64,000 nucleotides of DNA, taken from Erythrobacter sp. BLCC-B19 (lineage in GTDB: Bacteria; Pseudomonadota; Alphaproteobacteria; Sphingomonadales; Sphingomonadaceae). This document shows, piece by piece, positions 1 to 64,000 of the stretch (position 1 is the first letter of the stretch; every line of letters starts with the position of its first letter). Where the stretch lies: contig NZ_CP117516.1 in the NCBI RefSeq assembly GCF_028621955.1, forward strand, positions 1,386,001 to 1,450,000. Reading direction: 5' to 3'. A program made the translations under genes and the position numbers. The notes under the pieces are model-generated. The model ran no database searches and was not told the origin of the DNA. It saw only the letters and a list, made by a program, of their open reading frames with translations.

Positions 1-11
1 GCCGCAGGTGC

Positions 12-65
12 TCAAGCCCGCAGGGCTTGAAACAGCACCGAGGACGTGCCCGCGGAGGCGGGCAC
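12..65. repeat. Intergenic palindromic (REP-like) repeat pair
   Basis: Two perfect hairpins lie side by side. TCAAGCCC/GGGCTTGA (12-30) has a 3-base loop, and GTGCCCGC/GCGGGCAC (46-65) has a 4-base loop. They sit just downstream of the leftward kinase gene, where such repeats often serve as 3' ends. I know similar palindromes from sphingomonad intergenic regions, but copy number could not be counted here. Confidence 0.5.
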
Positions 66-73
66 GCAAGGCA

Positions 74-1072
74 TCAAAGCCTTTCTTCCATCAGCTTGAG
101 CATATCGGCCTCGGGCCGCGGGCCGTAATGCGCGATCACTTCCGAGGCGCAGATCGCGCCGCGCTTGAGGCAGCGGGTCAGCGGCTCGCCCTTGGCATAG
201 CCCGACAGGAAGCCTGCCGCGAACTGATCGCCCGCGCCGGTGGTGTCGACCACCTTGATCACCGGCACCGCGGCGACTTCGGCGCGCTCGCCGTGCGCGA
301 TCGCGACGGCGCCCTTCTCGCTGCGGGTCGCCACCAGCACCGGCACCTTGCCGGCGACAGCGGCGAGGCCCGCCTCGAAGTCGTCCTCGCCCGTCAGCGT
401 CGCCAGCTCGGTTTCGTTGACGAACAGGATGTCGATGATGCCGTCCTCGATCATGCTGCGGAAATCGTCGCCGTGGCGGGCGATCACGAAGCTTTCGGAG
501 GCGGTGAAGGCGACCTTGCGGCCCGCTTCGCGCGCGACTTCGATGGCGCGGCGCATGGCGCGGCGGGGCTCTTCGGGATCCCACAGATAGCCTTCGAGAT
601 AGAGGATCGCGGCGCTGGCGATCAGCTCTTCATCGAGCGCTGCGGCAGGCAGGAACTGGCCTGCGCCGAGGAAGGTGTTCATCGTGCGCTCGCCATCGGG
701 CGTCACGAAGATCAGCACGCGGCCCGTCGCCGGTTCGCCGCTGCGGGCGGGCGTGTCGAAGTCGATGCCGGTGGCGCGCATATCGTGGCGGAACACCTTG
801 CCGAGCTGGTCGTCGGCGACCTGCCCGATGAAGGCGCATTGCAGGCCGAGCGTGGCGAGCCCCGCCAGCGTGTTCGCCGCCGACCCGCCCGAAAGCTCGC
901 GGGCGGGCGGCATGGCTTCGTAGAGTTCCTCGGCCCGCGCCTCGTCGATCAGGGTCATGCCGCCGCGGTTCAGTTGCAGCTCCTCGATCAGCTCCTCCTC
1001 GCAAGAGGCGATCACGTCGACCACGGCATTGCCGATGGCGATCACGTCGTAACGGGGGGCGGTGTCGGGCAC
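74..1072 (-). CDS. PfkB-family carbohydrate/adenosine kinase
   Basis: A cytoplasmic ATP-dependent kinase of the ribokinase (PfkB) fold, about 332 residues. An early GNAVVDV strand is followed by the glycine-rich GGSAANT segment of the substrate lid. Near the C-terminus is the family signature DTTGAGDQFAAG, whose Asp is the catalytic base. Alphaproteobacterial relatives are usually called adenosine kinase, but fructokinase-like substrates cannot be excluded from sequence. I chose the GTG at 1072 because the conserved fold starts a few residues later. The frame stays open to 1174, but the extra residues look unstructured. The gene is monocistronic and divergent from the membrane-protein gene on its right. 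Confidence 0.85.
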   Translation of the reverse strand: MPDTAPRYDVIAIGNAVVDVIASCEEELIEELQLNRGGMTLIDEARAEELYEAMPPARELSGGSAANTLAGLATLGLQCAFIGQVADDQLGKVFRHDMRATGIDFDTPARSGEPATGRVLIFVTPDGERTMNTFLGAGQFLPAAALDEELIASAAILYLEGYLWDPEEPRRAMRRAIEVAREAGRKVAFTASESFVIARHGDDFRSMIEDGIIDILFVNETELATLTGEDDFEAGLAAVAGKVPVLVATRSEKGAVAIAHGERAEVAAVPVIKVVDTTGAGDQFAAGFLSGYAKGEPLTRCLKRGAICASEVIAHYGPRPEADMLKLMEERL

Positions 1073-1200
1073 TTGGGGGTTCCTTGGGTTGAGAAAAAGC
1101 GCGCTCCGCCTAGCCGCCTTCGTCGCGTGCGCCAAGCCATCTGTGCGTGGGGACGGCAGGTGCGTTGACTTCACGCGAGGGCCGCCGCATCGGGTGGGCC

Positions 1201-1917
1201 ATGTCCGCCGTCCTCGCCGCGATGATGAAAGCCATTGGCCAGCTGGGCGACCGTGCCGTGGTGGCGGTGCTGGTCAAGAGCGTGGCGGTGACGCTGGTGC
1301 TGTTCGCCGTGGCGGGCGCGGGGCTCTATGCCGCGATCCCGCTGATGGCGGAGAGTGAGTGGTTCGCGGCGCTGATCCCCCCGGTCATCGGCGGGCCGTT
1401 GCTGATCGCTGCGATGGTGCTGGTCGCGCTTGTGGCGTTCTGGCTGCTGTTCCGGGTGGTGGCGCTGATGGTGCTCCAGTTCTTCGCCGACGAGGTGGTG
1501 GCGGCGGTCGAGGCGCGGCACTACCCGGCGCTGGCCGAGCGGGCGCGGCCTCTGCCGCTGGCGCGCGAGGTGTCGCTGGCGCTGCGGGGGCTGCTGCGGG
1601 TGCTGGGCTATAACCTGCTGGCGCTGCCATTGGCGGTGCTGTTGCTGTTCACCGCGATTGGGCCGGGGCTGGTATTCCTTGGCGTGAATGCTGTGCTGAT
1701 GGGGCGCGAATTCACCGATATGGCGTGGGTGCGGCATTGCGGGCCGGGCGGGGAGCGCGCCAATCCGGTGCCGTGGGGCGAGCGGGTGCTGCTGGGCGCA
1801 GGCGTGGCCGGGCTGATGCTGGTGCCGCTGGTCAATTTCCTCGCGCCAGTGATCGGCGCGGCGGCGGGGACGCATCTGGTGCTGCGCCGGATCGCGGCAG
1901 ACGGGGGCGCGGCATGA
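1201..1917 (+). CDS. EI24/CysZ-like integral membrane protein
   Basis: A 238-residue protein with about four long hydrophobic segments (roughly residues 20-45, 60-90, 135-175 and 195-225) and an N-terminus rich in short-chain residues. Length and pattern match the EI24 domain family, which includes the sulfate permease CysZ. Many alphaproteobacterial members have no assigned substrate, and no sulfur genes lie beside this one. I chose the ATG at 1201; an upstream in-frame ATG at 1147 would add a poor, charged leader. The stop overlaps the start of the next gene by four bases (ATGA), so the two are probably translationally coupled. Confidence 0.7.
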   Translation: MSAVLAAMMKAIGQLGDRAVVAVLVKSVAVTLVLFAVAGAGLYAAIPLMAESEWFAALIPPVIGGPLLIAAMVLVALVAFWLLFRVVALMVLQFFADEVVAAVEARHYPALAERARPLPLAREVSLALRGLLRVLGYNLLALPLAVLLLFTAIGPGLVFLGVNAVLMGREFTDMAWVRHCGPGGERANPVPWGERVLLGAGVAGLMLVPLVNFLAPVIGAAAGTHLVLRRIAADGGAA

Positions 1918-2330
1918 GGCGCGCGTTCGCCCTCCTTGCGCTTGCGGCGCTGGTGCTCGGAGGCTGCGGCTCGGGCGGGAGCGGCCCGCGCCCGGCCCGC
2001 GCCTCGGCGGCGCCCGCCAAACCGTCCAGCGCCCCGCGCAGCTCCATCGTGGTCGTGCCCGAGGTCATGGCGCCCGCCGGGCTCGACGGCGTGATCGGCG
2101 CGCCCGCCGCCGCGCTCACCCGCCGGTTCGGCAACCCCCGCATTGATCTTGCCGAGGGCGATGCGAGGAAGCTCCAGTTTGCCGGGCCCGCCTGCGTGCT
2201 CGACATCTACCTCTACCCCGTCACCGCCAGCGCGCCCGAGCCGACCGCGACCCATGTCGAGGCGCGGCTGCGGCAGGGCGGGGCGCCGACCGATCCGGGC
2301 AGCTGCATCCGCGAGGTCGAAAAGCGGTAA
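1914..2330 (+). CDS. Small predicted lipoprotein, function unknown
   Basis: A 138-residue protein with an N-terminal signal peptide ending in a lipobox (LVLGGC), so it is likely lipid-anchored at Cys20 or so. An Ala/Pro/Ser-rich linker follows to about residue 50, then a compact domain with one Cys in FAGPACVLDIYLYP and another near the end (GSCIREVEK). These two could form a disulfide in the periplasm. It is cotranscribed with the EI24-type gene through a 4-base overlap. I do not recognise the family beyond 'alphaproteobacterial lipoprotein'. Confidence 0.65.
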   Translation: MRRAFALLALAALVLGGCGSGGSGPRPARASAAPAKPSSAPRSSIVVVPEVMAPAGLDGVIGAPAAALTRRFGNPRIDLAEGDARKLQFAGPACVLDIYLYPVTASAPEPTATHVEARLRQGGAPTDPGSCIREVEKR

Positions 2331-2389
2331 CGCGGTCTTAAGCCTGTCTGTGCCATGCCCCGTGCGCAATCTCAGGGGACAGCACCAGC

Positions 2390-3334
2390 ATGACGACCCA
2401 ATTCATGGCCGTGGCGAAGGCCGCCGCCGCCGACGGCCGGATCACCGCCGAAGAGCTGCTCGCGCTGCGCCGCGAAGGCTGGGGCGATGGCATCATCACC
2501 CGCGCCGAGGCCGAAGCGCTGTTCGAACTCAACCGCGCACTGACCACGCGCACCCCCGAATGGTGCGACTTCTTCGTCGAGGCGGTGGGCGAATTCGTGC
2601 TCAACGGCACCCCGCCGCGCCTGCAATGCTCGCTCGAGGAGGCGGAGTGGCTGATCGGCCAGATCGAGGCCGACGGCAAGGTCGAGAGCATGGTCGAACT
2701 CGAAACCCTGGTGCGGATCATCGAGCGCGCCGAGAACACCCCTGACCGGCTCAAGAACTACGTTCTGGATGTGGTCGAGCGCGAAGTCCTGACCGGCACC
2801 GGGCCGACCCGCTGCGGCGGCGAACTCGCCGCGACCCGTATCACGGCGGCCGAATGTCGCATCATCCGCCGCGTGATCTTTGCCAGCGGCGGCCACGGCC
2901 CGGCGGCTGTCACGCGCTTCGATGCCGAACTGCTGTTCCGCCTCAAGGACGAAACCCTCGCCGAGGAGAACGCGGCTGAGTGGGACGATCTGTTCATCGA
3001 TGGCGTTGCCAATTATCTCAAGGGCTTCACCCTCAAGAACGCCCAGCTGACCCACGAGCGCCGCCGTGAGCTGGAGGCCTTTGTCGCTGACAATCAGGCC
3101 AATGTCGGGCGCTTCTTCGGTCGCATGGTGCGTGAGGCACCCCAGGCGGCCAACCACTTCGGCAAGGTGTTCGGGCGCAAGAAGCCTGCTGGCACCGATT
3201 ACGAAGCGCTTGCCGCTGCGGGCGAGGTGGTGACGGATTTCGAGGCCGAGTGGCTCGAAAAGATGATCGCTGCCGATGGCGAGACCGACGAGCTGGAAAG
3301 CCGCCTGATCGCGCGGATCGCTGCCGAGGACTGA
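2390..3334 (+). CDS. Acidic helical protein with TerB-like repeats, unknown function
   Basis: A 314-residue cytoplasmic protein with no signal peptide or membrane segment. It is rich in Glu and Ala and carries several short acidic turn motifs: AADGRITAEE near residue 13, GDGIITRAEAE near 33, EADGKVES near 90 and AADGETDELE near 300. The DG-x-(I/V)-x-x-x-E pattern recalls TerB/EF-hand-like helical repeats, which suggests a metal-binding helical bundle, but the match is by eye. It is preceded by a 59-bp gap and followed by the parS site, and appears to be transcribed alone. I assign no function. Confidence 0.6.
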   Translation: MTTQFMAVAKAAAADGRITAEELLALRREGWGDGIITRAEAEALFELNRALTTRTPEWCDFFVEAVGEFVLNGTPPRLQCSLEEAEWLIGQIEADGKVESMVELETLVRIIERAENTPDRLKNYVLDVVEREVLTGTGPTRCGGELAATRITAAECRIIRRVIFASGGHGPAAVTRFDAELLFRLKDETLAEENAAEWDDLFIDGVANYLKGFTLKNAQLTHERRRELEAFVADNQANVGRFFGRMVREAPQAANHFGKVFGRKKPAGTDYEALAAAGEVVTDFEAEWLEKMIAADGETDELESRLIARIAAED

Positions 3335-3355
3335 GCAGCCGTCCAGGCGGCGCAA

Positions 3356-3371
3356 TGTTTCACGTGAAACA
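3356..3371. other. parS centromere-like site (ParB-binding)
   Basis: The 16-mer TGTTTCACGTGAAACA is a perfect palindrome and identical to the bacterial parS consensus bound by ParB/Spo0J. It lies in the 138-bp gap between two converging transcription units, 22 bp past the stop of the upstream gene. Chromosomal parS sites cluster around the replication origin, so this window is probably origin-proximal. No parA or parB gene is present in the window. Confidence 0.88.
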
Positions 3372-3472
3372 CGTGGCCGCGCGCCAAGGTCTGCGCAAAA
3401 CCGCGCAAGAACCTGCCAGCAGGCGACAACGGCGGCGTGATTGTCCGCGCGCTGTTCGCCCTGGCAGGCGTC

Positions 3473-3832
3473 TCAGACCATGAAGCTTTCGCCGCAGCCG
3501 CAGGCGCCCTTGGCGTTGGGGTTTTCGAACACGAAGCCCGCGCTGAAATCGTCCTCGCGCCAGTCCATGACAGAGCCGACGAGGTAGAGCACGCTTGCCC
3601 CGTCGATGTAGAACACGCCGCCCGGGGTGACGATCTTCTCGTCGAACTTCGCTTCGGTGGTGACGTAATCGACCGAATAGGCAAGGCCCGAACAGCCGCG
3701 CCGGGGGGTGGAGAGCTTGACGCCGATGGCGTCTTCGGGAGCCTTGCTCATCAGATCGGCGATGCGCGCCTCGGCAGAGGGCGTCAGGGTGACGGCGGCC
3801 TTCGGCGCGGCGCGGGTGGTGGTTTCGGTCAT
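3473..3832 (-). CDS. sufA: A-type iron-sulfur carrier (SufA/IscA/ErpA family)
   Basis: A 119-residue HesB/IscA-fold protein that would receive or deliver Fe-S clusters to target proteins. The three cluster-ligand cysteines are in their usual places: one in STPRRGCSGLAYS (about residue 48) and the C-terminal CGC pair in KGACGCGESFMV. It is the last gene of the leftward suf operon. Its ATG at 3832 overlaps the preceding GNAT gene by four bases. The position in the operon argues for SufA, although ErpA-type proteins cannot be separated by motif alone. Confidence 0.92.
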   Translation of the reverse strand: MTETTTRAAPKAAVTLTPSAEARIADLMSKAPEDAIGVKLSTPRRGCSGLAYSVDYVTTEAKFDEKIVTPGGVFYIDGASVLYLVGSVMDWREDDFSAGFVFENPNAKGACGCGESFMV

Positions 3833-4323
3833 TTGAGCCTCTTCTGCCAGAACAGCGCGTGCCCGGTGGCGGGATCGAGCTGGTAGTCGCCATAGCCTTC
3901 GCGGGCATAGAGATGCCGCGCCGGATTGCCGCTCAGCACTTCCAATGTGATCTTGCACGCCCCGCGCTTCAAGGCCTCGGCCTCGACTGCCGCGAGCAGC
4001 GCCTTGCCGATCCCTGCGCCGCGATGGCCGGGCAGGACAGCAAGATCGTGGATATTGACCAGCGGCGCGGCGGCGAAGGTCGAATAGCCCATGAAGCAAT
4101 TGGCAAGGCCTAAGGCGCGCGCGCCGATGCGTGCCAGCAACGAGAAGGCCTGCGGATTGGCCGCCAGATCGCTCGCGAGGCGCGCCTTGGTCGTCTCGGC
4201 GAGGGGCGCGCCGCCCCCCATCGGATCGCGCGCATAGGCATCGAGCAGCGCCACCACGTCAGCCGCATCGCGCGGGTCGTTATAGTCGGCAAGGCCGATG
4301 GCAAGGGCGATGGTGTCGCTCAC
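3829..4323 (-). CDS. GNAT-family N-acetyltransferase
   Basis: A 164-residue GCN5-related acetyltransferase, complete for a single GNAT domain. The acetyl-CoA pyrophosphate loop is VLPGHRGAGIGKALL, and the fold continues to the aromatic-rich end (LYAREGYGDYQLD). The substrate is unknown. The GTG start at 4323 overlaps the sufT stop as GTGA, and the stop overlaps sufA, so it is embedded in the suf operon. Whether the acetyltransferase acts on the Fe-S machinery or is simply a passenger cannot be told from sequence. Confidence 0.85.
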   Translation of the reverse strand: MSDTIALAIGLADYNDPRDAADVVALLDAYARDPMGGGAPLAETTKARLASDLAANPQAFSLLARIGARALGLANCFMGYSTFAAAPLVNIHDLAVLPGHRGAGIGKALLAAVEAEALKRGACKITLEVLSGNPARHLYAREGYGDYQLDPATGHALFWQKRLK

Positions 4324-4781
4324 AGCATCCCCAATTCGAGCCGCGCCTCGTCGCTCATCTTGTGCGGCCCCCACGGCGGATCCCACACGAGATTGACCTC
4401 GGCATCGCGGATCCCCGGCACGCTGGAGACGCGCAGTTCGACCTCGCCGGGCATCGATTCCGCCACAGGGCAATGCGGGGTCGTCAGCGTCATGGTGACG
4501 GTGGCGTCGCGGTTCTCGTCCACTTCGACGCCATAGATCAGGCCCAGGTCGTAGATGTTCACCGGGATTTCCGGGTCGAAGATTTCCCGCAGGGCTTCGA
4601 TCACATCGGCCTGAAGGTCGCTTCCCGCACCACCGATCGGGCCTTCAGGCGGCTTGGCGGCGAGAAAGCCGTCGAGATAGTCGCGCTGGCGCGGCGCGGG
4701 AGTGGCGCCCGCCTCGTCGTCGATTGCATCTTCCACGCGGGCGCGGGGGGGCTTTTCGGTCGAGCTGTCCATCGCTCTCAT
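4320..4781 (-). CDS. sufT: SufT-like MIP18/DUF59 iron-sulfur assembly protein
   Basis: A 153-residue protein. Residues 1-50 are a charged, low-complexity extension. The DUF59 domain then begins with VIEALREIFDPEIPVNIYDLGLIY, shown here in part as DPEIPVNIYDLGLIY. The conserved Cys sits in LTTPHCPVAESM. DUF59 proteins such as SufT help mature Fe-S proteins, and the gene sits between sufS and sufA. The start at 4781 gives an ATGA overlap with the sufS stop and was preferred over the Met three codons later. Confidence 0.88.
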   Translation of the reverse strand: MRAMDSSTEKPPRARVEDAIDDEAGATPAPRQRDYLDGFLAAKPPEGPIGGAGSDLQADVIEALREIFDPEIPVNIYDLGLIYGVEVDENRDATVTMTLTTPHCPVAESMPGEVELRVSSVPGIRDAEVNLVWDPPWGPHKMSDEARLELGML

Positions 4782-6004
4782 CCTCTTCCAAAAATCTTGC
4801 GGGTGCGGGCGATCCCGGCGAGCAGCGCGTCGACATCGGCCTCGGTCGAATAGAGCCCGAAGCTGGCGCGCGCGGTGGCAGGGACGCCGAGGTAGTCCAT
4901 CAAGGGCTGGGCGCAGTGGTGCCCGGCGCGGATCGCGACGTTGCTTTCGTCAAGGATCGTGCCGAGATCGTGCGGGTGGATGTCGTCCAGCGCGAAACTG
5001 ACGATTCCGGCACTGTCGGCGGGGCCGAACAGGCGCACATCGTTCATTGCGCCCAGTTCGCGGCGGAGCTTGGCGACGAGCTGTTGCTCGTGGGCGTGGA
5101 TGTGCGCGGGGCCGATGGCGCTGACGTAGTCCACGGCAGCCGCAAAGGCGACCGCCTCGGTGATCGCAGGGGTGCCCGCCTCGAACCGCTGCGGCCCGCT
5201 GGCATAGGTGGTCTTGGCGAAGGTTACCCGGTCGATCATCGCCCCGCCGCCCTGATAGGGGGGCATTGCGGCGAGAATGTCCGCCCGCGCCCACAGCGCC
5301 CCGATCCCGGTCGGGCCGTAGAGCTTGTGCGCGGAGAAGACGTAGAAGTCGCAAGCCAGTGCCGCGACATCGACCCCCATGTGCGGCGCGCTCTGGCACC
5401 CGTCGAGCAGCAGCTTCGCGCCCACCCTGTGCGCCAATGCGGCAGCGCGCGGGGCATCGAGCAGCGCGCCGGTGACGTTCGAGACATGGCCCAGCGCGAC
5501 CAGCTTGTGCCGCTCGGTCAGCATCGCCTCTGCCGCATCGAGGTCGATCCGGTGGTCGTCGGTCAGCGGGCACACGTCGATCTGCGCGCCGACTTCCTCG
5601 GCCACCATCTGCCACGGCACGATGTTCGAATGATGCTCGGCCTGCGACAGCAGGATGCGGTCGCCGGGTTTGAGGTTTGCGCGGCCCCAGGTCTGCGCGA
5701 CGAGATTGATCGCTTCGGTCGCGCCGCGGGTGAAGACCAGCTCGTCCTCGGTGCCGCCGATGAAGCGGGCGACGGTGCGCCGCGCCGCCTCGTAAGCGAG
5801 CGTCATCTCGGCCGAGCGGGTGTAGACCCCGCGGTGGACGGTCGCGTAATCCTCCCCCAGCGCGCGCGCCATGGCGTCGATAACGCTGCGCGGCTTCTGC
5901 GCGGTGGCGGCGGTGTCGAGGTAGTGCCAGGGTGTGCCGTCATGGGTGACCATGCCGGGGAAATCGGCCCTGAGGTCGCGCTCGATGGTCGCAGGCGCGT
6001 TCAT
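4778..6004 (-). CDS. sufS: Cysteine desulfurase SufS
   Basis: A 408-residue PLP enzyme of aminotransferase class V that takes sulfur from cysteine for cluster assembly. The PLP lysine is in FSAHKLYGPTG (about residue 230). The catalytic Cys is in IRAGHHCAQPLMDY (about residue 366), the loop typical of group II desulfurases. AEHHSNIVPW carries the cofactor-stacking His. Length matches the family (about 406-410). No sufE-type partner is visible in the operon, so a sulfur acceptor must be encoded elsewhere or replaced. The start overlaps the preceding small gene by four bases. Confidence 0.96.
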   Translation of the reverse strand: MNAPATIERDLRADFPGMVTHDGTPWHYLDTAATAQKPRSVIDAMARALGEDYATVHRGVYTRSAEMTLAYEAARRTVARFIGGTEDELVFTRGATEAINLVAQTWGRANLKPGDRILLSQAEHHSNIVPWQMVAEEVGAQIDVCPLTDDHRIDLDAAEAMLTERHKLVALGHVSNVTGALLDAPRAAALAHRVGAKLLLDGCQSAPHMGVDVAALACDFYVFSAHKLYGPTGIGALWARADILAAMPPYQGGGAMIDRVTFAKTTYASGPQRFEAGTPAITEAVAFAAAVDYVSAIGPAHIHAHEQQLVAKLRRELGAMNDVRLFGPADSAGIVSFALDDIHPHDLGTILDESNVAIRAGHHCAQPLMDYLGVPATARASFGLYSTEADVDALLAGIARTRKIFGRG

Positions 6005-6348
6005 GCCTTGGCCTCGTAATGCTCGCGGATCAGGCGATCGGCGAAGTAGCTGGCTTCGGCCTTCAGCATCTGCCGCTTGGTGATGGTGGTTTGCGCGTGG
6101 CTATTGGTCCAATAGACCGCATCGGCGGAATCGGCGGCGGCGTTGATCTGTGCCTCGCAGGTGTCCGCGATCTGCATCGCCCAGCCCCAGCGCTCGTCCG
6201 CATTGGGGGCGGGGGCATTGGCGGCAAGCCGTTCGGCCACGCCCGCGCGCAGGCAATCATGCGCCGCGCCAAGCTGCGCATTGGGCTGCGGCACGGTGCC
6301 GGTGAAAGCCGGTGCCTGCGCCAAGGCCAGGACGAGGATCAGGCTCAC
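6001..6348 (-). CDS. Small secreted protein inside the suf operon, unknown
   Basis: A 115-residue protein with a short hydrophobic N-terminus (SLILVLALAQAPAF) that looks like a signal peptide with cleavage after about residue 11. The mature part carries two cysteines, in HDCLRAG and ADTCEAQ, which could pair in the periplasm. It has no recognisable domain. It is tied to its neighbours by GTGA and ATGA overlaps, which makes it a real, translated gene. A periplasmic protein in an operon for cytosolic Fe-S assembly is odd. A similar Cys-containing secreted unknown lies upstream of sufC. Confidence 0.65.
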   Translation of the reverse strand: MSLILVLALAQAPAFTGTVPQPNAQLGAAHDCLRAGVAERLAANAPAPNADERWGWAMQIADTCEAQINAAADSADAVYWTNSHAQTTITKRQMLKAEASYFADRLIREHYEAKA

Positions 6349-7100
6349 AGCTTGGCCCCCTCCAGCGCCGCCAGCGCGGCATCGAGCAGCCGCTCGCGCT
6401 CGCTCTCGTCCTCCAGCGCGACGAAGGCGTCGCCGATGAAGGCCTGCACCAGCAGGCGCTGCGCCGTGGCGGGATCGAGCCCGCGCGCCATCATGTAGAA
6501 GCGCGCCTGTTCGTCGAGCGCGCCGACTGTCGCGCCGTGGGCACATTTCACATCGTCGGCGAAGATTTCGAGCTGCGGAACGGCATTGGCGCTTGCGCCT
6601 GCCTCAAGCAGCAAGCCCTTGAAATCCTGCGCCGCATCGGTCTTCTGCGCATGGCGCGCGACCTTGATCTCGCCGAGGAAATTGCCGGTCGCGCCAGCCC
6701 AGTGAACCGCGCGGACGGTCTGGTTCGAGGTCGCCTCGGGCTCTGCGTGAATGACCTGCGTGATGAACTCGCGCGTGACGCCAGCCCCGCCAATCGTCAC
6801 CCCGCCGAATTCGAAATGTGCCCCCTTGGCGAGGCGCACTTCGACCTCGACCCGGGTGTAATCGCCGCCCGCATTGGTAACGAAGAAAGCGGCGCTCGCG
6901 CCTTCGCCCAGCGTCACGCGGAAGCGATGCAGTTCGGGCGCGTCGGAGCCGACGACGAGGCAGCGCGTTAGGCTCTCGCCCGCGGGAACGTCGATCGCCT
7001 GCCACTGGTCAAGCGCCGCGACGCCAAGCCGCGCCACGCCGTCCATGTCGGCATAGCGCCAGGCTTCCTCGCGGCGGGTAGGGAGGGTCGCTACCGTCAC
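6345..7100 (-). CDS. sufD: Fe-S cluster assembly protein SufD
   Basis: A 251-residue SufBD-family protein that pairs with SufB and SufC to form the SufBC2D scaffold. It is shorter than E. coli SufD (about 420), lacking most of the N-terminal helical domain, as is common in sphingomonads. The C-terminal beta-helix and the conserved His in DVKCAHGATVGALDE are present. The GTG start at 7100 overlaps the sufC stop as GTGA. It is cotranscribed with the whole SUF operon. Confidence 0.93.
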   Translation of the reverse strand: MTVATLPTRREEAWRYADMDGVARLGVAALDQWQAIDVPAGESLTRCLVVGSDAPELHRFRVTLGEGASAAFFVTNAGGDYTRVEVEVRLAKGAHFEFGGVTIGGAGVTREFITQVIHAEPEATSNQTVRAVHWAGATGNFLGEIKVARHAQKTDAAQDFKGLLLEAGASANAVPQLEIFADDVKCAHGATVGALDEQARFYMMARGLDPATAQRLLVQAFIGDAFVALEDESERERLLDAALAALEGAKL

Positions 7101-7840
7101 GCCATCACCGCGTCATAGCCCTCGGCCTCGAGCCTCAGGGCGAGTTCCGGCCCGCCGGTCTCGACGATGCGGCCGCCCGCAAGGATGCTGACCTTGTCGG
7201 GCTTCACGACGTCGAGCAGGCGCTGGTAGTGGGTGATCAGCAGCACCGCCTTGTCGGGCGCGCGCATGATCGCATTGATCCCTGCGCCCACGATCCGCAG
7301 CGCGTCGATATCGAGGCCCGAGTCCGTCTCGTCCAGCACCGCAAAGGCCGGGTCGAGAATGCCCATCTGCACCATCTCGGCGCGCTTCTTCTCGCCGCCC
7401 GAGAAGCCGACATTGACCTGCCTTTTCAGCATTTCCATGTCCATCTTGAGCAGGCCCGCCTTGTCCTTGGCGAGCTTGAGGAACTCGCCGCCCGACAGCG
7501 GTTCGTCCCCACGCGCCTTGCGCTGCGCGTTCAGCGCCTCGCGCAGGAACTGGACGTTGGAGACGCCGGGGATCTCGACCGGGTACTGGAAGCCGAGGAA
7601 CAGGCCTTTCGCCGCGCGCTCGTGCGGTTCCAAGGCCAGCAGATCCTCACCCCGGAAGGTCACGCTGCCAGCGGTCACCTCGTACCCCGGCTTGCCGCCC
7701 AGCACATTGGTCAGGGTCGATTTGCCCGCGCCGTTGGGGCCCATGATCGCGTGGATTTCCCCCGCAGGCACATGGAGCGAGAGACCCTTGAGGATCGGCT
7801 TGTCCCCGACGCTGGCGTGGAGATCGGTGATGGTAAGCAT
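7097..7840 (-). CDS. sufC: SUF system ATPase SufC
   Basis: A 247-residue ABC-type ATPase without a membrane partner, the energy subunit of the SufBC2D complex. Walker A is GPNGAGKST (about residue 36), the signature motif is SGGEKKRAEM, and Walker B is AVLDETDSGLD, with the extended SufC-type DETDSGLD. The H-loop is in LLITHYQRLL. Length matches the family. Its ATG shares one base with the stop of the preceding unknown gene (TAATG). Confidence 0.97.
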   Translation of the reverse strand: MLTITDLHASVGDKPILKGLSLHVPAGEIHAIMGPNGAGKSTLTNVLGGKPGYEVTAGSVTFRGEDLLALEPHERAAKGLFLGFQYPVEIPGVSNVQFLREALNAQRKARGDEPLSGGEFLKLAKDKAGLLKMDMEMLKRQVNVGFSGGEKKRAEMVQMGILDPAFAVLDETDSGLDIDALRIVGAGINAIMRAPDKAVLLITHYQRLLDVVKPDKVSILAGGRIVETGGPELALRLEAEGYDAVMA

Positions 7841-8361
7841 TAGGGTGTGTCCTTGCTGGCTTCGGCGGCGGCGGCGCTCGCATCGGTGCGGGCCTTGACC
7901 ACGCTGGCATCGCGCAGTTCGATCACCAGCCCCTTGGGCCGCTCGGCCTCATAGGTGTCGCTCGCATTGGCAGCGCCGGCCATGCGCGCGAGGAATTGCT
8001 GGTCGAGATCGCGCCCGCGGGCGATGTGGATCTTGCCGATATTGTCGAACAGGGTGTCCACCTGTTCCGGGGTAAGCGTCGTCTTGGCCCCGGCGAGGTC
8101 GGTGTTGGAGGCGGCAATCGCCTTGGCCTTCACTTCGGCACAGCGCGCCACGTCGGCCGCGTGCTGGGCCTCGAAATCGGCCGTGCCCGCGATGCGCCGG
8201 TTGGCGACGGTGAGGCAGCGGCGATAATCGGCGACATAGGGCTGGATCAGGCGCGGATATTCGACCGTCCAGGTTTCCGGATTGTCGTTCTTGACGGCGA
8301 GGAGAGCTTCGCCGGCGGCTTGCAGGATGAACAGGGGGGCGAGAACGGTTGCGACGATCAC
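7840..8361 (-). CDS. Secreted protein of unknown function in the suf operon
   Basis: A 173-residue protein starting at a GTG that overlaps the upstream stop (GTGA). The N-terminal stretch IVATVLAPLFILQAAGEALL is hydrophobic and resembles a signal peptide. The mature part is predicted helical, with two Cys (YRRCLTV, VARCAEV), and the C-terminus is rich in Ala and Asp/Lys. I recognise no domain. Placement between the DUF559 pair and sufC is by tight translational coupling, so coexpression with the suf genes is expected. Confidence 0.65.
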   Translation of the reverse strand: MIVATVLAPLFILQAAGEALLAVKNDNPETWTVEYPRLIQPYVADYRRCLTVANRRIAGTADFEAQHAADVARCAEVKAKAIAASNTDLAGAKTTLTPEQVDTLFDNIGKIHIARGRDLDQQFLARMAGAANASDTYEAERPKGLVIELRDASVVKARTDASAAAAEASKDTP

Positions 8362-8972
8362 GGCTTGCGGCTCCGGGTTGAGGGTCTGGTGCTGGCGGAA
8401 CGATCCGCGCCGCGATCGGTGCCCCCTTTGTCGGCGCGTTCGCCGTTGCGGTCGTCCGAACGGCGCTTGGGGCGCTCGTAGGTCTGCTTGGGGTTGGCGG
8501 CCTTGTGCGCGCGGGCGGCGGCTTTGCGCTCCTCGATCCGCTCGCGCATGACGAGGGTGAGCTGCCTCAGCACCGCGTCGATATCGGTGAGGATATCGCT
8601 GGCGGCGATGCGCATCACCTTGATCCCGACGCTTTCGAGGCTCTTGTCGCGGCGCTTGGCGAGGGTGTCGTTCTGCCCCTCCTCGTCGATCGCGAGCGCG
8701 AGGCCGAGGTTGTGGCAGTTGAAATCGACAATCGCCGAGCCGACCACCGCGTGGCGCTTGAAGGTGTAGCGGCCCATGTCGGCGGCGGCGAACTTGGCGG
8801 CGAGCGCCTTGTGCGCCTCGGACGAGTGCCGCCGCAGCTCGCGCGCCTGTTCGTGCAGGGCATCGAGCCGCTTCTCCGAAATCTCCCACCCACGGCCCTT
8901 CTTCTTGAGCGCAGGGGCTTCGGCGGAGGAGGCGGCCTCGGGGTTGAGGGCGAGGGTTTTGCGGGTGGTCAC
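8358..8972 (-). CDS. Divergent DUF559-like protein, probably catalytically impaired
   Basis: A 204-residue protein. Residues 40-145 align by eye with the DUF559 (Vsr-like) nuclease fold of the next gene upstream: a helical LHEQARELRRHSSEAHKAL region, then RYTFKRHAVVGSAIVDFNC matching the KFRRQ-IG-IVDFWC strand. The usual acidic IEVDGDTH centre reads LAIDEEGQND here, so the His and the spacing of the acidic residues are changed. The last 50 residues are a basic, Arg-rich tail. Both ends overlap neighbours by GTGA. It may be a pseudoenzyme or a DNA-binding relative of the adjacent paralogue. Confidence 0.6.
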   Translation of the reverse strand: MTTRKTLALNPEAASSAEAPALKKKGRGWEISEKRLDALHEQARELRRHSSEAHKALAAKFAAADMGRYTFKRHAVVGSAIVDFNCHNLGLALAIDEEGQNDTLAKRRDKSLESVGIKVMRIAASDILTDIDAVLRQLTLVMRERIEERKAAARAHKAANPKQTYERPKRRSDDRNGERADKGGTDRGADRSASTRPSTRSRKP

Positions 8973-9435
8973 TTTAGCCCCTCCCCTTCAGGGGAGGGGT
9001 TGGGGTGGGGGATAACCGCCTCACGCAAAGCCTCGCCGATCACGAACATCACCCCTTCAATATTTCCCATGACATCGGGATTGGTCACATGCAGCACTCG
9101 CACACCAAACTGCTTGAGATAGGCATCGCGCCGCGCATCCTTGTCCGGGTCGGAATGCGTGTCGCCGTCCACCTCGATGGCCAACTGCGCAGAAGGGCAC
9201 CAGAAATCGACGATGCAGCGACCGATCACTTCCTGACGGCGGAACTTGAAGCCCTCGAACCGACTTCCGGACACCTCGCGCCACAGCCGCTTCTCGGGTT
9301 CGGTGGGGTTGCCGCGCATTTCGCGAGCGCGCTGCTTCAACTCCGCCAAGGCGTTTGCGGATAGGCCCCACCCCCGGCCCCTCCCCTGAAGGGGAGGGGA
9401 GTTTGTGCGCTTTGCCGTATCGGTAGGCGTCAGGT

Positions 9436-9439
<4 letters not shown>
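8969..9439 (-). CDS. DUF559 (Vsr/MTES-like) endonuclease-fold protein
   Basis: A 156-residue protein with the canonical DUF559 motifs: [29 protein letters not shown] and AIEVDGDTH, followed by [14 protein letters not shown]. These belong to the restriction-endonuclease-like fold of very-short-patch-repair type enzymes; the true substrate is unknown for nearly all members. Its first and last dozen codons are made from two REP-like palindromes (9366-9399 and 8978-9011) that face each other, giving the tails [11 protein letters not shown] and [11 protein letters not shown]. The GTG at 9439 overlaps the sufB stop. It looks like an acquired unit inside the suf operon. Confidence 0.8.
8978..9011. 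repeat. REP-like palindrome, left copy
   Basis: CCCCTCCCC/GGGGAGGGG with a TTCA loop, followed by a G-rich tail TTGGGGTGGGGG. It forms the 3' end of the DUF559 gene (read leftward) and is the inverted counterpart of the copy at 9366-9399. These units are typical dispersed intergenic repeats of sphingomonads, but here both copies are translated. Confidence 0.7.
9366..9399. repeat. REP-like palindrome, right copy (inverted)
   Basis: The C-rich tail CCCCACCCCCGG precedes CCCCTCCCC/GGGGAGGGG with a TGAA loop. Read on the other strand it matches the left copy nearly base for base. The pair brackets the DUF559 core with about 355 bp between them. It supplies the N-terminal codons of that gene. Confidence 0.7.
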
Positions 9440-10913
<1,474 letters not shown>

Positions 10914-10917
<4 letters not shown>

Positions 10918-11351
10918 GCCGGGTGTTCCTCGGGGGTGGTCGCCGTATGGACGACAGGGCCGCGCAGCTGGGCAAGGGTGATCCCCGCCAGCGCGCCGCG
11001 CAGCGCATTGTTGATGATCGGCCAGTGCGGCTTCATGTTGCACCCGGCCTCGTAATCGCAGGCGGTGTGATCGACGCAGGCGGTGAGCGCGATGCGGCCC
11101 TCGATCGCCTCGACGATGTCCGCCACCGTGATCGCCGCCGCCGGGCGCCCGAGCTGAAGGCCGCCATGCGCGCCGCGCACGCTCCGCAGCAGGCCCGCCG
11201 CGGTCAGCTTCGAGACCAGCTTCTGCACCGTCGGCACCGGCAGCCCGGTCTCGGTCGCAAGCTCCGCCGCGCTCACCCGGCCGTTGCCGCAATGCAAGGC
11301 GGCCTGGCACATCGTGATGACGGCATAATCGGCAAGGTTGGACAGGCGCAT
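10914..11351 (-). CDS. Rrf2-family SUF operon regulator (IscR-like)
   Basis: A 145-residue Rrf2 winged-helix protein. It starts [14 protein letters not shown], as in SUF-type Rrf2 regulators, and has the DNA-reading helix [12 protein letters not shown] and wing [12 protein letters not shown]. The cluster-binding loop holds three cysteines, C-x5-C-x6-C ([16 protein letters not shown]). Such proteins sense Fe-S status and repress suf genes when clusters are sufficient. It is the first gene of the operon. A perfect dyad lies 16 bp upstream of its ATG, so autoregulation is likely. An in-frame TTG six codons earlier is less convincing. Confidence 0.93.
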
Positions 11352-11366
11352 ATTGCGAGCGGTTCT

Positions 11367-11393
11367 CAATTCGGACGGAATCAGTCCGAATTG
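11367..11393. promoter_or_regulatory. Probable operator of the suf operon (perfect 10-bp dyad)
   Basis: The arms CAATTCGGAC and GTCCGAATTG are perfect inverted repeats around a 7-bp spacer. The inner part GAC-N7-GTC with an AT-containing centre resembles type 1 IscR sites (GACT-N5-AGTC). It lies just downstream of the predicted -10 element and covers the expected transcription start, a classic repressor position. The natural ligand would be the Rrf2 protein encoded directly behind it. Confidence 0.7.
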
Positions 11394-11394
11394 G

Positions 11395-11423
11395 CAATTA
11401 GGAGCGTTTCGCTCGCATTACAA
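11395..11423 (-). promoter_or_regulatory. Predicted sigma-70 type promoter of the suf operon
   Basis: On the minus strand TTGTAA (11418-11423) and TAATTG (11395-11400) are separated by exactly 17 bp. These are imperfect but plausible -35 and -10 elements. The operator dyad starts two bases further downstream. No other candidate with correct spacing was seen in this 93-bp gap. Confidence 0.5.
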
Positions 11424-11444
11424 CCGCCAAAGCGCTGGCCGGCG

Positions 11445-12308
11445 TTACTCCGCCGCCGACTTGAGCGGCGCGCCCGCGTCGCCATGCGCAGCGGGATCGA
11501 GCAGGCTGCGCCCGAGCGACTCCTGCCGCAGCTGCGACGGCGTGCGCCCGGTGTAGCGGCGGATGTCGCGGATCAGGTGGGCCTGATCGAAAAAGGTCTC
11601 CATCAGCCGGTCGTGCACTTCCTGGCTGAGGCCCGGCTGCGCCAACACCATGGCTGCCCGCAGCGCCCGGAAGCGCTTGAGCACCTGCGCCGGGGCGACC
11701 CCGAAATAGCGGCGGCAGATGCGCTGCAACTGGCGCGGCGACACGCCGACGCTGGCATGGAGATCGGCGACCTTGGGGTCGAGGCTGCTCGCCAGCCAGT
11801 GCAGGATCGCCTCGGCGACGGCATTGTGCTCGGCGCGCGGCGTGAAGGGTGCGGCGGCGACCACGGCGGCCAGCGGGGCGCACAGTTCCTCTGGGGCGAT
11901 CCGCCCTGCGCGGCAGGCGGCAGCCGCGTTTTCGAGCATGGTAATCTGGTCAGGGGTCAGCACCGCCTCGGCCGGGATCAGCTGATCGTGGACGGCATCG
12001 GCCGGCAGTCCGGCCAGCCGCTGCCATCCGATATGGGTGAGCGAAGCGCCGATCTGCAAGGCCGGGCCTTCGATCACGCACTGGGCTGCGCGCATCTGCG
12101 GCGCGTTGATCGTGATGGTGGACGAGGCCGCAGTCTGACCGTGGGCAAAGGTGAAGCGGGTCTGCCCCCGCACCATGATCACCAGCTGCGCCGAGTAGGC
12201 GGGCACCGGTTCCGCGACCCGTTCTTCGGCGGTTTCGATGACGTAGAATGTGTTGATCAGCCCCGCCACTTCAGCAGGCGGCGCGATCACCCTTGATCGG
12301 AATTGCAA
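11445..12308 (-). CDS. AraC-family transcriptional regulator
   Basis: About 287 residues. The C-terminal 100 residues form the double helix-turn-helix of AraC/XylS regulators (LHASVGVSPRQLQRICRRYFG and FFDQAHLIRDIRRYTGRTPSQL). The N-terminal part is an effector-sensing domain of the DUF6597/HxlR-unrelated type seen in sphingomonad AraC proteins. The start is uncertain. A TTG at 12308 has a GGAGAGGG ribosome-binding site at good distance, while the frame stays open to 12389. It has the same layout as the next gene and they may be an old duplication. Its target is unknown. Confidence 0.8.
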   Translation of the reverse strand: MQFRSRVIAPPAEVAGLINTFYVIETAEERVAEPVPAYSAQLVIMVRGQTRFTFAHGQTAASSTITINAPQMRAAQCVIEGPALQIGASLTHIGWQRLAGLPADAVHDQLIPAEAVLTPDQITMLENAAAACRAGRIAPEELCAPLAAVVAAAPFTPRAEHNAVAEAILHWLASSLDPKVADLHASVGVSPRQLQRICRRYFGVAPAQVLKRFRALRAAMVLAQPGLSQEVHDRLMETFFDQAHLIRDIRRYTGRTPSQLRQESLGRSLLDPAAHGDAGAPLKSAAE

Positions 12309-12426
12309 CCCAACCCTCTCCGCAAGCGGAGACCCCCTGTTCTGGTTCGGCGCGACCCTGTTTGCGACCTTGTTGCGCAACCTCAGCAACTTGTCGAGTC
12401 AGGTCTTTGCCATGGCCCCGCCGCCG

Positions 12427-13347
12427 TCACGGCTCCAGTTCGCGCAGATTGCGCGCGTCGATCATCTCGGCAAGATAGGGCGTCGAGGGATCGCCGAGCC
12501 GCGCCGGGGTGCGGCCGACGAAGTGGGTGATCTCGCGGATCATGTGCGGCTGATCGAAGAAGGCCTCGGAGATTTCCGCCTCGTCCTCAAGCGAAAGTGC
12601 GGGGGCCGAAAGCAGGGCCGCGGCGCGCAGGGCGCGATATTTGCGGGCGAGCGCGCGCGGGGGGAGGCCGAAGTAACGCTCTACCAGCCGCTGCACCTGC
12701 CGCGCCGAATAGCCCGCGACGCCTGCCAGCTCGCCCACTTCGGGGTTGAACGATGCCCCGAGCCAGCGCGCGGTGGCCGCCATCAGTTCGAGATGGCGCG
12801 GGTTGATCGGCTTGACGTTGCGACCGATGAAGTCGCCCAGCGCCAAGGCACATTCGCGGCCGGACATGGTGTTCTGCCGGTAGGCGGCGATGAGGCGCGC
12901 GCCCAGTTCCTCGATCTCCGGCCCGAGCACCTGCGCGGCGGGCAGCAGCCGGTCGCGGTGCTGCCCGGCGTGGAGGCCCGTCAGTGCCGCCCAGCCCACC
13001 GGACTGAGAGCAGCGCCAAAGGCATGGAACGGCCCCGCCACCACAATCGGGGTTGCGCGCGAGAGCGGGGTCAGCAGGCCAATCGGATGGTTCGGATCAC
13101 GATGCCCCTGGGCAAAGTGCATCTCGCCCGTGCCGTAGGGAAACAGGCACAGATTGCCGATCGCGGCTGGCTGGATGTCGCGGATCTGGAGCTCGTCGCA
13201 GCGGAAATGGTAGAGCGTGGTGACGAAGGGCGCGATGGCCTCGGGCGGGGCGATGTAGTCGACAGCAATCAGCCGTGCCGCTGTCAGCGCAGCGTCATCG
13301 CCCGGCGGGTCGCGGGTCAGATCGGAGGAGGTCGATGGGGCATCCAT
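12427..13347 (-). CDS. AraC-family transcriptional regulator (paralogue)
   Basis: A 306-residue regulator with an N-terminal sensing domain (IAPFVTTLYHFRCDE and the FPYGTGEMHFAQG beta segment) and a C-terminal AraC HTH pair (LAGVAGYSARQVQRLVERYFG, FFDQPHMIREITHFVGRTPARL). It resembles its left neighbour along the whole length: both carry GWxxLxGL in the middle and a similar RYFGxxPxxxxxxxRALRAA stretch. The two are in tandem, separated by a gap of about 118 bp, so each probably has its own promoter. Confidence 0.82.
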   Translation of the reverse strand: MDAPSTSSDLTRDPPGDDAALTAARLIAVDYIAPPEAIAPFVTTLYHFRCDELQIRDIQPAAIGNLCLFPYGTGEMHFAQGHRDPNHPIGLLTPLSRATPIVVAGPFHAFGAALSPVGWAALTGLHAGQHRDRLLPAAQVLGPEIEELGARLIAAYRQNTMSGRECALALGDFIGRNVKPINPRHLELMAATARWLGASFNPEVGELAGVAGYSARQVQRLVERYFGLPPRALARKYRALRAAALLSAPALSLEDEAEISEAFFDQPHMIREITHFVGRTPARLGDPSTPYLAEMIDARNLRELEP

Positions 13348-13407
13348 GGCAAGGACTTGCCACTATTGCCGGATTTGGCCTGCCAGTCAAAAGTGGCAAA
13401 ACCAACA

Positions 13408-13440
13408 AAAAGGGGCGGCACCCCAGGAGAGGCGCCGCCC
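13408..13440 (-). terminator. Rho-independent terminator (minus strand)
   Basis: On the minus strand GGGCGGCGCC pairs with GGTGCCGCCC (one G-U) around an 8-base loop and is followed directly by TTTTT. No protein gene on the minus strand ends here, so the terminated transcript must start in the 13441-13668 gap. Confidence 0.65.
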
Positions 13441-13610
13441 ATCTGAGTTGAGGAACTCTTTGCATCACTGCTCCGAGCCCTTCGGGTCGCAGGCAGGCAC
13501 ATAGCCTGCGATTCGTTCGCGGGATTGTATGCAAGCGACAAGCAATTCCCCCCGAACCGGGGGTAATGCAGATTAGCCTTCTGTAATCTAAATGAAATAA
13601 TTCTGCACAA
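13408..13610 (-). ncRNA. Candidate small RNA between AraC gene and pyrD
   Basis: The 321-bp gap 13348-13668 has no credible protein gene but ends, on the minus strand, in a strong terminator. Upstream of it lie several stems: CCCCCG/CGGGGG with a GTT loop (near 13550), GAGTT/AACTC, and a CGCAGG/CCTGCG pair. A weak TTGTGC...ATTACA promoter-like pair lies near 13580-13610. The boundaries are guesses and the family is not recognised. It is not SRP RNA, tmRNA or RNase P RNA by their core motifs. Confidence 0.3.
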
Positions 13611-13668
13611 GGCTTGTTTTGGGTGATCCACTCGACATCGCGGGTCTGCTGCCATAGGCCGGACGGCG

Positions 13669-14709
13669 ATGCTCTTCCGTCTGATAAAGCCCGCGCTCTT
13701 CGCTCTTGATTCCGAAACCGGACACCGGCTCGCCCTCCGCGCGCTCGCCGCGCTGCCGCTGCGCGCAGCGGCTGGGGCGCATGGCCCGCTGGCAATACAG
13801 GTGGCGGGCCTCGCCTTCCCCAATCCGGTCGGCGTGGCGGCGGGGTTCGACAAGGATGCCGAGGTGCCCGACGCGCTGCTGGGCCTCGGTTTCGGGTTCA
13901 CCGAGGTCGGCTCGATCACCCCGCTGCCGCAGGCGGGCAACCCCAAGCCAAGGCTGTTCCGGCTGGTTGAGGACAGCGCGGTGATTAACCGCATGGGGTT
14001 CAACAATGGGGGCGGCGCGGCGGCTCTGGCGCGTTTGCAAGCGCGCGCCGGGCGGCCCGGCATCGTCGGGGTCAACATTGGCGCGAACAAGGATTCGGCG
14101 GATCGCATCGCCGATTATGCCGTGATGGCGCGGATGATGGCGCCGGTCGCGGACTATCTGTGCGTCAATATCTCCAGTCCCAACACGCCCGGCCTGCGCG
14201 CGCTTCAGGACGAAAGCGCGCTGACCGGCCTGCTCGATGCGGTGATCGCGGCGCGGGATGAAGCGGGCTGCGCGGCGGTGCCGATCTTCCTCAAGGTCGC
14301 GCCCGATCTCGAGCCTGCCGATATCGACGCCATCGCCCGCATCGCATTGGACAAGCAGCTGGGCGCGCTGGTGGTGTCGAACACCACGATCTCGCGGCCC
14401 GCTCTGCGCTCGCATCACGCAGGCGAGACCGGTGGCCTCTCGGGCGCGCCCTTGCGCAAGCTGGCCACCCAGCGCCTGCGCGATTTCCGCAAGGCGACCG
14501 GGGCTGCGATTCCCCTCGTCGGTGTCGGCGGCATCGCCACCGCCGAGCACGCCTGGGAGCGCATCCGCGCAGGCGCTTCGCTGGTGCAGCTCTATTCGGC
14601 GATGGTCTATGAAGGCCCGGGCCTTGGCGGGCAGATCGTGCGCGGGCTGGAGGCGCTGATGCGGCGCGACGGGTTCAGCAGCATTGCCGAAGCGGTGGGA
14701 AGCGAATAG
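13669..14709 (+). CDS. pyrD: Dihydroorotate dehydrogenase (quinone), class 2
   Basis: A 346-residue FMN enzyme that oxidises dihydroorotate to orotate in pyrimidine synthesis and passes electrons to membrane quinone. The N-terminal MLFRLIKPALFALDSETGH helices are the membrane-docking element of class 2 enzymes. The catalytic Ser lies in NISSPNTPGLRAL, and the FMN phosphate region is VGVGGIATAEHAWERI with a following RAGASLVQLYSA. The length is typical. It is followed by the gamma-glutamyltransferase gene after 11 bp, so the two are probably cotranscribed. Confidence 0.96.
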   Translation: MLFRLIKPALFALDSETGHRLALRALAALPLRAAAGAHGPLAIQVAGLAFPNPVGVAAGFDKDAEVPDALLGLGFGFTEVGSITPLPQAGNPKPRLFRLVEDSAVINRMGFNNGGGAAALARLQARAGRPGIVGVNIGANKDSADRIADYAVMARMMAPVADYLCVNISSPNTPGLRALQDESALTGLLDAVIAARDEAGCAAVPIFLKVAPDLEPADIDAIARIALDKQLGALVVSNTTISRPALRSHHAGETGGLSGAPLRKLATQRLRDFRKATGAAIPLVGVGGIATAEHAWERIRAGASLVQLYSAMVYEGPGLGGQIVRGLEALMRRDGFSSIAEAVGSE

Positions 14710-14720
14710 CACCGCTGCCC

Positions 14721-16433
14721 ATGCGCATCTTTCCTGCCCTGTTCGCCCCGCTGGCGCTGGCCCTGTCCGCCTGCGCCGCTACGCCGCCCCCCGCCACCGC
14801 CGCGGCTCCGGTCACCACCGGCGCGGTCAGCAGCGCCGATCCGCGCGCGACCGCGGCGGGCGAGGCGATCCTCGCGCAGGGCGGCTCGGCGGTCGACGCC
14901 GCGATTGCCGTGATGCTGGCACTGACCGTGGTCGAACCGCAGAGCTCCGGCATTGGCGGCGGCGGGTTCATGGTGCGCAGCGATGCCAAGAGCGGTGCGC
15001 TCGTCACTTACGATGGCCGCGAGACCGCGCCTGCCGCCGCCACGCCGACCCGCTTCCTCGACGCCAGCGGCAAGGTGCTCCCGCGCGAACCGCGCGTCTT
15101 CTCGGGCCTCAGCGTCGGGGTGCCAGGCAATATCGCTCTCGCCGCCAAGGCGCACGCAGAACACGGCACGCTACCCTGGGCCAAGCTGTTCGAACCCGCC
15201 ATCGCGCTCGCCGAAGACGGCTTCGTGATGAACAAGCGGCTCTACGAATCGCTGAACGGCAACAAGGGCCGCGCCGATAAGAGCCCGGCCGCCAAGGCGG
15301 TGTTCTTCGGCGCGGACGGCAACCCGCTGCCGGTCGGCACGACGATCCGGGTGCCCGAGCTCGCCGCCACCTTCCGCACGCTCGCCAAGGAAGGCCCGCA
15401 GGCGATGTATGGCAGCACGGCCGCCGCGCAGCTCGCCGCCTATGTCGCGGGCGAGACCCCGCAGGACGGGCGCATGACCCCCGCCGACGTCACCGCCTAC
15501 GCCGCCAAGGAACGCCCCCCGGTCTGCGCGCGCTACCGGGTTTACAAGGTCTGCGGCATGGGCCCGCCCTCCTCCGGCGGGATCGCGGTGGTGCAGATGC
15601 TCGGCCAGCTTGAGCGCTTCGATCTTGCCGCGCTCGGCCCCGACAGTCCGCAGTTCTGGCACCTGTTCATCGAGAGCCAGCGTCTCGCCTATGCCGACCG
15701 CGAGCTCTATTCGGGCGATGCCGATTTCGTCGCCGTGCCGGTCAGCGGGATGGTGGATCGCGGCTATCTTGCCCAGCGCTCGGCGCTGATTTCTCCCGAC
15801 GCGCGGATCGCGAAGCCTGAAGCCGGAGTGCCCCCCGGCGCGCCGCTTGCGCGGGGGGATGGGCCAGAGGAGCCGGAGAACGGCACCACCCACTTTGCCG
15901 TGGTCGATGGGCAGGGCAATGCGGTTAGCTACACCTCGACCATCGAAGGCGCCTTCGGTTCAGGGCTGTTTTTCAAGGGCTTCTATCTCAACAACGAATT
16001 GACCGACTTCACCCTGACGCCCACCGCCGATGGCAAGCCGGTCGCCAACCGGGTCGAGGGTGGCAAGCGCCCGCGCTCGTCGATGGCACCGACCGTCGTC
16101 TATGATGCGCAAGGGCGGATCGTGCTGGTGATCGGGGCGGCCGGCGGCCCGACTATCCCCGTCACCGTGGCGCGCGCGATCATCGGCGTGCTCGACTTCC
16201 GCCTGAGCGCGCAAGAGGCGCTGGCGCTGCCCTTTGCGATGTCGTTCGGCGATAGCCTGTTGATCGAGGAAGGCACGCCGCTGGTGGCGATGCAGGCGGA
16301 GCTTGAGCGGCTCGGCCACAAGGGCATCCGCGCCGGGGCCGCGCCGATCAAGGCCAATGCGCTGGGCCGCCGCGCCGACGGCAGCTGGGAAGCGGCGACC
16401 GAACCGCGCCTTGTCAGCGTGGTCACGCCCTGA
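14721..16433 (+). CDS. ggt: Gamma-glutamyltransferase (Ntn hydrolase), lipoprotein form
   Basis: A 570-residue proenzyme that cleaves glutathione and related gamma-glutamyl compounds in the periplasm. The leader ends in a lipobox (ALALSAC), which suggests membrane anchoring rather than a free enzyme. Autoprocessing is expected before the Thr of ENGTTHFAVVD (about residue 393), which becomes the small-subunit nucleophile. GIGGGGFMV and the late GAAGGPTIPV segments fit the substrate site. A small TAGCGG/CCGCTA hairpin at 16458 follows the gene but lacks a T run. Confidence 0.94.
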   Translation: MRIFPALFAPLALALSACAATPPPATAAAPVTTGAVSSADPRATAAGEAILAQGGSAVDAAIAVMLALTVVEPQSSGIGGGGFMVRSDAKSGALVTYDGRETAPAAATPTRFLDASGKVLPREPRVFSGLSVGVPGNIALAAKAHAEHGTLPWAKLFEPAIALAEDGFVMNKRLYESLNGNKGRADKSPAAKAVFFGADGNPLPVGTTIRVPELAATFRTLAKEGPQAMYGSTAAAQLAAYVAGETPQDGRMTPADVTAYAAKERPPVCARYRVYKVCGMGPPSSGGIAVVQMLGQLERFDLAALGPDSPQFWHLFIESQRLAYADRELYSGDADFVAVPVSGMVDRGYLAQRSALISPDARIAKPEAGVPPGAPLARGDGPEEPENGTTHFAVVDGQGNAVSYTSTIEGAFGSGLFFKGFYLNNELTDFTLTPTADGKPVANRVEGGKRPRSSMAPTVVYDAQGRIVLVIGAAGGPTIPVTVARAIIGVLDFRLSAQEALALPFAMSFGDSLLIEEGTPLVAMQAELERLGHKGIRAGAAPIKANALGRRADGSWEAATEPRLVSVVTP

Positions 16434-16555
16434 GCCGGAGGCGGGGAACGCGCGCTCTAGCGGCTTGCCGCTACGGCTGACACAATCTAATCAGGGCAGC
16501 GCACGCGGGTCGCACCGAGCCTCGCGAACGATAACTTCGAAGGGATCAGGAGCCT

Positions 16556-18421
16556 TTGCCAGTGCATTCCCCCAGCCATGTCCATGCCCCCCGTGCGGTC
16601 GTGAATCCGGCGGATCACCCGATGTTGCAGGACATCGACGGCGCGCAGAACCTGGTCGCGCTGTTTCTGAAGCGCGCGGACGAGAAGGGCGATGCGCCGT
16701 TCCTCGGCCACAAGACCGGCGGGCAGTGGGTGACGCAGACCTGGCGTTCTGCCGCCGAGCACGTGTGCCTCATTGCCGAGGCGTTGCGGGCGATGGGCCT
16801 GAAGGACGGCGACCGCGTGGCGCTGGTTTCGGAAAACCGCCCCGAATGGTGCATCGCCGATCTTGCGATCATGGCGGCAGGCTGCATCACCGTGCCGACC
16901 TACACCACCAACACCCGCCGCGATCATGCGCATATACTCGACAATTCGGGGGCGCGCGCGGTGTTCGTCTCGACCGAGAAGCTGCTGGCCCCGCTGGTGG
17001 GGGCGATTGCCCAGACCGGTCTGGTCGAGCACGTGATCGGGATCGACGACTTGAAGCGCCAGCAATCGGGCAGCTTTGAGTATCACGGCTGGACAAGCCT
17101 CATCACCGGCGATCCCGTCGCGGCGCGCGCTGCGGTCGATGCGCGGGTGGAAGGGATCGAGCGGTCGGATACCGCCTGCCTGATCTACACCAGCGGCACC
17201 GGCGGCGCGCCCCGGGGCGTGATGCAGCACCACGGAATGATCCTGTGCAACGCGGCGGGCGCTGCCGAAGTGCTGCTCAATGATTTCGGGGTGAAGGACG
17301 AACGTTTCCTGTCGTTCCTCCCGCTCTCCCACGCCTATGAACACACCGGCGGGCAATATCTGCCCATCGGGGTCGGCGCTGAGATTTTCTATTCGGAAGG
17401 GCTGGAGAAGCTCGCCAGCAATATCGAGGAAACCCGCCCCACCATCATGGTCGTCGTCCCGCGCCTGTTCGAAGTGCTGCGCACCCGCATCATGAAGCAG
17501 GTCGAAAAGCAAGGCAAAGTCGCCAATTTCATGATGGATACGGCGCTCAAGATCGCCGAGCACACCAAGGAGGGCAAGAAGCGCCTGCGCGACCGGCCGC
17601 TCGATTTCCTCGTCGAAAAGACCCTGCGCCCCAAGATCCGCGCCAAGTTTGGCGGGCGGATGAAGGCGATGGTGTCGGGCGGCGCGCCGCTCAATCCCGA
17701 AGTCGGCAATTTCTTCGACGCGATGGGCCTGACCATGCTGCAAGGCTATGGCCAGACCGAAGCCGGGCCGGTGATCAGCTGCAACCGCCCCGCGGTCGGT
17801 CTGAAGATGGACACGGTCGGCCCGCCGCTGAGGGGCGTCGAGGTCAAGATCGCGGAGGATGGCGAAATCCTCGTGCGCGGCGAGCTGGTGATGCACGGCT
17901 ACTGGCGCAACGAGGCCGAGACGGCGCGCACGCTCAAGGACGGCTGGCTCCACACCGGCGACATCGGGCATATTGACGCCAAGGGCCGGATCAAGATCAC
18001 CGACCGCAAGAAGGACATGATCGTCAACGACAAGGGCGACAATATCGCCCCGCAGAAGGTCGAGGGGATGCTGACGCTCCAGCCCGAAATCGCGCAGGCG
18101 ATGGTGAGCGGCGACAAGCGGCCCTATGTCGTCGGCCTGATCGTGCCCGATGCCGAATGGGCGGTCGAATGGGCGCGCGCCAATGGCGAGAAGTTCGATC
18201 TGAAGGCGCTGCAGGAACTTCCCGCCTTCAAGAACGCAGTGCGCGCGGCGGTGGACCGGACCAATGCCGACCTGTCGGTGATCGAAAAGGTGCGCCAGTT
18301 CGCCTTCGCGGACGAGGCCTTCACCATCGAGAACGAGGAAATGACCCCGAGCATGAAGATCCGCCGCCACAAGATCCGCGAGCGGTATCAGGAACGGATC
18401 GACGGACTGTATCGGGGGTGA
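16556..18421 (+). CDS. Long-chain acyl-CoA synthetase (AMP-forming)
   Basis: A 621-residue adenylate-forming enzyme of the long-chain fatty-acid CoA ligase type. The AMP-binding loop reads YTSGTGGAPRGV (about residue 212), where the usual form is YTSGTTGxPKGV. The adenine-binding GYGQTEAGPVIS and hinge GWLHTGDIGHIDAKGRIKITDRKKD are normal. The C-terminus MKIRRHKIRERYQ contains a likely catalytic Lys region. The TTG at 16556 is used; a GTG at 16562 is about equally good and better spaced from AGGAG. The next gene overlaps it by four bases. Confidence 0.92.
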   Translation: MPVHSPSHVHAPRAVVNPADHPMLQDIDGAQNLVALFLKRADEKGDAPFLGHKTGGQWVTQTWRSAAEHVCLIAEALRAMGLKDGDRVALVSENRPEWCIADLAIMAAGCITVPTYTTNTRRDHAHILDNSGARAVFVSTEKLLAPLVGAIAQTGLVEHVIGIDDLKRQQSGSFEYHGWTSLITGDPVAARAAVDARVEGIERSDTACLIYTSGTGGAPRGVMQHHGMILCNAAGAAEVLLNDFGVKDERFLSFLPLSHAYEHTGGQYLPIGVGAEIFYSEGLEKLASNIEETRPTIMVVVPRLFEVLRTRIMKQVEKQGKVANFMMDTALKIAEHTKEGKKRLRDRPLDFLVEKTLRPKIRAKFGGRMKAMVSGGAPLNPEVGNFFDAMGLTMLQGYGQTEAGPVISCNRPAVGLKMDTVGPPLRGVEVKIAEDGEILVRGELVMHGYWRNEAETARTLKDGWLHTGDIGHIDAKGRIKITDRKKDMIVNDKGDNIAPQKVEGMLTLQPEIAQAMVSGDKRPYVVGLIVPDAEWAVEWARANGEKFDLKALQELPAFKNAVRAAVDRTNADLSVIEKVRQFAFADEAFTIENEEMTPSMKIRRHKIRERYQERIDGLYRG

Positions 18422-18903
18422 GCATCGGCGCGATGCTGATGCTCGCCGCGGCACTGCTGGCACAGTCCAGCCCCTGCCCTGTGACACTGCCAAGCGGCAC
18501 GGTTGTGCGCGGGGGCTTTGCGCCTTCGCCCCAGCTTCCTGATTTTACGATCCGCAATCGCGAAAGCAGCCACGTTCTCGTCAAGCTCGAAGCGACAGAG
18601 AGCGGGCAAGACCACGTCTATTACATCGCCGCAGACGACGAGGTGACGATCCTCGGCGTGCCGCTCGGCAGCTATGCCGTCAGCGTTGCGGTCGCGGGCC
18701 GGTTCGCGCCGGATTGCCGCTCGCTCGCATCGGCGGCGGCGCTCTACCGGTTCGAAGAGCCCTTCGTCTTCACCCGCGTCGTCACCGAGAACCCGGATGG
18801 ATCGCGCGACACCCGGATGGACGGCCACTGGATCGAGCTGGGTAATGACAGCCGCGACGAGGCCGGGGCATCCGCGATCTCGGTCAGCGCGTTCAACGGG
18901 TAA
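18418..18903 (+). CDS. Secreted protein of unknown function
   Basis: A 161-residue protein with an N-terminal hydrophobic leader (AMLMLAAALLAQ) consistent with export. Its GTG start overlaps the stop of the acyl-CoA synthetase (GTGA). The mature part is predicted mostly beta, with Cys in SSPCPVTLP and FAPDCRSLA that could form a disulfide. No domain is recognised. The coupling to the synthetase gene suggests a related role in the envelope or in lipid handling, but this is inference. Confidence 0.55.
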   Translation: MSIGAMLMLAAALLAQSSPCPVTLPSGTVVRGGFAPSPQLPDFTIRNRESSHVLVKLEATESGQDHVYYIAADDEVTILGVPLGSYAVSVAVAGRFAPDCRSLASAAALYRFEEPFVFTRVVTENPDGSRDTRMDGHWIELGNDSRDEAGASAISVSAFNG

Positions 18904-18999
18904 AGCGTTGAAGTCAGGCGGCAGATGCCGTCGCAAGCCGCAGCCCTTCCAAAAAATTCGGGGTGGCCCGCCTGCCTCCCGGCCCCTAAATCTGCGCCC

Positions 19000-19797
19000 A
19001 TGGCGACCGGCTGCGACACCCTGACCGACAAGGAGAAAGACGCGCTGCGCCTGCTCTTGCGCGGGCATGACGCCAAGTCTTCGGCGCGCGAGCTTGGGCT
19101 TTCGGTGCATACGGTCAACGAACGGCTGCGCGAGGCGCGGCGCAAGCTTGGCGTCACCAGCAGCCGCGAGGCGGCGCGGCGTTTGGCGGCAGAGGAGCGC
19201 GGCGGCACCCCCAAAACCTTGGGGGACAAGCCATTGGGGGATGCAGGCGAGCGCCACCCGGAGGCAGGCATGGCGGCATCCGCCACCCGGCGGTGGGCGT
19301 GGTTCGGCTTTGGGCCACGCCCTGCCCTCATCCTGATAGGAGCCGCGCTTATGTCGCTTGTTCTTGCCGCCCTGTTCCTCCCCGCCTCCCCGCTGGCGAT
19401 TGCCGCCCCTGCCGATGCCATGATCGAAACCGTCGCCGGCGCCGAAGCCCCACGCAAAGCTTCGAGCGAGGCCGAAGCGGCCGCCCGCGCCGCTGAAGAT
19501 TTCCTCAATCTGATCGATGAGAGCAAATGGGCCGAAAGCTATGCCGCCACCGGCGCGCAGTTCCGCAAGCTCAACTCGCTTGCGACCTGGAGCGAGGTGT
19601 CCACCCGCGTGCGCACCCCGCTTGGGCCGCTGCTGACCCGTAACCTCGTCACCAACGAATTCGTCCCCACCCCGCCCGACGGCACCCGGCTGGTGAAGTT
19701 CGCCAGCACCTATGCCGATGGCACCAACCAGGTCGAAAGCGTCAGCCTTGCCTTCGAGGATGGGGCGTGGCGGGTGGTCGGCATCGTCATCGGCTGA
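19000..19797 (+). CDS. LuxR-type HTH membrane protein with DUF4019 domain
   Basis: A 265-residue protein. Residues 8-65 are a GerE/LuxR helix-turn-helix (LTDKEKDALRLLLRG, then LGLSVHTVNERLREARRKLG). A linker and one membrane helix (about 108-130, PALILIGAALMSLVLAALF) follow. The C-terminal 110 residues, presumably periplasmic, match the DUF4019 pattern (LIDESKWAESYAATG ... FAS(T)YADGTNQVESVSL). This is a one-component design: outside domain, membrane helix, inside DNA-binding. No Asp-receiver domain is present. It lies directly upstream of the peroxidase-P450 gene in the same direction, separated by a 142-bp operator-rich gap. Confidence 0.78.
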   Translation: MATGCDTLTDKEKDALRLLLRGHDAKSSARELGLSVHTVNERLREARRKLGVTSSREAARRLAAEERGGTPKTLGDKPLGDAGERHPEAGMAASATRRWAWFGFGPRPALILIGAALMSLVLAALFLPASPLAIAAPADAMIETVAGAEAPRKASSEAEAAARAAEDFLNLIDESKWAESYAATGAQFRKLNSLATWSEVSTRVRTPLGPLLTRNLVTNEFVPTPPDGTRLVKFASTYADGTNQVESVSLAFEDGAWRVVGIVIG

Positions 19798-19821
19798 GCG
19801 CTGTCGCCCGTCTCGCATTCC

Positions 19822-19863
19822 GCCACAGGCTGCCCTCATACATTTGTGCAGGCGGCCTGTGGC
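19822..19863. promoter_or_regulatory. 9-bp inverted repeat with internal CATTTGTGCA
   Basis: GCCACAGGC (19822-19830) and GCCTGTGGC (19855-19863) are perfect inverted arms around 24 bases. The loop holds CATTTGTGCA (19841-19850), a 10-mer found twice more in intergenic regions of this window. It could be an operator or the 3' hairpin of the regulator gene; no T run follows. Confidence 0.5.
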
Positions 19864-19896
19864 AATTCCCACACGCGCGCAAGACATCGCGCGGCA

Positions 19897-19927
19897 TGAT
19901 CGCCTAAGGGTTAACCATAGGCGATCA
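19897..19927. promoter_or_regulatory. 10-bp dyad directly upstream of the peroxidase-P450 gene
   Basis: TGATCGCCTA and TAGGCGATCA are perfect inverted arms around AGGGTTAACCA, which itself holds the palindrome GGTTAACC. The dyad ends 12 bp before the ATG, next to the AGGGGGG ribosome-binding site. It is the size and symmetry of a dimer operator, and as RNA it would form a strong hairpin next to the start. Confidence 0.6.
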
Positions 19928-19939
19928 GGGGGGACGCGC

Positions 19940-22900
19940 ATGAAGCACATCACATCGAAGACCATCGACGGCATTACCGATCTGGTGGTGATTGCGCCGA
20001 TCAAGGACGGCTTCATCGACGCCTTCGAGACCATCACCTATGCCTCGCGGCTCGATCTGGTGGCGGGCGCGCTCAACAAGCTGCGGGTTGCGGCGCGCGA
20101 GTTCGAACGGGTGGTGCCGTTCAGCGATGTGACCGAGCGCATCCTCAACCTGCTCGATTTCCGCGTCGGAGTGATGGATCGCGGCACCTTCGCCTTCGAC
20201 CGCGAAGGGGAAGATCACCTGAGACTGACCCCGCGCCGCTATCTCTATCTCACCGCCACCTTCGAAGGCGGGTTCGAGCCCTATATGCGCCAGATCTGGC
20301 GCCCGCTGGGGCCGTTCCTCGATCTGCTGTTCTGCAATTGCGAGGGCTACATCACCGCCACCGAGCACGGGTTCGAGGAATATATCCAGTGGGTGCGCGA
20401 CCATCAGATGGACAGCGCGATCTTCTACAGCACCACCGGGCTTTCGGTGCGCGATCACAAATATCTCTCGGCGCTCGAACGGGCCGACCGCAGCGGCGCG
20501 GATGATGCGCTGCGCACCGGGCTGACGATGCCGCACCCGGAAGACGAGGCGCTGGCCACCCGCGCCGTGCATCAGCGCAAGACCGTCGAGCTCGCCTTCG
20601 AGGCGCTCAATGTGCTGCACAAGCTGGCGGATCTCTACCCGCCGGAATGGATGACCGGCCCGGTCGGCGGGCCGAATGCGCTCAAGGAAGGGCACCGCTT
20701 GCTGCGCGCGACGCGCGACATCCTGCTGGGCTTCGAGCCGGTGCTGGCGGGGCTGGAGAAGCTGGCGGCGGCCAATCCCGGCGGCGATCAGGCGAAGCTG
20801 CTGAAGGCCTATGCCGTGCCGCTCGACTGGTATCGCACGGGGTGCCGCCATATCGAGGCGCTCGATGCTGCGGCGAGGCCGCTGCCCGATCCGCCGCTCA
20901 TCCTGGCCGAGGTGCAGGCCGGGATCCTCAAGCCCCACGGCCGCCGCGATACCCCGGTTCACCACGGCGCGCTGATGCTGCTGAGCGTGCGCAATGCCGA
21001 AAAGACGCGCGACTTCATCCGTGAGCTGATCGCGCGCGGGGTGCTGAGGTTCGAGGGGGATCCGACGGGCAATCCGGCAGCGCTGGTGGGCAATATCGCC
21101 TTCAGCGCGCACGGGCTGCTTGAAATGGGGATGTATCGCGACACGCTCGACCGCTTCCCGGCCGAGTTCCGCGAAGGGCTGGCGCAGCGCAGCGGGATTG
21201 TCGGCGATATGCGCGAAAACTACCCGCGCAACTGGACACTTCCCGAACGCAACGGCCCGGTGCTGATGGGGTTGGTGCCGGACGGCGTGCGCCTGCCGCC
21301 GGTGGCGCTCGAGGAGGTCGACATCGCGCTCCAGCTGCGCGGCATCGGGATGGAGGGCGAGGCCTTCCGCGCCGCTGCCCTCGCGCTGGTGAAGGTCGGG
21401 GCCGGTGCGGTTTCGCTGGAGGCGGCCGAATGGCTCCATGCGCGCTATGACGAGGAAGGCCGCTTCCGCGACCATTTCGGCTTCGTCGACGGGATCAGCC
21501 AGCCGCGCCCGCGTCAGCCTGATCTGCCCAATGACGGGTTGCCGCGCGACCGGGTGGCGCTGGGCGAGGTGCTGGCAGGCTTTGCCAATGACCGCGGCGA
21601 TGGCCCGCCCGATGTGTTCCGCGATCTCGATTCGCCCGATCGTCCGCGCGATGGCAACACCGCCTGGCGCACCCCCTATCGCAAGCGCGCCCTGAAGTTT
21701 CAGACCAATGGCAGCTATCTGGTGATCCGCAAGATCGGCGAGAATGTCGACGCGCTGGAGGCCTGGCTCGATGCCAACAAGGCCGCCGTCGCCTCTGCCA
21801 CGGGCTGGTGCGAGGGCGAAGCGCGCGCGCGGCTCAAGGCGGCGGTGATGGGGCGCGACGATGCCGGCCGCCCGCTGGTGCCGACGGCCTCGGCCCATCT
21901 CAACGACTTCGACTATCGCGGCGACGGTCAGGGGCTTGCCTGCCCGCTGTCGGCGCATATCCGCAGAGCCAATCCGCGCCGCACCGAGCGCGGGCTTCAG
22001 GCTCCGGTCGAAGTGCGGCGCGAGCTTGACCGGCCGACCCCGCGCCTGCTGCGCCGCGGGATGCTGTTCGGTGAAGGCGAAGGCGACACCGGCCCGCGCG
22101 GGCTGATGTTCATGGCCTATGCCGCCAGCATTGCCGAGCAATACGAGGTGATCCAGCGCTGGCTCAACGGCGGCAATCCCACCGATGTCGCCTCGGCCAA
22201 CAATGACCCGCTCACCGGCGTGCGCCCGCGCGACGGGGAGGGCGCGTTCCGCTTTCTGGCCGAGCGCACCGATCCGTCGGGTGCCAGGGTGCCGGTCGCC
22301 ATCAGCCTGCCGCTGCCGCCGCCCGACCAGCCGCTCGGCCTGCCCGGCGACCCGCCGAGCGAGCAGGGGCGCCATCCCTTCACGCCGCTCTATTGGGGTC
22401 TGTACCTCTTTGCCCCGGGCCGCGCGGCGCTGGCGATGATGACCGAGGAATGGCGCGGCGGCTATCAGCCGATCGAGCCGATGCTGGAGGAGGCGGTTGG
22501 CGGTGCCCAGATTCGCCGCATCCGCGAACTTCAAGACCCGCAGGTTCGCGCGGGCGAATGGAAGCGTCTGCTTGAAGACGTGCTGACCAAGGATCCGGCC
22601 GAGCGCGACATCAGCCCCCATGTCTGGGCGGCGATCCGTGACGAGGCGGGCGGGGTGCTCGATATCGAAGGCCCGGTCGGCATGATCCCGGAGACGATCG
22701 ACTGGAGCAATCCGAACTGGGATGAACAACGCGTGCTGATCGCCGCGGGGGAACGCCAGGTGATGAAGGTGCTGGCCGATTGGGACAACTTCACATCGGA
22801 AGAACAGCTGCGCCGGATCATCCCCAATGCCGGGCCGATCTATGTCACCCAGCAGCCCGATGATGACTACAAGGCGCTGTCGGGTACCTACACCTACCCC

Positions 22901-24064
22901 AAGCCCGATGGCACCATGGCCCAGCAGAAACTGTGCTATCATGCCGAGGCCGAAGCGACCAATACCGCGCTGCTCGCCTACCCCGAAGTCGCCGCCTTCC
23001 GCGCGGGCTATGCCGCAGGTTTTGAGGTGCTCAAGGCCCGCAAGCGGGCGGCCGAGGAGCTGAACCGCACCTTCTTCAAGCTCGAGATGCGGCGCGAGTA
23101 TTTCCAGCCTGCGCTCGCTGCGATCTGGAAGATCTGGTACGGCCTGCCTGACGATAAGGCGCTCCACATCGGCGGCTGGTCATGGAAACGGATCGTCGAC
23201 GAGGTGGTGGACGCGGCGCTCGAACGCAAGGAAGCCTTGTGCCCCGGCGATTTCATGGCGCCCTCGCGCGGGTCGGTGTTCCCCCGTCCCAATGCCGCAA
23301 TCCGCGGCTTTGCTCAGATGCACGGCAGCGCGATCCTCAAGGCCGGTCGCAATTTCGTCGCCCGCCACCGCGCCGATCCGAACCTCGAGCGCACGCCGCT
23401 GATCCAGAAGCTGTTCGAGACCACCCCGGATGATGAAGTGCTGGCGCGCAACATCATCGGCACCATGATCGGCGCGATTCCGCCGATGGAAGCCAATCTG
23501 CGCAACGTGCTGCTCGAATGGCTCCAGAGCGGGCGGCTGTGGCGGCATCAGGCGGCGCTGGTGCAGGCGCTGGGCGGAGGCTCGCCCAGTGAGCAGCCCG
23601 AGACCGCGCTCGATGTCCTCGCCGTGCCGGTCGCGCAGGCGATGTGCCTGCGGCCCGCGCCCGATATGCTGTTCCGCACCGCCAAGCGCGAGGCGACGAT
23701 CCCGCGCTATTCCACCAGTCCGCAACCCGATGCGGTCGCTGAGGAAGGCGACATGGTCATCGCCAGCCTCGTTTCGGCGAGTCAGCGGGCGCTGATCCGG
23801 GATTCGAGCGGAGCGGCCGGGATCGACGTGATCTTCGGCGGCAAGCGCACCAAGGGCGCGCAGGGCTACATCTATGATGACGGCAAGGTTCGTCCCGATC
23901 CGGCCGCCAGCGACTACACCCCGGTCCACGCCTGTCCGGCGCAGGCCATGGCGATGGGCGGGATGAAGGGCATCCTTGCAGCCTTGCTGGAAGCCGGACG
24001 GATCGAGGCGCTGCCCGCCTCGCTGATCCTGCGAATCAGCGACTGGGAACCGGTCGGCTCCTAG
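19940..24064 (+). CDS. DyP-type peroxidase fused to a P450-like domain
   Basis: A 1374-residue cytoplasmic protein with no signal or membrane segment. Residues 1-320 are unassigned. Residues 323-835 form a DyP-type haem peroxidase: GxxDG motif GFVDG with Asp517, proximal His673 in SAHIRRANPR, and distal Arg near 706 in RRGMLFG. From about 930 to the end the sequence reads like a cytochrome P450: an I-helix-like stretch near 1171-1190, a K-helix/LRPAP region near 1233-1246, and a Cys-ligand loop HACPAQAMAMG with Cys1332. The ExxR motif is not preserved (QAMC at 1233-1236) and no acid-Thr pair is seen in the I helix, so it may work as a peroxygenase or isomerase rather than a monooxygenase. The stop overlaps the convergent cyclase gene (CTAG). 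Confidence 0.8.
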   Translation: MKHITSKTIDGITDLVVIAPIKDGFIDAFETITYASRLDLVAGALNKLRVAAREFERVVPFSDVTERILNLLDFRVGVMDRGTFAFDREGEDHLRLTPRRYLYLTATFEGGFEPYMRQIWRPLGPFLDLLFCNCEGYITATEHGFEEYIQWVRDHQMDSAIFYSTTGLSVRDHKYLSALERADRSGADDALRTGLTMPHPEDEALATRAVHQRKTVELAFEALNVLHKLADLYPPEWMTGPVGGPNALKEGHRLLRATRDILLGFEPVLAGLEKLAAANPGGDQAKLLKAYAVPLDWYRTGCRHIEALDAAARPLPDPPLILAEVQAGILKPHGRRDTPVHHGALMLLSVRNAEKTRDFIRELIARGVLRFEGDPTGNPAALVGNIAFSAHGLLEMGMYRDTLDRFPAEFREGLAQRSGIVGDMRENYPRNWTLPERNGPVLMGLVPDGVRLPPVALEEVDIALQLRGIGMEGEAFRAAALALVKVGAGAVSLEAAEWLHARYDEEGRFRDHFGFVDGISQPRPRQPDLPNDGLPRDRVALGEVLAGFANDRGDGPPDVFRDLDSPDRPRDGNTAWRTPYRKRALKFQTNGSYLVIRKIGENVDALEAWLDANKAAVASATGWCEGEARARLKAAVMGRDDAGRPLVPTASAHLNDFDYRGDGQGLACPLSAHIRRANPRRTERGLQAPVEVRRELDRPTPRLLRRGMLFGEGEGDTGPRGLMFMAYAASIAEQYEVIQRWLNGGNPTDVASANNDPLTGVRPRDGEGAFRFLAERTDPSGARVPVAISLPLPPPDQPLGLPGDPPSEQGRHPFTPLYWGLYLFAPGRAALAMMTEEWRGGYQPIEPMLEEAVGGAQIRRIRELQDPQVRAGEWKRLLEDVLTKDPAERDISPHVWAAIRDEAGGVLDIEGPVGMIPETIDWSNPNWDEQRVLIAAGERQVMKVLADWDNFTSEEQLRRIIPNAGPIYVTQQPDDDYKALSGTYTYPKPDGTMAQQKLCYHAEAEATNTALLAYPEVAAFRAGYAAGFEVLKARKRAAEELNRTFFKLEMRREYFQPALAAIWKIWYGLPDDKALHIGGWSWKRIVDEVVDAALERKEALCPGDFMAPSRGSVFPRPNAAIRGFAQMHGSAILKAGRNFVARHRADPNLERTPLIQKLFETTPDDEVLARNIIGTMIGAIPPMEANLRNVLLEWLQSGRLWRHQAALVQALGGGSPSEQPETALDVLAVPVAQAMCLRPAPDMLFRTAKREATIPRYSTSPQPDAVAEEGDMVIASLVSASQRALIRDSSGAAGIDVIFGGKRTKGAQGYIYDDGKVRPDPAASDYTPVHACPAQAMAMGGMKGILAALLEAGRIEALPASLILRISDWEPVGS

Positions 24065-26913
24065 ACGAAGGACGGCATGGCAAGCGCGGTGAAGGCGGCA
24101 GCGGCACGGCCGCGCAGCGCTGCTGCCTCCGCCGCCTTGCCGCAGGCTGCCGCCAGATCCGCCGCGCAGACATCATTATGCGCGGTCTCGCTCTGCGAGA
24201 CCCGCAAGGCTGCCGCGCGCCGGGCAAAGGCGAGATAGCGTCCGGCGCGCGCGGCATCACTGCGCACCATCGCGGCCCGTGCCATCGCCCGCCAGCCCAT
24301 CGCCTCGCCCAACCGGTCGCCCGCGATGCGCGCCCGTGCGATCACCTGTCCCATGTACTGCCGGGCGAGCGGATGATCGCCGGTCGCGGTCATCGCTTCG
24401 ACCACCCAGCCGAACACCATCGAGACGTGCTGAAGGCTCGCCCCGCCGCCGAGAAACTCGCGCGCCACGGCTTCGAGCGCCGCCGCATCGCGCGGGTCGC
24501 CGCTGTGCCGCCAGCGGGCATAGGCGATCTGCGCGCGGGCGGTGCGGCTCTGCATCCGGGCGCGGCTGCGGTGACTGACAGCGAGCACAGCCTCGGCGGT
24601 GGCGATGGCCTCGTCCCACGCGCCCTCGGTCACCCGCGCGGCGGAACGGTAGAGCAGGATGCTCGCATTCATGGCGCTGGCGGGGTCGGCGAGGATGCGG
24701 TCGGCCTCGGCAAACAGCCCGGCGGCGCGGGCGTGATGGCCGCTCTGGGCGTTCAGGAAGGCGAAGCCCGCATAGGCATAGGCCGCAATCTCGCGGTCAC
24801 CGCGCGCCTGCGCCCCGGCGAGCGCGGGCAGGTGGGTCTCGAAGGCAGCGATGGCCTCGGCCACCCGTCCGCTGGCGAACAGCGAATGGGCAAGCTTGAT
24901 GCAGATCCGCGGCACATCGCCTTGTCGCCCCGCCCCCTTGGCCCGCTCGAGCGCCGCTTCAAGGTGACGAACCGATCGCTTGCCCAGCCCCGTGCCGTAG
25001 GCGATCATCCCCAGCCAGTATTCGGCGCGCTGCAAGTCGCGCGCGTCGCCATGCTGGGCGAGCTCGGCGCGCAGCCGTTCGAGCACGGCCAGCTGATCGG
25101 GGGCCGGATCGACGATGCAGGCGAGGCCGAACTTGTTGAGCAGCGCCCAGGCCGCATCACGCCGTGCAGCCGGGGTGGGCAGGCGCTCAATCAGGTCGAG
25201 CGCGGCGAGGTAATGCCCCTGCGCCCGGTCAAGCGCGCCCGCCGCCAGCGCTGCATCGCCCGCTTCGATCGCATAGGCCAGCCCCGTCCCCCCGCGCCCG
25301 GCGGCAACGGCATGATAGGCGAGGGCATCGAGCAACGCCTCGCGCCCACGCTCGGGGATGGCGGCTTCAAGGCTTGCCAGAACCTCGGCGTGGAGCAGTC
25401 GCCGCTCGTCCCGGCCAAGCCCGGCATAGAGCGCGTCGCGGGTCAGCCCGTGCTTGAAGCGATAGGTGCCCGGTGCCTCGCCCGGAAACAGGAAGTCGGC
25501 CGTCTGCAACCGGTCTAGCTGGTCGGCATCCAGCCCCGCCCCATGGAGCCGTTCGATCAGCCAGCCGGGCGCGATATGGCCGATCACCGCCGACAGCTTG
25601 AGCAGGTCACGGTCGGCCCGTTCCAGCCGGTCAAAGCGCGATTGCACCGACTGGTCGAACCACACCCCGCGCGGGTCGTGATCGGGCGCAGCGCCGCCGC
25701 TGGCAAAGGCGTGGCACAGCTCCTCGATCAGCAGCGGCGATCCGCCCGAGGCGCGTTCGATCCGGTCGACCACAAAGGGATCGGGCGAGGCCAGCAGCGC
25801 CTCGATCGTCGCGAGCGTCGCATCGCGCCCCAGCGGCGCCAGCGCGAGGACGGTGGCGGCATGGGCATCGGACAGGTCGAAGCTGGCCCCGCGCGAGGCG
25901 AGCACGCAGCGCAGCCGCGCGGGATCGGCCTCGCGCAGCAGCTGGGCGAGGAAATCGCGGCTCGCATCATCGGCCCATTGCCAGTCGTCGATCACCAGAA
26001 GCACCCGCGCCCCCAGCAGTGCGGCGCGCAAGGTGTCGGGTGTGTCGCCCGCGCTGCTTCCGGCAAGATGCTCGGCCGCCTGACTGAAGGCCTGCAAGGG
26101 CCGCGCGCTGAGATATGCCTCGCAATAGCCAAGCGCGACCTGCCAGCCATGTTCGGCCGCGTGCGCGGTGATGCGCGTCAGGAAGCGGCTCTTGCCGATG
26201 CCTGCCGGGCCGTGGAGGGCGAGTACAGCCGGGGTTTCCGCCGGGGTTGCCAGCCAGCGGGTGAAACGCTCCCACTCGGCGGTGCGGCCCTGGAACGGGG
26301 TCAGCCCGGCCTGCGCGCGCGCCTCATAACGCCGCGCGATCCCGCTGCGCCCGGTGACGCTCAGACATTCGAGCGGGGTGCGATGGCCCTTGGGCGTGAT
26401 CCGGCGCGGCTCGCCATGGGTGAAGAAGTGCCGCTCGGCCCCCAATGTCTCGGCGCTGACGAGGATCTCGCCGGGCGCAGCGGCATCGCAGATGCGCGCG
26501 GCGACATTGGTGGCATCGCCCAGCACCTCGTACTTGCCGCGCACCACATCGCCTTCGCGCATCAGGACCAGGCCGGCATGAATCCCGCTATGCAGCCGCA
26601 GCGTCAGATCGGGCGCGCCGAACACCGCCGCGAGCGTGCCGATCGCGGCGTGCATATCGAGCGCGGCTTCGGTTGCGCGCCGGCCTGCGTCCTCGTGGAC
26701 ATCGGGATAGCCGAAAAGGCACAGCATCCCGTCACCATCGACCCTCACGATATCGCCGCCATGGGCCGGGATCACCCGCTGGGCGATGGCGCGGATCTGG
26801 CCGATCACTTCGGCAAATTGCTCCGGCTCCAGCCCTGCTGCCAGCGCCGTGGAATCGCTGAGGTCGGCAAACAGCAGCGTCACCAGCCGCCGCTCCTGCG
26901 TGACGGAGTGCAT
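24061..26913 (-). CDS. Class III nucleotidyl cyclase with AAA/STAND ATPase and helical repeats
   Basis: A 950-residue signalling protein. Residues 5-185 are a class III cyclase domain: metal Asp17 in LLFADLSDST, second metal Asp61 in RVDGDGMLCLFG, and the transition-state Asn/Arg in GDATNVAARI. The usual adenine-selecting Lys position is Arg57. Residues 210-480 are an ATPase with Walker A GPAGIGKS and Walker B LLVIDDWQWAD. The remaining 450 residues are TPR-like helices. Such proteins couple a sensed ligand to cNMP output. It forms a two-gene operon with the Crp gene (1-base overlap), and its stop codon overlaps that of the peroxidase-P450 gene. Confidence 0.87.
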   Translation of the reverse strand: MHSVTQERRLVTLLFADLSDSTALAAGLEPEQFAEVIGQIRAIAQRVIPAHGGDIVRVDGDGMLCLFGYPDVHEDAGRRATEAALDMHAAIGTLAAVFGAPDLTLRLHSGIHAGLVLMREGDVVRGKYEVLGDATNVAARICDAAAPGEILVSAETLGAERHFFTHGEPRRITPKGHRTPLECLSVTGRSGIARRYEARAQAGLTPFQGRTAEWERFTRWLATPAETPAVLALHGPAGIGKSRFLTRITAHAAEHGWQVALGYCEAYLSARPLQAFSQAAEHLAGSSAGDTPDTLRAALLGARVLLVIDDWQWADDASRDFLAQLLREADPARLRCVLASRGASFDLSDAHAATVLALAPLGRDATLATIEALLASPDPFVVDRIERASGGSPLLIEELCHAFASGGAAPDHDPRGVWFDQSVQSRFDRLERADRDLLKLSAVIGHIAPGWLIERLHGAGLDADQLDRLQTADFLFPGEAPGTYRFKHGLTRDALYAGLGRDERRLLHAEVLASLEAAIPERGREALLDALAYHAVAAGRGGTGLAYAIEAGDAALAAGALDRAQGHYLAALDLIERLPTPAARRDAAWALLNKFGLACIVDPAPDQLAVLERLRAELAQHGDARDLQRAEYWLGMIAYGTGLGKRSVRHLEAALERAKGAGRQGDVPRICIKLAHSLFASGRVAEAIAAFETHLPALAGAQARGDREIAAYAYAGFAFLNAQSGHHARAAGLFAEADRILADPASAMNASILLYRSAARVTEGAWDEAIATAEAVLAVSHRSRARMQSRTARAQIAYARWRHSGDPRDAAALEAVAREFLGGGASLQHVSMVFGWVVEAMTATGDHPLARQYMGQVIARARIAGDRLGEAMGWRAMARAAMVRSDAARAGRYLAFARRAAALRVSQSETAHNDVCAADLAAACGKAAEAAALRGRAAAAFTALAMPSFV

Positions 26914-27608
26914 CAGCGTGAGAGTCGCTCGCGCAGCGCGGCAAGGCCGCTGCGCGAGGTCACCACCAGCTTGCGTCCGGTTTGTTCGAGGAGCCCGTCC
27001 TTGGCGAGCAACCGCATCTCGCGCGTCACCGCCTCGCGGTGCGTGCCGATCCGCGCGGCGAGATCGGCATGGGTCGGCATCCGCGCGATCTCGCTACGCT
27101 CGTCGTCGACAGCGTGGGCGGCCGCCAGCCGCATCAACTCGCTCACCAGCCGCGCCGCGACCGGCTGCGAGGCGAGCTCGACCGACTTTTCCGACAGGTT
27201 GCGCACCCGCGACACCAGCTGTGCGGCCATCCAGAACCCTGCGCCGGGCACTTCGACCAGAAATGTGCGGAACGCGGAGGCCGTGACCATCACCAGCGCG
27301 GAATCCTCCACCGCCGTGACATTGGCCGAACGCGGTCGCCCATCGATCGCGGCGAGCTCCCCGAACAGCCGCCCCGGCCCCATGTCGCGCAGGATCGTCT
27401 CGCGGCCATTGGCGGAAAAGACCGAGATGTTCACCCGGCCCGAGCGGATCAGATAGACATCGCTCGCTTCCGACCCTTGTGCGATCAGCATCTGGCCCTT
27501 GCGAGCGTGCACCCGCGCACCGCGCGCGATGAAGGCATCGGCAAGGGCTGGCGGGAGGGCTTCCTCCTCGTCCAGTCCGGCGATGGCGACTTGTCTGATA
27601 CGCTCCAT
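26913..27608 (-). CDS. Crp/Fnr-family transcriptional regulator
   Basis: A 231-residue regulator. The N-terminal cNMP-binding domain has the phosphate-binding cassette FGELAAIDGRPRSANV, with the Arg-Ser pair that contacts cyclic nucleotide in true Crp proteins. No Fe-S cysteines of Fnr type are present. The C-terminal winged helix reads THADLAARIGTHREAVTREMRLL. It starts at the ATG at 27608 and its stop shares a base with the cyclase start (TGATG). Together with the cyclase it makes a closed module: one gene makes the ligand, the other reads it. A Crp-like operator lies upstream. Confidence 0.9.
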   Translation of the reverse strand: MERIRQVAIAGLDEEEALPPALADAFIARGARVHARKGQMLIAQGSEASDVYLIRSGRVNISVFSANGRETILRDMGPGRLFGELAAIDGRPRSANVTAVEDSALVMVTASAFRTFLVEVPGAGFWMAAQLVSRVRNLSEKSVELASQPVAARLVSELMRLAAAHAVDDERSEIARMPTHADLAARIGTHREAVTREMRLLAKDGLLEQTGRKLVVTSRSGLAALRERLSR

Positions 27609-27646
27609 TGGGTGACCCCCGACCCTTGCCACAAGCGATGCACAAA

Positions 27647-27662
27647 TGTGCGATTCAGCACA
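27647..27662. promoter_or_regulatory. Crp-type operator TGTGC-N6-GCACA
   Basis: TGTGCGATTCAGCACA has perfect 5-bp arms with the 6-bp spacing of Crp sites (TGTGA-N6-TCACA). A third half site GCACA overlaps on the left (27641-27645), with TGCACAAATG at 27639-27648. The site is 39 bp upstream of the crp-like ATG and lies in the gap shared with the divergent unknown gene at 27757. Confidence 0.65.
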
Positions 27663-27756
27663 AGGCCGATGTGACCGTTACCGCCGCGCGCTGCGGGAGG
27701 CCCGGCCAGAGTGCAGCGCGTGCGATGCCGCGGCGCTATGGCCGAAGGGAGCCTTG

Positions 27757-28284
27757 ATGACGATTACCCAAAGTAGTTGGAAGACCCAGCCGGGCGATCT
27801 TGCCGTGATGATCAAGCCGCTGCGCCCGTTCATCGCCAAGCCCCGGCTCAGCCTGATTTCTGCCAGCGAAGACAGGGACTTTGCCTTTTCGGCCCGCGGT
27901 GATGTGTTGACCGCGATCGTGCCCGAGGCCGATGTCGCCCGGCTGATGGCCGCTCCGGCGGATGGATCGGGCCTCCACCTGCTGCTGGCGATGCGCGCGC
28001 TGTTCAAGCCCGGCACGCCGACTCGGCGGTGGCAATGGGGTGTCAAGCTGGCGCAGGAAGGCAAGGCGCTGACCTGCTATGGCCCGCGCGGCATTTCCGT
28101 GCCGCCCGATGCCGATGGCTTCGTGCGTTCGGCGGTGCACGCCTTCCCGGCGCACCGGCTCCACGGCCATGATGCCTGGGATCTCGTGCTCGCCGAGCGC
28201 ACGGCGCAGCCCGGCGCGGCGTGGCACCCGGCCGACCGGACATCCTCCCCGGCAGGCGACAGCGAACTGTGCCGCGCGCGCTGA
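27757..28284 (+). CDS. Conserved-looking cytoplasmic protein, function unknown
   Basis: A 175-residue protein without signal peptide or membrane segments. It mixes beta-prone stretches (KPRLSLISASEDRDFAFSA) and a helix (GLHLLLAMRALF), and is not recognised as any family. The ATG at 27757 is the first plausible start after the divergent crp promoter. The last 16 bases overlap the next gene, an ABC ATPase starting at a GTG at 28269, so the two are coupled. Shared control with the Crp operator between them and the crp gene is possible. Confidence 0.55.
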   Translation: MTITQSSWKTQPGDLAVMIKPLRPFIAKPRLSLISASEDRDFAFSARGDVLTAIVPEADVARLMAAPADGSGLHLLLAMRALFKPGTPTRRWQWGVKLAQEGKALTCYGPRGISVPPDADGFVRSAVHAFPAHRLHGHDAWDLVLAERTAQPGAAWHPADRTSSPAGDSELCRAR

Positions 28285-28925
28285 TCCTTGAAGAGGTCGA
28301 GCACCGCATAGGTGGCGACGGGTGCGAACGGCTGCTGCTCGCTCCGATTTCGCGCCACTTCGCACCGGGCCGCTGCCATGTGGTCAACGGGCCGCCCGGC
28401 GTGGGCAAGACCACCTTGCTGGCGATCCTGTCGCTCGCGCTGCGCCCTTCATCGGGCGCGGTGCTGTGGGGTGAGGAGCGCGTCTCGGATTACTCGATCG
28501 CGCAGACCGCAGCCTGGCGGCGCGATCATCTCGGGCTGGTCAGCCAGACCCGCCAGATGGTCGAGGTGATGAGCGTGCGCGAGCATATCCGCCTCGCTGC
28601 CACGCTGCGCGGTCAGCCCGAGGCCGAGGCCGAAGGGCTCGCGATCCTCGGGATGCTCGGCCTCGGCACCCGCCTCGCTGCGTGTCCGGCCGAATTGACC
28701 GGCGGGGAAAAGCAGCGCGTGGCGATTGCGCAGGCGCTGTGCACCCAGCCACCGATCCTGTTGGCGGATGAGCCCACCGCCGCGCTCGACCACGCCAATG
28801 CGCAGGCCGTGGCCGACGCCCTCCACCGCTACGCGGCCGAGCGCGATGCGGTGGTGATCTGCGTCAGCCACGATCCGGTGATGATGGCGGCCGCAGACGA
28901 TCTGCTGGTGCTGGAGCCCGCCTGA
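28269..28925 (+). CDS. ABC transporter ATP-binding protein (LolD/MacB-like), no permease nearby
   Basis: A 218-residue ABC ATPase: Walker A GPPGVGKTT, Q-loop LVSQT, signature LTGGEKQRVAIAQAL, Walker B ILLADEPTAALD, and H-loop VSHDP. The signature and short length suit the LolD/MacB/FtsE class that works with separate permeases of lipoprotein or peptide exporters. No permease is encoded next to it, which is unusual. It may energise a permease elsewhere or act with the preceding unknown. It is followed by a strong hairpin at 28953. Confidence 0.85.
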   Translation: MPRALILEEVEHRIGGDGCERLLLAPISRHFAPGRCHVVNGPPGVGKTTLLAILSLALRPSSGAVLWGEERVSDYSIAQTAAWRRDHLGLVSQTRQMVEVMSVREHIRLAATLRGQPEAEAEGLAILGMLGLGTRLAACPAELTGGEKQRVAIAQALCTQPPILLADEPTAALDHANAQAVADALHRYAAERDAVVICVSHDPVMMAAADDLLVLEPA

Positions 28926-28952
28926 GGGGTTGGCCTGGGGGGCGGAGCTGGA

Positions 28953-28973
28953 GCCTGCGGCAAAGCCGCAGGC
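28953..28973 (+). terminator. Strong hairpin after the ABC ATPase gene
   Basis: GCCTGCGGC/GCCGCAGGC, nine perfect pairs with an AAA loop, 28 bp past the stop. The following bases (TTGCGTC) are not a T run, so termination would be weak or Rho-assisted. The rest of the gap to 29079 is very GC-rich with smaller GGCCGG-type inverted repeats and no gene. Confidence 0.4.
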
Positions 28974-29079
28974 TTGCGTCAGACGGGATCGGCGGGCTTG
29001 CGCCGCCGACCCGCTGGCCGGCCGCTTCGGCTGCCGCTGCGCGGCACCGGCGGCCAGCGCGGCTGGCCGCCTGCCTGCG

Positions 29080-29802
29080 CTAGTACATATGCTGCCCGCC
29101 GTTGATGCTCATGGTGGAGCCGGTCATGAACCCGCCGTTCTCGCTGGTCAGGAAGGCCACCCCGCGGGCGATTTCCTCGGCCATGCCGAGGCGGCCGACC
29201 GGGATCTTGGCGACGATCTTCTCCAGCACCGGAGCAGGCACCGCAGCGACCATGTCGGTGTCGATGTAGCCCGGCGCGATCGCGTTGACCGTCACCCCGA
29301 ATTTCGCGCCCTCCTGCGCCAAGGCCTTGGTAAAGCCGTGAATTCCGCTCTTGGCGGCGGCATAGTTGACCTGCCCGTATTGCCCCGCCTGCCCATTGAT
29401 CGAGCCGATGTTGACGATCCGCCCCCACCCGCGCTCGCGCATTCCGGGGAAGGTCGCCTTGGCCATGTTGAAGCACCCGCCGAGGTTGATGCGCATGACG
29501 TCGTTCCAGTCGTCGAAGCTCATCTTGTGGAGCGTGCCGTCGCGGGTGATCCCGGCGTTGTTGACCACGATGTCGACCGGCCCGAACTCCTCCGCCACGG
29601 CCGCGCACCCGGCCTGGGTCGCCTCGAAATCGCCCACATCCCAACGCCTTGCGGGGATTCCGGTGGCCTCGGTGAAGGCCTGCGCCTTGGCCTCGTTCCC
29701 GGCGTAGTTGGCGATCACGGTGTGACCCTGGCGCTGCAACCGCTTGCAGATCGCCTCCCCGATTCCGCGCGTTCCTCCGGTGACGATGGCAACCCGGCCC
29801 AT
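29080..29802 (-). CDS. phaB: Acetoacetyl-CoA reductase PhaB
   Basis: A 240-residue NADPH-dependent short-chain dehydrogenase that makes 3-hydroxybutyryl-CoA for polyhydroxyalkanoate. The cofactor motif is TGGTRGIGEA. The catalytic Ser and Tyr-x-x-x-Lys lie in NIGSINGQAGQYGQVNYAAAK, and the C-terminus MSINGGQHMY is characteristic of PhaB. Length is exact for the family. No phaA or phaC is adjacent, but the depolymerase lies 11 kb away. A 10-bp periodic GCGACAA array is about 80 bp upstream. Confidence 0.95.
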   Translation of the reverse strand: MGRVAIVTGGTRGIGEAICKRLQRQGHTVIANYAGNEAKAQAFTEATGIPARRWDVGDFEATQAGCAAVAEEFGPVDIVVNNAGITRDGTLHKMSFDDWNDVMRINLGGCFNMAKATFPGMRERGWGRIVNIGSINGQAGQYGQVNYAAAKSGIHGFTKALAQEGAKFGVTVNAIAPGYIDTDMVAAVPAPVLEKIVAKIPVGRLGMAEEIARGVAFLTSENGGFMTGSTMSINGGQHMY

Positions 29803-29882
29803 GGCAAATCTCCCTCATGCACGATGCGTGATGCGGGCAGACTAGCGAGCCGATTCCCTTAGGGAAAGCAGCGAATAGCTAT

Positions 29883-29942
29883 GCGACAAAGGGCGACAAA
29901 GGGCGACAAGGCGCGACAAGCGGCGTCAAAACCGTGCGACAA
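29883..29942. repeat. 10-bp phased GCGACAA direct repeats upstream of phaB
   Basis: GCGACAA occurs at 29883, 29893, 29903 and 29913, each exactly 10 bp apart, with a one-base variant GCGTCAA at 29923 and a further copy at 29936. The period equals about one helical turn. The array sits between the phaB start (29802) and the end of the next leftward gene (29995), so it could bind a regulator of phaB, or be a slippage minisatellite. Confidence 0.6.
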
Positions 29943-29994
29943 TGTTGCAGAAACCGGCTGCCGGATGCGGCATTGGCGCAGCCTTGCGGCCGGA

Positions 29995-30768
29995 TCAGAA
30001 CTTGATCTGCGTGCCCACGTAGACCGCCTGGCTATCCTGCACCGAATTGGTCAGCGGATCGAGCCGCTCCCGCTCCTGCGAATAGCGCACCCCGGCGGTG
30101 ACGTTCAGGTTGCGCGAGAGGCGGAAGCTGCCGCCCACGTCCACGGTCTGCTGCCCGATCGAATCGAGCGTATTGGGCGAGCGACCGGCGATCGCGCGAT
30201 CTTCCAGCTCGATCCGCGGTTGCAGACGGCTGGGCTTGCCCTCGGCCGCGGGGCGCGAGGGTTCGAACTGCTTGAGATCGGGCAGGCTGAGGTTCTGCAC
30301 GCTGTCGGTCAGATCGACAGTGCGCGTGAAGCTGCGATAGCCGCGCGCTGCGCCAAGCTGGAAGCGGCTGGTGTCGAGCCCGGCGAAGGCCGTGCCGCGA
30401 CCGGGCACCGCATCAAGCGCCTTGCGCACCGAAATCGCCCGAGCGGTTTCATCATCGACCCGGACTGCGACCGTCACGGTGCGCTTGCCGCTGATCGGGG
30501 GGGCGCTGGCGGGGGTGAAGTGGATGCCGCGGGCGCGTGCCTTGCCGGCCACGCGGGCGGCAAGGTCAGGATCGACCGAAGCGGGGGTGAACAGGCCAAG
30601 GCCCATCGCATCGAGCGAGCCGCCGGCGCGCGCGGCCATCGCGTCGCCTGCCAGCGCCAGCCCGGCGCTCGGCACGGCGAGCGCCAGCGCGCCGCACACC
30701 CCGGCGCACAGGGCGAAGGACGGCAGCGTGCGCTGCGTCTTTCCTGCCGTGTCCGCGATGCGTGCCAT
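29995..30768 (-). CDS. Outer-membrane-like protein, function unknown
   Basis: A 257-residue protein. The N-terminus carries a hydrophobic segment (FALCAGVCGALALAVPSAGLAL) that serves as signal peptide or anchor. The middle is a hydrophilic domain, and the last 70 residues alternate polar and hydrophobic residues (VDVGGSFRLSRNLNVTAGVRYS), ending AVYVGTQIKF. A C-terminal Phe after an alternating strand is a hallmark of outer-membrane beta barrels recognised by BAM. The barrel part is too short for a full pore, so it could oligomerise or be a small barrel. Function unknown. Confidence 0.55.
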   Translation of the reverse strand: MARIADTAGKTQRTLPSFALCAGVCGALALAVPSAGLALAGDAMAARAGGSLDAMGLGLFTPASVDPDLAARVAGKARARGIHFTPASAPPISGKRTVTVAVRVDDETARAISVRKALDAVPGRGTAFAGLDTSRFQLGAARGYRSFTRTVDLTDSVQNLSLPDLKQFEPSRPAAEGKPSRLQPRIELEDRAIAGRSPNTLDSIGQQTVDVGGSFRLSRNLNVTAGVRYSQERERLDPLTNSVQDSQAVYVGTQIKF

Positions 30769-31114
30769 GCTGCCTTTCGACCCTCTGATTGCTGCCTAGC
30801 CGGACATCTGCCCAACCAGACTCTACCTGAACCGCGGATGAGTCGCGCCTCAGCTGAAACATAGTGATAGGCAGAGGCGGTGTTCTTGCAACGGTCTTGC
30901 TGCAACCTTGTAAGGATTCGCCTGCCACCTGTGGCATAGCGCACACAGATAGCGGCGAGTCGTCACCTGCGCCCTGCATTCAGGCTCGGTAAAGCCCGCA
31001 GGCCGTCAAGCCTGCCTGCGACGCTTGCCTGCAAACCTGAGCGGATGATGCTTGCCGCACGGGGGCATGGGGCTATAGAGCGAGCGGATTAGTGACGATG
31101 AGGATGATCCGGCA
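30769..31114. other. 346-bp divergent intergenic region
   Basis: No protein or RNA gene is supported here. It separates the leftward outer-membrane-like gene from the rightward DUF3576-leuS operon. Visible elements are the small palindrome GCCAC-CT-GTGGC (30924-30935), two GCAAC repeats near 30890-30905, GCCTGC repeats near 31010-31030, and the promoter at 31052. Confidence 0.5.
31052..31079 (+). promoter_or_regulatory. Predicted promoter of the DUF3576-leuS-lptE-holA operon
   Basis: TTGCCG (31052-31057) and TATAGA (31074-31079) are 16 bp apart and fit a sigma-70 type promoter. The predicted start is near 31086, about 30 bp before the GTG start of the first gene. Confidence 0.5.
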
Positions 31115-31582
31115 GTGACACGCGCCAATTCCGCCAATTTCCGCCCCGCACTCCGCCGCGCGGGCTGCTATGCCCTGCTGGGTGCGTCGCTGATCGGGCT
31201 CAGCGCCTGCGGCGGACGTGATCGCCCGACCACCGAATTGTCGGCCGCACAGCTCAACACCATCGGCGTCAACGCCTATCTGTGGCGCGCCGCGCTCGAC
31301 ACGGTGAGCTTCGCGCCGCTGCTCCAGGCCGACAGCGCCGGGGGCGTGATCGTGACCGACTGGTACGCCAACCCCGCCAACCCGGGCGAACGGGTGAAGC
31401 TGACCGTCACCATCCTCGATCAGGATCTGCGCGCCGATGCGCTGCGCGTTGCGGCGAGCCGCCAGGTGAACGAAGGCGGCAACTGGGTCGAAGCTCCCGT
31501 GCAGGCAGCAACGGTGCAGAAGCTTGAGGACATCATCCTCACCAAGGCCCGCGATCTGCGCCGCCAGGCGATCCAGTCCTGA
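31115..31582 (+). CDS. DUF3576 family lipoprotein
   Basis: A 155-residue lipoprotein with signal peptide and lipobox (LIGLSAC, Cys32). The mature domain (INAYLWRAALDTVSFAPL-like and ADALRVAASRQV) matches DUF3576, an alphaproteobacterial family encoded directly before leuS. Its role is unknown but the conserved location with lptE suggests an outer-membrane or cell-envelope task. It starts at a GTG at 31115, and leuS follows after 44 bp. Confidence 0.85.
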   Translation: MTRANSANFRPALRRAGCYALLGASLIGLSACGGRDRPTTELSAAQLNTIGVNAYLWRAALDTVSFAPLLQADSAGGVIVTDWYANPANPGERVKLTVTILDQDLRADALRVAASRQVNEGGNWVEAPVQAATVQKLEDIILTKARDLRRQAIQS

Positions 31583-31626
31583 TCACCGTTCCCATTCCGA
31601 TACCGCCCTTCCACGGATAGGCTCAC

Positions 31627-34164
31627 ATGACCGACACCCGTTTTGATCCGTCCGTCGCTGACGGGCGCTGGCAGCGCGCATGGGAAGAAGCGGGCACCTT
31701 CACCGCCGATTCCGACAGCGAGAAGCCCAAGAGCTTCATCCTCGAGATGTTCCCCTATCCCTCGGGGCGCATCCACATGGGCCACGTGCGCAACTACACG
31801 ATGGGTGACGTGCTCGCGCGCTACCAGAAGATGCGCGGGTTCGAGGTGCTGCACCCGATGGGCTGGGACGCCTTCGGGATGCCGGCCGAAAACGCCGCGA
31901 TGGAAAAGGGCGTGCACCCCGGCGGCTGGACGCGCCAGAACATCGCGCAGATGAAAGCCCAGTTGCAGCGCATCGGCTTCGCGCTCGACTGGACGCGCGA
32001 ATTCGCCACCTGCGATCCCGAATATTACGGCCACGAACAGGCGCTGTTCCTCGATCTGTATGAGGCGGGGCTGGTCTACCGCAAGGAATCGACCGTCAAC
32101 TGGGACCCGGTCGACATGACGGTTCTGGCGAATGAGCAGGTGATCGACGGCAAGGGCTGGCGCTCGGGCGCGGAGGTTGAGAAGCGCAAGCTGAACCAGT
32201 GGTTCCTCAAGATCACCGATTTTGCCGATGATCTGCTGGCGGGGCTGGGCGAGCTGAAGGACTGGCCCGAGAAGGTCCGCCTGATGCAGGAGAACTGGAT
32301 CGGGAAGTCGCAGGGGCTGGAGTTCAGCTTCGACCTCTCCGACGGTGGCAAGCTGGCGGTCTATTCGACCCGGCCCGACACGATCTTCGGCGCGAGCTTC
32401 TGCGCGATCGCTGCCGATCACCCGATTGCGCAAGGGCTGGCGGGTGACCCGGAAGTCGCCGCCTTCATCGACCAGTGCAAGAAGGGCGCGACCACCGCGG
32501 CCGCGCTCGAGACGGCGGAAAAGCTGGGGTATCGCACGGCCGTAACCGCCAAGCACCCGTTCACCGGGGCGGATCTGCCGGTCTTCATCGCCAACTTCGT
32601 GCTGATGGAATACGGCACGGGCGCGGTGATGGGCGTGCCGGGGCATGATCAGCGCGACTTTGAGTTCGCCACGAAATACGAACTGCCGATCCTGCGCGTT
32701 GTCGCGAGCGATCCCGCGCAGGCCGACGCGCCGTTCAAGGGCGAGGCCGAGGCGGGGGACGGGGTGATCGTCAACTCGGACTTCCTCAACGGCATGACCG
32801 TCGAAGCGGCCAAGCAGGCCGTCATCACCCGCGCCGAACAAGGCGGCTGGGGCGAGGGCCGCACCGTGTGGCGCCTGCGCGACTGGGGTGTCAGCCGCCA
32901 GCGCTATTGGGGTACCCCGATCCCCTTCATCCATTGCGACAGTTGCGGCGTGGTGCCGGTGCCCAAGGACCAGCTGCCGGTGACGCTGCCCGAGGACGTC
33001 AGCTTCGACATCCCCGGCAACCCGCTCGAACGCCACCCGACGTGGAAGCACGTGGACTGCCCCAAGTGCGGCAAAGCGGCGCGGCGCGAGACCGATACGC
33101 TCGACACCTTCGTCGACAGCTCGTGGTATTTCCTGCGTTTTGCGAGCCAGCCCGCCGACAAGCCCTTCGATCCCGAAGAGGTCGCCAAGTGGATGCCGGT
33201 GCAGCACTATATCGGCGGCATCGAGCACGCGATCCTGCACCTGCTCTACGCCCGCTTCTGGACGCGGGCGCTGGCTCACATCGGCAAGCTCGACGTGAAG
33301 GAGCCGTTCGCCGCACTGTTCACGCAGGGCATGGTGACGCACGAGACCTATAGCCGCATCGATGAAGCGCGCGGCGTGCCGGTGTTCTTCGGGCCGGAGG
33401 ATGTTAACCGCACCTCTGACGGCGCGACGCTGCTGGCCGATGGCGCGCCGGTTGACGTCGGCCGCGTCATCAAGATGTCGAAGTCTAAGAAGAACGTCGT
33501 CGACCCCGACGCGATCATCGCCCGCCACGGCGCGGATGCGGTGCGGTGGTTCATGCTCTCGGATAGCCCGCCCGAGCGCGATCTGCCGTGGTCGGATGCG
33601 GGGATCGAGGGCTGCGCGCGCTTCGTCCAGCGGCTGTGGCGGCTGTTCGGGCAGGCAGGCGCGGGCGGCGCGGGGGCCGATGCGGAATATGACAAGGCCC
33701 TGGATCGCAAGCTCCACCAGACCATCGCCGCGGTGGCCGAGGATATCGAGGCGCTGAGTTTCAACAAGGCGGTCGCCCGCATCTACGAACTCGTGGGCGC
33801 GGTCGAGAAGGCGCCGCTGTCCTCCACCCGTTCCGACGCGATCCGCAAGCTCGCCGTGCTGGTCTCGCCGATGATGCCGCATCTCGCCGAAGAGGCGCGT
33901 GCGACCTATGGCCTTGGCACCGGCCTCGTCGCCGAATCCGCCTGGCCCGACGTCGACCCGGCGCTGCTGGTCGATGACGAGGTCACCATCGCGATCCAGC
34001 ACATGGGCAAGCTGCGCGACACCGTCACCGCGCCCAAGGGTGCCTCGAAGGAGGCGCTGGAGGCGCTCGCGCTGGCTTCGGCCAACCTGCAACGCTCGAT
34101 TGACGGCGCGGCGGTGCGCAAGATCATTGTCGTGCCCGACCGATTGGTGAATATCGTCACCTGA
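31627..34164 (+). CDS. leuS: Leucyl-tRNA synthetase
   Basis: An 845-residue class I synthetase charging tRNA-Leu. The HIGH motif is [14 protein letters not shown] (HMGH at 50-53) and KMSKS is KMSKSKKN near 617. The CP1 editing domain is present, with [11 protein letters not shown] and [13 protein letters not shown], including the Asp that recognises the amino group of misacylated products. It has full length and normal order. The stop shares a base with the lptE start (TGATG). Confidence 0.98.
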
Positions 34165-34667
34165 TGCGACTTGTGCTTCTCCTCGCGGCGACGCTCGCCC
34201 TTTCCGCCTGCGGTCTTCAGCCGATGTATGCCGGCGGGATCGGGCAGGCGGTCGCGGCCGATCTCGCTGCGGTCGAGATCCCGGCGATCCAGGGGCAGGG
34301 CGGCTGGCTGGTCAAGAACGCGCTGGAGGCGCGACTGGGGGTTGCGGGGCAGGCCACGCCGCGCTTCCGGCTCGATGTGCGCCTCGACGATTCGCTCGAA
34401 GCCCTTGGCGTCCTCAACGATGACACCATCAGCCGCGAACGCCGCATCCTGCGCGCGCGCTACCAGCTGATCGATCTGGCGAGCGGCACGGTGCTGCTCG
34501 ATGCGACCGCCGGGTCGGACGCGGGGATCGACGTGGTCAGCAGCGAATATGCCACGATCGCCGCCGAGCAGAAGGCGCTCGAAAACCTCGCGCTCGAAGT
34601 CGCTGACCGGATCGCCACGCAGGTCGCGGTGACGCTGCGCGATCAGGCCGCCGTCCCGCAGCCGTGA
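34164..34667 (+). CDS. lptE: LPS assembly lipoprotein LptE
   Basis: A 167-residue outer-membrane lipoprotein that plugs LptD during lipopolysaccharide export. The signal peptide ends in a lipobox (TLALSAC), followed by GLQPMYAGG, the LptE start typical of alphaproteobacteria. The body reads RYQLIDLASGTVLLD, with late EKALENLALEVADRI. It is located between leuS and holA as in most alphaproteobacteria, with overlaps on both sides. lptA and lptC lie 3 kb downstream on the other strand. Confidence 0.92.
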   Translation: MRLVLLLAATLALSACGLQPMYAGGIGQAVAADLAAVEIPAIQGQGGWLVKNALEARLGVAGQATPRFRLDVRLDDSLEALGVLNDDTISRERRILRARYQLIDLASGTVLLDATAGSDAGIDVVSSEYATIAAEQKALENLALEVADRIATQVAVTLRDQAAVPQP

Positions 34668-35728
34668 AGGCGACCCAGAAGGACTTTCTGCGCGGCCCTC
34701 CCCCCGGCGCGGCGGGGTGCCGCATCTTCTTCTTTTGCGGGCCGGATGAGGCAGGCGCCAGCGCGGCGGCCAGCCGCCTTGCCGCAGCGCTCCCCGATCC
34801 GGGCGAGCGGGTCGAGCTCGCCGGAGCCGATCTCAAGCGCGATCCTGCGCTGCTGGGCGACGAGGCGCGCTCGGCCTCGCTGTTCGGCGACAAGCGCCAT
34901 ATCTGGGTGCGCGCCAGCGGCGATGATGCGCATGATGCGCTGCAATTCCTGATCGAAACCGCCGAGGCCGGCGCGGGCGAGGCCGCCCCGGTGTTCGTCG
35001 TCGCCACCTCCGCCACCGACAAGTCGCGCACCGCCAAGCTGCTGGAAAAGCGCAAGGATGCACTGGTGGCAATGTTCCATCCGCCCGATCTGTCGGCGGT
35101 CGCGCAGGCCGTGCGCGCGATGGCGGATGCGGCGGGCTTGCGGCTCGGCGGCGATCTGGCGGAACGCATTGCGCGGGCCGCCGGGCTCGATGTGCGCCTC
35201 GCCCAGTCCGAAGTGACCAAGCTCGCGCTTTATGTCGGGGCCGATCCGCAAGCGCCCAAACCCGCCACCCCCGAAGACCACGCCGCCATCGGCGCGGCGA
35301 CCGAGGAAGACGGCTTTGCCCCGCTGGTCAACGCGGTGCTGGGGGGCGAGCTTGGCAAGGTCGCCAGCGAGATCCGGCGGATGCGCGAATTGGGATTGAA
35401 CCCCGTCGGCGTCGCGCTCGCGCTCGAACGCCGCGCCGCGCAACTGGCGCAGATCGCCGCCTACCTTGGCCCGCGCGGCAATTTCGACAGCATCGACAAG
35501 GGTGCGGAGATGCGGCTCGGCATCTTCTTCAAGGAAAAGCGCGACATCGCCAACCAGTTCAAGCGCTGGACGATGCCCGCCGCGCGCGGCAGCCAGGAAA
35601 CCCGACTCGACCGGCTGATCCCACGGCTTGCCGCATTGCATCGCAGCCTTCTCGCCAATAGTCAGGCGGCCGAGCTGCTGCTGGCGCAGGAATTGGCAGA
35701 AATTGTCAGATTTGCTGCGAAGCGGTAG
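34664..35728 (+). CDS. holA: DNA polymerase III delta subunit
   Basis: A 354-residue clamp-loader subunit that opens the beta clamp. The N-terminal domain has the degenerate P-loop region RIFFFCGPDEAGAS. LFGDKRHIWVRASGDDA marks the beta-interacting part, and FAPLVNAVLGGELGKVASEIRRM and the C-terminal LLANSQAAELLLAQELAEIVR collar helices fit HolA. The GTG start at 34664 overlaps the lptE stop. In many relatives parB/parA follow; here a sugar transferase does. Confidence 0.93.
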   Translation: MKATQKDFLRGPPPGAAGCRIFFFCGPDEAGASAAASRLAAALPDPGERVELAGADLKRDPALLGDEARSASLFGDKRHIWVRASGDDAHDALQFLIETAEAGAGEAAPVFVVATSATDKSRTAKLLEKRKDALVAMFHPPDLSAVAQAVRAMADAAGLRLGGDLAERIARAAGLDVRLAQSEVTKLALYVGADPQAPKPATPEDHAAIGAATEEDGFAPLVNAVLGGELGKVASEIRRMRELGLNPVGVALALERRAAQLAQIAAYLGPRGNFDSIDKGAEMRLGIFFKEKRDIANQFKRWTMPAARGSQETRLDRLIPRLAALHRSLLANSQAAELLLAQELAEIVRFAAKR

Positions 35729-35832
35729 CAAAATGTGACAGACCGCACTTCGCAGTCGCACAAATTCCGCTTTCCTCTGTAAAAGAGCCTATGTAAACCA
35801 CCGGGGGTCGCGCCTTTGGGGGAAGGTCCTAG

Positions 35833-37236
35833 ATGAATCGCGTCACGCCGAAACTGCTGGAATCGGTTCGGCACCAAGCTGTCGAAAACAAGATTGTCCC
35901 GTCGCTCGAGCGGCGGCGCCTGCGCGCCTATGCGCTGATGCTGGTGGCCGATGGCGTGCTGTTCAATATCAGCTTCGCGCTGGCGGCGCTCCTGTGGGAA
36001 GGCCGCTGGTGGGAGCCGCGCACCATGCTCGCGGCGCAGGCGATGCTGCCGGCCTTTTTCACGATCGCGCTCTACAATGGCACCTACGGGGTGGCGGCGC
36101 TCAACGATTGGTTGCACGCAACGCGCAAGTCTTTGATTGCGCTTGTCATTTCTGCGGGCCTCATCAACTTTGTCGCCTTTTACACCAAGTCCAACGACGA
36201 TTTTTCGCGCGCCTCGGTGACGCTCGGCCTGACCTTTACCGCACTTGCGCTGGTGATTTTCCGGCGGATCACGGTGGGCCTTGTCGAGATGCGCTGGGGC
36301 GGGCGGGTGATGAACCGGCTGGTGATCGACGACGGCGGATCGGACTTCCCCTTCGATGGCGCGGTGGTGATCTCGGCGGCGGAATTCAATCTCGATCCGG
36401 GCAGCCACGATCCTTTCATGCTCGACCGGCTCGGCAAGCTGCTGCGCAATCAGGATCAGGTGGTGGTCAGTTGCCCGCGTGAACGGCGCGAGAACTGGGC
36501 GTTCCTGCTCAAGTCGGCGGGTGTCTATGGCGAGATCGTCAGCGAGCCGGCGCACAGCCTCGGCGCGGTGGGGGTGCATCGCTATGACGAGCTCGACCGC
36601 ACGACGCTGGTGGTATCGACCGGCCCGCTTGGCCTGCGCGCGCGGATCCTGAAGCGCGCCTTCGATGTCGCCGTGGCGGGGAGCGCGCTGCTTGCGCTTT
36701 CGCCGCTGTTGCTGGTGGTGGCGCTGCTGATCAAGCTTGAGGATGGCGGCCCGGTGCTGTTCATCCAGCGTCGCATGGGCCGCGGCAACCAGTTCTTCGA
36801 TATGTTCAAGTTCCGCTCGATGCGCGAGGAAAAGCTCGATCACTCGGGCAACCGTTCGGCCTCGCGCGATGATGATCGTGTGACCCGCATCGGCGCCTTC
36901 ATCCGCCGCACCAGCATCGACGAACTGCCGCAGATCATCAACGTCCTGAAGGGCGATATGTCGATCGTCGGCCCGCGCCCGCACGCGCTGGGGAGCCAGG
37001 CGAACAACAAGTATTTCTGGGACATCGACCGCAAGTACTGGCAGCGCCACTGCCTCAAGCCGGGGCTGACGGGGCTGGCGCAGGTGCGCGGCTATCGCGG
37101 CGCGACCGAGAAGGAGCGCGATCTGACCGACCGCCTGCAATCCGATCTCGAATATGTCGCGGGCTGGTCACTGCGGCGCGATATCGAGATCGTGATGCGC
37201 ACCGTGATGGTGCTCAAGCACGAGAACGCCTACTGA
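35833..37236 (+). CDS. Polyprenyl-phosphate sugar-1-phosphate transferase (exopolysaccharide initiation)
   Basis: A 467-residue membrane enzyme. The N-terminus has four or five membrane helices (about residues 30-165) and a CoA-binding-like middle. From about 270 the bacterial sugar-transferase domain runs: [20 protein letters not shown], then [26 protein letters not shown] and [12 protein letters not shown], ending with [15 protein letters not shown]. It transfers a sugar-phosphate to undecaprenyl phosphate to start exopolysaccharide or capsule. No polymer genes follow. The gap 35729-35832 holds its promoter. Confidence 0.9.
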
Positions 37237-37268
37237 GCCGGCATGGCCACCCCGCTGGGGGCGGCGTT

Positions 37269-37841
37269 TCAGTTTTTCTTCTGCGGGACAGTGAAGGTGC
37301 CGGTCACGCGGCCCTTGCCCGACGGCGCGCCGGGCGCAGCGCTTGATCCGCCGGTTGCATTACCATCGACGGTCGAGAGGCCCGATTCGAGGTCGATCAC
37401 CAACCGCCCGCCGTTCAGCGTATCGGTGCCGCGCCGCAGCGCGACATTGCCTGCCATGGTGATGATCCGGCGGCCAAAATCATAGACCGCATTGTCCCCG
37501 CTCGCGCGTTCGTTGCCGCGGGTGACGACCACGCCGCCGGTGGCGGTGATGCTCTGGATCTGGAGCTGTCCGCCCGCATCGGTGAAGTTCACCAGCATCC
37601 GGTCGGATTGGACCCGGAGCCCGGCCTGAGTGACGATCACCCCGCCGGTGGCGATGGCCTGGTTGGTCTTGTCGTTCAGCACGAACTTGCCCGCGTCATA
37701 GGTCACCGGCGCGTTTGAATCGTGCCGGGCGATGCCCTGCGCGGCGAGGTTCATGCCGCCTGCCAGTGCCGCGGTCAGCGCGAAGCCGCCGAGACCCCAG
37801 ACAAGGGCAAGGCGGCCGATCGGGGTGCGGGTATTGGTCAT
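37269..37841 (-). CDS. lptA: LPS transport periplasmic protein LptA
   Basis: A 190-residue protein with an uncleaved or signal-type N-terminus (LALVWGLGGFALTAALAGG) and an OstA/LptA beta-jellyroll (YDAGKFVLNDKTNQAIATGGVIVTQ..., GDNAVYDFGRRIITMAGNVALRRG). It forms the periplasmic bridge that carries LPS. It ends in a Ser/Gly/Ala-rich tail. The ATG overlaps the lptC stop by four bases, the usual rnd-lptC-lptA order. The downstream lptB is not in this window. Confidence 0.9.
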   Translation of the reverse strand: MTNTRTPIGRLALVWGLGGFALTAALAGGMNLAAQGIARHDSNAPVTYDAGKFVLNDKTNQAIATGGVIVTQAGLRVQSDRMLVNFTDAGGQLQIQSITATGGVVVTRGNERASGDNAVYDFGRRIITMAGNVALRRGTDTLNGGRLVIDLESGLSTVDGNATGGSSAAPGAPSGKGRVTGTFTVPQKKN

Positions 37842-38506
37842 CGCGGCGTCCTCATCTTGCCGGGCGTCATGGTGAAGCGCGCCTTGCCTTCGAGCGTCAG
37901 CGTGCGCGCGCCAAGGTCAGCGCGCAGGGTGTTGGCGGCAAAGGTGCCCGCCGGGATCTCGCCCGACACCCCCGCATCGCCGCGCATGGTGCGGGTCTTG
38001 AGATCGACCGACACGCCGCTTGCGGTCATGGCATAGCCGTCCGAGGCCGTGAAGCGCACCGGGCCGTCGATGGCGACGGTCTCGGCGTTGATGTCATAGG
38101 CGCCGCCCGCGGCGCTGAGGCGGGCGGGGCCATCGGCCAGCAGCATTTGCGCGACGAGGTCATCCATCCGCACCAGCCCTTCGGCGCTGGAACGCTGCAC
38201 CGCCTCGCCCGCCATCAGCGAGAACGGGCGGTTCTGGTTGTCGCGCCCGCGATACATGGCGTTGTCCACGCTCAGCCGCTCGTCGATCAGGGCGACCTTG
38301 TTGCGATCGAGCAGGAAGCTGACTTCGCCGCGCGGGGACAGCGGGGTAATCACCATCAGCGCCGCGATCACCCCCACGCCCATCGGCAGGACGCGGGCGA
38401 GGATCCGCACCAGCCTGTCATGCGAACCACCCGGCGCGGCAAAGGTCTGCCGCCGGCTGCGCAGCGCGCGGGCTTCGCTGGTTTCGAGGGCGTGTTCGGC
38501 GGCCAT
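37838..38506 (-). CDS. lptC: LPS export protein LptC
   Basis: A 222-residue inner-membrane protein: a single membrane helix at about residues 43-65 (ILARVLPMGVGVIAALMVI) followed by a periplasmic LptC jellyroll (VSFLLDRNKVALIDERLSVDNAMYRGRDNQNRPF, and late MRGDAGVSGEIPAGTF). It hands LPS from the LptBFG exporter to LptA. The ATG at 38506 was chosen; earlier residues in frame lie in the gap behind rnd. The operon is rnd-lptC-lptA, and the lptA start overlaps here (ATGA). Confidence 0.9.
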   Translation of the reverse strand: MAAEHALETSEARALRSRRQTFAAPGGSHDRLVRILARVLPMGVGVIAALMVITPLSPRGEVSFLLDRNKVALIDERLSVDNAMYRGRDNQNRPFSLMAGEAVQRSSAEGLVRMDDLVAQMLLADGPARLSAAGGAYDINAETVAIDGPVRFTASDGYAMTASGVSVDLKTRTMRGDAGVSGEIPAGTFAANTLRADLGARTLTLEGKARFTMTPGKMRTPR

Positions 38507-38532
38507 GGGTGCGGGTCGTGCCTGAGGCTTGC

Positions 38533-39153
38533 TTACATATGGCTGAAGATGTCGTTCTCGGCCCATCCGGCGACATCGAGCAGCGCGCGGGTGGGGAGGA
38601 AGTCGAAGCAGGCCTGCGCGATCTCCATGCGCCCTTCGCGTTCGAGCCGGGTGGTCAGCTCGGCCCGCAGGCGGTGGAGGTAGCGCACGTCGCTCGCGGC
38701 GTAATCGCGCTGCGGATCGGTGATCACCGGCCCGCCCCAGTCGGAGGACTGCTGCTGCTTGGAAATGCTCTCGCCCAGCAGCTCCTCGACGAGGTTCTTG
38801 AGGCCGTGGCGGTCGGTGTAGGTGCGCACCAGCTTGCTCGCGATCTTGGTGCAGAACACCGGCCCAGCCATCACGCCGAGATAGTGATGGATCGCAGCCA
38901 GATCGAAGCGGCCGAAGTGGTAGATCTTCACCCGCGCCGGATCGGCGAGGATCGCCTTGAGGTTGGGCGCGTCATAGGCGCTGCCGGGATTGAACCGCAC
39001 CAGATGTTCATCGCCCGAGCCATCGGAAATCTGCACCACGCACAGGCGGTCGCGGTGGGTGATGAGGCCCATCGTCTCGGTGTCGACCGCGAGCGCGGAT
39101 GTGCCGGCGAGAACGCCTGCGGGGAGATCTTCTTCGTGAAAGTGAACAGCCAT
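38533..39153 (-). CDS. rnd: Ribonuclease D, short (single-domain) form
   Basis: A 206-residue DEDD-type 3'-5' exonuclease: VDTETMGL with the first Asp-Glu, FGRFDLAAIH with the second Asp, and QRDYAASDVRYLHRL with the final Tyr-x3-Asp. It lacks HRDC domains, unlike E. coli RNase D, as is usual for alphaproteobacterial short forms. It is probably involved in RNA 3' trimming. It lies at the head of the rnd-lptC-lptA operon and is divergent from ung. Confidence 0.93.
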   Translation of the reverse strand: MAVHFHEEDLPAGVLAGTSALAVDTETMGLITHRDRLCVVQISDGSGDEHLVRFNPGSAYDAPNLKAILADPARVKIYHFGRFDLAAIHHYLGVMAGPVFCTKIASKLVRTYTDRHGLKNLVEELLGESISKQQQSSDWGGPVITDPQRDYAASDVRYLHRLRAELTTRLEREGRMEIAQACFDFLPTRALLDVAGWAENDIFSHM

Positions 39154-39234
39154 AGGCTTCCGCCCTACGCGCATTGGGGAAAGAGGGGAAGGGGCCAGTG
39201 GCGCGCGCGGGCGGAGCGGCCTAACCCTTGGCGC

Positions 39235-39918
39235 ATGGCCGAGAGCATCCCCCCCAGCTGGCACCCCGTGCTCGCGCCCGTGCTGACCACGCCCGAGGCG
39301 CGCAAGCTGGGCGGCTGGCTGAAGGCGGAAGAAGGCGCGGGCAAGGTGGTCTATCCCCCGCGCGGGAGCCGGCTGGCGGCGCTCGATCTGACGGCGCTCG
39401 AAGATGTGCGCTGCGTGATCCTCGGGCAGGATCCCTATCACGGGCCGGGCCAGGCGCATGGCCTTGCCTTTTCGGTGCAGGCCGGGGTGAAGCCGCCGCC
39501 GAGCCTTGTGAACATCTACAAGGAGCTGGAGACCGACCTCGGCCTGCCGCGCCCGCAGACCGGCGACCTGACCCCGTGGGCAAAACAGGGCGTGCTGCTG
39601 CTCAACAACACCCTGACGGTCGAGGCCGGGCAGGCCGGCAGCCATGCCGGGCGCGGGTGGGACGCGATCACCGACGCCTGCGTTGCTGCGGTGGCGGAGC
39701 GCGCGGAGCCGACGGTCTTCATCCTGTGGGGCAGCCACGCCCGCAAGAAGGCGAGCCGCGTGCCCGCCCTCGCGCGCAATTCCCACCATCTGATAGTCGC
39801 CTCGGCCCACCCAAGCCCGCTATCGGCGCATAACGGCTTCTTCGGCTCGCGCCCCTTCAGCCAGACCAATGCGTTTCTTGAGGCGAACGGGCGCGGCGCC
39901 ATAGACTGGAGATTGTGA
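39235..39918 (+). CDS. ung: Uracil-DNA glycosylase
   Basis: A 227-residue family 1 UDG removing uracil from DNA. The water-activating loop GQDPYHGPGQAHGLAFS holds the catalytic Asp, and the minor-groove intercalation loop is HPSPLSAHNGFFG. The uracil-specificity Asn is in LLLNNTLTV. Length is normal. The stop TGA overlaps the next gene's start (GTGATG), so it is coupled to the enoyl-CoA hydratase gene. Confidence 0.97.
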   Translation: MAESIPPSWHPVLAPVLTTPEARKLGGWLKAEEGAGKVVYPPRGSRLAALDLTALEDVRCVILGQDPYHGPGQAHGLAFSVQAGVKPPPSLVNIYKELETDLGLPRPQTGDLTPWAKQGVLLLNNTLTVEAGQAGSHAGRGWDAITDACVAAVAERAEPTVFILWGSHARKKASRVPALARNSHHLIVASAHPSPLSAHNGFFGSRPFSQTNAFLEANGRGAIDWRL

Positions 39919-40715
39919 TGAGCGACGACGTGATCCTGCTCGAAGTGGCGGATGGTGTAGCCACGGTCACGCTGAACCGCCCGCAGGCGATGAACGCGCT
40001 GAACCGCGCGCTGAGGAAGCGCCTCGCCGAAGTGATGCGCGCGGTGGATAGCGACGAGAGCGTGCGCGCGGTGATCCTCACCGGCGCAGGCGAGCGCGCC
40101 TTCACCGCCGGGCTCGACCTCAAGGAACTGGGCAGCGAAGAAGGCGCCCTGGGCAGCGCCAATGCCACCGACCCCGCCGACAATCCGGTCAAGGCGATCG
40201 AACTGTGCCGGAAGCCCGTGATCGGCGCGATCAATGGCGTGGCGATCACCGGCGGCTTCGAAGTCGCGCTTGCCTGTGACGTGCTGATCGCCAGCACCAA
40301 CGCCCGCTTTGCCGACACTCACGCGCGGGTCGGGATCGTGCCGGGGTGGGGTCTGTCGCAGAAATTGTCGCGGATGATCGGGATTTCGCGGGCCAAGGAA
40401 CTCGCCTTCACCGGCAATTTCCTCGATGCGGCGACCGCGCATAGCTGGGGGCTGGTCAACCACGTGACCGCGCCCAGTGACCTCCTCCCCCTCGCCCGCA
40501 AGCTGGCGGGCGACATGGCGAGCATCGATCCGGCTTTCCTCGCCAGTTACAAGCGCCTGATCGACGATGGCTTTGCGGTCAGTTTTGGCGAAGGGCTCGC
40601 GCTGGAGGCCGAACGATCGAGCGCCGCCAACAGCGCGGTCGAACCGCAGGAAGTCGAAGCCCGCCGCGCCGCCGTGCAGGAACGGGGACGCCAGAATGCC
40701 GGGGGGCAGGGGTAA
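39918..40715 (+). CDS. Enoyl-CoA hydratase/isomerase family protein
   Basis: A 265-residue crotonase-fold enzyme. The oxyanion-hole segments are AGLDLKELG and NGVAITGGFEVALACD. The second loop reads VGIVPGWGLSQKLSRMIG, where crotonases usually have PGxGGTQRL, so the exact acid may differ. It acts on short- or medium-chain enoyl-CoA in beta-oxidation or related routes. The ATG at 39918 or the GTG one codon earlier may be used. It has no other lipid genes next to it, but the window has further acyl-CoA genes at 50-54 kb. Confidence 0.9.
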   Translation: MSDDVILLEVADGVATVTLNRPQAMNALNRALRKRLAEVMRAVDSDESVRAVILTGAGERAFTAGLDLKELGSEEGALGSANATDPADNPVKAIELCRKPVIGAINGVAITGGFEVALACDVLIASTNARFADTHARVGIVPGWGLSQKLSRMIGISRAKELAFTGNFLDAATAHSWGLVNHVTAPSDLLPLARKLAGDMASIDPAFLASYKRLIDDGFAVSFGEGLALEAERSSAANSAVEPQEVEARRAAVQERGRQNAGGQG

Positions 40716-40735
40716 GAGCGGCTATTTGCCAACCC

Positions 40736-41974
40736 TTACCCGGCGTTGGCGGCGATCCATTCTTCGACCACCGGGGCGACCTTGGTGCGCCAGCGCGAGC
40801 CGTTGAAGATGCCGTAATGCCCGGCGCCCTCGGCCATGTAGTAGCGCTTCTTGGCGGCATCGAGATTGGGGGTCAGGCTCAAGGCGGCCTTGGTCTGGCC
40901 GAGGCCCGAAATGTCGTCCCGCTCGCCTTCGATCGCCAGCAGCGCGGTGGCGGTGATCGCGCCGAGATCGACCACTTCGCCCTTGTGGCGGAACTCGCCC
41001 TTGGGGATCGAGTGCTTCTGGAACACTTCCTCGACGGTCTGGAGATAGAACTCCGCCGTCATGTCGCACACGGCGCGGTATTCGTCGTAGAAGGTCTTGG
41101 TCGCCTGCGCGCTTTCCTCGTCGCCCACGGTGAGGTGCTTGAACATCTCGTAGTGGCTCATCATGTGGCTCGACAGGTTCATGCTCATGAACGCCGAAAG
41201 CTGCATGAACCCCGGATAGACCCGGCGGCCCGCGCCCGGATACTTCATCGGCACGGTCGCGATCACCGACTGGCGGAACCATTCGATCGGGCGCTGCATC
41301 GCCATGTTGTTGACGACCGTGGGGCATTCGCGGGTGTCGATCGGTCCGCCCATCATGGTGAGGGTGGCGGGGGTGGCGGGCGACTTGTGGAGGTTGAGCA
41401 GCGCGGTCGCGGCAAAGGCCGGAACGCTCGGCTGGCAGACCGCCATCATGTGGATGCGCTGACCGCCCGCTTCCCCGTGAACGTGCTCGGCGAAATCCAT
41501 CAGGTAGTCGATATAGTCATCAAGGTCGAACTTGCCCGCGCTGGCCGGCACCATCTTGGCATCGGCCCAGTCGGTGATGAACACCTCGGCCGATTCCAGC
41601 ATCCGTTCCACCGTGCCGCGCAGCAGCGTGGCATAATGGCCGCTCATCGGGGCGACGATCAGCAGGCGCGGGCGGTCTGCGGGGGTGTCTTCGACGCGGA
41701 AGCGCAGGAGATCGCCGAAGGGGCGCTTCATCACCACGCTCTGGGTCACGGCGTGGGGTGCGCCGTCGATGGTGACGCTGTCGATGCCGAAGGCGGGCTT
41801 GCCGTAATGCGCGGTCGCATGGGCAAACACGTCGAGCGCGCTGGCGGCCAGCGGGCCCATGCCGAAAGCGGCCAGCGGATTGGCCGGATTCGACAGCACA
41901 TTGGCGCTGATCGAAGCGAGCGCGCTGGCGCTGTTCATCCAGCTGCGCTGGAGCTCATAAGCGTGATAAAGCAT
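40736..41974 (-). CDS. phaZ: Intracellular polyhydroxyalkanoate depolymerase
   Basis: A 412-residue enzyme of the PHB depolymerase (PhaZ) type that mobilises stored polyester. It carries the lipase-like box with Cys in place of Ser (MMAVCQPSVPA, about residue 183), as in i-PhaZ enzymes. The catalytic Asp/His region includes ALLAIEGERDDISG and AEGAGHYGIFNG. The start at 41974 (MLYHAYELQRSW) is standard for the family. A dyad TTGTGC-AAT-GCACAA is 80 bp upstream and could be its operator. Confidence 0.95.
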   Translation of the reverse strand: MLYHAYELQRSWMNSASALASISANVLSNPANPLAAFGMGPLAASALDVFAHATAHYGKPAFGIDSVTIDGAPHAVTQSVVMKRPFGDLLRFRVEDTPADRPRLLIVAPMSGHYATLLRGTVERMLESAEVFITDWADAKMVPASAGKFDLDDYIDYLMDFAEHVHGEAGGQRIHMMAVCQPSVPAFAATALLNLHKSPATPATLTMMGGPIDTRECPTVVNNMAMQRPIEWFRQSVIATVPMKYPGAGRRVYPGFMQLSAFMSMNLSSHMMSHYEMFKHLTVGDEESAQATKTFYDEYRAVCDMTAEFYLQTVEEVFQKHSIPKGEFRHKGEVVDLGAITATALLAIEGERDDISGLGQTKAALSLTPNLDAAKKRYYMAEGAGHYGIFNGSRWRTKVAPVVEEWIAANAG

Positions 41975-42053
41975 CAATTTACCTCAGGCGACGAACGGTC
42001 TGGCGCCTTATCCCGGTGGCACCTTGGCCGGATAGATGCGCTTTTGCCTGCCA

Positions 42054-42068
42054 TTGTGCAATGCACAA
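42054..42068. promoter_or_regulatory. TTGTGC-AAT-GCACAA dyad in the phaZ/ABC intergenic gap
   Basis: Perfect 6-bp arms around AAT; the right half extends to TGCACAAATG (42062-42071), identical (as reverse complement CATTTGTGCA) to sites at 19841 and 27639. TGCA-rich dyads of this sort are bound by PhaR-type PHA regulators in alphaproteobacteria, which would fit the phaZ promoter. It also resembles the TGTGC half sites of the Crp-like operator. Confidence 0.5.
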
Positions 42069-42154
42069 ATGTAGGGGGCCAATCCGGCGCGATCCGGGGC
42101 AGGGCGCTTTTTGCACGTGAAATCTGCCGAGCGCGCGGCTAAGCGTCCGCGATC

Positions 42155-44017
<1,863 letters not shown>

Positions 44018-44136
44018 CCCCCTTCGTTTTTCGACAAATGACCTCGCACGGCGGACGAACCGCAACCCTTTGCCGTGTGCCGCGTTAGGGTGACGCACCG
44101 CAGACCATCTGCAACCGCTTTTCGGGGACACCAGAC

Positions 44137-46320
44137 ATGATCACCAGAACCGCAGCCTTGCTCGGCGCCAGCCTGCTTGTGCTCGCCGCGCCCGCTTTTG
44201 CGCATAGTGACGACCACCTCCACGCAGACGGCATCGAAGTGCTGCTGGCCGAGGACGAGGCCGCCACGACCACCGAGGGTTCCGGCCTGCCGACGATCAG
44301 CTTCGGCACCTGGGGCTTCGATCCCGCCTATATCGCCACCGACATCAAGCCGGGCGACGATTTCAACGCCTATGCCAACAAGACCTGGATCGACGCCAAC
44401 CCGCTCCCGCCCGAATTCAGCCGCATCGGTGCCTTCACTCTGCTCGGCGAAAAGAGCACCTATGACGTCAAGGCGCTGATGGACGAATTTGCCGCCAAGG
44501 ATCCGGCCACCCTTTCGGCGGACGAGAAGCGCATTCTCGATACCTATCGCACCTATCTCGATACCGCCGCGATCGAAGCGGCGGGCCTTGCCCCGGCCGA
44601 GCCCTATCTGGCGCGGATCAAGGGCGCCAGGAGCCTCGATGATCTCGCCAAGCTGTGGGCCGAGCCGGGCTTTGCCAGCCCGATCGGCGCAGGCGTCGGG
44701 ATTGATGCCAAGCAGCCCGATCGTCACATCGCCACGGTCGGCTTCGGCGGGCTGGGGATGCCGGATCGCGACTACTATCTCGACACCTCGGAGAAGGGCG
44801 TCGCGATCCAGGCCAAGTACAAGCAATACCTCGCCTTCCTGCTGGGCGAGGCGGGCTATGCCGATCCTGCCGCGATGGCCGAGACGGTCTATGCCTTCGA
44901 GGATACCATCGCCCGCACGGTCGCATGGGACCGTGCCGTGCGCCGCAACCGCGATCTCACCTACAACCTCCTCACCGCCGACGAGCTCGCCGCGATCAGC
45001 GGCAAGGTGCCCGTTGCCGCGATGATCGAGCAGATCGGGATTGCCGCCAGCCCCGGCTTCGTCGTCAGCCTGATGCCGCCGACGCCTGAGGAAATCGCGC
45101 AATACAAGCTCGACGAGAAAACCCTCGCCAAGATCGGCACCGGCCTGCCGGGGATGATGACGCTGCTCGGCGAAACCCCGGTCGAGACGCTCCAGGCGTG
45201 GATGATCAAGGAATTCCTGTCGGATCACGCCGCCGTTCTGCCCGCGCGGTTTGACGCGGCCAGCTTCGAATTCTTCGGCAAGACCCTGCGCGGCACCCCC
45301 GAACAGCGTCCGCGCTGGAAAAGGGCGATCGGCGAGGCGGAAGGCCTGCTGGGCGAGTTGATCGGCAAGGAATATGTCGCGCGTTACTTCCCGCCCGAAA
45401 ACAAGGCGGCGATGGATGAATTGGTCGCCAACCTGCGGCTCGCGCTGCGCGAATCCATCGGCGAGATCGACTGGATGGGCGAGGCGACCAAGACGCAGGC
45501 GCTGGCCAAGCTCGACAGCTTCGATCCCAAGATCGGCTATCGCCCCAACCTTGAAACCTATGATGGCCTTGCCATCACCGCGGGCGCGCCCATCGCCAAC
45601 CGGATGGCGGCGGCCAAGTGGGGCCGCGCGGACAATGTCGCCAAGCTCGGCCAACCCATCGACCGCACCGAATGGGGGATGCTGCCGCAGACGGTGAACG
45701 CCTATTACAACTCGGTGAAGAACGAGATCGTCTTCCCGGCCGGCATTCTCCAGCAGCCGTTCTTTGCCCTGACCAACGACATCGCGGTCAATTACGGCGC
45801 CATCGGCGGGGTGATCGGGCACGAGATCGGCCATGGGTTCGACGATCAGGGCTCCAAATCCGACGCGAGCGGCGCGCTGCGCAACTGGTGGACCGATGAA
45901 GACCGCGCCGCCTTCGATGCGCTCGGCAACCGGCTGGTAGCGCAGTACAACGCCTTCTGCCCGCTCGACGAGGGCAAGACCTGCGTCAACGGCCGCCTGA
46001 CGCTGGGCGAGAATATCGGCGATGTCGGCGGCCTCAGCATGGCCTACCGCGCCTACAAGATCGCCACCAAGGGCAAGGAGGTGCCGGTGATCGACGGGCT
46101 GACCGGCGACCAGCGCTTCTTCCTCGCCTGGGCGCAGGTGTGGCGTTCGACCCAGCGCGAGGCGAATTACCGCAACCGCCTCGTCACCGACAGCCACTCG
46201 CCGGAAGAATACCGCGTCAACGGCGTCGTGCGGAACCTTGACGAATGGTACGAGGCGTTTGGCGTGAAGCCCGGCGACAAGATGTACATCCCGCCCGAAG
46301 AGCGCGTGCGGATCTGGTAG
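44137..46320 (+). CDS. M13 (neprilysin-type) metallopeptidase, secreted
   Basis: A 727-residue zinc endopeptidase. The signal peptide is ASLLVLAAPAFA with cleavage after about residue 22. The zinc site HEIGH is in VIGHEIGHGFDDQG (about residue 568), and the third ligand Glu is in GENIGDVGGL. The NAYYNSVKNEIVFPAGIL segment (quoted in part: NEIVFPAGIL) binds substrate. It ends VRIW as is typical of this family. Likely located in the periplasm. A perfect terminator follows at 46330. Confidence 0.96.
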   Translation: MITRTAALLGASLLVLAAPAFAHSDDHLHADGIEVLLAEDEAATTTEGSGLPTISFGTWGFDPAYIATDIKPGDDFNAYANKTWIDANPLPPEFSRIGAFTLLGEKSTYDVKALMDEFAAKDPATLSADEKRILDTYRTYLDTAAIEAAGLAPAEPYLARIKGARSLDDLAKLWAEPGFASPIGAGVGIDAKQPDRHIATVGFGGLGMPDRDYYLDTSEKGVAIQAKYKQYLAFLLGEAGYADPAAMAETVYAFEDTIARTVAWDRAVRRNRDLTYNLLTADELAAISGKVPVAAMIEQIGIAASPGFVVSLMPPTPEEIAQYKLDEKTLAKIGTGLPGMMTLLGETPVETLQAWMIKEFLSDHAAVLPARFDAASFEFFGKTLRGTPEQRPRWKRAIGEAEGLLGELIGKEYVARYFPPENKAAMDELVANLRLALRESIGEIDWMGEATKTQALAKLDSFDPKIGYRPNLETYDGLAITAGAPIANRMAAAKWGRADNVAKLGQPIDRTEWGMLPQTVNAYYNSVKNEIVFPAGILQQPFFALTNDIAVNYGAIGGVIGHEIGHGFDDQGSKSDASGALRNWWTDEDRAAFDALGNRLVAQYNAFCPLDEGKTCVNGRLTLGENIGDVGGLSMAYRAYKIATKGKEVPVIDGLTGDQRFFLAWAQVWRSTQREANYRNRLVTDSHSPEEYRVNGVVRNLDEWYEAFGVKPGDKMYIPPEERVRIW

Positions 46321-46329
46321 GAAGAACAA

Positions 46330-46359
46330 GGCCCGCCCCATCACAAGGGCGGGCCTTTT
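46330..46359 (+). terminator. Rho-independent terminator of the M13 peptidase gene
   Basis: GGCCCGCCC/GGGCGGGCC, nine perfect pairs with an 8-base loop, followed by TTTT. It lies 10 bp after the peptidase stop and insulates uppP (start 46401). Confidence 0.9.
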
Positions 46360-46400
46360 CGGTTTGACACCCCGCCCCCACTCGTCGATGCGGTGCCCCC

Positions 46401-47204
46401 ATGACCGACACCTTAGCCGCCATCCTGCTCGGCATCCTTGAAGGGCTGACCGAGTTTCTGCCCGTGTCCTCGACCGGGCACCTGATCCTTGCCACCGAAA
46501 TCCTCGGCTTCGATCAGGACGACTGGGAAGTGTTCAACATCGCCATCCAGCCGGCCGCGATCCTGGCCATCGTGGTGCTGTACTGGCGCACCTTCTGGGA
46601 TGTGGCCAAGGGGCTGTTCGGGTTCGAGAAAGGCGCGATTGCCTTCGTGCGCAATCTGCTGGTCGCCTTCTTCCCGGCGGTGCTGCTGGGGCTGGCCTTC
46701 GGCGACATCATCCAGGGCTTCCTCGGCAATGTGACGCTGGTGTGCTGGTCGCTGATCCTCGGCGGGGTGGCGATCCTTGCGGTCGAGCGCTGGGCCAATC
46801 CCCCCGCCGAAGGGCCGGGCGTCGCGGGCGTGCCACTGCGCACGGCGGTGCTGATCGGTCTGGTGCAATGCCTTGCGATGATTCCGGGCGTCAGCCGTTC
46901 GGGCGCGACGATCCTCGGCGCGATGGCCTTTGGCGTCGACCGCAAGACGGCAGCCGAGTTCAGCTTCTTCCTCGCCGTCCCGACCCTTTCGGGCGCGACG
47001 GTCTATCAGCTCGCCAAGCACGGCGCGAACCTGACCACCGATGATGGCCAGCTGATCGCGATCGGATCGGCGGTCGGATTTGTCACCGCGCTGGTGGTGG
47101 TCAAGCTCTTCGTCGCGGTGGTCACGAAGATCGGCTTTTCCCCCTTCGCCTGGTACCGGATCGCGCTCGGCCTCGGCGGCCTGGCCTGGTTGAGCTTGCG
47201 CTGA
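46401..47204 (+). CDS. uppP: Undecaprenyl-diphosphatase (UppP/BacA)
   Basis: A 267-residue polytopic membrane protein that recycles the lipid carrier for cell-wall and polysaccharide synthesis. The two active-site motifs are EGLTEFLPVSSTGHL (about residue 17) and PGVSRSGATI (about residue 172). About eight membrane helices are seen, and length is exact for the family. Transcribed after a strong terminator. Its 3' side leads into the structured element at 47254. Confidence 0.97.
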   Translation: MTDTLAAILLGILEGLTEFLPVSSTGHLILATEILGFDQDDWEVFNIAIQPAAILAIVVLYWRTFWDVAKGLFGFEKGAIAFVRNLLVAFFPAVLLGLAFGDIIQGFLGNVTLVCWSLILGGVAILAVERWANPPAEGPGVAGVPLRTAVLIGLVQCLAMIPGVSRSGATILGAMAFGVDRKTAAEFSFFLAVPTLSGATVYQLAKHGANLTTDDGQLIAIGSAVGFVTALVVVKLFVAVVTKIGFSPFAWYRIALGLGGLAWLSLR

Positions 47205-47253
47205 ATTGAGCGCGATCGCGCTGGCGCGCGATGCAGACAGCCTTTCCTTTGGT

Positions 47254-47346
47254 CACCCCGCCTCCCCACCCGGCCACCATAACATAGTGGTACTATTGGT
47301 GGCTTCCGGCGTCGCCGGCCGCCTACAGCGGTGGGGAGGCGGGGTG
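47254..47346. other. Multi-stem element bounded by 16-bp perfect inverted repeats
   Basis: CACCCCGCCTCCCCAC (47254-47269) and its exact complement GTGGGGAGGCGGGGTG (47331-47346) enclose three more stems. These are a 12-pair hairpin with a bulge (GCCACCA...ATAGT-GGT-ACTAT...TGGTGGC, 47273-47303), CCGGC-GTC-GCCGG (47306-47318), and CCGC-CTACA-GCGG (47319-47331). As RNA this would fold as a four-way junction. As DNA it has the terminal repeats of a MITE. No protein gene is seen in it. I cannot separate the two options from one copy. Confidence 0.6.
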
Positions 47347-47357
47347 GGAGGTCTGCG

Positions 47358-47440
47358 CCACCGAAGGTGGACATGCTCCACATCTTTGCGGAACCGCTCG
47401 GCCTCCCGCTGGTTAGGGAGTCGGACCGGCATGGTGCCGG
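47358..47440 (+). promoter_or_regulatory. Hairpin-rich leader before a small membrane-protein gene
   Basis: CCACC-GAA-GGTGG (47358-47370) and GTGGA-CATGC-TCCAC (47367-47381) share the GTGG segment, so only one can form at a time. CTCCC...GGGAG (47403-47420) and CCGGCA-TGG-TGCCGG (47426-47440) follow, 24 bp before the start at 47464. Mutually exclusive hairpins are the usual layout of attenuators or riboswitch-like leaders. Confidence 0.35.
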
Positions 47441-47463
47441 GTAAAACGGAGCAGGCGGAAAAA

Positions 47464-47721
47464 ATGGCGTTGCTGGTGCTGATCGTGTTGGGGGCAAGTC
47501 TGGGCTGGTTCGCCTCGATCCTCGCGCGCACGGAAGCGCCCGGCGACATTTTGCGCCAAGTCTGCCTCGGGCTGATCGTCTCCGTGGTCGCGGGCGAGAT
47601 CGCCAATGAAGGCACCATGATCGGCAGCCTCTCGTTCCTCAGCCTCGGCGTGGCGCTGGCGGCTTCCGGCGTGGCGCTGGTGCTCTATCACGCGCTGGTG
47701 CGACGCAAGGCCCGCGCCTGA
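47464..47721 (+). CDS. Small two- or three-helix membrane protein, unknown
   Basis: An 85-residue protein with three hydrophobic stretches (LLVLIVLGASLGWFASIL, CLGLIVSVVAGEIA, GVALAASGVALVLYHAL). The pattern GWFASIL...VVAGEIA recalls GlsB/YeaQ/YmgE (transglycosylase-associated) proteins of stress response. The similarity is by eye. The ATG at 47464 is chosen because a GGAGCAGGCGG stretch lies in front; an in-frame ATG at 47431 is less likely. It converges with the hydroxylase gene after 8 bp. Confidence 0.6.
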   Translation: MALLVLIVLGASLGWFASILARTEAPGDILRQVCLGLIVSVVAGEIANEGTMIGSLSFLSLGVALAASGVALVLYHALVRRKARA

Positions 47722-47729
47722 CGCTGAAG

Positions 47730-48668
47730 CTAGACCGGAGCGGCCCCGCTCCCCCGCCCGCCGCGCAGGTGATATTCCTGCGTCCCCCGGTGCAGCACGT
47801 TGTCGACATCGATCACCGCCGCATTGGCATAGGTGAACCCGGCCGGTAGGCTGCGATAGAGCCGGTCGAAATCGCGCTCCACCGTCTGGCGGTAGAGATC
47901 GGCAAAGCTCTCGATCACGAAATAGGTCGGTTGCAGGTCGCTGATCACGTAATCGGTGCGCATCACGCGGTCGACGTTGAGCATGATGCGATTGGGGCTC
48001 TCGGCCTCGACCGCGAACTTCGCCTCGGTCGGGCCGGACAGAATGCCCGCGCCATAGGCCCGCACCCCGCCCGCCTCCTCGATCAGGCCGAATTCGACCG
48101 TGTACCAGTAGAGCGCGCCCAAGGCCTTCAGCCGGTTATACCGCATCGCCTTCCACCCGGCGCGGCCATACTCCTGCATATAGTCGGCATAGGTGGGGTC
48201 GGTCAGCATCGGGACATGGCCGAAGACGTCGTGGAACACGTCCGGCTCCTCGATGTAATCCATGCAGTCGCGCGTGCGGATGAAGTTGCCCGCCGGGAAG
48301 CGGCGGTTGGCGAGATGCCAGAAGAACACGTGATCGGGGATCAGCATGGGGACGGGCACGACGCTCCACCCGGTCAGCGCGCCGAGCTCTTCGGTCAGCT
48401 GACCGAAATCGGGAACACCCCCGCGCCCCAAATCGAGCTTTTCGAGGCCCGCCATGAAGGCGCTGCACGCCCGCCCCGGAAGCACCTCCATCTGGCGGGC
48501 GAAGAGATCGTCCCAGACCTTGTGATCGGCGGCGGTGTAATCGGTCTGCGCGGGCTCCAGCCAGTCCTCACCGACGTGCGCAGGCCGCGCGAGCGGGGCG
48601 GTAAAGACATCGGCTGCCATGTCTGGCAGGGTGGTGAAATCGGGCCGGGGGTCTGCAAGAGTCGCCAT
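47730..48668 (-). CDS. phhA: Phenylalanine 4-monooxygenase
   Basis: A 312-residue pterin-dependent iron enzyme converting phenylalanine to tyrosine. The iron ligands are the two His in EPDVFHDVFGHVPML and the Glu in YWYTVEFGLIEE. The pterin region is near WSVVPVPMLIPDHVFFWHLA. It is a single catalytic domain without the mammalian regulatory domain, the usual bacterial form. The ATG at 48668 was chosen over in-frame upstream codons that lie in the divergent promoter shared with ppk2. Confidence 0.96.
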   Translation of the reverse strand: MATLADPRPDFTTLPDMAADVFTAPLARPAHVGEDWLEPAQTDYTAADHKVWDDLFARQMEVLPGRACSAFMAGLEKLDLGRGGVPDFGQLTEELGALTGWSVVPVPMLIPDHVFFWHLANRRFPAGNFIRTRDCMDYIEEPDVFHDVFGHVPMLTDPTYADYMQEYGRAGWKAMRYNRLKALGALYWYTVEFGLIEEAGGVRAYGAGILSGPTEAKFAVEAESPNRIMLNVDRVMRTDYVISDLQPTYFVIESFADLYRQTVERDFDRLYRSLPAGFTYANAAVIDVDNVLHRGTQEYHLRGGRGSGAAPV

Positions 48669-48723
48669 GGTTTCAGGTGATACTACTTTTGCCCGAGGCG
48701 GACAAATCGGAAGGGGCAGGCGA

Positions 48724-49497
48724 ATGGGCATGAAGCGCAAGGATTACGAGGCGGCGCTCGAACCGCTGACGCTCGAACTGGTCAGCATGGCGCGCTGGGT
48801 CAAGGCGACGGGCGCGCGGGTGGTGGTGCTGTTCGAGGGCCGCGACACCGCAGGAAAGGGCGGGGCGATCACGGCGGTGCGCGATGCGCTGAACCCGCGC
48901 CAATGCCGCACGGTGGCGCTTGCCAAGCCGACCGAGGCGGAGATGGGCCAGTGGTATTTCCAGCGCTATGTCGCCCACCTGCCGACCGCGGGCGAGATCG
49001 TGCTGTTCGACCGCTCATGGTACAACCGCGCCGGGGTCGAGAAGGTCATGGGCTATGCTTCTTCCGAGCAGGTCGAGGCTTTCCTCAAGGCCGTCCCCGC
49101 CTTCGAGAAACTGCTGGTGGATGACGGCATCCTGCTGTTCAAATACTGGCTCGCCGCCGATCAGGAACGCCAAGAGGAGCGCCTGCGCGAGCGGCTGGAA
49201 GATCCCCTGAAACGCTGGAAGCTCTCCCCCATCGACCTCGCTGCGCGCGAGAAATACGACGATTACACCAAGGCGCGTGAGGCGATGCTGAAGGCGACGC
49301 ACACGGACCACGCGCCATGGACGCTGGTCGATTTCAACGACCAGCGGCGCGGACGGCTGACGCTGGTGCGCGACCTGCTCTCGCGGATACCCGATACCCA
49401 CGAGGAGCCCGAGGCGATCGACTTCCCCGATCTGGGCAGGAAGCCTTCCAAGGAGAAGTACAAGGTGCTGAAGCCGATTGCGGACTGGGAGGGGTGA
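48724..49497 (+). CDS. ppk2: Polyphosphate kinase 2
   Basis: A 257-residue PPK2-family enzyme that phosphorylates nucleotides with polyphosphate. Walker A is FEGRDTAGKGG, the following basic residues are in NPRQCRTVAL, the lid is PTEAEMGQWYFQRYV, and Walker B is LFDRSWYNRAGVE. It has a single domain, fitting class I or III. Which nucleotide it prefers is not clear from sequence. The start at 48724 follows GGGGCAGG. A REP pair separates it from the convergent operon. Confidence 0.94.
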   Translation: MGMKRKDYEAALEPLTLELVSMARWVKATGARVVVLFEGRDTAGKGGAITAVRDALNPRQCRTVALAKPTEAEMGQWYFQRYVAHLPTAGEIVLFDRSWYNRAGVEKVMGYASSEQVEAFLKAVPAFEKLLVDDGILLFKYWLAADQERQEERLRERLEDPLKRWKLSPIDLAAREKYDDYTKAREAMLKATHTDHAPWTLVDFNDQRRGRLTLVRDLLSRIPDTHEEPEAIDFPDLGRKPSKEKYKVLKPIADWEG

Positions 49498-49503
49498 ATT
49501 GCT

Positions 49504-49596
49504 CCCCTCCCGCTTGCGGGAGGGGCTGGGGGTGGGCACGTGCAAGGGCTCGCTACGCTCGCTCCCACCCCTGACCCCTCCCGCAAGCGGGAGGGG
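49504..49596. repeat. Inverted pair of REP-like palindromes (BIME-like)
   Basis: CCCCTCCCGC/GCGGGAGGGG occurs twice, at 49504-49525 and 49575-49596, each with a G- or C-rich tail facing the centre, so the two units are inverted. They fill the gap between the ends of convergent ppk2 and the dehydratase gene, a typical place for such bidirectional terminator-like repeats. Confidence 0.8.
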
Positions 49597-49599
49597 AAA

Positions 49600-50448
49600 T
49601 CAGACTGCCGCGCTCGCCTGTGTCACCTGCCGCCCGTCGTCCGCGAAGGCCGCCAGCTCATAGCCCGCCTCACCCTTGCGCATCACCAGATGCAGCGGCT
49701 CGCCCGCGATGGCGGGGGAGAGGCCGCGGAAGCTGAATGTCCGCAGGCGATTTTCGCCCAGCTCCCGTGCCGCCAGTTGCAGCAGCAGGCTCGCCGTCAG
49801 CGGCCCATGCACCACCAGCCCGCGATACCGCTCGACTCCTTGCGCATAAGGCGCGTCATAATGGATGCGGTGGGTGTTGAAGGTCAGCGCCGAGTAGCGG
49901 AACAGTAGCCGCGCATCGGGGGTGAGGGTGCGGTGCGCGTCCCAGCCCGTGGGGTCGAACTGGCTCTCCCCCGGCGGCGGCGGGCTGAGCGGGGCGTCGG
50001 GCGCGGCGGCCTCGCGATAGACCAGTGTCTGGGTCTCGATCACCGCAACCGTGCCATTGGCGCGGGTCATGTGCTCGACATCGACGAAGGCGAGGCGGCC
50101 CGATCCGCCTTCCTTCTCGCTGATCGAGGCCACCTTGCTGGTGCGCTCGATCACCGCGCCGATGGGGATGGGGGCGTGAAATGCGATCTTCGATGAGGCC
50201 CACATCCGGCGCGGCATGGGGAAGGGGGGCAGGAAGCTGTCGGGGCTGTCGTCACGCGCCGGGTGGCCATCCTCGCCGAGGCTCGCGGTGGGAGCCTCGG
50301 GGGTGCACAGCGCAAAGTGGATGCCCTGCGGCATGATCGGCGGATGCGGGCGCGGCAGATCGAAGGTGGCAAGCCAGCGCGCCGCAAGCCCCTCGTCGAG
50401 CCGGTCTTTCGCCCGCGCCTCGCGCCCGATCCACGCCTCGAAATTCAT
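49600..50448 (-). CDS. MaoC-fold acyl-CoA dehydratase/hydratase
   Basis: A 282-residue two-hotdog protein. The N-terminal half resembles the FAS1-type dehydratase domain (HPPIMPQGIHFALCTPEA, SKIAFHAPIPIGA), and the C-terminal half has the MaoC-type FRYSALTFNTHRIHYDAPYA with the likely catalytic His/Asp, then GLVVHGPLTASLLLQLA. It resembles mesaconyl-C4-CoA hydratase-type enzymes and would add or remove water on an acyl-CoA. It is the last gene of the leftward operon. Its ATG overlaps the thiolase stop (ATGA). Confidence 0.85.
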   Translation of the reverse strand: MNFEAWIGREARAKDRLDEGLAARWLATFDLPRPHPPIMPQGIHFALCTPEAPTASLGEDGHPARDDSPDSFLPPFPMPRRMWASSKIAFHAPIPIGAVIERTSKVASISEKEGGSGRLAFVDVEHMTRANGTVAVIETQTLVYREAAAPDAPLSPPPPGESQFDPTGWDAHRTLTPDARLLFRYSALTFNTHRIHYDAPYAQGVERYRGLVVHGPLTASLLLQLAARELGENRLRTFSFRGLSPAIAGEPLHLVMRKGEAGYELAAFADDGRQVTQASAAV

Positions 50449-51671
50449 GCGGCGCGCTCGAACACCGCCGCGATGCCCTGACCGCCGCCGATGCACATGG
50501 TCTCGAGCCCGTAGCGCACCCCGCGCCGGTGCATTTCATGCGCCATGTCGGCGAGGATGCGGCCTCCCGTGGCGCCGATGGGGTGGCCGAGGCTGATGCC
50601 CGATCCGTTGACGTTGAGGATCTCGCGGCGCGAGTCGTCTGCGCTCCAGCCCCAGCCCTTGAGCACGGCGAGCACCTGCGGCGCGAAGGCCTCGTTGAGT
50701 TCGACCATGCCGATGTCGTCCCACGAAAGCCCACGCCGTTCGAACAGGCGCTCGACCGCAGGCACCGGGCCGATCCCCATGCGCGAAGGATCGCAGCCCG
50801 CCGCCGCCCAGCCGCCGAACCACAGCATGGGGGTGAGACCGAGCTCCTCGAGCTTGTCCTCGGCCACCACCAGACAGGCCGCGGCCGCATCGTTCTGCTG
50901 GCTGGCATTGCCGGCGGTGACGATGGCGGCGGGGTCTCGCTTGAGGTCGATGGGGGCGAGCTTGCCCAAGGTCTCCATCGAGGCGTCCGTCCGGTAGCCC
51001 TCGTCATGGTCGAAGATCACCGGATCGCCCTTGCGGCTCGGAATGGTGACGGGGACGAGCTGCTCGGCGAACTTGCCCTCGGCCCAGGCGCGCGCCGCGT
51101 TCTGGTGCGAGCGGACCGCGAAGGCATCGGCCTCCTCGCGCGAAATGCCGTAATCCTTGGCGAGGTTCTCGGCGGTTTCGATCATGCCGGTGATGACCCC
51201 GAAACGCTCGACCGGCTGGCTCATCACCCGGCCCCGGCTGAGGCGGTCATGCAGCACCATGTCCCCCATCCGCACACCCCCGCGCGCGGCGAGGGTGTAG
51301 TGTTCGACGTTCGACATACTCTCGACGCCGCCCGCGACGACCACATCCGCCATCCCGGTCTCGACCATCATCGCCGCCGTCGCCACCGCCTGCACGCCGG
51401 AGCCGCAGCGCCGGTCAAGCTGGAAGCCGGGGACTTCGATGGGCAGGCCCGCCGCGAGCCAGCTCCAGTGGCCGATCGCGGGCGCCTCGCCATTGCCGTA
51501 GCCCTGCGAGAAGACGACATCGTCAACCCGCGCCGGATCAATCCCGCTGCGCTCCATCAGCGCCTTGAGGATCACCGCGCCCAATTGGCCCGCGTTGAGG
51601 CTCGAAAGCCCGCCGAGGAACTTGCCCACGGGGGTGCGGAGCGGGGTGCAGATGGCGGCGCGTCTGGTCAT
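50445..51671 (-). CDS. Acetyl-CoA acetyltransferase (thiolase)
   Basis: A 408-residue thiolase splitting or joining acetyl units. The acylated nucleophilic Cys is in LDRRCGSGVQAV (about residue 89), the His in NGSGISLGHPIGATGGR, and the second Cys in CIGGGQG near the end. The N-terminus AAICTPLRTPVGKF is typical. It may act in beta-oxidation or a degradation route defined by its neighbours. In operon with the dehydratase. Confidence 0.96.
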   Translation of the reverse strand: MTRRAAICTPLRTPVGKFLGGLSSLNAGQLGAVILKALMERSGIDPARVDDVVFSQGYGNGEAPAIGHWSWLAAGLPIEVPGFQLDRRCGSGVQAVATAAMMVETGMADVVVAGGVESMSNVEHYTLAARGGVRMGDMVLHDRLSRGRVMSQPVERFGVITGMIETAENLAKDYGISREEADAFAVRSHQNAARAWAEGKFAEQLVPVTIPSRKGDPVIFDHDEGYRTDASMETLGKLAPIDLKRDPAAIVTAGNASQQNDAAAACLVVAEDKLEELGLTPMLWFGGWAAAGCDPSRMGIGPVPAVERLFERRGLSWDDIGMVELNEAFAPQVLAVLKGWGWSADDSRREILNVNGSGISLGHPIGATGGRILADMAHEMHRRGVRYGLETMCIGGGQGIAAVFERAA

Positions 51672-51683
51672 GTCTTCAAATCT

Positions 51684-51774
51684 CCGTTCGCCCTGAGCTT
51701 GTCGAAGGGCCGCACTTTCTTGTTCCCGTGTCCAGAAGAGAAGGACTGTGCTTCGACAAGCTCAGCACGAACGG
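51684..51774. repeat. Inverted REP pair of the CTTCGACAAGCTCAG family
   Basis: CCGTTCGCCCTGAGCTTGTC (51684 on) and its inverted counterpart CTTCGACAAGCTCAGCACGA (51751 on) face each other between the thiolase start and the end of the CoA transferase gene. The TGAGCTTGTCGAAG core is a well-known dispersed repeat of many proteobacteria, particularly sphingomonads. A degenerate single copy is at 63551. Confidence 0.8.
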
Positions 51775-51781
51775 GTCTGGA

Positions 51782-53011
51782 TTATCTGTCCTTGTCGCTC
51801 AGCGCCACGGTCCCCGCATCGACCAGCTTGCCGATGGCGCCTGTCGACAAGCCCAGCTTTTCGGCCAGCACCTCTTCGGAATGCTCGCCCAGAAAAGGCG
51901 CGGGCGCAGGATCGCCTGCTTCGCGTCCCGGCAGGTTTGCGAAGCTGCGGGTGGCGGGGTATTCGAAGCCCGAGGGGTTGGCGGGCGCGGGGCCGAACAG
52001 GGGGTTGCCTGCCACCAGCACCGGATCATTCGCGGCCTCGTAGGCGGTGCGGTAGCGTTCGAAGGTGCAGGCTTCGGCAGCCATGCGCGCTTCGAGGGTG
52101 GCATAGTCCATTTCGTCCGCCGCGCTCTGGAACAGGGCGAAGAGATCGGCGCGGTGCTGGAAGCGCGGGGTGTCGCCATCGGCGAAGCGCACGCCATGCT
52201 GTGCTTCCAAAGCCGCGATGCCTGCTTCGACCCCGAAGGCCTTGACCAGCCCGCTCCACTGCTTGGGCGTGAGCGCTGCGACCATGAAGCGCACGCCATC
52301 GCGCGCGCGGAAGTCCCGCCCGAACGCGCCCCAGATTGCATTGCCCAATCGCTCGCGGTCACCGCCGCGATAGAGCACTTCCGCCATCAGACCCGCATTG
52401 GCCATGGTGCCGATGGCAACGTCGCCCAAGGGCAGGCGCACTTCGCTGCCCTCGCCCGTCCGGTCGCGGTGGCGCAGCGCGGCGAGCATGGCGAAGGCGC
52501 CGTAGGCTCCGGTGATGAAATCCCACGCAGGGAGCACCTGGTTGACCGGCGGGGCAGTCGCGGGGTCCCACTCCTCCGGCCCGCACATCAGCGGGTAGCC
52601 GGCGGCGGCGTTGACGGTGAAATCCATCGCCTGCCGCCCGTCATGCCAGCCCATCACGCGCAGGGAGATCATGTCCGCGCGCTTCGCCTGCATCGCGGCG
52701 TGGCTGAGGAAGCTTTGTTCGGGCAGGTTGGTGATGCACTGGCCGACCTTGGCCGCCAGCTCCACCAGCAGCTCGCGCCCTTCGCCCGATTGCAGATCGA
52801 GCGCGACCGATTTCTTGGCGCGGTTGAGGTTCTCCCACGAGAGCGAGCGCCCTTCGCGGGTCAGCATATAGCGATTGTAATCGAGCCCGCCCGCCTTGTG
52901 GTCGACCCGGATCACCTCCGCGCCCAGCTGCGCGCAGTAAAGCCCCGCGGTGGGCGACGCGACGAAGCTGGAGACTTCGACGATGGAGAGGTCGTTGAGG
53001 AGGTTATACAT
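51782..53011 (-). CDS. CaiB/BaiF (family III) CoA transferase
   Basis: A 409-residue CoA transferase moving CoA between carboxylates. The N-terminus LSIVEVSSFVASPTAGLYCAQLGAEVIRV (quoted parts) is canonical. The catalytic Asp is in LPAWDFITGAYGAFAMLAAL (about residue 170). RGDRERLGNAIWGAFGRDF-like and C-terminal acidic regions fit. The ATG at 53011 overlaps the acyl-CoA dehydrogenase stop by 8 bp. It is probably the activating step of the pathway encoded by this operon. Confidence 0.92.
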   Translation of the reverse strand: MYNLLNDLSIVEVSSFVASPTAGLYCAQLGAEVIRVDHKAGGLDYNRYMLTREGRSLSWENLNRAKKSVALDLQSGEGRELLVELAAKVGQCITNLPEQSFLSHAAMQAKRADMISLRVMGWHDGRQAMDFTVNAAAGYPLMCGPEEWDPATAPPVNQVLPAWDFITGAYGAFAMLAALRHRDRTGEGSEVRLPLGDVAIGTMANAGLMAEVLYRGGDRERLGNAIWGAFGRDFRARDGVRFMVAALTPKQWSGLVKAFGVEAGIAALEAQHGVRFADGDTPRFQHRADLFALFQSAADEMDYATLEARMAAEACTFERYRTAYEAANDPVLVAGNPLFGPAPANPSGFEYPATRSFANLPGREAGDPAPAPFLGEHSEEVLAEKLGLSTGAIGKLVDAGTVALSDKDR

Positions 53012-54206
53012 TCTCTCTCCACTCGCGCAGCATGTGCTTGGCGATCTGGAGCTGGAGGATCTGCGTCGTGCCTTCGTAGATGCGATAGATGCGCGCATCG
53101 CGGAAGAAGCGTTCGGCGTCGTATTCGGCGAGGTAGCCGGCGCCGCCATAGATCTGCACCACCCGGTCGACCACGCGCCCGCACATCTCGGAGGCGAAGA
53201 CCTTGAAGGCGGCGGCCTTGACGAGAATGTTCTCGCCCCGGTCGGCGCGGGCGGTGACGTCCTTCATCATCGCTTCGGCGGCGTAGATCTCGATCTCGCT
53301 GTCGGCGAGCATCTGCTGGATCAGCTGGAAGTTGGCGATCGGCTCGCCAAAGGCCTTGCGCTCGTTGGCGTAGCGCAGCGCGCTGTCGAGCGCGCGCCGG
53401 GCATAGCCGGTCGCCGCCGCGCCGACGCTGATGCGGCCATTGTCGAGGCTCTTCATCGCGAAGACGAAGCCCTTGCCGGTCTCCCCGCCCAGCAGCGCAT
53501 CACCCGGCACGCGCACATCGTCGAGCATGATGTCGGAGATGTGCGAGCCGGACTGGCCCATCTTCTTGTCGGGGCTGCCGGTTGAAACGCCGGGGCTGTT
53601 CATCGGCACCAGGAACGCGCTGACATGGGCGTTCTTGGGCAGCGGCTCCTTGCTGGTGCGCGCCATGATGAGGGCGACATCGGCGTGAGGCGCGTTGGTG
53701 ATGTAGCGCTTCGTGCCGTTCAAAATCCAGCCGTTACCGTCCGGATCAGGGGTGGCGGTGGTCGCCATGGCGGCAGAATCGCTGCCCGAGCCCGGTTCGG
53801 TCAGGCCGAAACAGGCGATCTTGCCTTCCGCGATCTTCGGATACCATTCGGCCTTCTGGGCATCGGTCGCGCCATTCTTCAGCGCGCTCGCGAACATCCC
53901 GACATTGATCGAGAAGATCGACCGGTAGGCGGGCGCGGCATAGGCCATGATGTTCACGACGCGGGCATATTGCGTCATGTTGAGCCCCGCGCCGCCATAT
54001 TCCTCCGGCACCGAGAGGCCGAACAGGCCCATCTCGCGCATCTCGTTCACGATTTGCTCGGGGATGCGATCCTCGGCGATCACCTGCGCTTCGGCCGGGA
54101 TCAGCCGTTCGCGGACAAAGCGGACGAGCTGCTCGGCGAACTGTTCGAAGGTTTCCTCGTCCATGCCGGGATTGGCCGGAGCAGCGAGATTGGTTGGGGC
54201 ATTCAT
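53004..54206 (-). CDS. Acyl-CoA dehydrogenase
   Basis: A 400-residue FAD enzyme oxidising acyl-CoA to enoyl-CoA. The FAD/substrate signature CFGLTEPGSGSDSAAM is intact, and the C-terminal helix bundle has QIYGGAGYLAEYDAERFFRDARI with the Glu region and IYEGTTQI; the catalytic base Glu lies within this last motif. The first gene of the leftward operon with CoA transferase, thiolase and dehydratase. The ATG at 54206 was chosen (MNAPTNLAA); the frame remains open 12 codons earlier. Confidence 0.95.
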   Translation of the reverse strand: MNAPTNLAAPANPGMDEETFEQFAEQLVRFVRERLIPAEAQVIAEDRIPEQIVNEMREMGLFGLSVPEEYGGAGLNMTQYARVVNIMAYAAPAYRSIFSINVGMFASALKNGATDAQKAEWYPKIAEGKIACFGLTEPGSGSDSAAMATTATPDPDGNGWILNGTKRYITNAPHADVALIMARTSKEPLPKNAHVSAFLVPMNSPGVSTGSPDKKMGQSGSHISDIMLDDVRVPGDALLGGETGKGFVFAMKSLDNGRISVGAAATGYARRALDSALRYANERKAFGEPIANFQLIQQMLADSEIEIYAAEAMMKDVTARADRGENILVKAAAFKVFASEMCGRVVDRVVQIYGGAGYLAEYDAERFFRDARIYRIYEGTTQILQLQIAKHMLREWRENV

Positions 54207-54245
54207 CGTCGGGGCATCCTTGAGAAAGGGGAGCGCGCCCACGCC

Positions 54246-54479
54246 CTAGGGGCGGGTGGGCGCGGCGTCGCCTGTCATTTCGGCAGGAGAGGCGGCGGCG
54301 GTCGGCATGTCGGTGGGAAGGGTCTCGGGCGGCAGACGGCGCTCGTCGAGCATCTCTGCCGCATCCTCGAGCGCCTTGGCCTCACCCGGGCTGACCGCGC
54401 CGGGCGCACTCGCGCTTTCGTTGCCGCAGCCGGCGAGCGCAAGCAGCAGAGCGGCCAGAACGGGCAGGCGTTGCGGCAT
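54246..54479 (-). CDS. Small lipoprotein, unknown
   Basis: A 77-residue protein with a signal peptide and lipobox (LLLALAGC), then a short hydrophilic, acidic and Pro-rich tail. It has no domain. A similar small lipoprotein follows directly upstream, separated by 11 bp, so the two may be cotranscribed and could be envelope-anchored linkers. Confidence 0.55.
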   Translation of the reverse strand: MPQRLPVLAALLLALAGCGNESASAPGAVSPGEAKALEDAAEMLDERRLPPETLPTDMPTAAASPAEMTGDAAPTRP

Positions 54480-54490
54480 CGCGGGCGGCC

Positions 54491-54787
54491 TTACTGGGCG
54501 GGGGTCTCTTCCTCGCCCTCGGCCGCAGCCGCGAGCGCCTTGTCGGCGACATCGGCCGCCGCCTCGCTCGCCTGATCCGCAGTTGCCGGGGCGACCGCTT
54601 CGGGCGCGTCGGTGGCGGTGGCCGAGGGATCGGCGACCGGGGCTTCATCGACCGGCTCAAGCGCGCTGTCGGCGGGCATCTCGACCGAATCCGCAGTCGC
54701 CTCGGTCGAGGCATCATCGGCGCTGCCGCAAGCGGCGAGCAGCAGGCTGGCGGCAGTGGCAGCGGTCAGGGCGGAAAGCTTGCGCAT
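54491..54787 (-). CDS. Small Ala/Glu-rich lipoprotein, unknown
   Basis: A 98-residue protein with a lipobox (SLLLAAC) and a mature part made almost only of Ala, Asp, Glu, Pro, Ser and Thr. It is disordered by composition. Together with the downstream neighbour it makes a tandem of small lipoproteins. No function can be given. Divergent from the beta-helix gene across a 109-bp gap. Confidence 0.6.
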   Translation of the reverse strand: MRKLSALTAATAASLLLAACGSADDASTEATADSVEMPADSALEPVDEAPVADPSATATDAPEAVAPATADQASEAAADVADKALAAAAEGEEETPAQ

Positions 54788-54896
54788 CGGGGGTGTCCTC
54801 TCGTCGATTGCGTGATTGCGAGCGGTTTAGCCAAGCTGCAGGGCCAACGCCAAGCGGCAAATGGTGCCTTAACCATTGGCGCCTATTATCACGTCC

Positions 54897-55850
54897 ATGA
54901 CGGCCAAGCCTTCCTTCGCGCTCAACGCGCTCGCCGCTGCGCTGCTGCTGCCTGCAGCCGTGCTGGTCGCCCAGCCTGCCCCCGGCGCTTTCACCGTGGT
55001 CGAGAGCGGGCGCAGCTATGCCAGCCTGCAGGACGCGGTCGACGCGGTCGGCAACACCCGCGCCACGATCCGCATTGCGCCGGGCGAATACCGCCAGTGC
55101 GCGGTGCAGGAGGCGGGCGTGATCGTCTACGAAGCCGCCCAGCCCGGCACCGTCACGCTGGCGGGCCGCGCCTGCGAGGGCAAGGCATCGCTGGTGCTGC
55201 GCGGCACGGGGGCGGAAATCCGCGGGCTGACCTTCAGCAACATCAATGTCGCCGACGGCAATGGCGCAGGCATCCGGCTGGAGGCAGGCGCGCTGAACGT
55301 TGCCTATGGCCGCTTCCAGAACAGCCAGCAGGGCATCCTCACCGCCGCCGATCCGTCGATCAACATCTACATCACTCGCTCCACCTTCACCGGGCTTGGC
55401 ACCTGCGAGAACGACGCGGGCTGCGCCCATTCGCTCTATATCGGCGATATCGGATCGCTGACCGTGCGCGAAAGCCGGTTCGAGCGCGGCGCGGGCGGCC
55501 ACTACCTCAAGGCGCGCGCGGCCAGGGTCGTGATCGAGGGCAACAGTTTCGACGACGCCAACGGGCGCGGCACCAATTACATGATCGACCTGCCCGCCGG
55601 CAGCGTCGGACGGATCGCCGACAACTGGTTCGTGCAAGGCCGCGACAAGGAGAATTACTCGGCCTTCATCGCGCTGGGCGCCGAGGACATCCTCCACCCC
55701 TCCGACGGGCTGAAGGTCGAGAACAACGAAGCCCGCTTCGTCCCCGGCCTCGTCCGCCAGAGCGCCTTCTTCGCCGACTGGACCGGATCGCGCATCGTGA
55801 TGCAGGGCAATCGCCTCGCAGGCGGGATCAAGCAGTACGAACAGCGATAG
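54897..55850 (+). CDS. Secreted right-handed beta-helix protein
   Basis: A 317-residue protein with a signal peptide (FALNALAAALLLPAAVLV). The body consists of repeating short strands with Asn/Gly turns (RGLTFSNINVADGNGAGIRLEAG, NSQQGILTAADPSINIYITRSTF), the parallel beta-helix seen in polysaccharide lyases and surface adhesins. Two Cys pairs (QCAVQ, RACEGK, TCENDAGCAH) suggest disulfides. No catalytic residues of pectate lyases are apparent, so binding rather than cleavage is possible. Confidence 0.75.
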   Translation: MTAKPSFALNALAAALLLPAAVLVAQPAPGAFTVVESGRSYASLQDAVDAVGNTRATIRIAPGEYRQCAVQEAGVIVYEAAQPGTVTLAGRACEGKASLVLRGTGAEIRGLTFSNINVADGNGAGIRLEAGALNVAYGRFQNSQQGILTAADPSINIYITRSTFTGLGTCENDAGCAHSLYIGDIGSLTVRESRFERGAGGHYLKARAARVVIEGNSFDDANGRGTNYMIDLPAGSVGRIADNWFVQGRDKENYSAFIALGAEDILHPSDGLKVENNEARFVPGLVRQSAFFADWTGSRIVMQGNRLAGGIKQYEQR

Positions 55851-55887
55851 GCTTTGCATCGGCGTCGGGGTGGCATATCCTCGCCCC

Positions 55888-57156
55888 ATGACGAAATCGC
55901 GCCCGATCAACCTCTTGTCGCTTGCTGCGCTGTGCGTGGCGGCTTTGGCGCTGTGGCTGGCCGGCCCGGCGCGCGCCGATAGCTGGGCCGAGCCCGCGAT
56001 CGAGACGACGCCGTCGGCAAACGGCCAGTTCCGCTTCACTGTCACCCCGGCCGACATCGGCAGCGTGCTCGACTATTTCCGCGAAGAAATCGCCGCCGAA
56101 GAAAGCGGCATCCCGGTCGAACGCCCCGCGCCGCTCGGGCTGCTCGAACGCCGCGATCCGCAGGGCAAGTGGCAGCCGGTGTGGGCCGGGCCGCTGGCGA
56201 ACTCGATCGCACCGGTCGAGGTGATCGTGGCCGATGATGGCCGCCATGTCGTCACCTTCGACAATTGGCACAGCCTTGGCCATGGCAGCCATGTGATCGT
56301 GATCTATGGCCCGGACGGCACGCTGGTGCGTTCGCTGGCGCTGACCGATCTGCTGCCGCAGGACTTCATCGAGGCCCAGCCGCATACTGTCAGTTCGATC
56401 CAGTGGCGCCAGGACGTGGGCCAGTTTTCCGCCGATGGGGCCAGCATCACGATCCCGGTCGCGGTGCCCTATGACGGGCGGCTCGATATGGAGGAGCAGA
56501 GCGTCCTCTTCACCATCGCGCTCGCCGATGGAGCGGTGACGATGCCGCCGCTCGAACAATGGGGTGCCGCGCTGGAATCGAGCGCCCGCGTGATCGCCTT
56601 GCAGCAGCAGTATGAGGCCGAGCGGCTCGCCTATCTCAAGGCGCCGCTGGTGGCGCCGCAGGGGTGCGAGGGCAGCGATTGGCACGAATATCTACGCGAG
56701 GCCCACGCGCGGCTCAGCACCGAGCCGCCGTTCGACAGCTTTGCCTCGACCACCGTGCTGTTCCCGCGCGATCACCCCCGCCACCGCGAATCGGTGAAGT
56801 GGCTGCGCGAGGAGGTCGCGGATGCGGCGTTGTTCCAGGGCGATGACGCCTTCGCCTCGCCATGCGACCCCGACGGGCTGGTGGCGGCCTTCGCCAAGGC
56901 GGTGAAGCGCGTTAAACCGGGCGCGGCCGAGGGGGCGACCATCTACATCGCCGCGCCCGAGCCGCAGTTTGCCGCTATCGCCAAGCTGACCGCGCCGACG
57001 GGCGCGAAAACCGTGTGGATCGACCCCGCCACCGCCATTCCCCAGCGCCCCGACCGCATCCCCGGCTCGCCCGAGCACGAGGCCGCGATGCAGGCTTGGC
57101 GCGACAAGATGGATGCCGAAATGGCCGAAACGGAAGAGGAAATGGCGGAGGACTAG
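55888..57156 (+). CDS. Secreted protein, function unknown
   Basis: A 422-residue protein with a clear signal peptide (LAALCVAALALWLAGPARA). The middle holds strand-rich segments (GRHVVTFDNWHSLGHGSHVIVIYGPDG) reminiscent of beta-propeller blades, and later a helical part. Two Cys (QGCEGSD, ASPCDPD) could pair. The last 20 residues are highly acidic (MAETEEEMAED). I do not recognise the family. Its stop overlaps that of the convergent GNAT gene by CTAG. It probably shares a transcript with the beta-helix gene, 37 bp upstream. Confidence 0.6.
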   Translation: MTKSRPINLLSLAALCVAALALWLAGPARADSWAEPAIETTPSANGQFRFTVTPADIGSVLDYFREEIAAEESGIPVERPAPLGLLERRDPQGKWQPVWAGPLANSIAPVEVIVADDGRHVVTFDNWHSLGHGSHVIVIYGPDGTLVRSLALTDLLPQDFIEAQPHTVSSIQWRQDVGQFSADGASITIPVAVPYDGRLDMEEQSVLFTIALADGAVTMPPLEQWGAALESSARVIALQQQYEAERLAYLKAPLVAPQGCEGSDWHEYLREAHARLSTEPPFDSFASTTVLFPRDHPRHRESVKWLREEVADAALFQGDDAFASPCDPDGLVAAFAKAVKRVKPGAAEGATIYIAAPEPQFAAIAKLTAPTGAKTVWIDPATAIPQRPDRIPGSPEHEAAMQAWRDKMDAEMAETEEEMAED

Positions 57157-57659
57157 GCGGCCCGGAACGCCGGCGGGTAGCTGACCTCGCCCGCGGGCAG
57201 ATCGCCCGACAGCACAAGGCACTGGAAATATTCGGGCGGCGGGCCGGGGTAGCGCAGTTGCGGCGCATGGCGAAAGCCAAAGCGGCTGTAATAGGCCGGG
57301 CTGCCGAGCAGCACGATCCCCGCCGCGCCGCGCGTTCGCAAGGTTGCAATGCCGTGCAGGATCAGCGCGCTGCCGATCCCCTGCCTGTGCAGTTCGGGCC
57401 ACACCGACACCGGGCCAAGATCATACCAATCGGGCGTGCCATCGCTGATCGAAACCCGCGAGAAGGCGATGTGGCCGACGATCCGCGTCCCATCCTCGGC
57501 GACCAGCGACAGGGCGAGATCGCCGTCGCGGCGTAGCGCGTCGACGAGGTGCTGTTCGTCACCTTCGCTGAAGGGCATATCGCGGAAGGCGGCTTCGGTG
57601 AGGCGGTGGATCGTGTCCTCGTCGCCCGGGCGTTCGGGGCGGATCGTGATCGCACTCAC
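57153..57659 (-). CDS. GNAT-family N-acetyltransferase
   Basis: A 168-residue single-domain acetyltransferase. The acetyl-CoA loop is VWPELHRQGIGSALI, preceded by DLGPVSV and followed by VLLGSPAYYSRFGF. This pattern is close to YhbS-type predicted acetyltransferases. The substrate is unknown. The GTG start at 57659 overlaps the ribA stop (GTGA), so it is the last gene of the xth-ribA-GNAT unit. Its stop codon overlaps the opposite gene's stop. Confidence 0.88.
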   Translation of the reverse strand: MSAITIRPERPGDEDTIHRLTEAAFRDMPFSEGDEQHLVDALRRDGDLALSLVAEDGTRIVGHIAFSRVSISDGTPDWYDLGPVSVWPELHRQGIGSALILHGIATLRTRGAAGIVLLGSPAYYSRFGFRHAPQLRYPGPPPEYFQCLVLSGDLPAGEVSYPPAFRAA

Positions 57660-58774
57660 GTCAGCAGATGCCCCGAGCGATCGCGCTTGGTCGCCAGATA
57701 GCGGGCGTTGTGGGGGTTTTCGGGGAGCTGGTGCGGCACCCGCTCGCTGACAGTGATCCCGGCGGCTTCCAGCGCGGCGACCTTGGCCGGATTGTTGGTC
57801 AGCAGCCGGATCGTCGTCGCCCCCAGCAGCTCCAGCATCCGCGCCGCCACGGGGAAATCACGCGCTTCGTCGGGCAGGCCGAGGCGCTGGTTGGCCTCGA
57901 CCGTGTCGAACCCCTGATCCTGCAAGCGATAGGCGCGCAGCTTGTTGACGAGGCCGATCCCGCGCCCTTCCTGCCGCATATAGAGCAGCACGCCCCAGCC
58001 ACCGCTGTCCCGCGCTTCGTGCGCCATCGCGTGGAGCGCTGCGTCGAGCTGCGGGCCGCAGTCGCACTTGAGGCTGCCGAGGATGTCCCCGGTGAGGCAT
58101 TCCGAATGGAGCCGCACCAGCGGTTGGCTGTCGCCGCTTTGCTTGCCGATGATCAGCGCGACGTGTTCGCGCAGGTCGGCAGCCGAGCGGAAGGCGACGA
58201 TCTCGGCGTCCTCGCAGGCGCTCACCGGAAGGCGCGCGCGGGTGACGATGCGCAAGGCGCCAGCGTCAGCATAGGCGGCGACATCGGCAACGGCGACCGG
58301 CACCGCCTCGCCCGCGCCGTCGGGGTCGACCATGAAGGCCGGCAGGATCCCGGCGATCCGCGCCAGTTCCAGCGCGGCGGCGGCGGTTTCGGCCCAGTCG
58401 AGGCTCACCGCCTTGAACGGGCCTTTCAAGGGATTGCCCAGATCAAGCGCCGGGTCGGCGATGGGCAGGGCATCGCGAAGGACAAAGGGCTCGCCGCCTG
58501 CGATCAGGACGGGCGCGTGCGGGACAGCGGCCTCTTTCTGGTTGGCGAGTTTCAGCGTCGCGGCGCGCGCGGCGGAAATCAGCATCCGGGGCGCTGAGGC
58601 ACCTTGCGCGATGGCGGTTTCGACGGGCAGCAGAACCGGCCCGCCGTCGAAGGCCAGCGGCCAGCCATGGCGCAGCGCATCGACCGCCTGCGCGGCGCGG
58701 CGCTCAGGAGACGGCGGGAGGCTCAGAGGTCGAACTCCGTGATCAGCGGCACGTGATCGGACGGCTGCTCCCAC
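57656..58774 (-). CDS. ribA: GTP cyclohydrolase II (riboflavin synthesis)
   Basis: Catalyses the first step from GTP to riboflavin. The C-terminal 200 residues carry RLHSECLTGD with the first zinc Cys, KCDCG with the other two, YMRQEGRGIGL with the active-site acid/Arg, and LLTNNPAKVAALEAAGI. About 150 N-terminal residues form the degenerate DHBP-synthase-like domain common in alphaproteobacteria. The start is uncertain: the GTG at 58774 would overlap xth by 52 bp. A CTG at 58726, forming CTGA with the xth stop, would match the overlap style of this genome. Confidence 0.85.
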   Translation of the reverse strand: MGAAVRSRAADHGVRPLSLPPSPERRAAQAVDALRHGWPLAFDGGPVLLPVETAIAQGASAPRMLISAARAATLKLANQKEAAVPHAPVLIAGGEPFVLRDALPIADPALDLGNPLKGPFKAVSLDWAETAAAALELARIAGILPAFMVDPDGAGEAVPVAVADVAAYADAGALRIVTRARLPVSACEDAEIVAFRSAADLREHVALIIGKQSGDSQPLVRLHSECLTGDILGSLKCDCGPQLDAALHAMAHEARDSGGWGVLLYMRQEGRGIGLVNKLRAYRLQDQGFDTVEANQRLGLPDEARDFPVAARMLELLGATTIRLLTNNPAKVAALEAAGITVSERVPHQLPENPHNARYLATKRDRSGHLLT

Positions 58775-59511
58775 GCCCGCGCCGCTTCGATCACGCGGTG
58801 CGCGCGCGCTTGGCCAGCGACCGCTGGCGAGGCCCACATGTGATCGAGGCGGCGGCCCTTGTCGTTCTCCTGCCAGCCGGGATTGCGGTAGCTCCACCAG
58901 GAATAATAGCGCTGCGGGGCGGGGATGTGCTGTCGGCCAAGATCGACCCAGCCGTGCGCGTCCTGGAACTTGCCCAGCGTCTCGACCTCGATCGGCGTAT
59001 GGCTGACGACCTTGAGGAGCTGCTTGTGGCTCCAGACGTCGCTTTCCAGCGGGGCGATGTTGAAATCGCCGACGATCAGCGTCGGGCGGTCGAGCGTGTC
59101 GGCCCAGCGGGTCATCCGCCCGAGGAAGTCGAGCTTCTGGCCGAACTTGGGGTTCACTGCGCGGTCGGGCACATCGCCGCCCGCCGGGACATAGACGTTC
59201 TCGACCAGGAGATCGCGTCCCACCACCTCGACTCCGATGTGCCGCGCCTCGCCATTGTCCTGCCAGTCGTGGCGGGTCACCTCGCGGATCGGGACGCGGC
59301 TGACGGTCGCGACCCCGTGATAGCCCTTCTGCCCGCTCACCGCCTGATGGGTGTAGCCGAGTGCGGCCAGCGCCTCGGCCGGAAACAGGTGGCTCTCGCA
59401 CTTGATTTCCTGCAGGCACAGGATGTCGGGCGCGGCCTCGGTCAGCAGCTTTTCGATGAGGCCGACCCGCAGGCGGGCCGAGTTGATGTTCCAGGTGGCG
59501 ACAGTCAGCAT
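58723..59511 (-). CDS. xth: Exodeoxyribonuclease III
   Basis: A 262-residue AP-endonuclease/exonuclease of the endonuclease-exonuclease-phosphatase fold. It has WNINSARLR, LCLQEIKCE with the metal Glu, YVPAGG with Tyr, VGDFNIAP with the catalytic Asp/Asn, and SDHVPLI with the final Asp-His. Full length. Divergent from the alkaline phosphatase across 98 bp. It probably heads an operon with ribA. Confidence 0.96.
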   Translation of the reverse strand: MLTVATWNINSARLRVGLIEKLLTEAAPDILCLQEIKCESHLFPAEALAALGYTHQAVSGQKGYHGVATVSRVPIREVTRHDWQDNGEARHIGVEVVGRDLLVENVYVPAGGDVPDRAVNPKFGQKLDFLGRMTRWADTLDRPTLIVGDFNIAPLESDVWSHKQLLKVVSHTPIEVETLGKFQDAHGWVDLGRQHIPAPQRYYSWWSYRNPGWQENDKGRRLDHMWASPAVAGQARAHRVIEAARAWEQPSDHVPLITEFDL

Positions 59512-59548
59512 GGGGGCGGACTTAGGGTGCCGCGCGCGAAACTTCTAG

Positions 59549-59566
59549 CTTTCACTTTATCGTCAA
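59549..59566 (+). promoter_or_regulatory. PHO-box-like repeat upstream of alkaline phosphatase
   Basis: CTTTCA-CTTTA-TCGTCA: two half sites resembling CTGTCA (5 of 6 and 4 of 6 matches) with the 11-bp period of PhoB sites. It lies 44 bp upstream of the phosphatase start, where activation by phosphate starvation would be expected. Confidence 0.45.
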
Positions 59567-59609
59567 ACAGCGGCGCGATAGGGCGGGGCGACCATCCCGG
59601 AGACGTTCC

Positions 59610-61019
59610 ATGACCCGCACCATCCTCGCCGCCCTGCTGCTCTCGACCGCAGCCGTCCCTGCTCTGGCCGAAGATGCGCCCAAGGAGCCGCGCGCCAAGA
59701 ACGTCATCCTGTTCATCGGCGATGGCATGGGCATTGCCACCATCACGGCCGCGCGCATCTATGACGGGCAGAAGCGCGGGGAGACCGGGGAGGAAAACAG
59801 CCTCAGCTTCGAACGCTTCCCCAATGTGGCGCTGGTCAAGACCTACAACACCAATGCGCAGGTGCCTGATTCGGCGGGTACGGCCACCGCGATGCATTCG
59901 GGCGTGAAGACCCGCATCGGCGTGCTCGGGATCGGGCCTGAAGCCGAAAAGGGCGTGTGCCGTGACGCTCTGGCGCATCCGCTCCCGTTGTTGGGCGAGG
60001 AGGCGAAGGCGCGCGGCCTTGCCTTGGGGATCGTCACCACCACCCGCCTGACCCACGCCACCCCGGCCAGCGTCTATTCCCGCAGCGCCGACCGCGACTG
60101 GGAGGCCGACAGCACCATCCCCGAAGGCCAGCGCCCCGAGGGCTGCAAGGACATCGCGCTCCAACTCGCCGAGGCGCAGTTCGATGTGGCTATGGGCGGG
60201 GGCACGGCGATGTTCTACGGCAAGGACAAGGGCGGACGCCGCCTCGATCCGGCGGCTGATCTCCCCGGGGCCTGGGCGGCAAGGACGGGCGGCGTTGTTG
60301 TGCGCGATGCTGCCAGCCTCGCCGCCGCACCGACGGACAAGCCGCTGCTCGGGCTGTTCAACCCCAGCCACATGACCTTCATGGCCGAGCGCAAACCCGA
60401 TTCGCCCGAGCCGACCCTCACCGACATGACCGCCGCCGCCCTTGCCCGGCTCAAGTCCGATCCCGACGGCTTCTACCTGATGGTCGAAGGCGGGCGGATC
60501 GACCACGCGCACCACGCCGGGCAAGCCGGTTTCGCGCTGGAGGAGGCGGTCGAGCTGGCGCGGGCGGTGCAATATGCGCTCGATCACACCGACCCTGCCG
60601 AGACCCTCATCATGGTCACCGCCGATCACAGCCATGTCTTCACGATCTCGGGCTATCCCAAGCGCGGGAACGACATCCTCGGACTGGTGGTGCCGCCGCA
60701 AGGCAGCGGCGAGGACGGGGGCGACGGCGCCTCGCCGCTGATCGCAGCGGACGGCAAGCCCTACACGACACTTGGCTATGCCAATGGGCCCGGCGGGATC
60801 TATGCCGATGAGGACGGTGACGGCGAGCATCTGCGCCCTGTTCCCCAGACCGGCCTGTCCGCGCGCCAGCAGGCGCTCGTGCCGCTCCCGGCGGAAACCC
60901 ACGGCGGCGAGGATGTCGCCCTGTTCGCCACCGGCCCCGGCGCTGCGCGCGCGCGGGGGGTGATCGAGCAGAACCTGATCTACAGCATCATCCGCAAGGC
61001 GCTGGGCTGGGGGGAGTAG
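59610..61019 (+). CDS. Alkaline phosphatase, PhoA family
   Basis: A 469-residue secreted phosphomonoesterase. The signal peptide is ILAALLLSTAAVPALA. The first metal Asp is in VILFIGDGMG, the phosphorylated Ser in PDSAGTATAMHSG (about residue 89), metal ligands in VEGGRIDHAHHAG, and TADHSHVF near residue 337. No Arg directly follows the nucleophile in the E. coli fashion; the TATAM form is common in alphaproteobacteria. Expected in the periplasm; the PHO-box-like site suggests phosphate control. Confidence 0.94.
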   Translation: MTRTILAALLLSTAAVPALAEDAPKEPRAKNVILFIGDGMGIATITAARIYDGQKRGETGEENSLSFERFPNVALVKTYNTNAQVPDSAGTATAMHSGVKTRIGVLGIGPEAEKGVCRDALAHPLPLLGEEAKARGLALGIVTTTRLTHATPASVYSRSADRDWEADSTIPEGQRPEGCKDIALQLAEAQFDVAMGGGTAMFYGKDKGGRRLDPAADLPGAWAARTGGVVVRDAASLAAAPTDKPLLGLFNPSHMTFMAERKPDSPEPTLTDMTAAALARLKSDPDGFYLMVEGGRIDHAHHAGQAGFALEEAVELARAVQYALDHTDPAETLIMVTADHSHVFTISGYPKRGNDILGLVVPPQGSGEDGGDGASPLIAADGKPYTTLGYANGPGGIYADEDGDGEHLRPVPQTGLSARQQALVPLPAETHGGEDVALFATGPGAARARGVIEQNLIYSIIRKALGWGE

Positions 61020-61163
61020 GGGGAGGATGAGGTAGCGCGCTGCTTCGGCGGGCGCAGCCACGCCGCAAGGCCGACCGGCCGCCCGCAGCGATGCGCCCGC
61101 AGGGCGCGTGAGCGAGGATTTCGCGCGCCGGAGGCGTGCGGAGAACAAAAACCCCAAAAAACC

Positions 61164-61197
61164 AAAAACCCCCGACCCGGGGGCGATGGGTCGGGGG
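61164..61197 (-). terminator. Rho-independent terminator (minus strand)
   Basis: CCCCCGACCC/GGGTCGGGGG, ten perfect pairs with a 9-base loop, followed on the minus strand by TTTTTGGTTTTTT. It ends transcription coming from lolA or from the candidate RNA just to its right. The rest of the gap 61020-61163 has only small hairpins such as GCGCCC-GCA-GGGCGC (61093-61107). Confidence 0.85.
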
Positions 61198-61290
61198 TTC
61201 CATGGAGCGTTCGTCACGCTTGTACAAGGCAGGCCCATTTCGAAGGGTGGGCAACAGGGGGGAAACCTCCCTTCGGCCCGCCTTGTTGAG
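61164..61290 (-). ncRNA. Candidate structured small RNA or lolA 3' RNA
   Basis: On the minus strand CAAGGCGGGCC (61285-61275) pairs with GGCCTGCCTTG (61235-61225) in 11 pairs, one being a G-U that would be an A-C mismatch on the plus strand. Inside it GAAGGG pairs with CCCTTC. A strong terminator follows 28 bases later. The strand-specific G-U argues for a real minus-strand RNA. Its 5' end is unknown; a GCGACAA/TTGTCGC hairpin is at 61327-61345. It could be a free sRNA or part of the lolA transcript. Confidence 0.45.
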
Positions 61291-61374
61291 AATGATTAGC
61301 CAAAAGAGCCTTTCGCTCACATGAACGCGACAAGTTTTTTGTCGCTTTCATACAACCGTTCGTCGGACGTCCGT

Positions 61375-62055
61375 TTATCCCGGACGACGAGCCGTGCGGC
61401 GCGGATCCTTGAAAGTGAAGGCAGAATCGGCCACCGCCACGCCATAGCGCTGGTTCGACAGGTTCACCCGCGTGCGGTTGTTCTGGGCATCGAGCGCGAC
61501 CCAGTGGGTCAGCTGCAAGCCGCCCGGTGCCGCGGCGTTCTTGACGAAGATCAGCGTGATCATCCCGAATTCGGGCTTCTTGGGATCGCGCACTTCGACG
61601 CTCAGCACGTCGGGGTTCCCGGTCGGCACCATCTTGCCGTAACGCTTCACGTCCTTGTCGGGATCGAACAGCGCGCCCAGCGGCGAATTGCCGATCGGCC
61701 AGCGTTCAACCTGGCTGACTTCGTAGTCGATCACATAGAGCGACTTGCCGTTCGAGACGACGAGGAAGTCGGCATCCTTGCCATAGTCGAAGCGGATCTT
61801 GCCGGGGCGCTTCAGCGTCATCGTGCCGCGCAGGGTCTGGCCTTGGCGGTCGGTCTGGGTGAAGTCGGCCTTCATGGTCGAAATCGCCCGCAGCGCGCCG
61901 ACCACCTTGTCGAGATCGGCGGCGCTTTTCGAGGCGGATTGCGCCATCGCCGGGGGCGCCAGCGGGGCGCGCTCACCGGGAATGAGGCCAAGAGCCAGCG
62001 CTCCGGCCCCAAGGCCGAACGCGAGCGTGCGAAAGGTGAGAACAGGTTTCGTCAT
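61375..62055 (-). CDS. lolA: Outer-membrane lipoprotein carrier LolA
   Basis: A 226-residue periplasmic protein with a signal peptide (LAFGLGAGALALGLIPG). The LolA fold is clear: MKADFTQTDRQGQTLRGTM, KRPGKIRFDYG and KSLYVIDYEVSQVERWPI, with the hydrophobic lipoprotein cavity. It shuttles lipoproteins to the outer membrane. The ATG at 62055 was chosen. It is preceded by rpmG on the same strand 80 bp upstream and followed by a terminator. Confidence 0.93.
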   Translation of the reverse strand: MTKPVLTFRTLAFGLGAGALALGLIPGERAPLAPPAMAQSASKSAADLDKVVGALRAISTMKADFTQTDRQGQTLRGTMTLKRPGKIRFDYGKDADFLVVSNGKSLYVIDYEVSQVERWPIGNSPLGALFDPDKDVKRYGKMVPTGNPDVLSVEVRDPKKPEFGMITLIFVKNAAAPGGLQLTHWVALDAQNNRTRVNLSNQRYGVAVADSAFTFKDPRRTARRPG

Positions 62056-62134
62056 GCCCAGCCGGTTAGGGCCGCAGGCTTGAACTGTCGATGAATTATC
62101 GCGCCGCCTGCCATACAGCTGGCGCGGCCAGATC

Positions 62135-62302
62135 TTACTTGATCTTGGCTTCCTTGAACTCGACGTGCTTGCGCGCCACCGGGTCATACTTGCGGAAGCT
62201 CATCTTCTCGGTGATGTTGCGCGGGTTCTTCTTGGTCACGTAGAAGAAGCCGGTGCCCTCGGTGGAGACGAGGCGGATCTTGACGGTGGTGGGCTTCGCC
62301 AT
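62135..62302 (-). CDS. rpmG: Ribosomal protein L33
   Basis: A 55-residue ribosomal protein of the large subunit. The sequence [20 protein letters not shown] and the later [20 protein letters not shown] are unmistakable. It is of the cysteine-free type, so it does not bind zinc. It starts at the ATG at 62302 and ends in TAA. It lies alone between arfB and lolA; upstream is a 10-bp inverted repeat. Confidence 0.97.
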
Positions 62303-62367
62303 GGCGGTATCCTGTCAACTGGGTCGGCCCGGCGATTGCTGTCCGCAGGGCTAGAAAAGCAAATAGC

Positions 62368-62409
62368 GGCGCGCCCGGAAGGCCCGGCACACCGCCACAC
62401 GGGCGCGCC
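62368..62409. repeat. 10-bp inverted repeat between arfB and rpmG
   Basis: GGCGCGCCCG and CGGGCGCGCC are perfect inverted arms around 22 bases. It lies 49 bp past the arfB stop and 66 bp before the rpmG start. It could be the terminator of the RluA-arfB operon (no T run) or an rpmG control hairpin. Confidence 0.45.
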
Positions 62410-62457
62410 ATTCGCCGATTCACGGGGAAAAGTCAATAAGCCTCGCAGGCCCGCGCG

Positions 62458-62883
62458 CTACCAATCCGAGGCTTTGGGCTTCCCGCGATTGGCCTTGACC
62501 GCGCCGCGCACTTTCTTGACCTTCAGTCGCTCGGTCTTGCCAACGCGGTTGAGGCGGGTCTTGGCGCGGCGCTTGGGTTCGACTTCGGCCTGCGCGATCA
62601 GCGCGGCGAGCTTTTCGCGCGCGTCCTGGCGGTTGGCCTCCTGCGTCCGGTGCGCCTTGGAGGTGATGATGAGATCGCCGTTGCCCGCGATTCGTCCCCC
62701 CGCCAGCGCACGAAGCCGCGCGAACACCGGAACCGGCAGGCGCAGCGCATAGATATTGACGCGCAGCTCCACTTCCGTGGCGACCTTGTTGGCGTTCTGC
62801 CCGCCGGGGCCGGAACCTGCGAGAAAGCTCTCGCTGGCGAGTCGCAAGGCGCGGGCGGTCAGAGGCTCTGCGCCGTCATCCAT
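62458..62883 (-). CDS. arfB: Peptidyl-tRNA hydrolase ArfB (ribosome rescue)
   Basis: A 141-residue release-factor-like protein. The GGQ motif is in SGPGGQNANKVATEVEL, which hydrolyses peptidyl-tRNA on stalled ribosomes. The C-terminus is a basic, flexible tail (KRRAKTRLNRVGKTERLKVKK) that enters the mRNA channel. No stop-codon recognition domain. The start at 62883 overlaps the pseudouridine synthase stop by 8 bp. Confidence 0.93.
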   Translation of the reverse strand: MDDGAEPLTARALRLASESFLAGSGPGGQNANKVATEVELRVNIYALRLPVPVFARLRALAGGRIAGNGDLIITSKAHRTQEANRQDAREKLAALIAQAEVEPKRRAKTRLNRVGKTERLKVKKVRGAVKANRGKPKASDW

Positions 62884-63538
62884 CGCTCACCCCGAAGGCG
62901 AGGAAATCGCGTGGCAGGGGTGCGCGCGCTTCGATCGCGGTTTTGCCGGGGCGCTCGACCGTCAGGCTTTCGGCGTGGAGCATGGTGCGCTTGGCTGCGC
63001 CCGCATGGCCCGCGCCATAGACCGGATCACCCAGCAGGGGCGCGCCCAGACCTTTGAGCGCATGAACCCGCAGCTGGTGCGTGCGGCCGGTTTCGGGGCG
63101 GAAGCGGATGAGGCTGTGCGGCCCCAGTTCCTCGACCAGTTCCCAGTGCGAGACGGCGGGCTTGCCCTTCTTCGCCGGGATCATCCGCCAGCCCTTCTCG
63201 GCCGAGCTGATTTTCGACAGCGCGAGCTCGATCGTGCCCCCGGTGCCCGGCGGACGACCTGCGAGAATGGCGAGATAGGTCTTGCCCACCAGCCGTTCCT
63301 CGAACGCCCGATTGAAGCGGGCCAGCGCCTTGGGATTGCGCGCGAGCAGCAGGCAGCCGCTGGTGTCGGTATCCAGCCGGTGCACCGCCACCGGGGCGCG
63401 CTGGAAGCCCAGTTTCAGCCGATCAAGGTGATCTTCAAGGCAGATCCCGCCCTTCCTCGGCCGGTCGACCGCCATGCCCGAGGGCTTGTCGATCACCAGT
63501 GCTTCGCCGTCTTCATAGAGGATTGTGATGTCAGCCAT
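62876..63538 (-). CDS. RluA-family pseudouridine synthase
   Basis: A 220-residue RNA pseudouridine synthase without an S4 domain. The catalytic Asp is in HRLDTDTSG (about residue 56), the Tyr in KTYLAIL, and RFRPETGRTHQLRVH is the third conserved motif. The short form fits RluA- or RsuA-like enzymes acting on rRNA or tRNA; the target base is unknown. Overlaps arfB, with which it forms a translation-related pair. Confidence 0.93.
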   Translation of the reverse strand: MADITILYEDGEALVIDKPSGMAVDRPRKGGICLEDHLDRLKLGFQRAPVAVHRLDTDTSGCLLLARNPKALARFNRAFEERLVGKTYLAILAGRPPGTGGTIELALSKISSAEKGWRMIPAKKGKPAVSHWELVEELGPHSLIRFRPETGRTHQLRVHALKGLGAPLLGDPVYGAGHAGAAKRTMLHAESLTVERPGKTAIEARAPLPRDFLAFGVSDG

Positions 63539-63550
63539 GCGGCCCCTTAT

Positions 63551-63577
63551 CCGTTCGGGCGGGGCTTGTCGAAGGAC
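63551..63577. repeat. Degenerate single REP of the CTTCGACAAGCTCAG family
   Basis: CCGTTCG then a diverged middle and GCTTGTCGAAGGAC align with the left unit at 51684. It is single rather than paired and fills the gap between the RluA gene and the pabC-like gene. Confidence 0.55.
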
Positions 63578-64000
63578 TAAACCAGCACCGCCCGCATCAG
63601 TCCGCGCAGGGCATTGCCAATGAGGAAGCCGCCCGCCAGGTCGTCCAAAGTCAATTCCCCTTCGCGCGCGCGTCCTTCAGCGATCAGGCTCCCGCGCAGC
63701 ACGCCAGGCAGCAGGCCGAGCGCTGTGGGGGGCGTGATCAGAGCGCTGTCCGGCCCTTCTGCAAACACGCTGGTCCAGCTGCCCTCGGTGACGCGGCCAT
63801 CGGCCCGCACCAGCAGCGCCTCATCCGCGCCAAGGCTGCGCGCGGCGGCCAGCGCATCCTCGTAGAACCCCCGATCGGAGGTCTTGTGCGCCAGCCGCCA
63901 GTCGCTGGGATCGAGCGGGTGCGGAAAGGCAGCGACCTTGACCGGCTCTGAGAGCGGCGCGGGCAAGGGCGCGGTTTCGAGCGCGCTCGCTCCGCTTCGC
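63577..64000 (-). CDS. Class IV aminotransferase/aminodeoxychorismate lyase, C-terminal part (PabC-like), truncated by window
   Basis: About 140 residues of a PLP enzyme. WRLAHKTSDRGFYEDAL holds the PLP Lys and the DRxFY-like segment. EALLVRADGRVTEGSWTSVFA, ALGLLPGVLRGSL and the end GFLIGNALRGLMRAVL match aminodeoxychorismate lyases. The frame is open through the window edge, so the start lies beyond 64000. In alphaproteobacteria this is often the C-terminal half of a PabB-PabC fusion for p-aminobenzoate and folate. Confidence 0.85.
   Translation of the reverse strand, partial: RSGASALETAPLPAPLSEPVKVAAFPHPLDPSDWRLAHKTSDRGFYEDALAAARSLGADEALLVRADGRVTEGSWTSVFAEGPDSALITPPTALGLLPGVLRGSLIAEGRAREGELTLDDLAGGFLIGNALRGLMRAVLV

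Follow-up and report, generated by a model that had tools for sequence, protein, structure and literature searches.

One protein of 1374 amino acids in Erythrobacter sp. BLCC-B19 joins a dye-decolorizing (DyP) peroxidase to a haem-thiolate domain of P450 fold; it is encoded at positions 19940..24064 (forward strand) of the window, i.e. the whole 64,000-nucleotide stretch of DNA that was analysed. The gene is a single unbroken frame of 1374 codons, and along the chain an N-terminal accessory domain is followed by a complete DyP peroxidase and then by the P450-fold domain. When modelled with AlphaFold2, the two halves reach confident scores (pTM 0.91 and 0.93), and their folds agree with those of known DyP and P450 structures. 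The fusion product is predicted to be a two-haem enzyme with haem bound at both sites, and it is probably located in the cytoplasm. That a single chain unites a DyP with a Cys-ligand domain of P450 type had been proposed in a preliminary description of this DNA and is borne out by the models, the fold matches and the conserved ligands. A merger of two unrelated genes by frameshift or assembly join is of negligible probability given the single-contig genome, 112 homologues longer than 1150 aa among the matches listed and the presence of the architecture in independent named genomes, with nothing found in its favour.

Domains and catalytic residues

The N-terminal accessory domain (residues 1–312, 19940..20875, forward strand) is seen in the AlphaFold2 model and was related by HHalign to separate genes of split modules (probability 97.2 for type B and 98.2 for type A). 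HHalign detected no relationship of this domain to DyP (probability 0.0).

The DyP domain (residues about 318–840, 20891..22459, forward strand) was recognised by profile and structural matches, among them Deinococcus DyP 8re3 (TM 0.77 by target, E 1.5e-24), PF20628 (23.4, above the cut-off of 20) and TIGR01413 (71.7, below the cut-off of 100.5). Residue conservation was counted in two sets of fused proteins, the first comprising 113 of 121 proteins after eight shorter ones were dropped, the second 74 rows, i.e. the window and 73 of 78 loci, with five dropped that had no ORF >1100 aa. In the second set, the distal acid Asp517 of the GXXDG motif (21488..21490) is present in 73 of 74 rows and is invariant in a 61-row alignment, while the proximal haem ligand His673 (21956..21958) and Arg705 (22052..22054), which we take to be the distal Arg from the DyP pattern, occur in 74/74 each; all three lie on the forward strand. 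These column counts leave the catalytic site complete, as the preliminary description had read it. Fold and Asp/His/Arg set are shared with long DyP peroxidases (Deinococcus 8re3, Amycolatopsis DyP2 4g2c and fungal D-type enzymes), whereas the DyP described here sits inside a multi-domain chain and is only about 18–23% identical to them in structural alignments.

The P450-fold domain (residues 905–1366, 22652..24037, forward strand) was identified by model, fold search and HMM alignments; the model covered residues 845–1374 and matched P450 structures, confirming the expected fold in the C-terminal part. Its Cys-ligand loop HACPA (23927..23941, forward strand; Cys1332 codon 23933–23935) is strongly conserved, with Cys in 74/74 proteins of the second set and 112/113 of the first, the exception being a gap. 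Two other P450 hallmarks are altered in columns placed by HMM alignments. Firstly, the I-helix reads GAIPP (23471..23485, forward strand), with Pro1181 at the acid position and Pro1182 at the alcohol position. At the acid position, Pro was counted in 109/113 fused proteins of the first set and 67/74 of the second, and all 32 partner P450s from split and reversed modules have it too, whereas the same column holds D/E in all four ordinary P450s taken from the window's genome. At residue 1182 the majority of the other fused proteins have the Thr of ordinary P450s (57/74). Secondly, QAMC (residues 1233–1236, 23636..23647, forward strand) stands in the K-helix in place of the ExxR of P450s; ExxR is absent from the fused P450 domain, where the column is variable, whereas each of the 32 partner P450s from split and reversed modules retains it. 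PF00067 did not match the fusion of the window and matched only one of 48 fused members (E 0.13), while five of six partner P450s examined passed its cut-off. The best structural matches of the domain are ordinary monooxygenases and not hydroperoxide isomerases. Compared with P450s such as P450BioI (3eje), CYP109 and CYP51, it shares 11–17% identity, lacks ExxR and the I-helix acid, and falls below Pfam detection. Because ExxR is lost and Pro occupies the I-helix acid position, the domain, as far as sequence can tell, probably does not work as a monooxygenase that uses O2 and NAD(P)H. Given the loss of ExxR and the escape from Pfam, the fused P450 domain could be degenerate. One further match to the P450 region, in genome G011, was discarded as chance, the protein being helicase-like by eye.

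Fused, split and reversed modules

The architecture is widespread, with 78 further loci fetched from proteobacteria and one myxococcal MAG, and judged from these sequences the fusion is old. The same parts were also found as separate genes and as a fusion in reversed order. For the same-order arrangement, we considered the 40 regions (38 genomes) with the strongest similarity to the window protein, leaving out the window itself, the full-length fusion G555:C82, and G038 (L115) and G083 (L116), of which L115 is without and L116 with a P450. At the threshold used for module loci (100 bits), a P450 was present in 26 of the 40 regions; four more carried a P450-like gene (L135, PF00067 38.3 bits, with homologues in L136, L139 and L145), and L149 had a weak P450 only. 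In seven of the nine P450-less regions of this clade, the DyP genes have a catalase-like gene as neighbour, and in the other two (L132 and L154), as well as in L115, a DyP was found with neither a P450 nor a catalase-like gene detected. Two loci are repeats, L156 of L009 and L157 of L012.

No P450 was detected in seven canonical DyP control loci, some of which are short regions (9–17 kb). This control is meaningful though small, since with the same profile all four ordinary P450 ORFs that were fetched from the window's genome score 32–89 bits. Outside the window, 6/6 P450-type matches whose surroundings were examined had a DyP fused or nearby; those in 12 further genomes may be ordinary P450s.

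Neighbouring genes

Convergent with the fusion gene and overlapping it by four bases lies a gene for a class III cyclase–AAA_16 protein of 950 aa (24061..26913, reverse strand; Pfam), presumably of the STAND type. A homologue was found in 68/79 fused loci (window counted), downstream and always on the opposite strand; of the 11 others, eight end <1.2 kb from the gene, and the cyclase is missing despite room in three (L052, L057 and L082). In the same-order regions it occurs in just 10/40. Distances between fusion proteins correlate with those between cyclases (Mantel r 0.92, n=66, reached by 0/2000 permutations), which reflects common descent as well as coupling. Among non-gap rows, the presumed metal-binding Asp residues D17 and D61 are conserved in 64/64 and 64/65 cyclases, and N136 and R140, presumably the transition-state Asn/Arg pair, in 61/65 and 55/65, while the position that we take to be the usual base-selecting Lys is Arg in 57/65. 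The start of the cyclase gene overlaps by one base with a gene for a Crp/Fnr-family regulator with a cNMP-binding domain (26913..27632, reverse strand; Pfam), and the two genes likely form one operon. Crp-like homologues occur in the flanks of 20/79 fused loci (window counted), mainly alphaproteobacterial ones.

Lipase genes recur as well, their kinds varying between lineages and each appearing in a minority of loci. A GDSL gene is fused or adjacent in 15/79 fused loci, with none seen in the window; the GDSL profile was built from those 15 copies, which hence match by construction, and three further loci gave independent matches, some of them kilobases away. The GDSL Pfam cut-off was passed in one of four tested. 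Patatin genes were found in four split loci and a Tle1-like gene in one locus. Catalase-like families occurred in exactly the seven P450-less regions mentioned above among the 51 split and reversed loci, in 1/79 fused loci and in none of the seven controls. Two of these genes pass Pfam (L153, L155), two score below the cut-off (L144, L150), and three were assigned by homology (L148, L151, L152). The nearest PDB chain for L155 is 3e4w (E 3.2e-37), and for L151 the nearest are 1u5u and 3dy5, chains of the coral allene oxide synthase–lipoxygenase, at weak E-values of 0.042 and 0.43.

The hint at fatty-acyl substrates that the preliminary description drew from a nearby acyl-CoA synthetase found no support, and this gene was rejected as a functional neighbour: four other fused loci have a homologue (E ≤ 1e-20), but it stands at the corresponding position only in L009 (= L156), a sister locus with a syntenic neighbourhood. 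The cyclase, Crp-like, lipase and catalase-like genes, which that description had not noted, tell more about function than the acyl-CoA synthetase does. A LuxR-like/DUF4019 upstream gene was likewise rejected, with no homologue at E ≤ 1e-20 in 78 other fused and 51 split or reversed loci.

Proposed function and comparison with known systems

The DyP and P450 parts may process hydroperoxides, possibly of lipids, in sequence, with a tie to cyclic-nucleotide signalling, a proposal that we regard with belief and doubt in about equal measure. The His-ligated haem of the DyP would form or handle a peroxide or a hydroperoxide, perhaps one derived from a lipid, which the Cys-ligated haem would then rearrange or take as oxidant, and this second step would run without O2 activation and without a redox partner. 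Reaction order, lipid substrate and chemistry are all predictions. A handover of the peroxide intermediate between the haem centres is plausible, and it is favoured because the P450 lacks the O2-activation residues and because the two parts pair recurrently in fused, reversed and split form. The signalling link is suggested by the opposite-strand cyclase and, in a quarter of the fused loci, the Crp-like gene; cNMP might control the enzyme, or the product might control the cyclase. A more elaborate and rather doubtful version is an oxylipin-like cascade, in which a lipase (GDSL, patatin or Tle1-like) would release a lipid, the DyP would make or process the hydroperoxide of that lipid, and an isomerase (the Pro-signature P450 or, in other loci, the catalase-like protein) would rearrange it; the product would be sensed by way of a cyclase under STAND control and a Crp-type receptor for cNMP. 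That such a cascade is a bacterial counterpart of eicosanoid and oxylipin cascades, assembled from unrelated parts, is equally tentative.

CYP152 peroxygenases carry an Arg-Pro pair. The Pro found here at the I-helix acid position recalls that pair, and the P450 might accordingly hydroxylate a non-lipid substrate by the peroxide shunt, while the DyP, an H2O2 enzyme by family, buffers H2O2 or finishes oxidation of the product. No ferredoxin or ferredoxin-reductase family was found among ten Pfam-scanned window proteins (three of them unmatched), and when small ORFs were scanned crudely for a ferredoxin motif, matches came up in 7/79 fused and 7/51 other loci, which also suits such an H2O2-driven peroxygenase. 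We nevertheless consider it unlikely, as the residue before the Pro is not Arg, and the three recurrent lipase kinds and the catalase-like genes at P450-less loci better fit hydroperoxide metabolism, including the one whose sole PDB match, though weak (E 0.042), is the coral enzyme. Less probable still is a haem sensor, in which a degenerate P450 would bind a ligand or redox signal and the fusion would report peroxide stress to the cyclase: the loss of ExxR and a signalling protein as the most constant neighbour agree with this, but against it stand the strong conservation of the ligand loop and of the Pro signature, a complete DyP site, and the presence of ExxR in all 32 split or reversed partner P450s. 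Pycsar-type anti-phage or stress-defence signalling with the fusion as effector is very improbable; PADLOC does relate the window cyclase to PycC models (best E 4.9e-15) and the Crp-like protein to models of cNMP-binding effectors (best E 5.4e-19), and the base-selecting Lys is mostly replaced by Arg, but the matches span the shared catalytic and cNMP-binding domains, PADLOC gives no match for the fusion, the Crp-like protein bears a Crp-type DNA-binding domain, and no killing domain was found among the Pfam matches of the three proteins.

In the portions of the literature drawn on here, natural peroxidase–P450 fusions have a cyclooxygenase-type peroxidase and come from fungi, as dioxygenase–P450 fusions of the Ppo/linoleate diol synthase and allene oxide synthase kinds (PMC13049297, PMC4420034), and from oomycetes (CYP5619, PMC5919972); the fungal fusion P450s are termed self-sufficient (PMC13049297). 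As described there, they share with the bacterial protein a two-haem chain with the peroxidase-type domain N-terminal and the P450 C-terminal (PMC13049297, PMC4420034), and HxC in the Cys loop (PMC13049297). They differ in the peroxidase, which belongs to the peroxidase–cyclooxygenase superfamily in Ppo/LDS and is a DyP here by profile and structure, as had been anticipated. The accessory domain, ExxR loss, Pro at the I-helix acid position and cyclase neighbour set apart the bacterial fusion, whose chemistry is predicted, whereas Ppo/LDS fusions are defined by fatty-acid dioxygenase and hydroperoxide isomerase activity. We found no description of a DyP–P450 fusion in the literature searched, a weak absence given that subscription papers lay mostly outside the search.

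Through the nearest PDB chains named above, weakly so for L151, the catalase-like genes of P450-less DyP loci are comparable to coral allene oxide synthase–lipoxygenase and to catalase-related proteins, but they are unfused, and no lipoxygenase was seen. In Pseudomonas aeruginosa, oxylipins show that oxidised fatty acids can serve as signals in bacteria, there through a diol synthase pathway; the opening lines of the abstracts mention neither DyP nor P450 (PMC6377657, PMC5155153). The bacterial module may correspond to the enzymes by which fungi and animals produce lipid signals, and if the lipid reading is true, common environmental bacteria would possess a pathway of signalling lipids that is linked to cyclic nucleotides. 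DyP–P450 pairing in two opposite orders and in split form would make the coupling of a His-haem to a thiolate-haem a repeated solution. The natural roles of DyP enzymes are mostly unsettled, and the fusion lends them context; its P450, moreover, may work without a reductase.

The fused chain and its distribution

The fusion gene at 19940–24064 (+) is a single open frame of 1374 codons, present in one copy in the host genome (3.607 Mb, single contig). The preliminary description had placed a DyP peroxidase and a P450-type cysteine loop in one uninterrupted chain, and this is borne out both by the frame and by the conservation of the ligands D517, H673, R705 and C1332. The only Pfam match over cut-off is PF20628, the C-terminal half of DyP (residues 588–744, 23.4 bits); the p450 model found no match in the protein, and the DyP model of NCBIfam scored 71.7 bits, under its own cut-off. 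A protein search with the fusion returned 166 relatives, and 112 of the 120 listed among them exceed 1150 aa, with query coverage of 99–100% for many, not all, and identity down to 31%. The architecture was also looked for in other Sphingomonadales and is present there: scanning a single genome for each species yielded 78 loci, which by record title span Sphingomonadales, Burkholderiales (many Roseateles, Pelomonas and Variovorax), Bradyrhizobium and others, including single MAGs named Marinagarivorans, Deltaproteobacteria and Myxococcales. Given the one open frame, the long relatives and the spread across several orders, the fusion chain is real and old. It may also be mobile, since one copy (L060) sits, by its record title, on plasmid pVarWS11 of Variovorax sp. 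WS11. Antisense to the fusion runs an open frame of 1080 codons (19925–23167, -), of a kind common in high-GC genomes, with no evidence of being a gene.

The P450 half of the listed relatives appears to be unnamed in annotation, since the names that the database does supply are “deferrochelatase/peroxidase EfeB”, “Dyp-type peroxidase” or hypothetical protein. No description of a DyP–P450 fusion was found in the literature searched, an absence that is weak because subscription papers were thinly covered. Two-haem fusions of a peroxidase and a P450 are known already; what is new here is the different peroxidase, the divergent P450 and the new partners.

Split and reversed modules and their accompanying genes

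A search with a profile of the C-terminal part matched 19 of 398 genomes of the phylum, several of the matches probably being ordinary P450s, and the fetched surroundings showed the components of the fusion in other arrangements. In G022, G024 and G025, which belong to the genus of the window, the accessory proteins type A and type B and the DyP are each encoded by a gene of their own, followed by convergent P450 and cyclase genes, together with a Crp-like gene; type B is a homologue of the fusion N-terminus. G385 and G292 encode one protein of ~1530 aa in the reversed order P450–middle part–type A–DyP, an order found in fusions of 1426–1535 aa at ten loci (L107, L108, L120, L125, L126, L130, L138, L141, L143, L147), and the protein of G209 reads N–DyP–P450–GDSL. 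The neighbours of five reversed fusions (L120, L125, L126, L138, L143) include an ECF sigma factor gene, a gene for a subtilase-family protein and one for a small unknown protein, and a TPR-containing regulator-like gene is homologous across 13 split or reversed loci.

An order-wide search with the fusion protein found matches in 53 of 396 genomes, and 40 same-order regions were fetched from its strongest places. A module P450 scoring at least 100 bits, fused or nearby, occurs in 26 of these 40, against a rough chance expectation of ~1.3 in 40 stretches of 17 kb each (from a density of seven P450s in the 3.6 Mb of the host genome), and in none of seven canonical DyP loci taken from that order. 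Mutually homologous P450-like genes lie between cyclase and DyP in L135 (PF00067, 38.3 bits), L136, L139 and L145, and L149 has a weak P450 candidate (15 bits, no Pfam match). DyP and P450 distances in split and reversed modules correlate (r 0.79, n=32), with a contribution from shared descent.

Directly beside the DyP genes of seven of the nine remaining P450-less regions lies a catalase-like gene. The proteins of L153 (102 bits) and L155 (99 bits) passed the Pfam catalase model, those of L150 and L144 fell under its cut-off (21.3 and 20.1 of 25), and L148, L151 and L152 were called by homology to these four. The nearest PDB chain for the L155 protein is 3e4w (E 3.2e-37), and the only PDB matches of the L151 protein are weak ones to coral allene oxide synthase–lipoxygenase chains (E 0.042, 0.43). 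Five catalase-like proteins used as queries recovered exactly those seven among the 51 split or reversed loci, one of 79 fused loci (L056) and none of the seven controls; thus, catalase-like genes as a rule do not accompany module P450s. Neither a P450 nor a catalase-like gene was detected in the same-order regions L132 and L154. A gene beside the L155 pair (8833–10785) has an N-terminus that looks TIR-like by eye.

Lipase genes recur as well. A GDSL-type domain is present in 15 of 79 fused loci (11 fused, four as next gene), all 15 copies having GDSW, GGND and the C-terminal His, and one of four tested passed Pfam (L030); unfused relatives lie a few kb upstream in L034 (3261–4193), L042 (151–1038) and L080 (1723–2619). 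In split modules, a patatin gene adjoins the P450 of L121 (PF01734, E 2.2e-32; homologues in L129, L134 and L142) and a Tle1-like lipase gene (PF09994) lies beside the module in L112 (7712–8740). L154 has a patatin-type protein near DyP.

Active sites and possible reaction

Across 74 rows of the locus set, D517 is kept in 73 and H673, R705 and both H1330 and C1332 of the thiolate loop in all; C1332 is found in 112 of 113 proteins of a further set, the remaining one being a gap. The helix K ExxR position reads QAMC in the window fusion and varies across the 74 rows. An HMM alignment to CYP51 and CYP11A1, read by eye, puts P1181 at the acid position of helix I and residue 1182 at the alcohol position. 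The former is Pro in 109/113 proteins and 67/74 loci, the latter Pro in the window's clade and Thr in 57/74 of the wider set. All 32 P450s of split and reversed modules have Pro in the acid column, ExxR and HxC, and four ordinary P450s from the window's own genome have D or E in that column. Loss of the acid–alcohol pair is known from peroxide-using and peroxide-isomerising P450s. The P450 part lacks the residues needed for O2 activation, and it is accompanied by DyP in the loci examined.

Sequential hydroperoxide chemistry, which DyP and P450 would carry out together, fits the missing O2-activation residues, the DyP partner, the catalase-like replacement in most P450-less loci and the lipases in several lineages. 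It would resemble that of fungal dioxygenase–P450 fusions (PMC13049297), with a different peroxidase type. Two less likely readings are that the P450 domain is an H2O2-driven peroxygenase and that it has a sensor role.

Signalling neighbours

Upstream of the fusion, 18925–19797 (+) encodes a protein with a LuxR-type HTH and DUF4019, for which the other fetched loci hold no homologue. Downstream, the cyclase (24061–26913, -; Guanylate_cyc and AAA_16) has a homologue in 68 of 79 fused loci, always on the opposite strand, and in 51 loci the pair either overlaps or has its stop codons no more than 200 bases apart. The next-commonest neighbour families recur far less (frames inside fusion or cyclase set aside, positions read by eye). 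Cyclases scanned from four other loci all matched Guanylate_cyc, AAA_16 and TPR. The catalytic Asp, Asn and Arg are retained, and 57/65 cyclases have Arg where a base-selecting Lys is usual. Fusion and cyclase distances correlate (r 0.92, n=66, reached by 0/2000 permutations), shared descent again contributing. The host genome as a whole contains three genes with PF00211.

The Crp-like gene (26913–27632, -) overlaps the cyclase start in the window; among the 79 fused loci, 20 have such a gene in the flanking sequence fetched, not always adjoining the cyclase. These signalling genes suggest that the fusion's reaction may be controlled by, or feed, a cyclic-nucleotide circuit. Among the 40 same-order regions, ten have the cyclase and nine the Crp-like gene.
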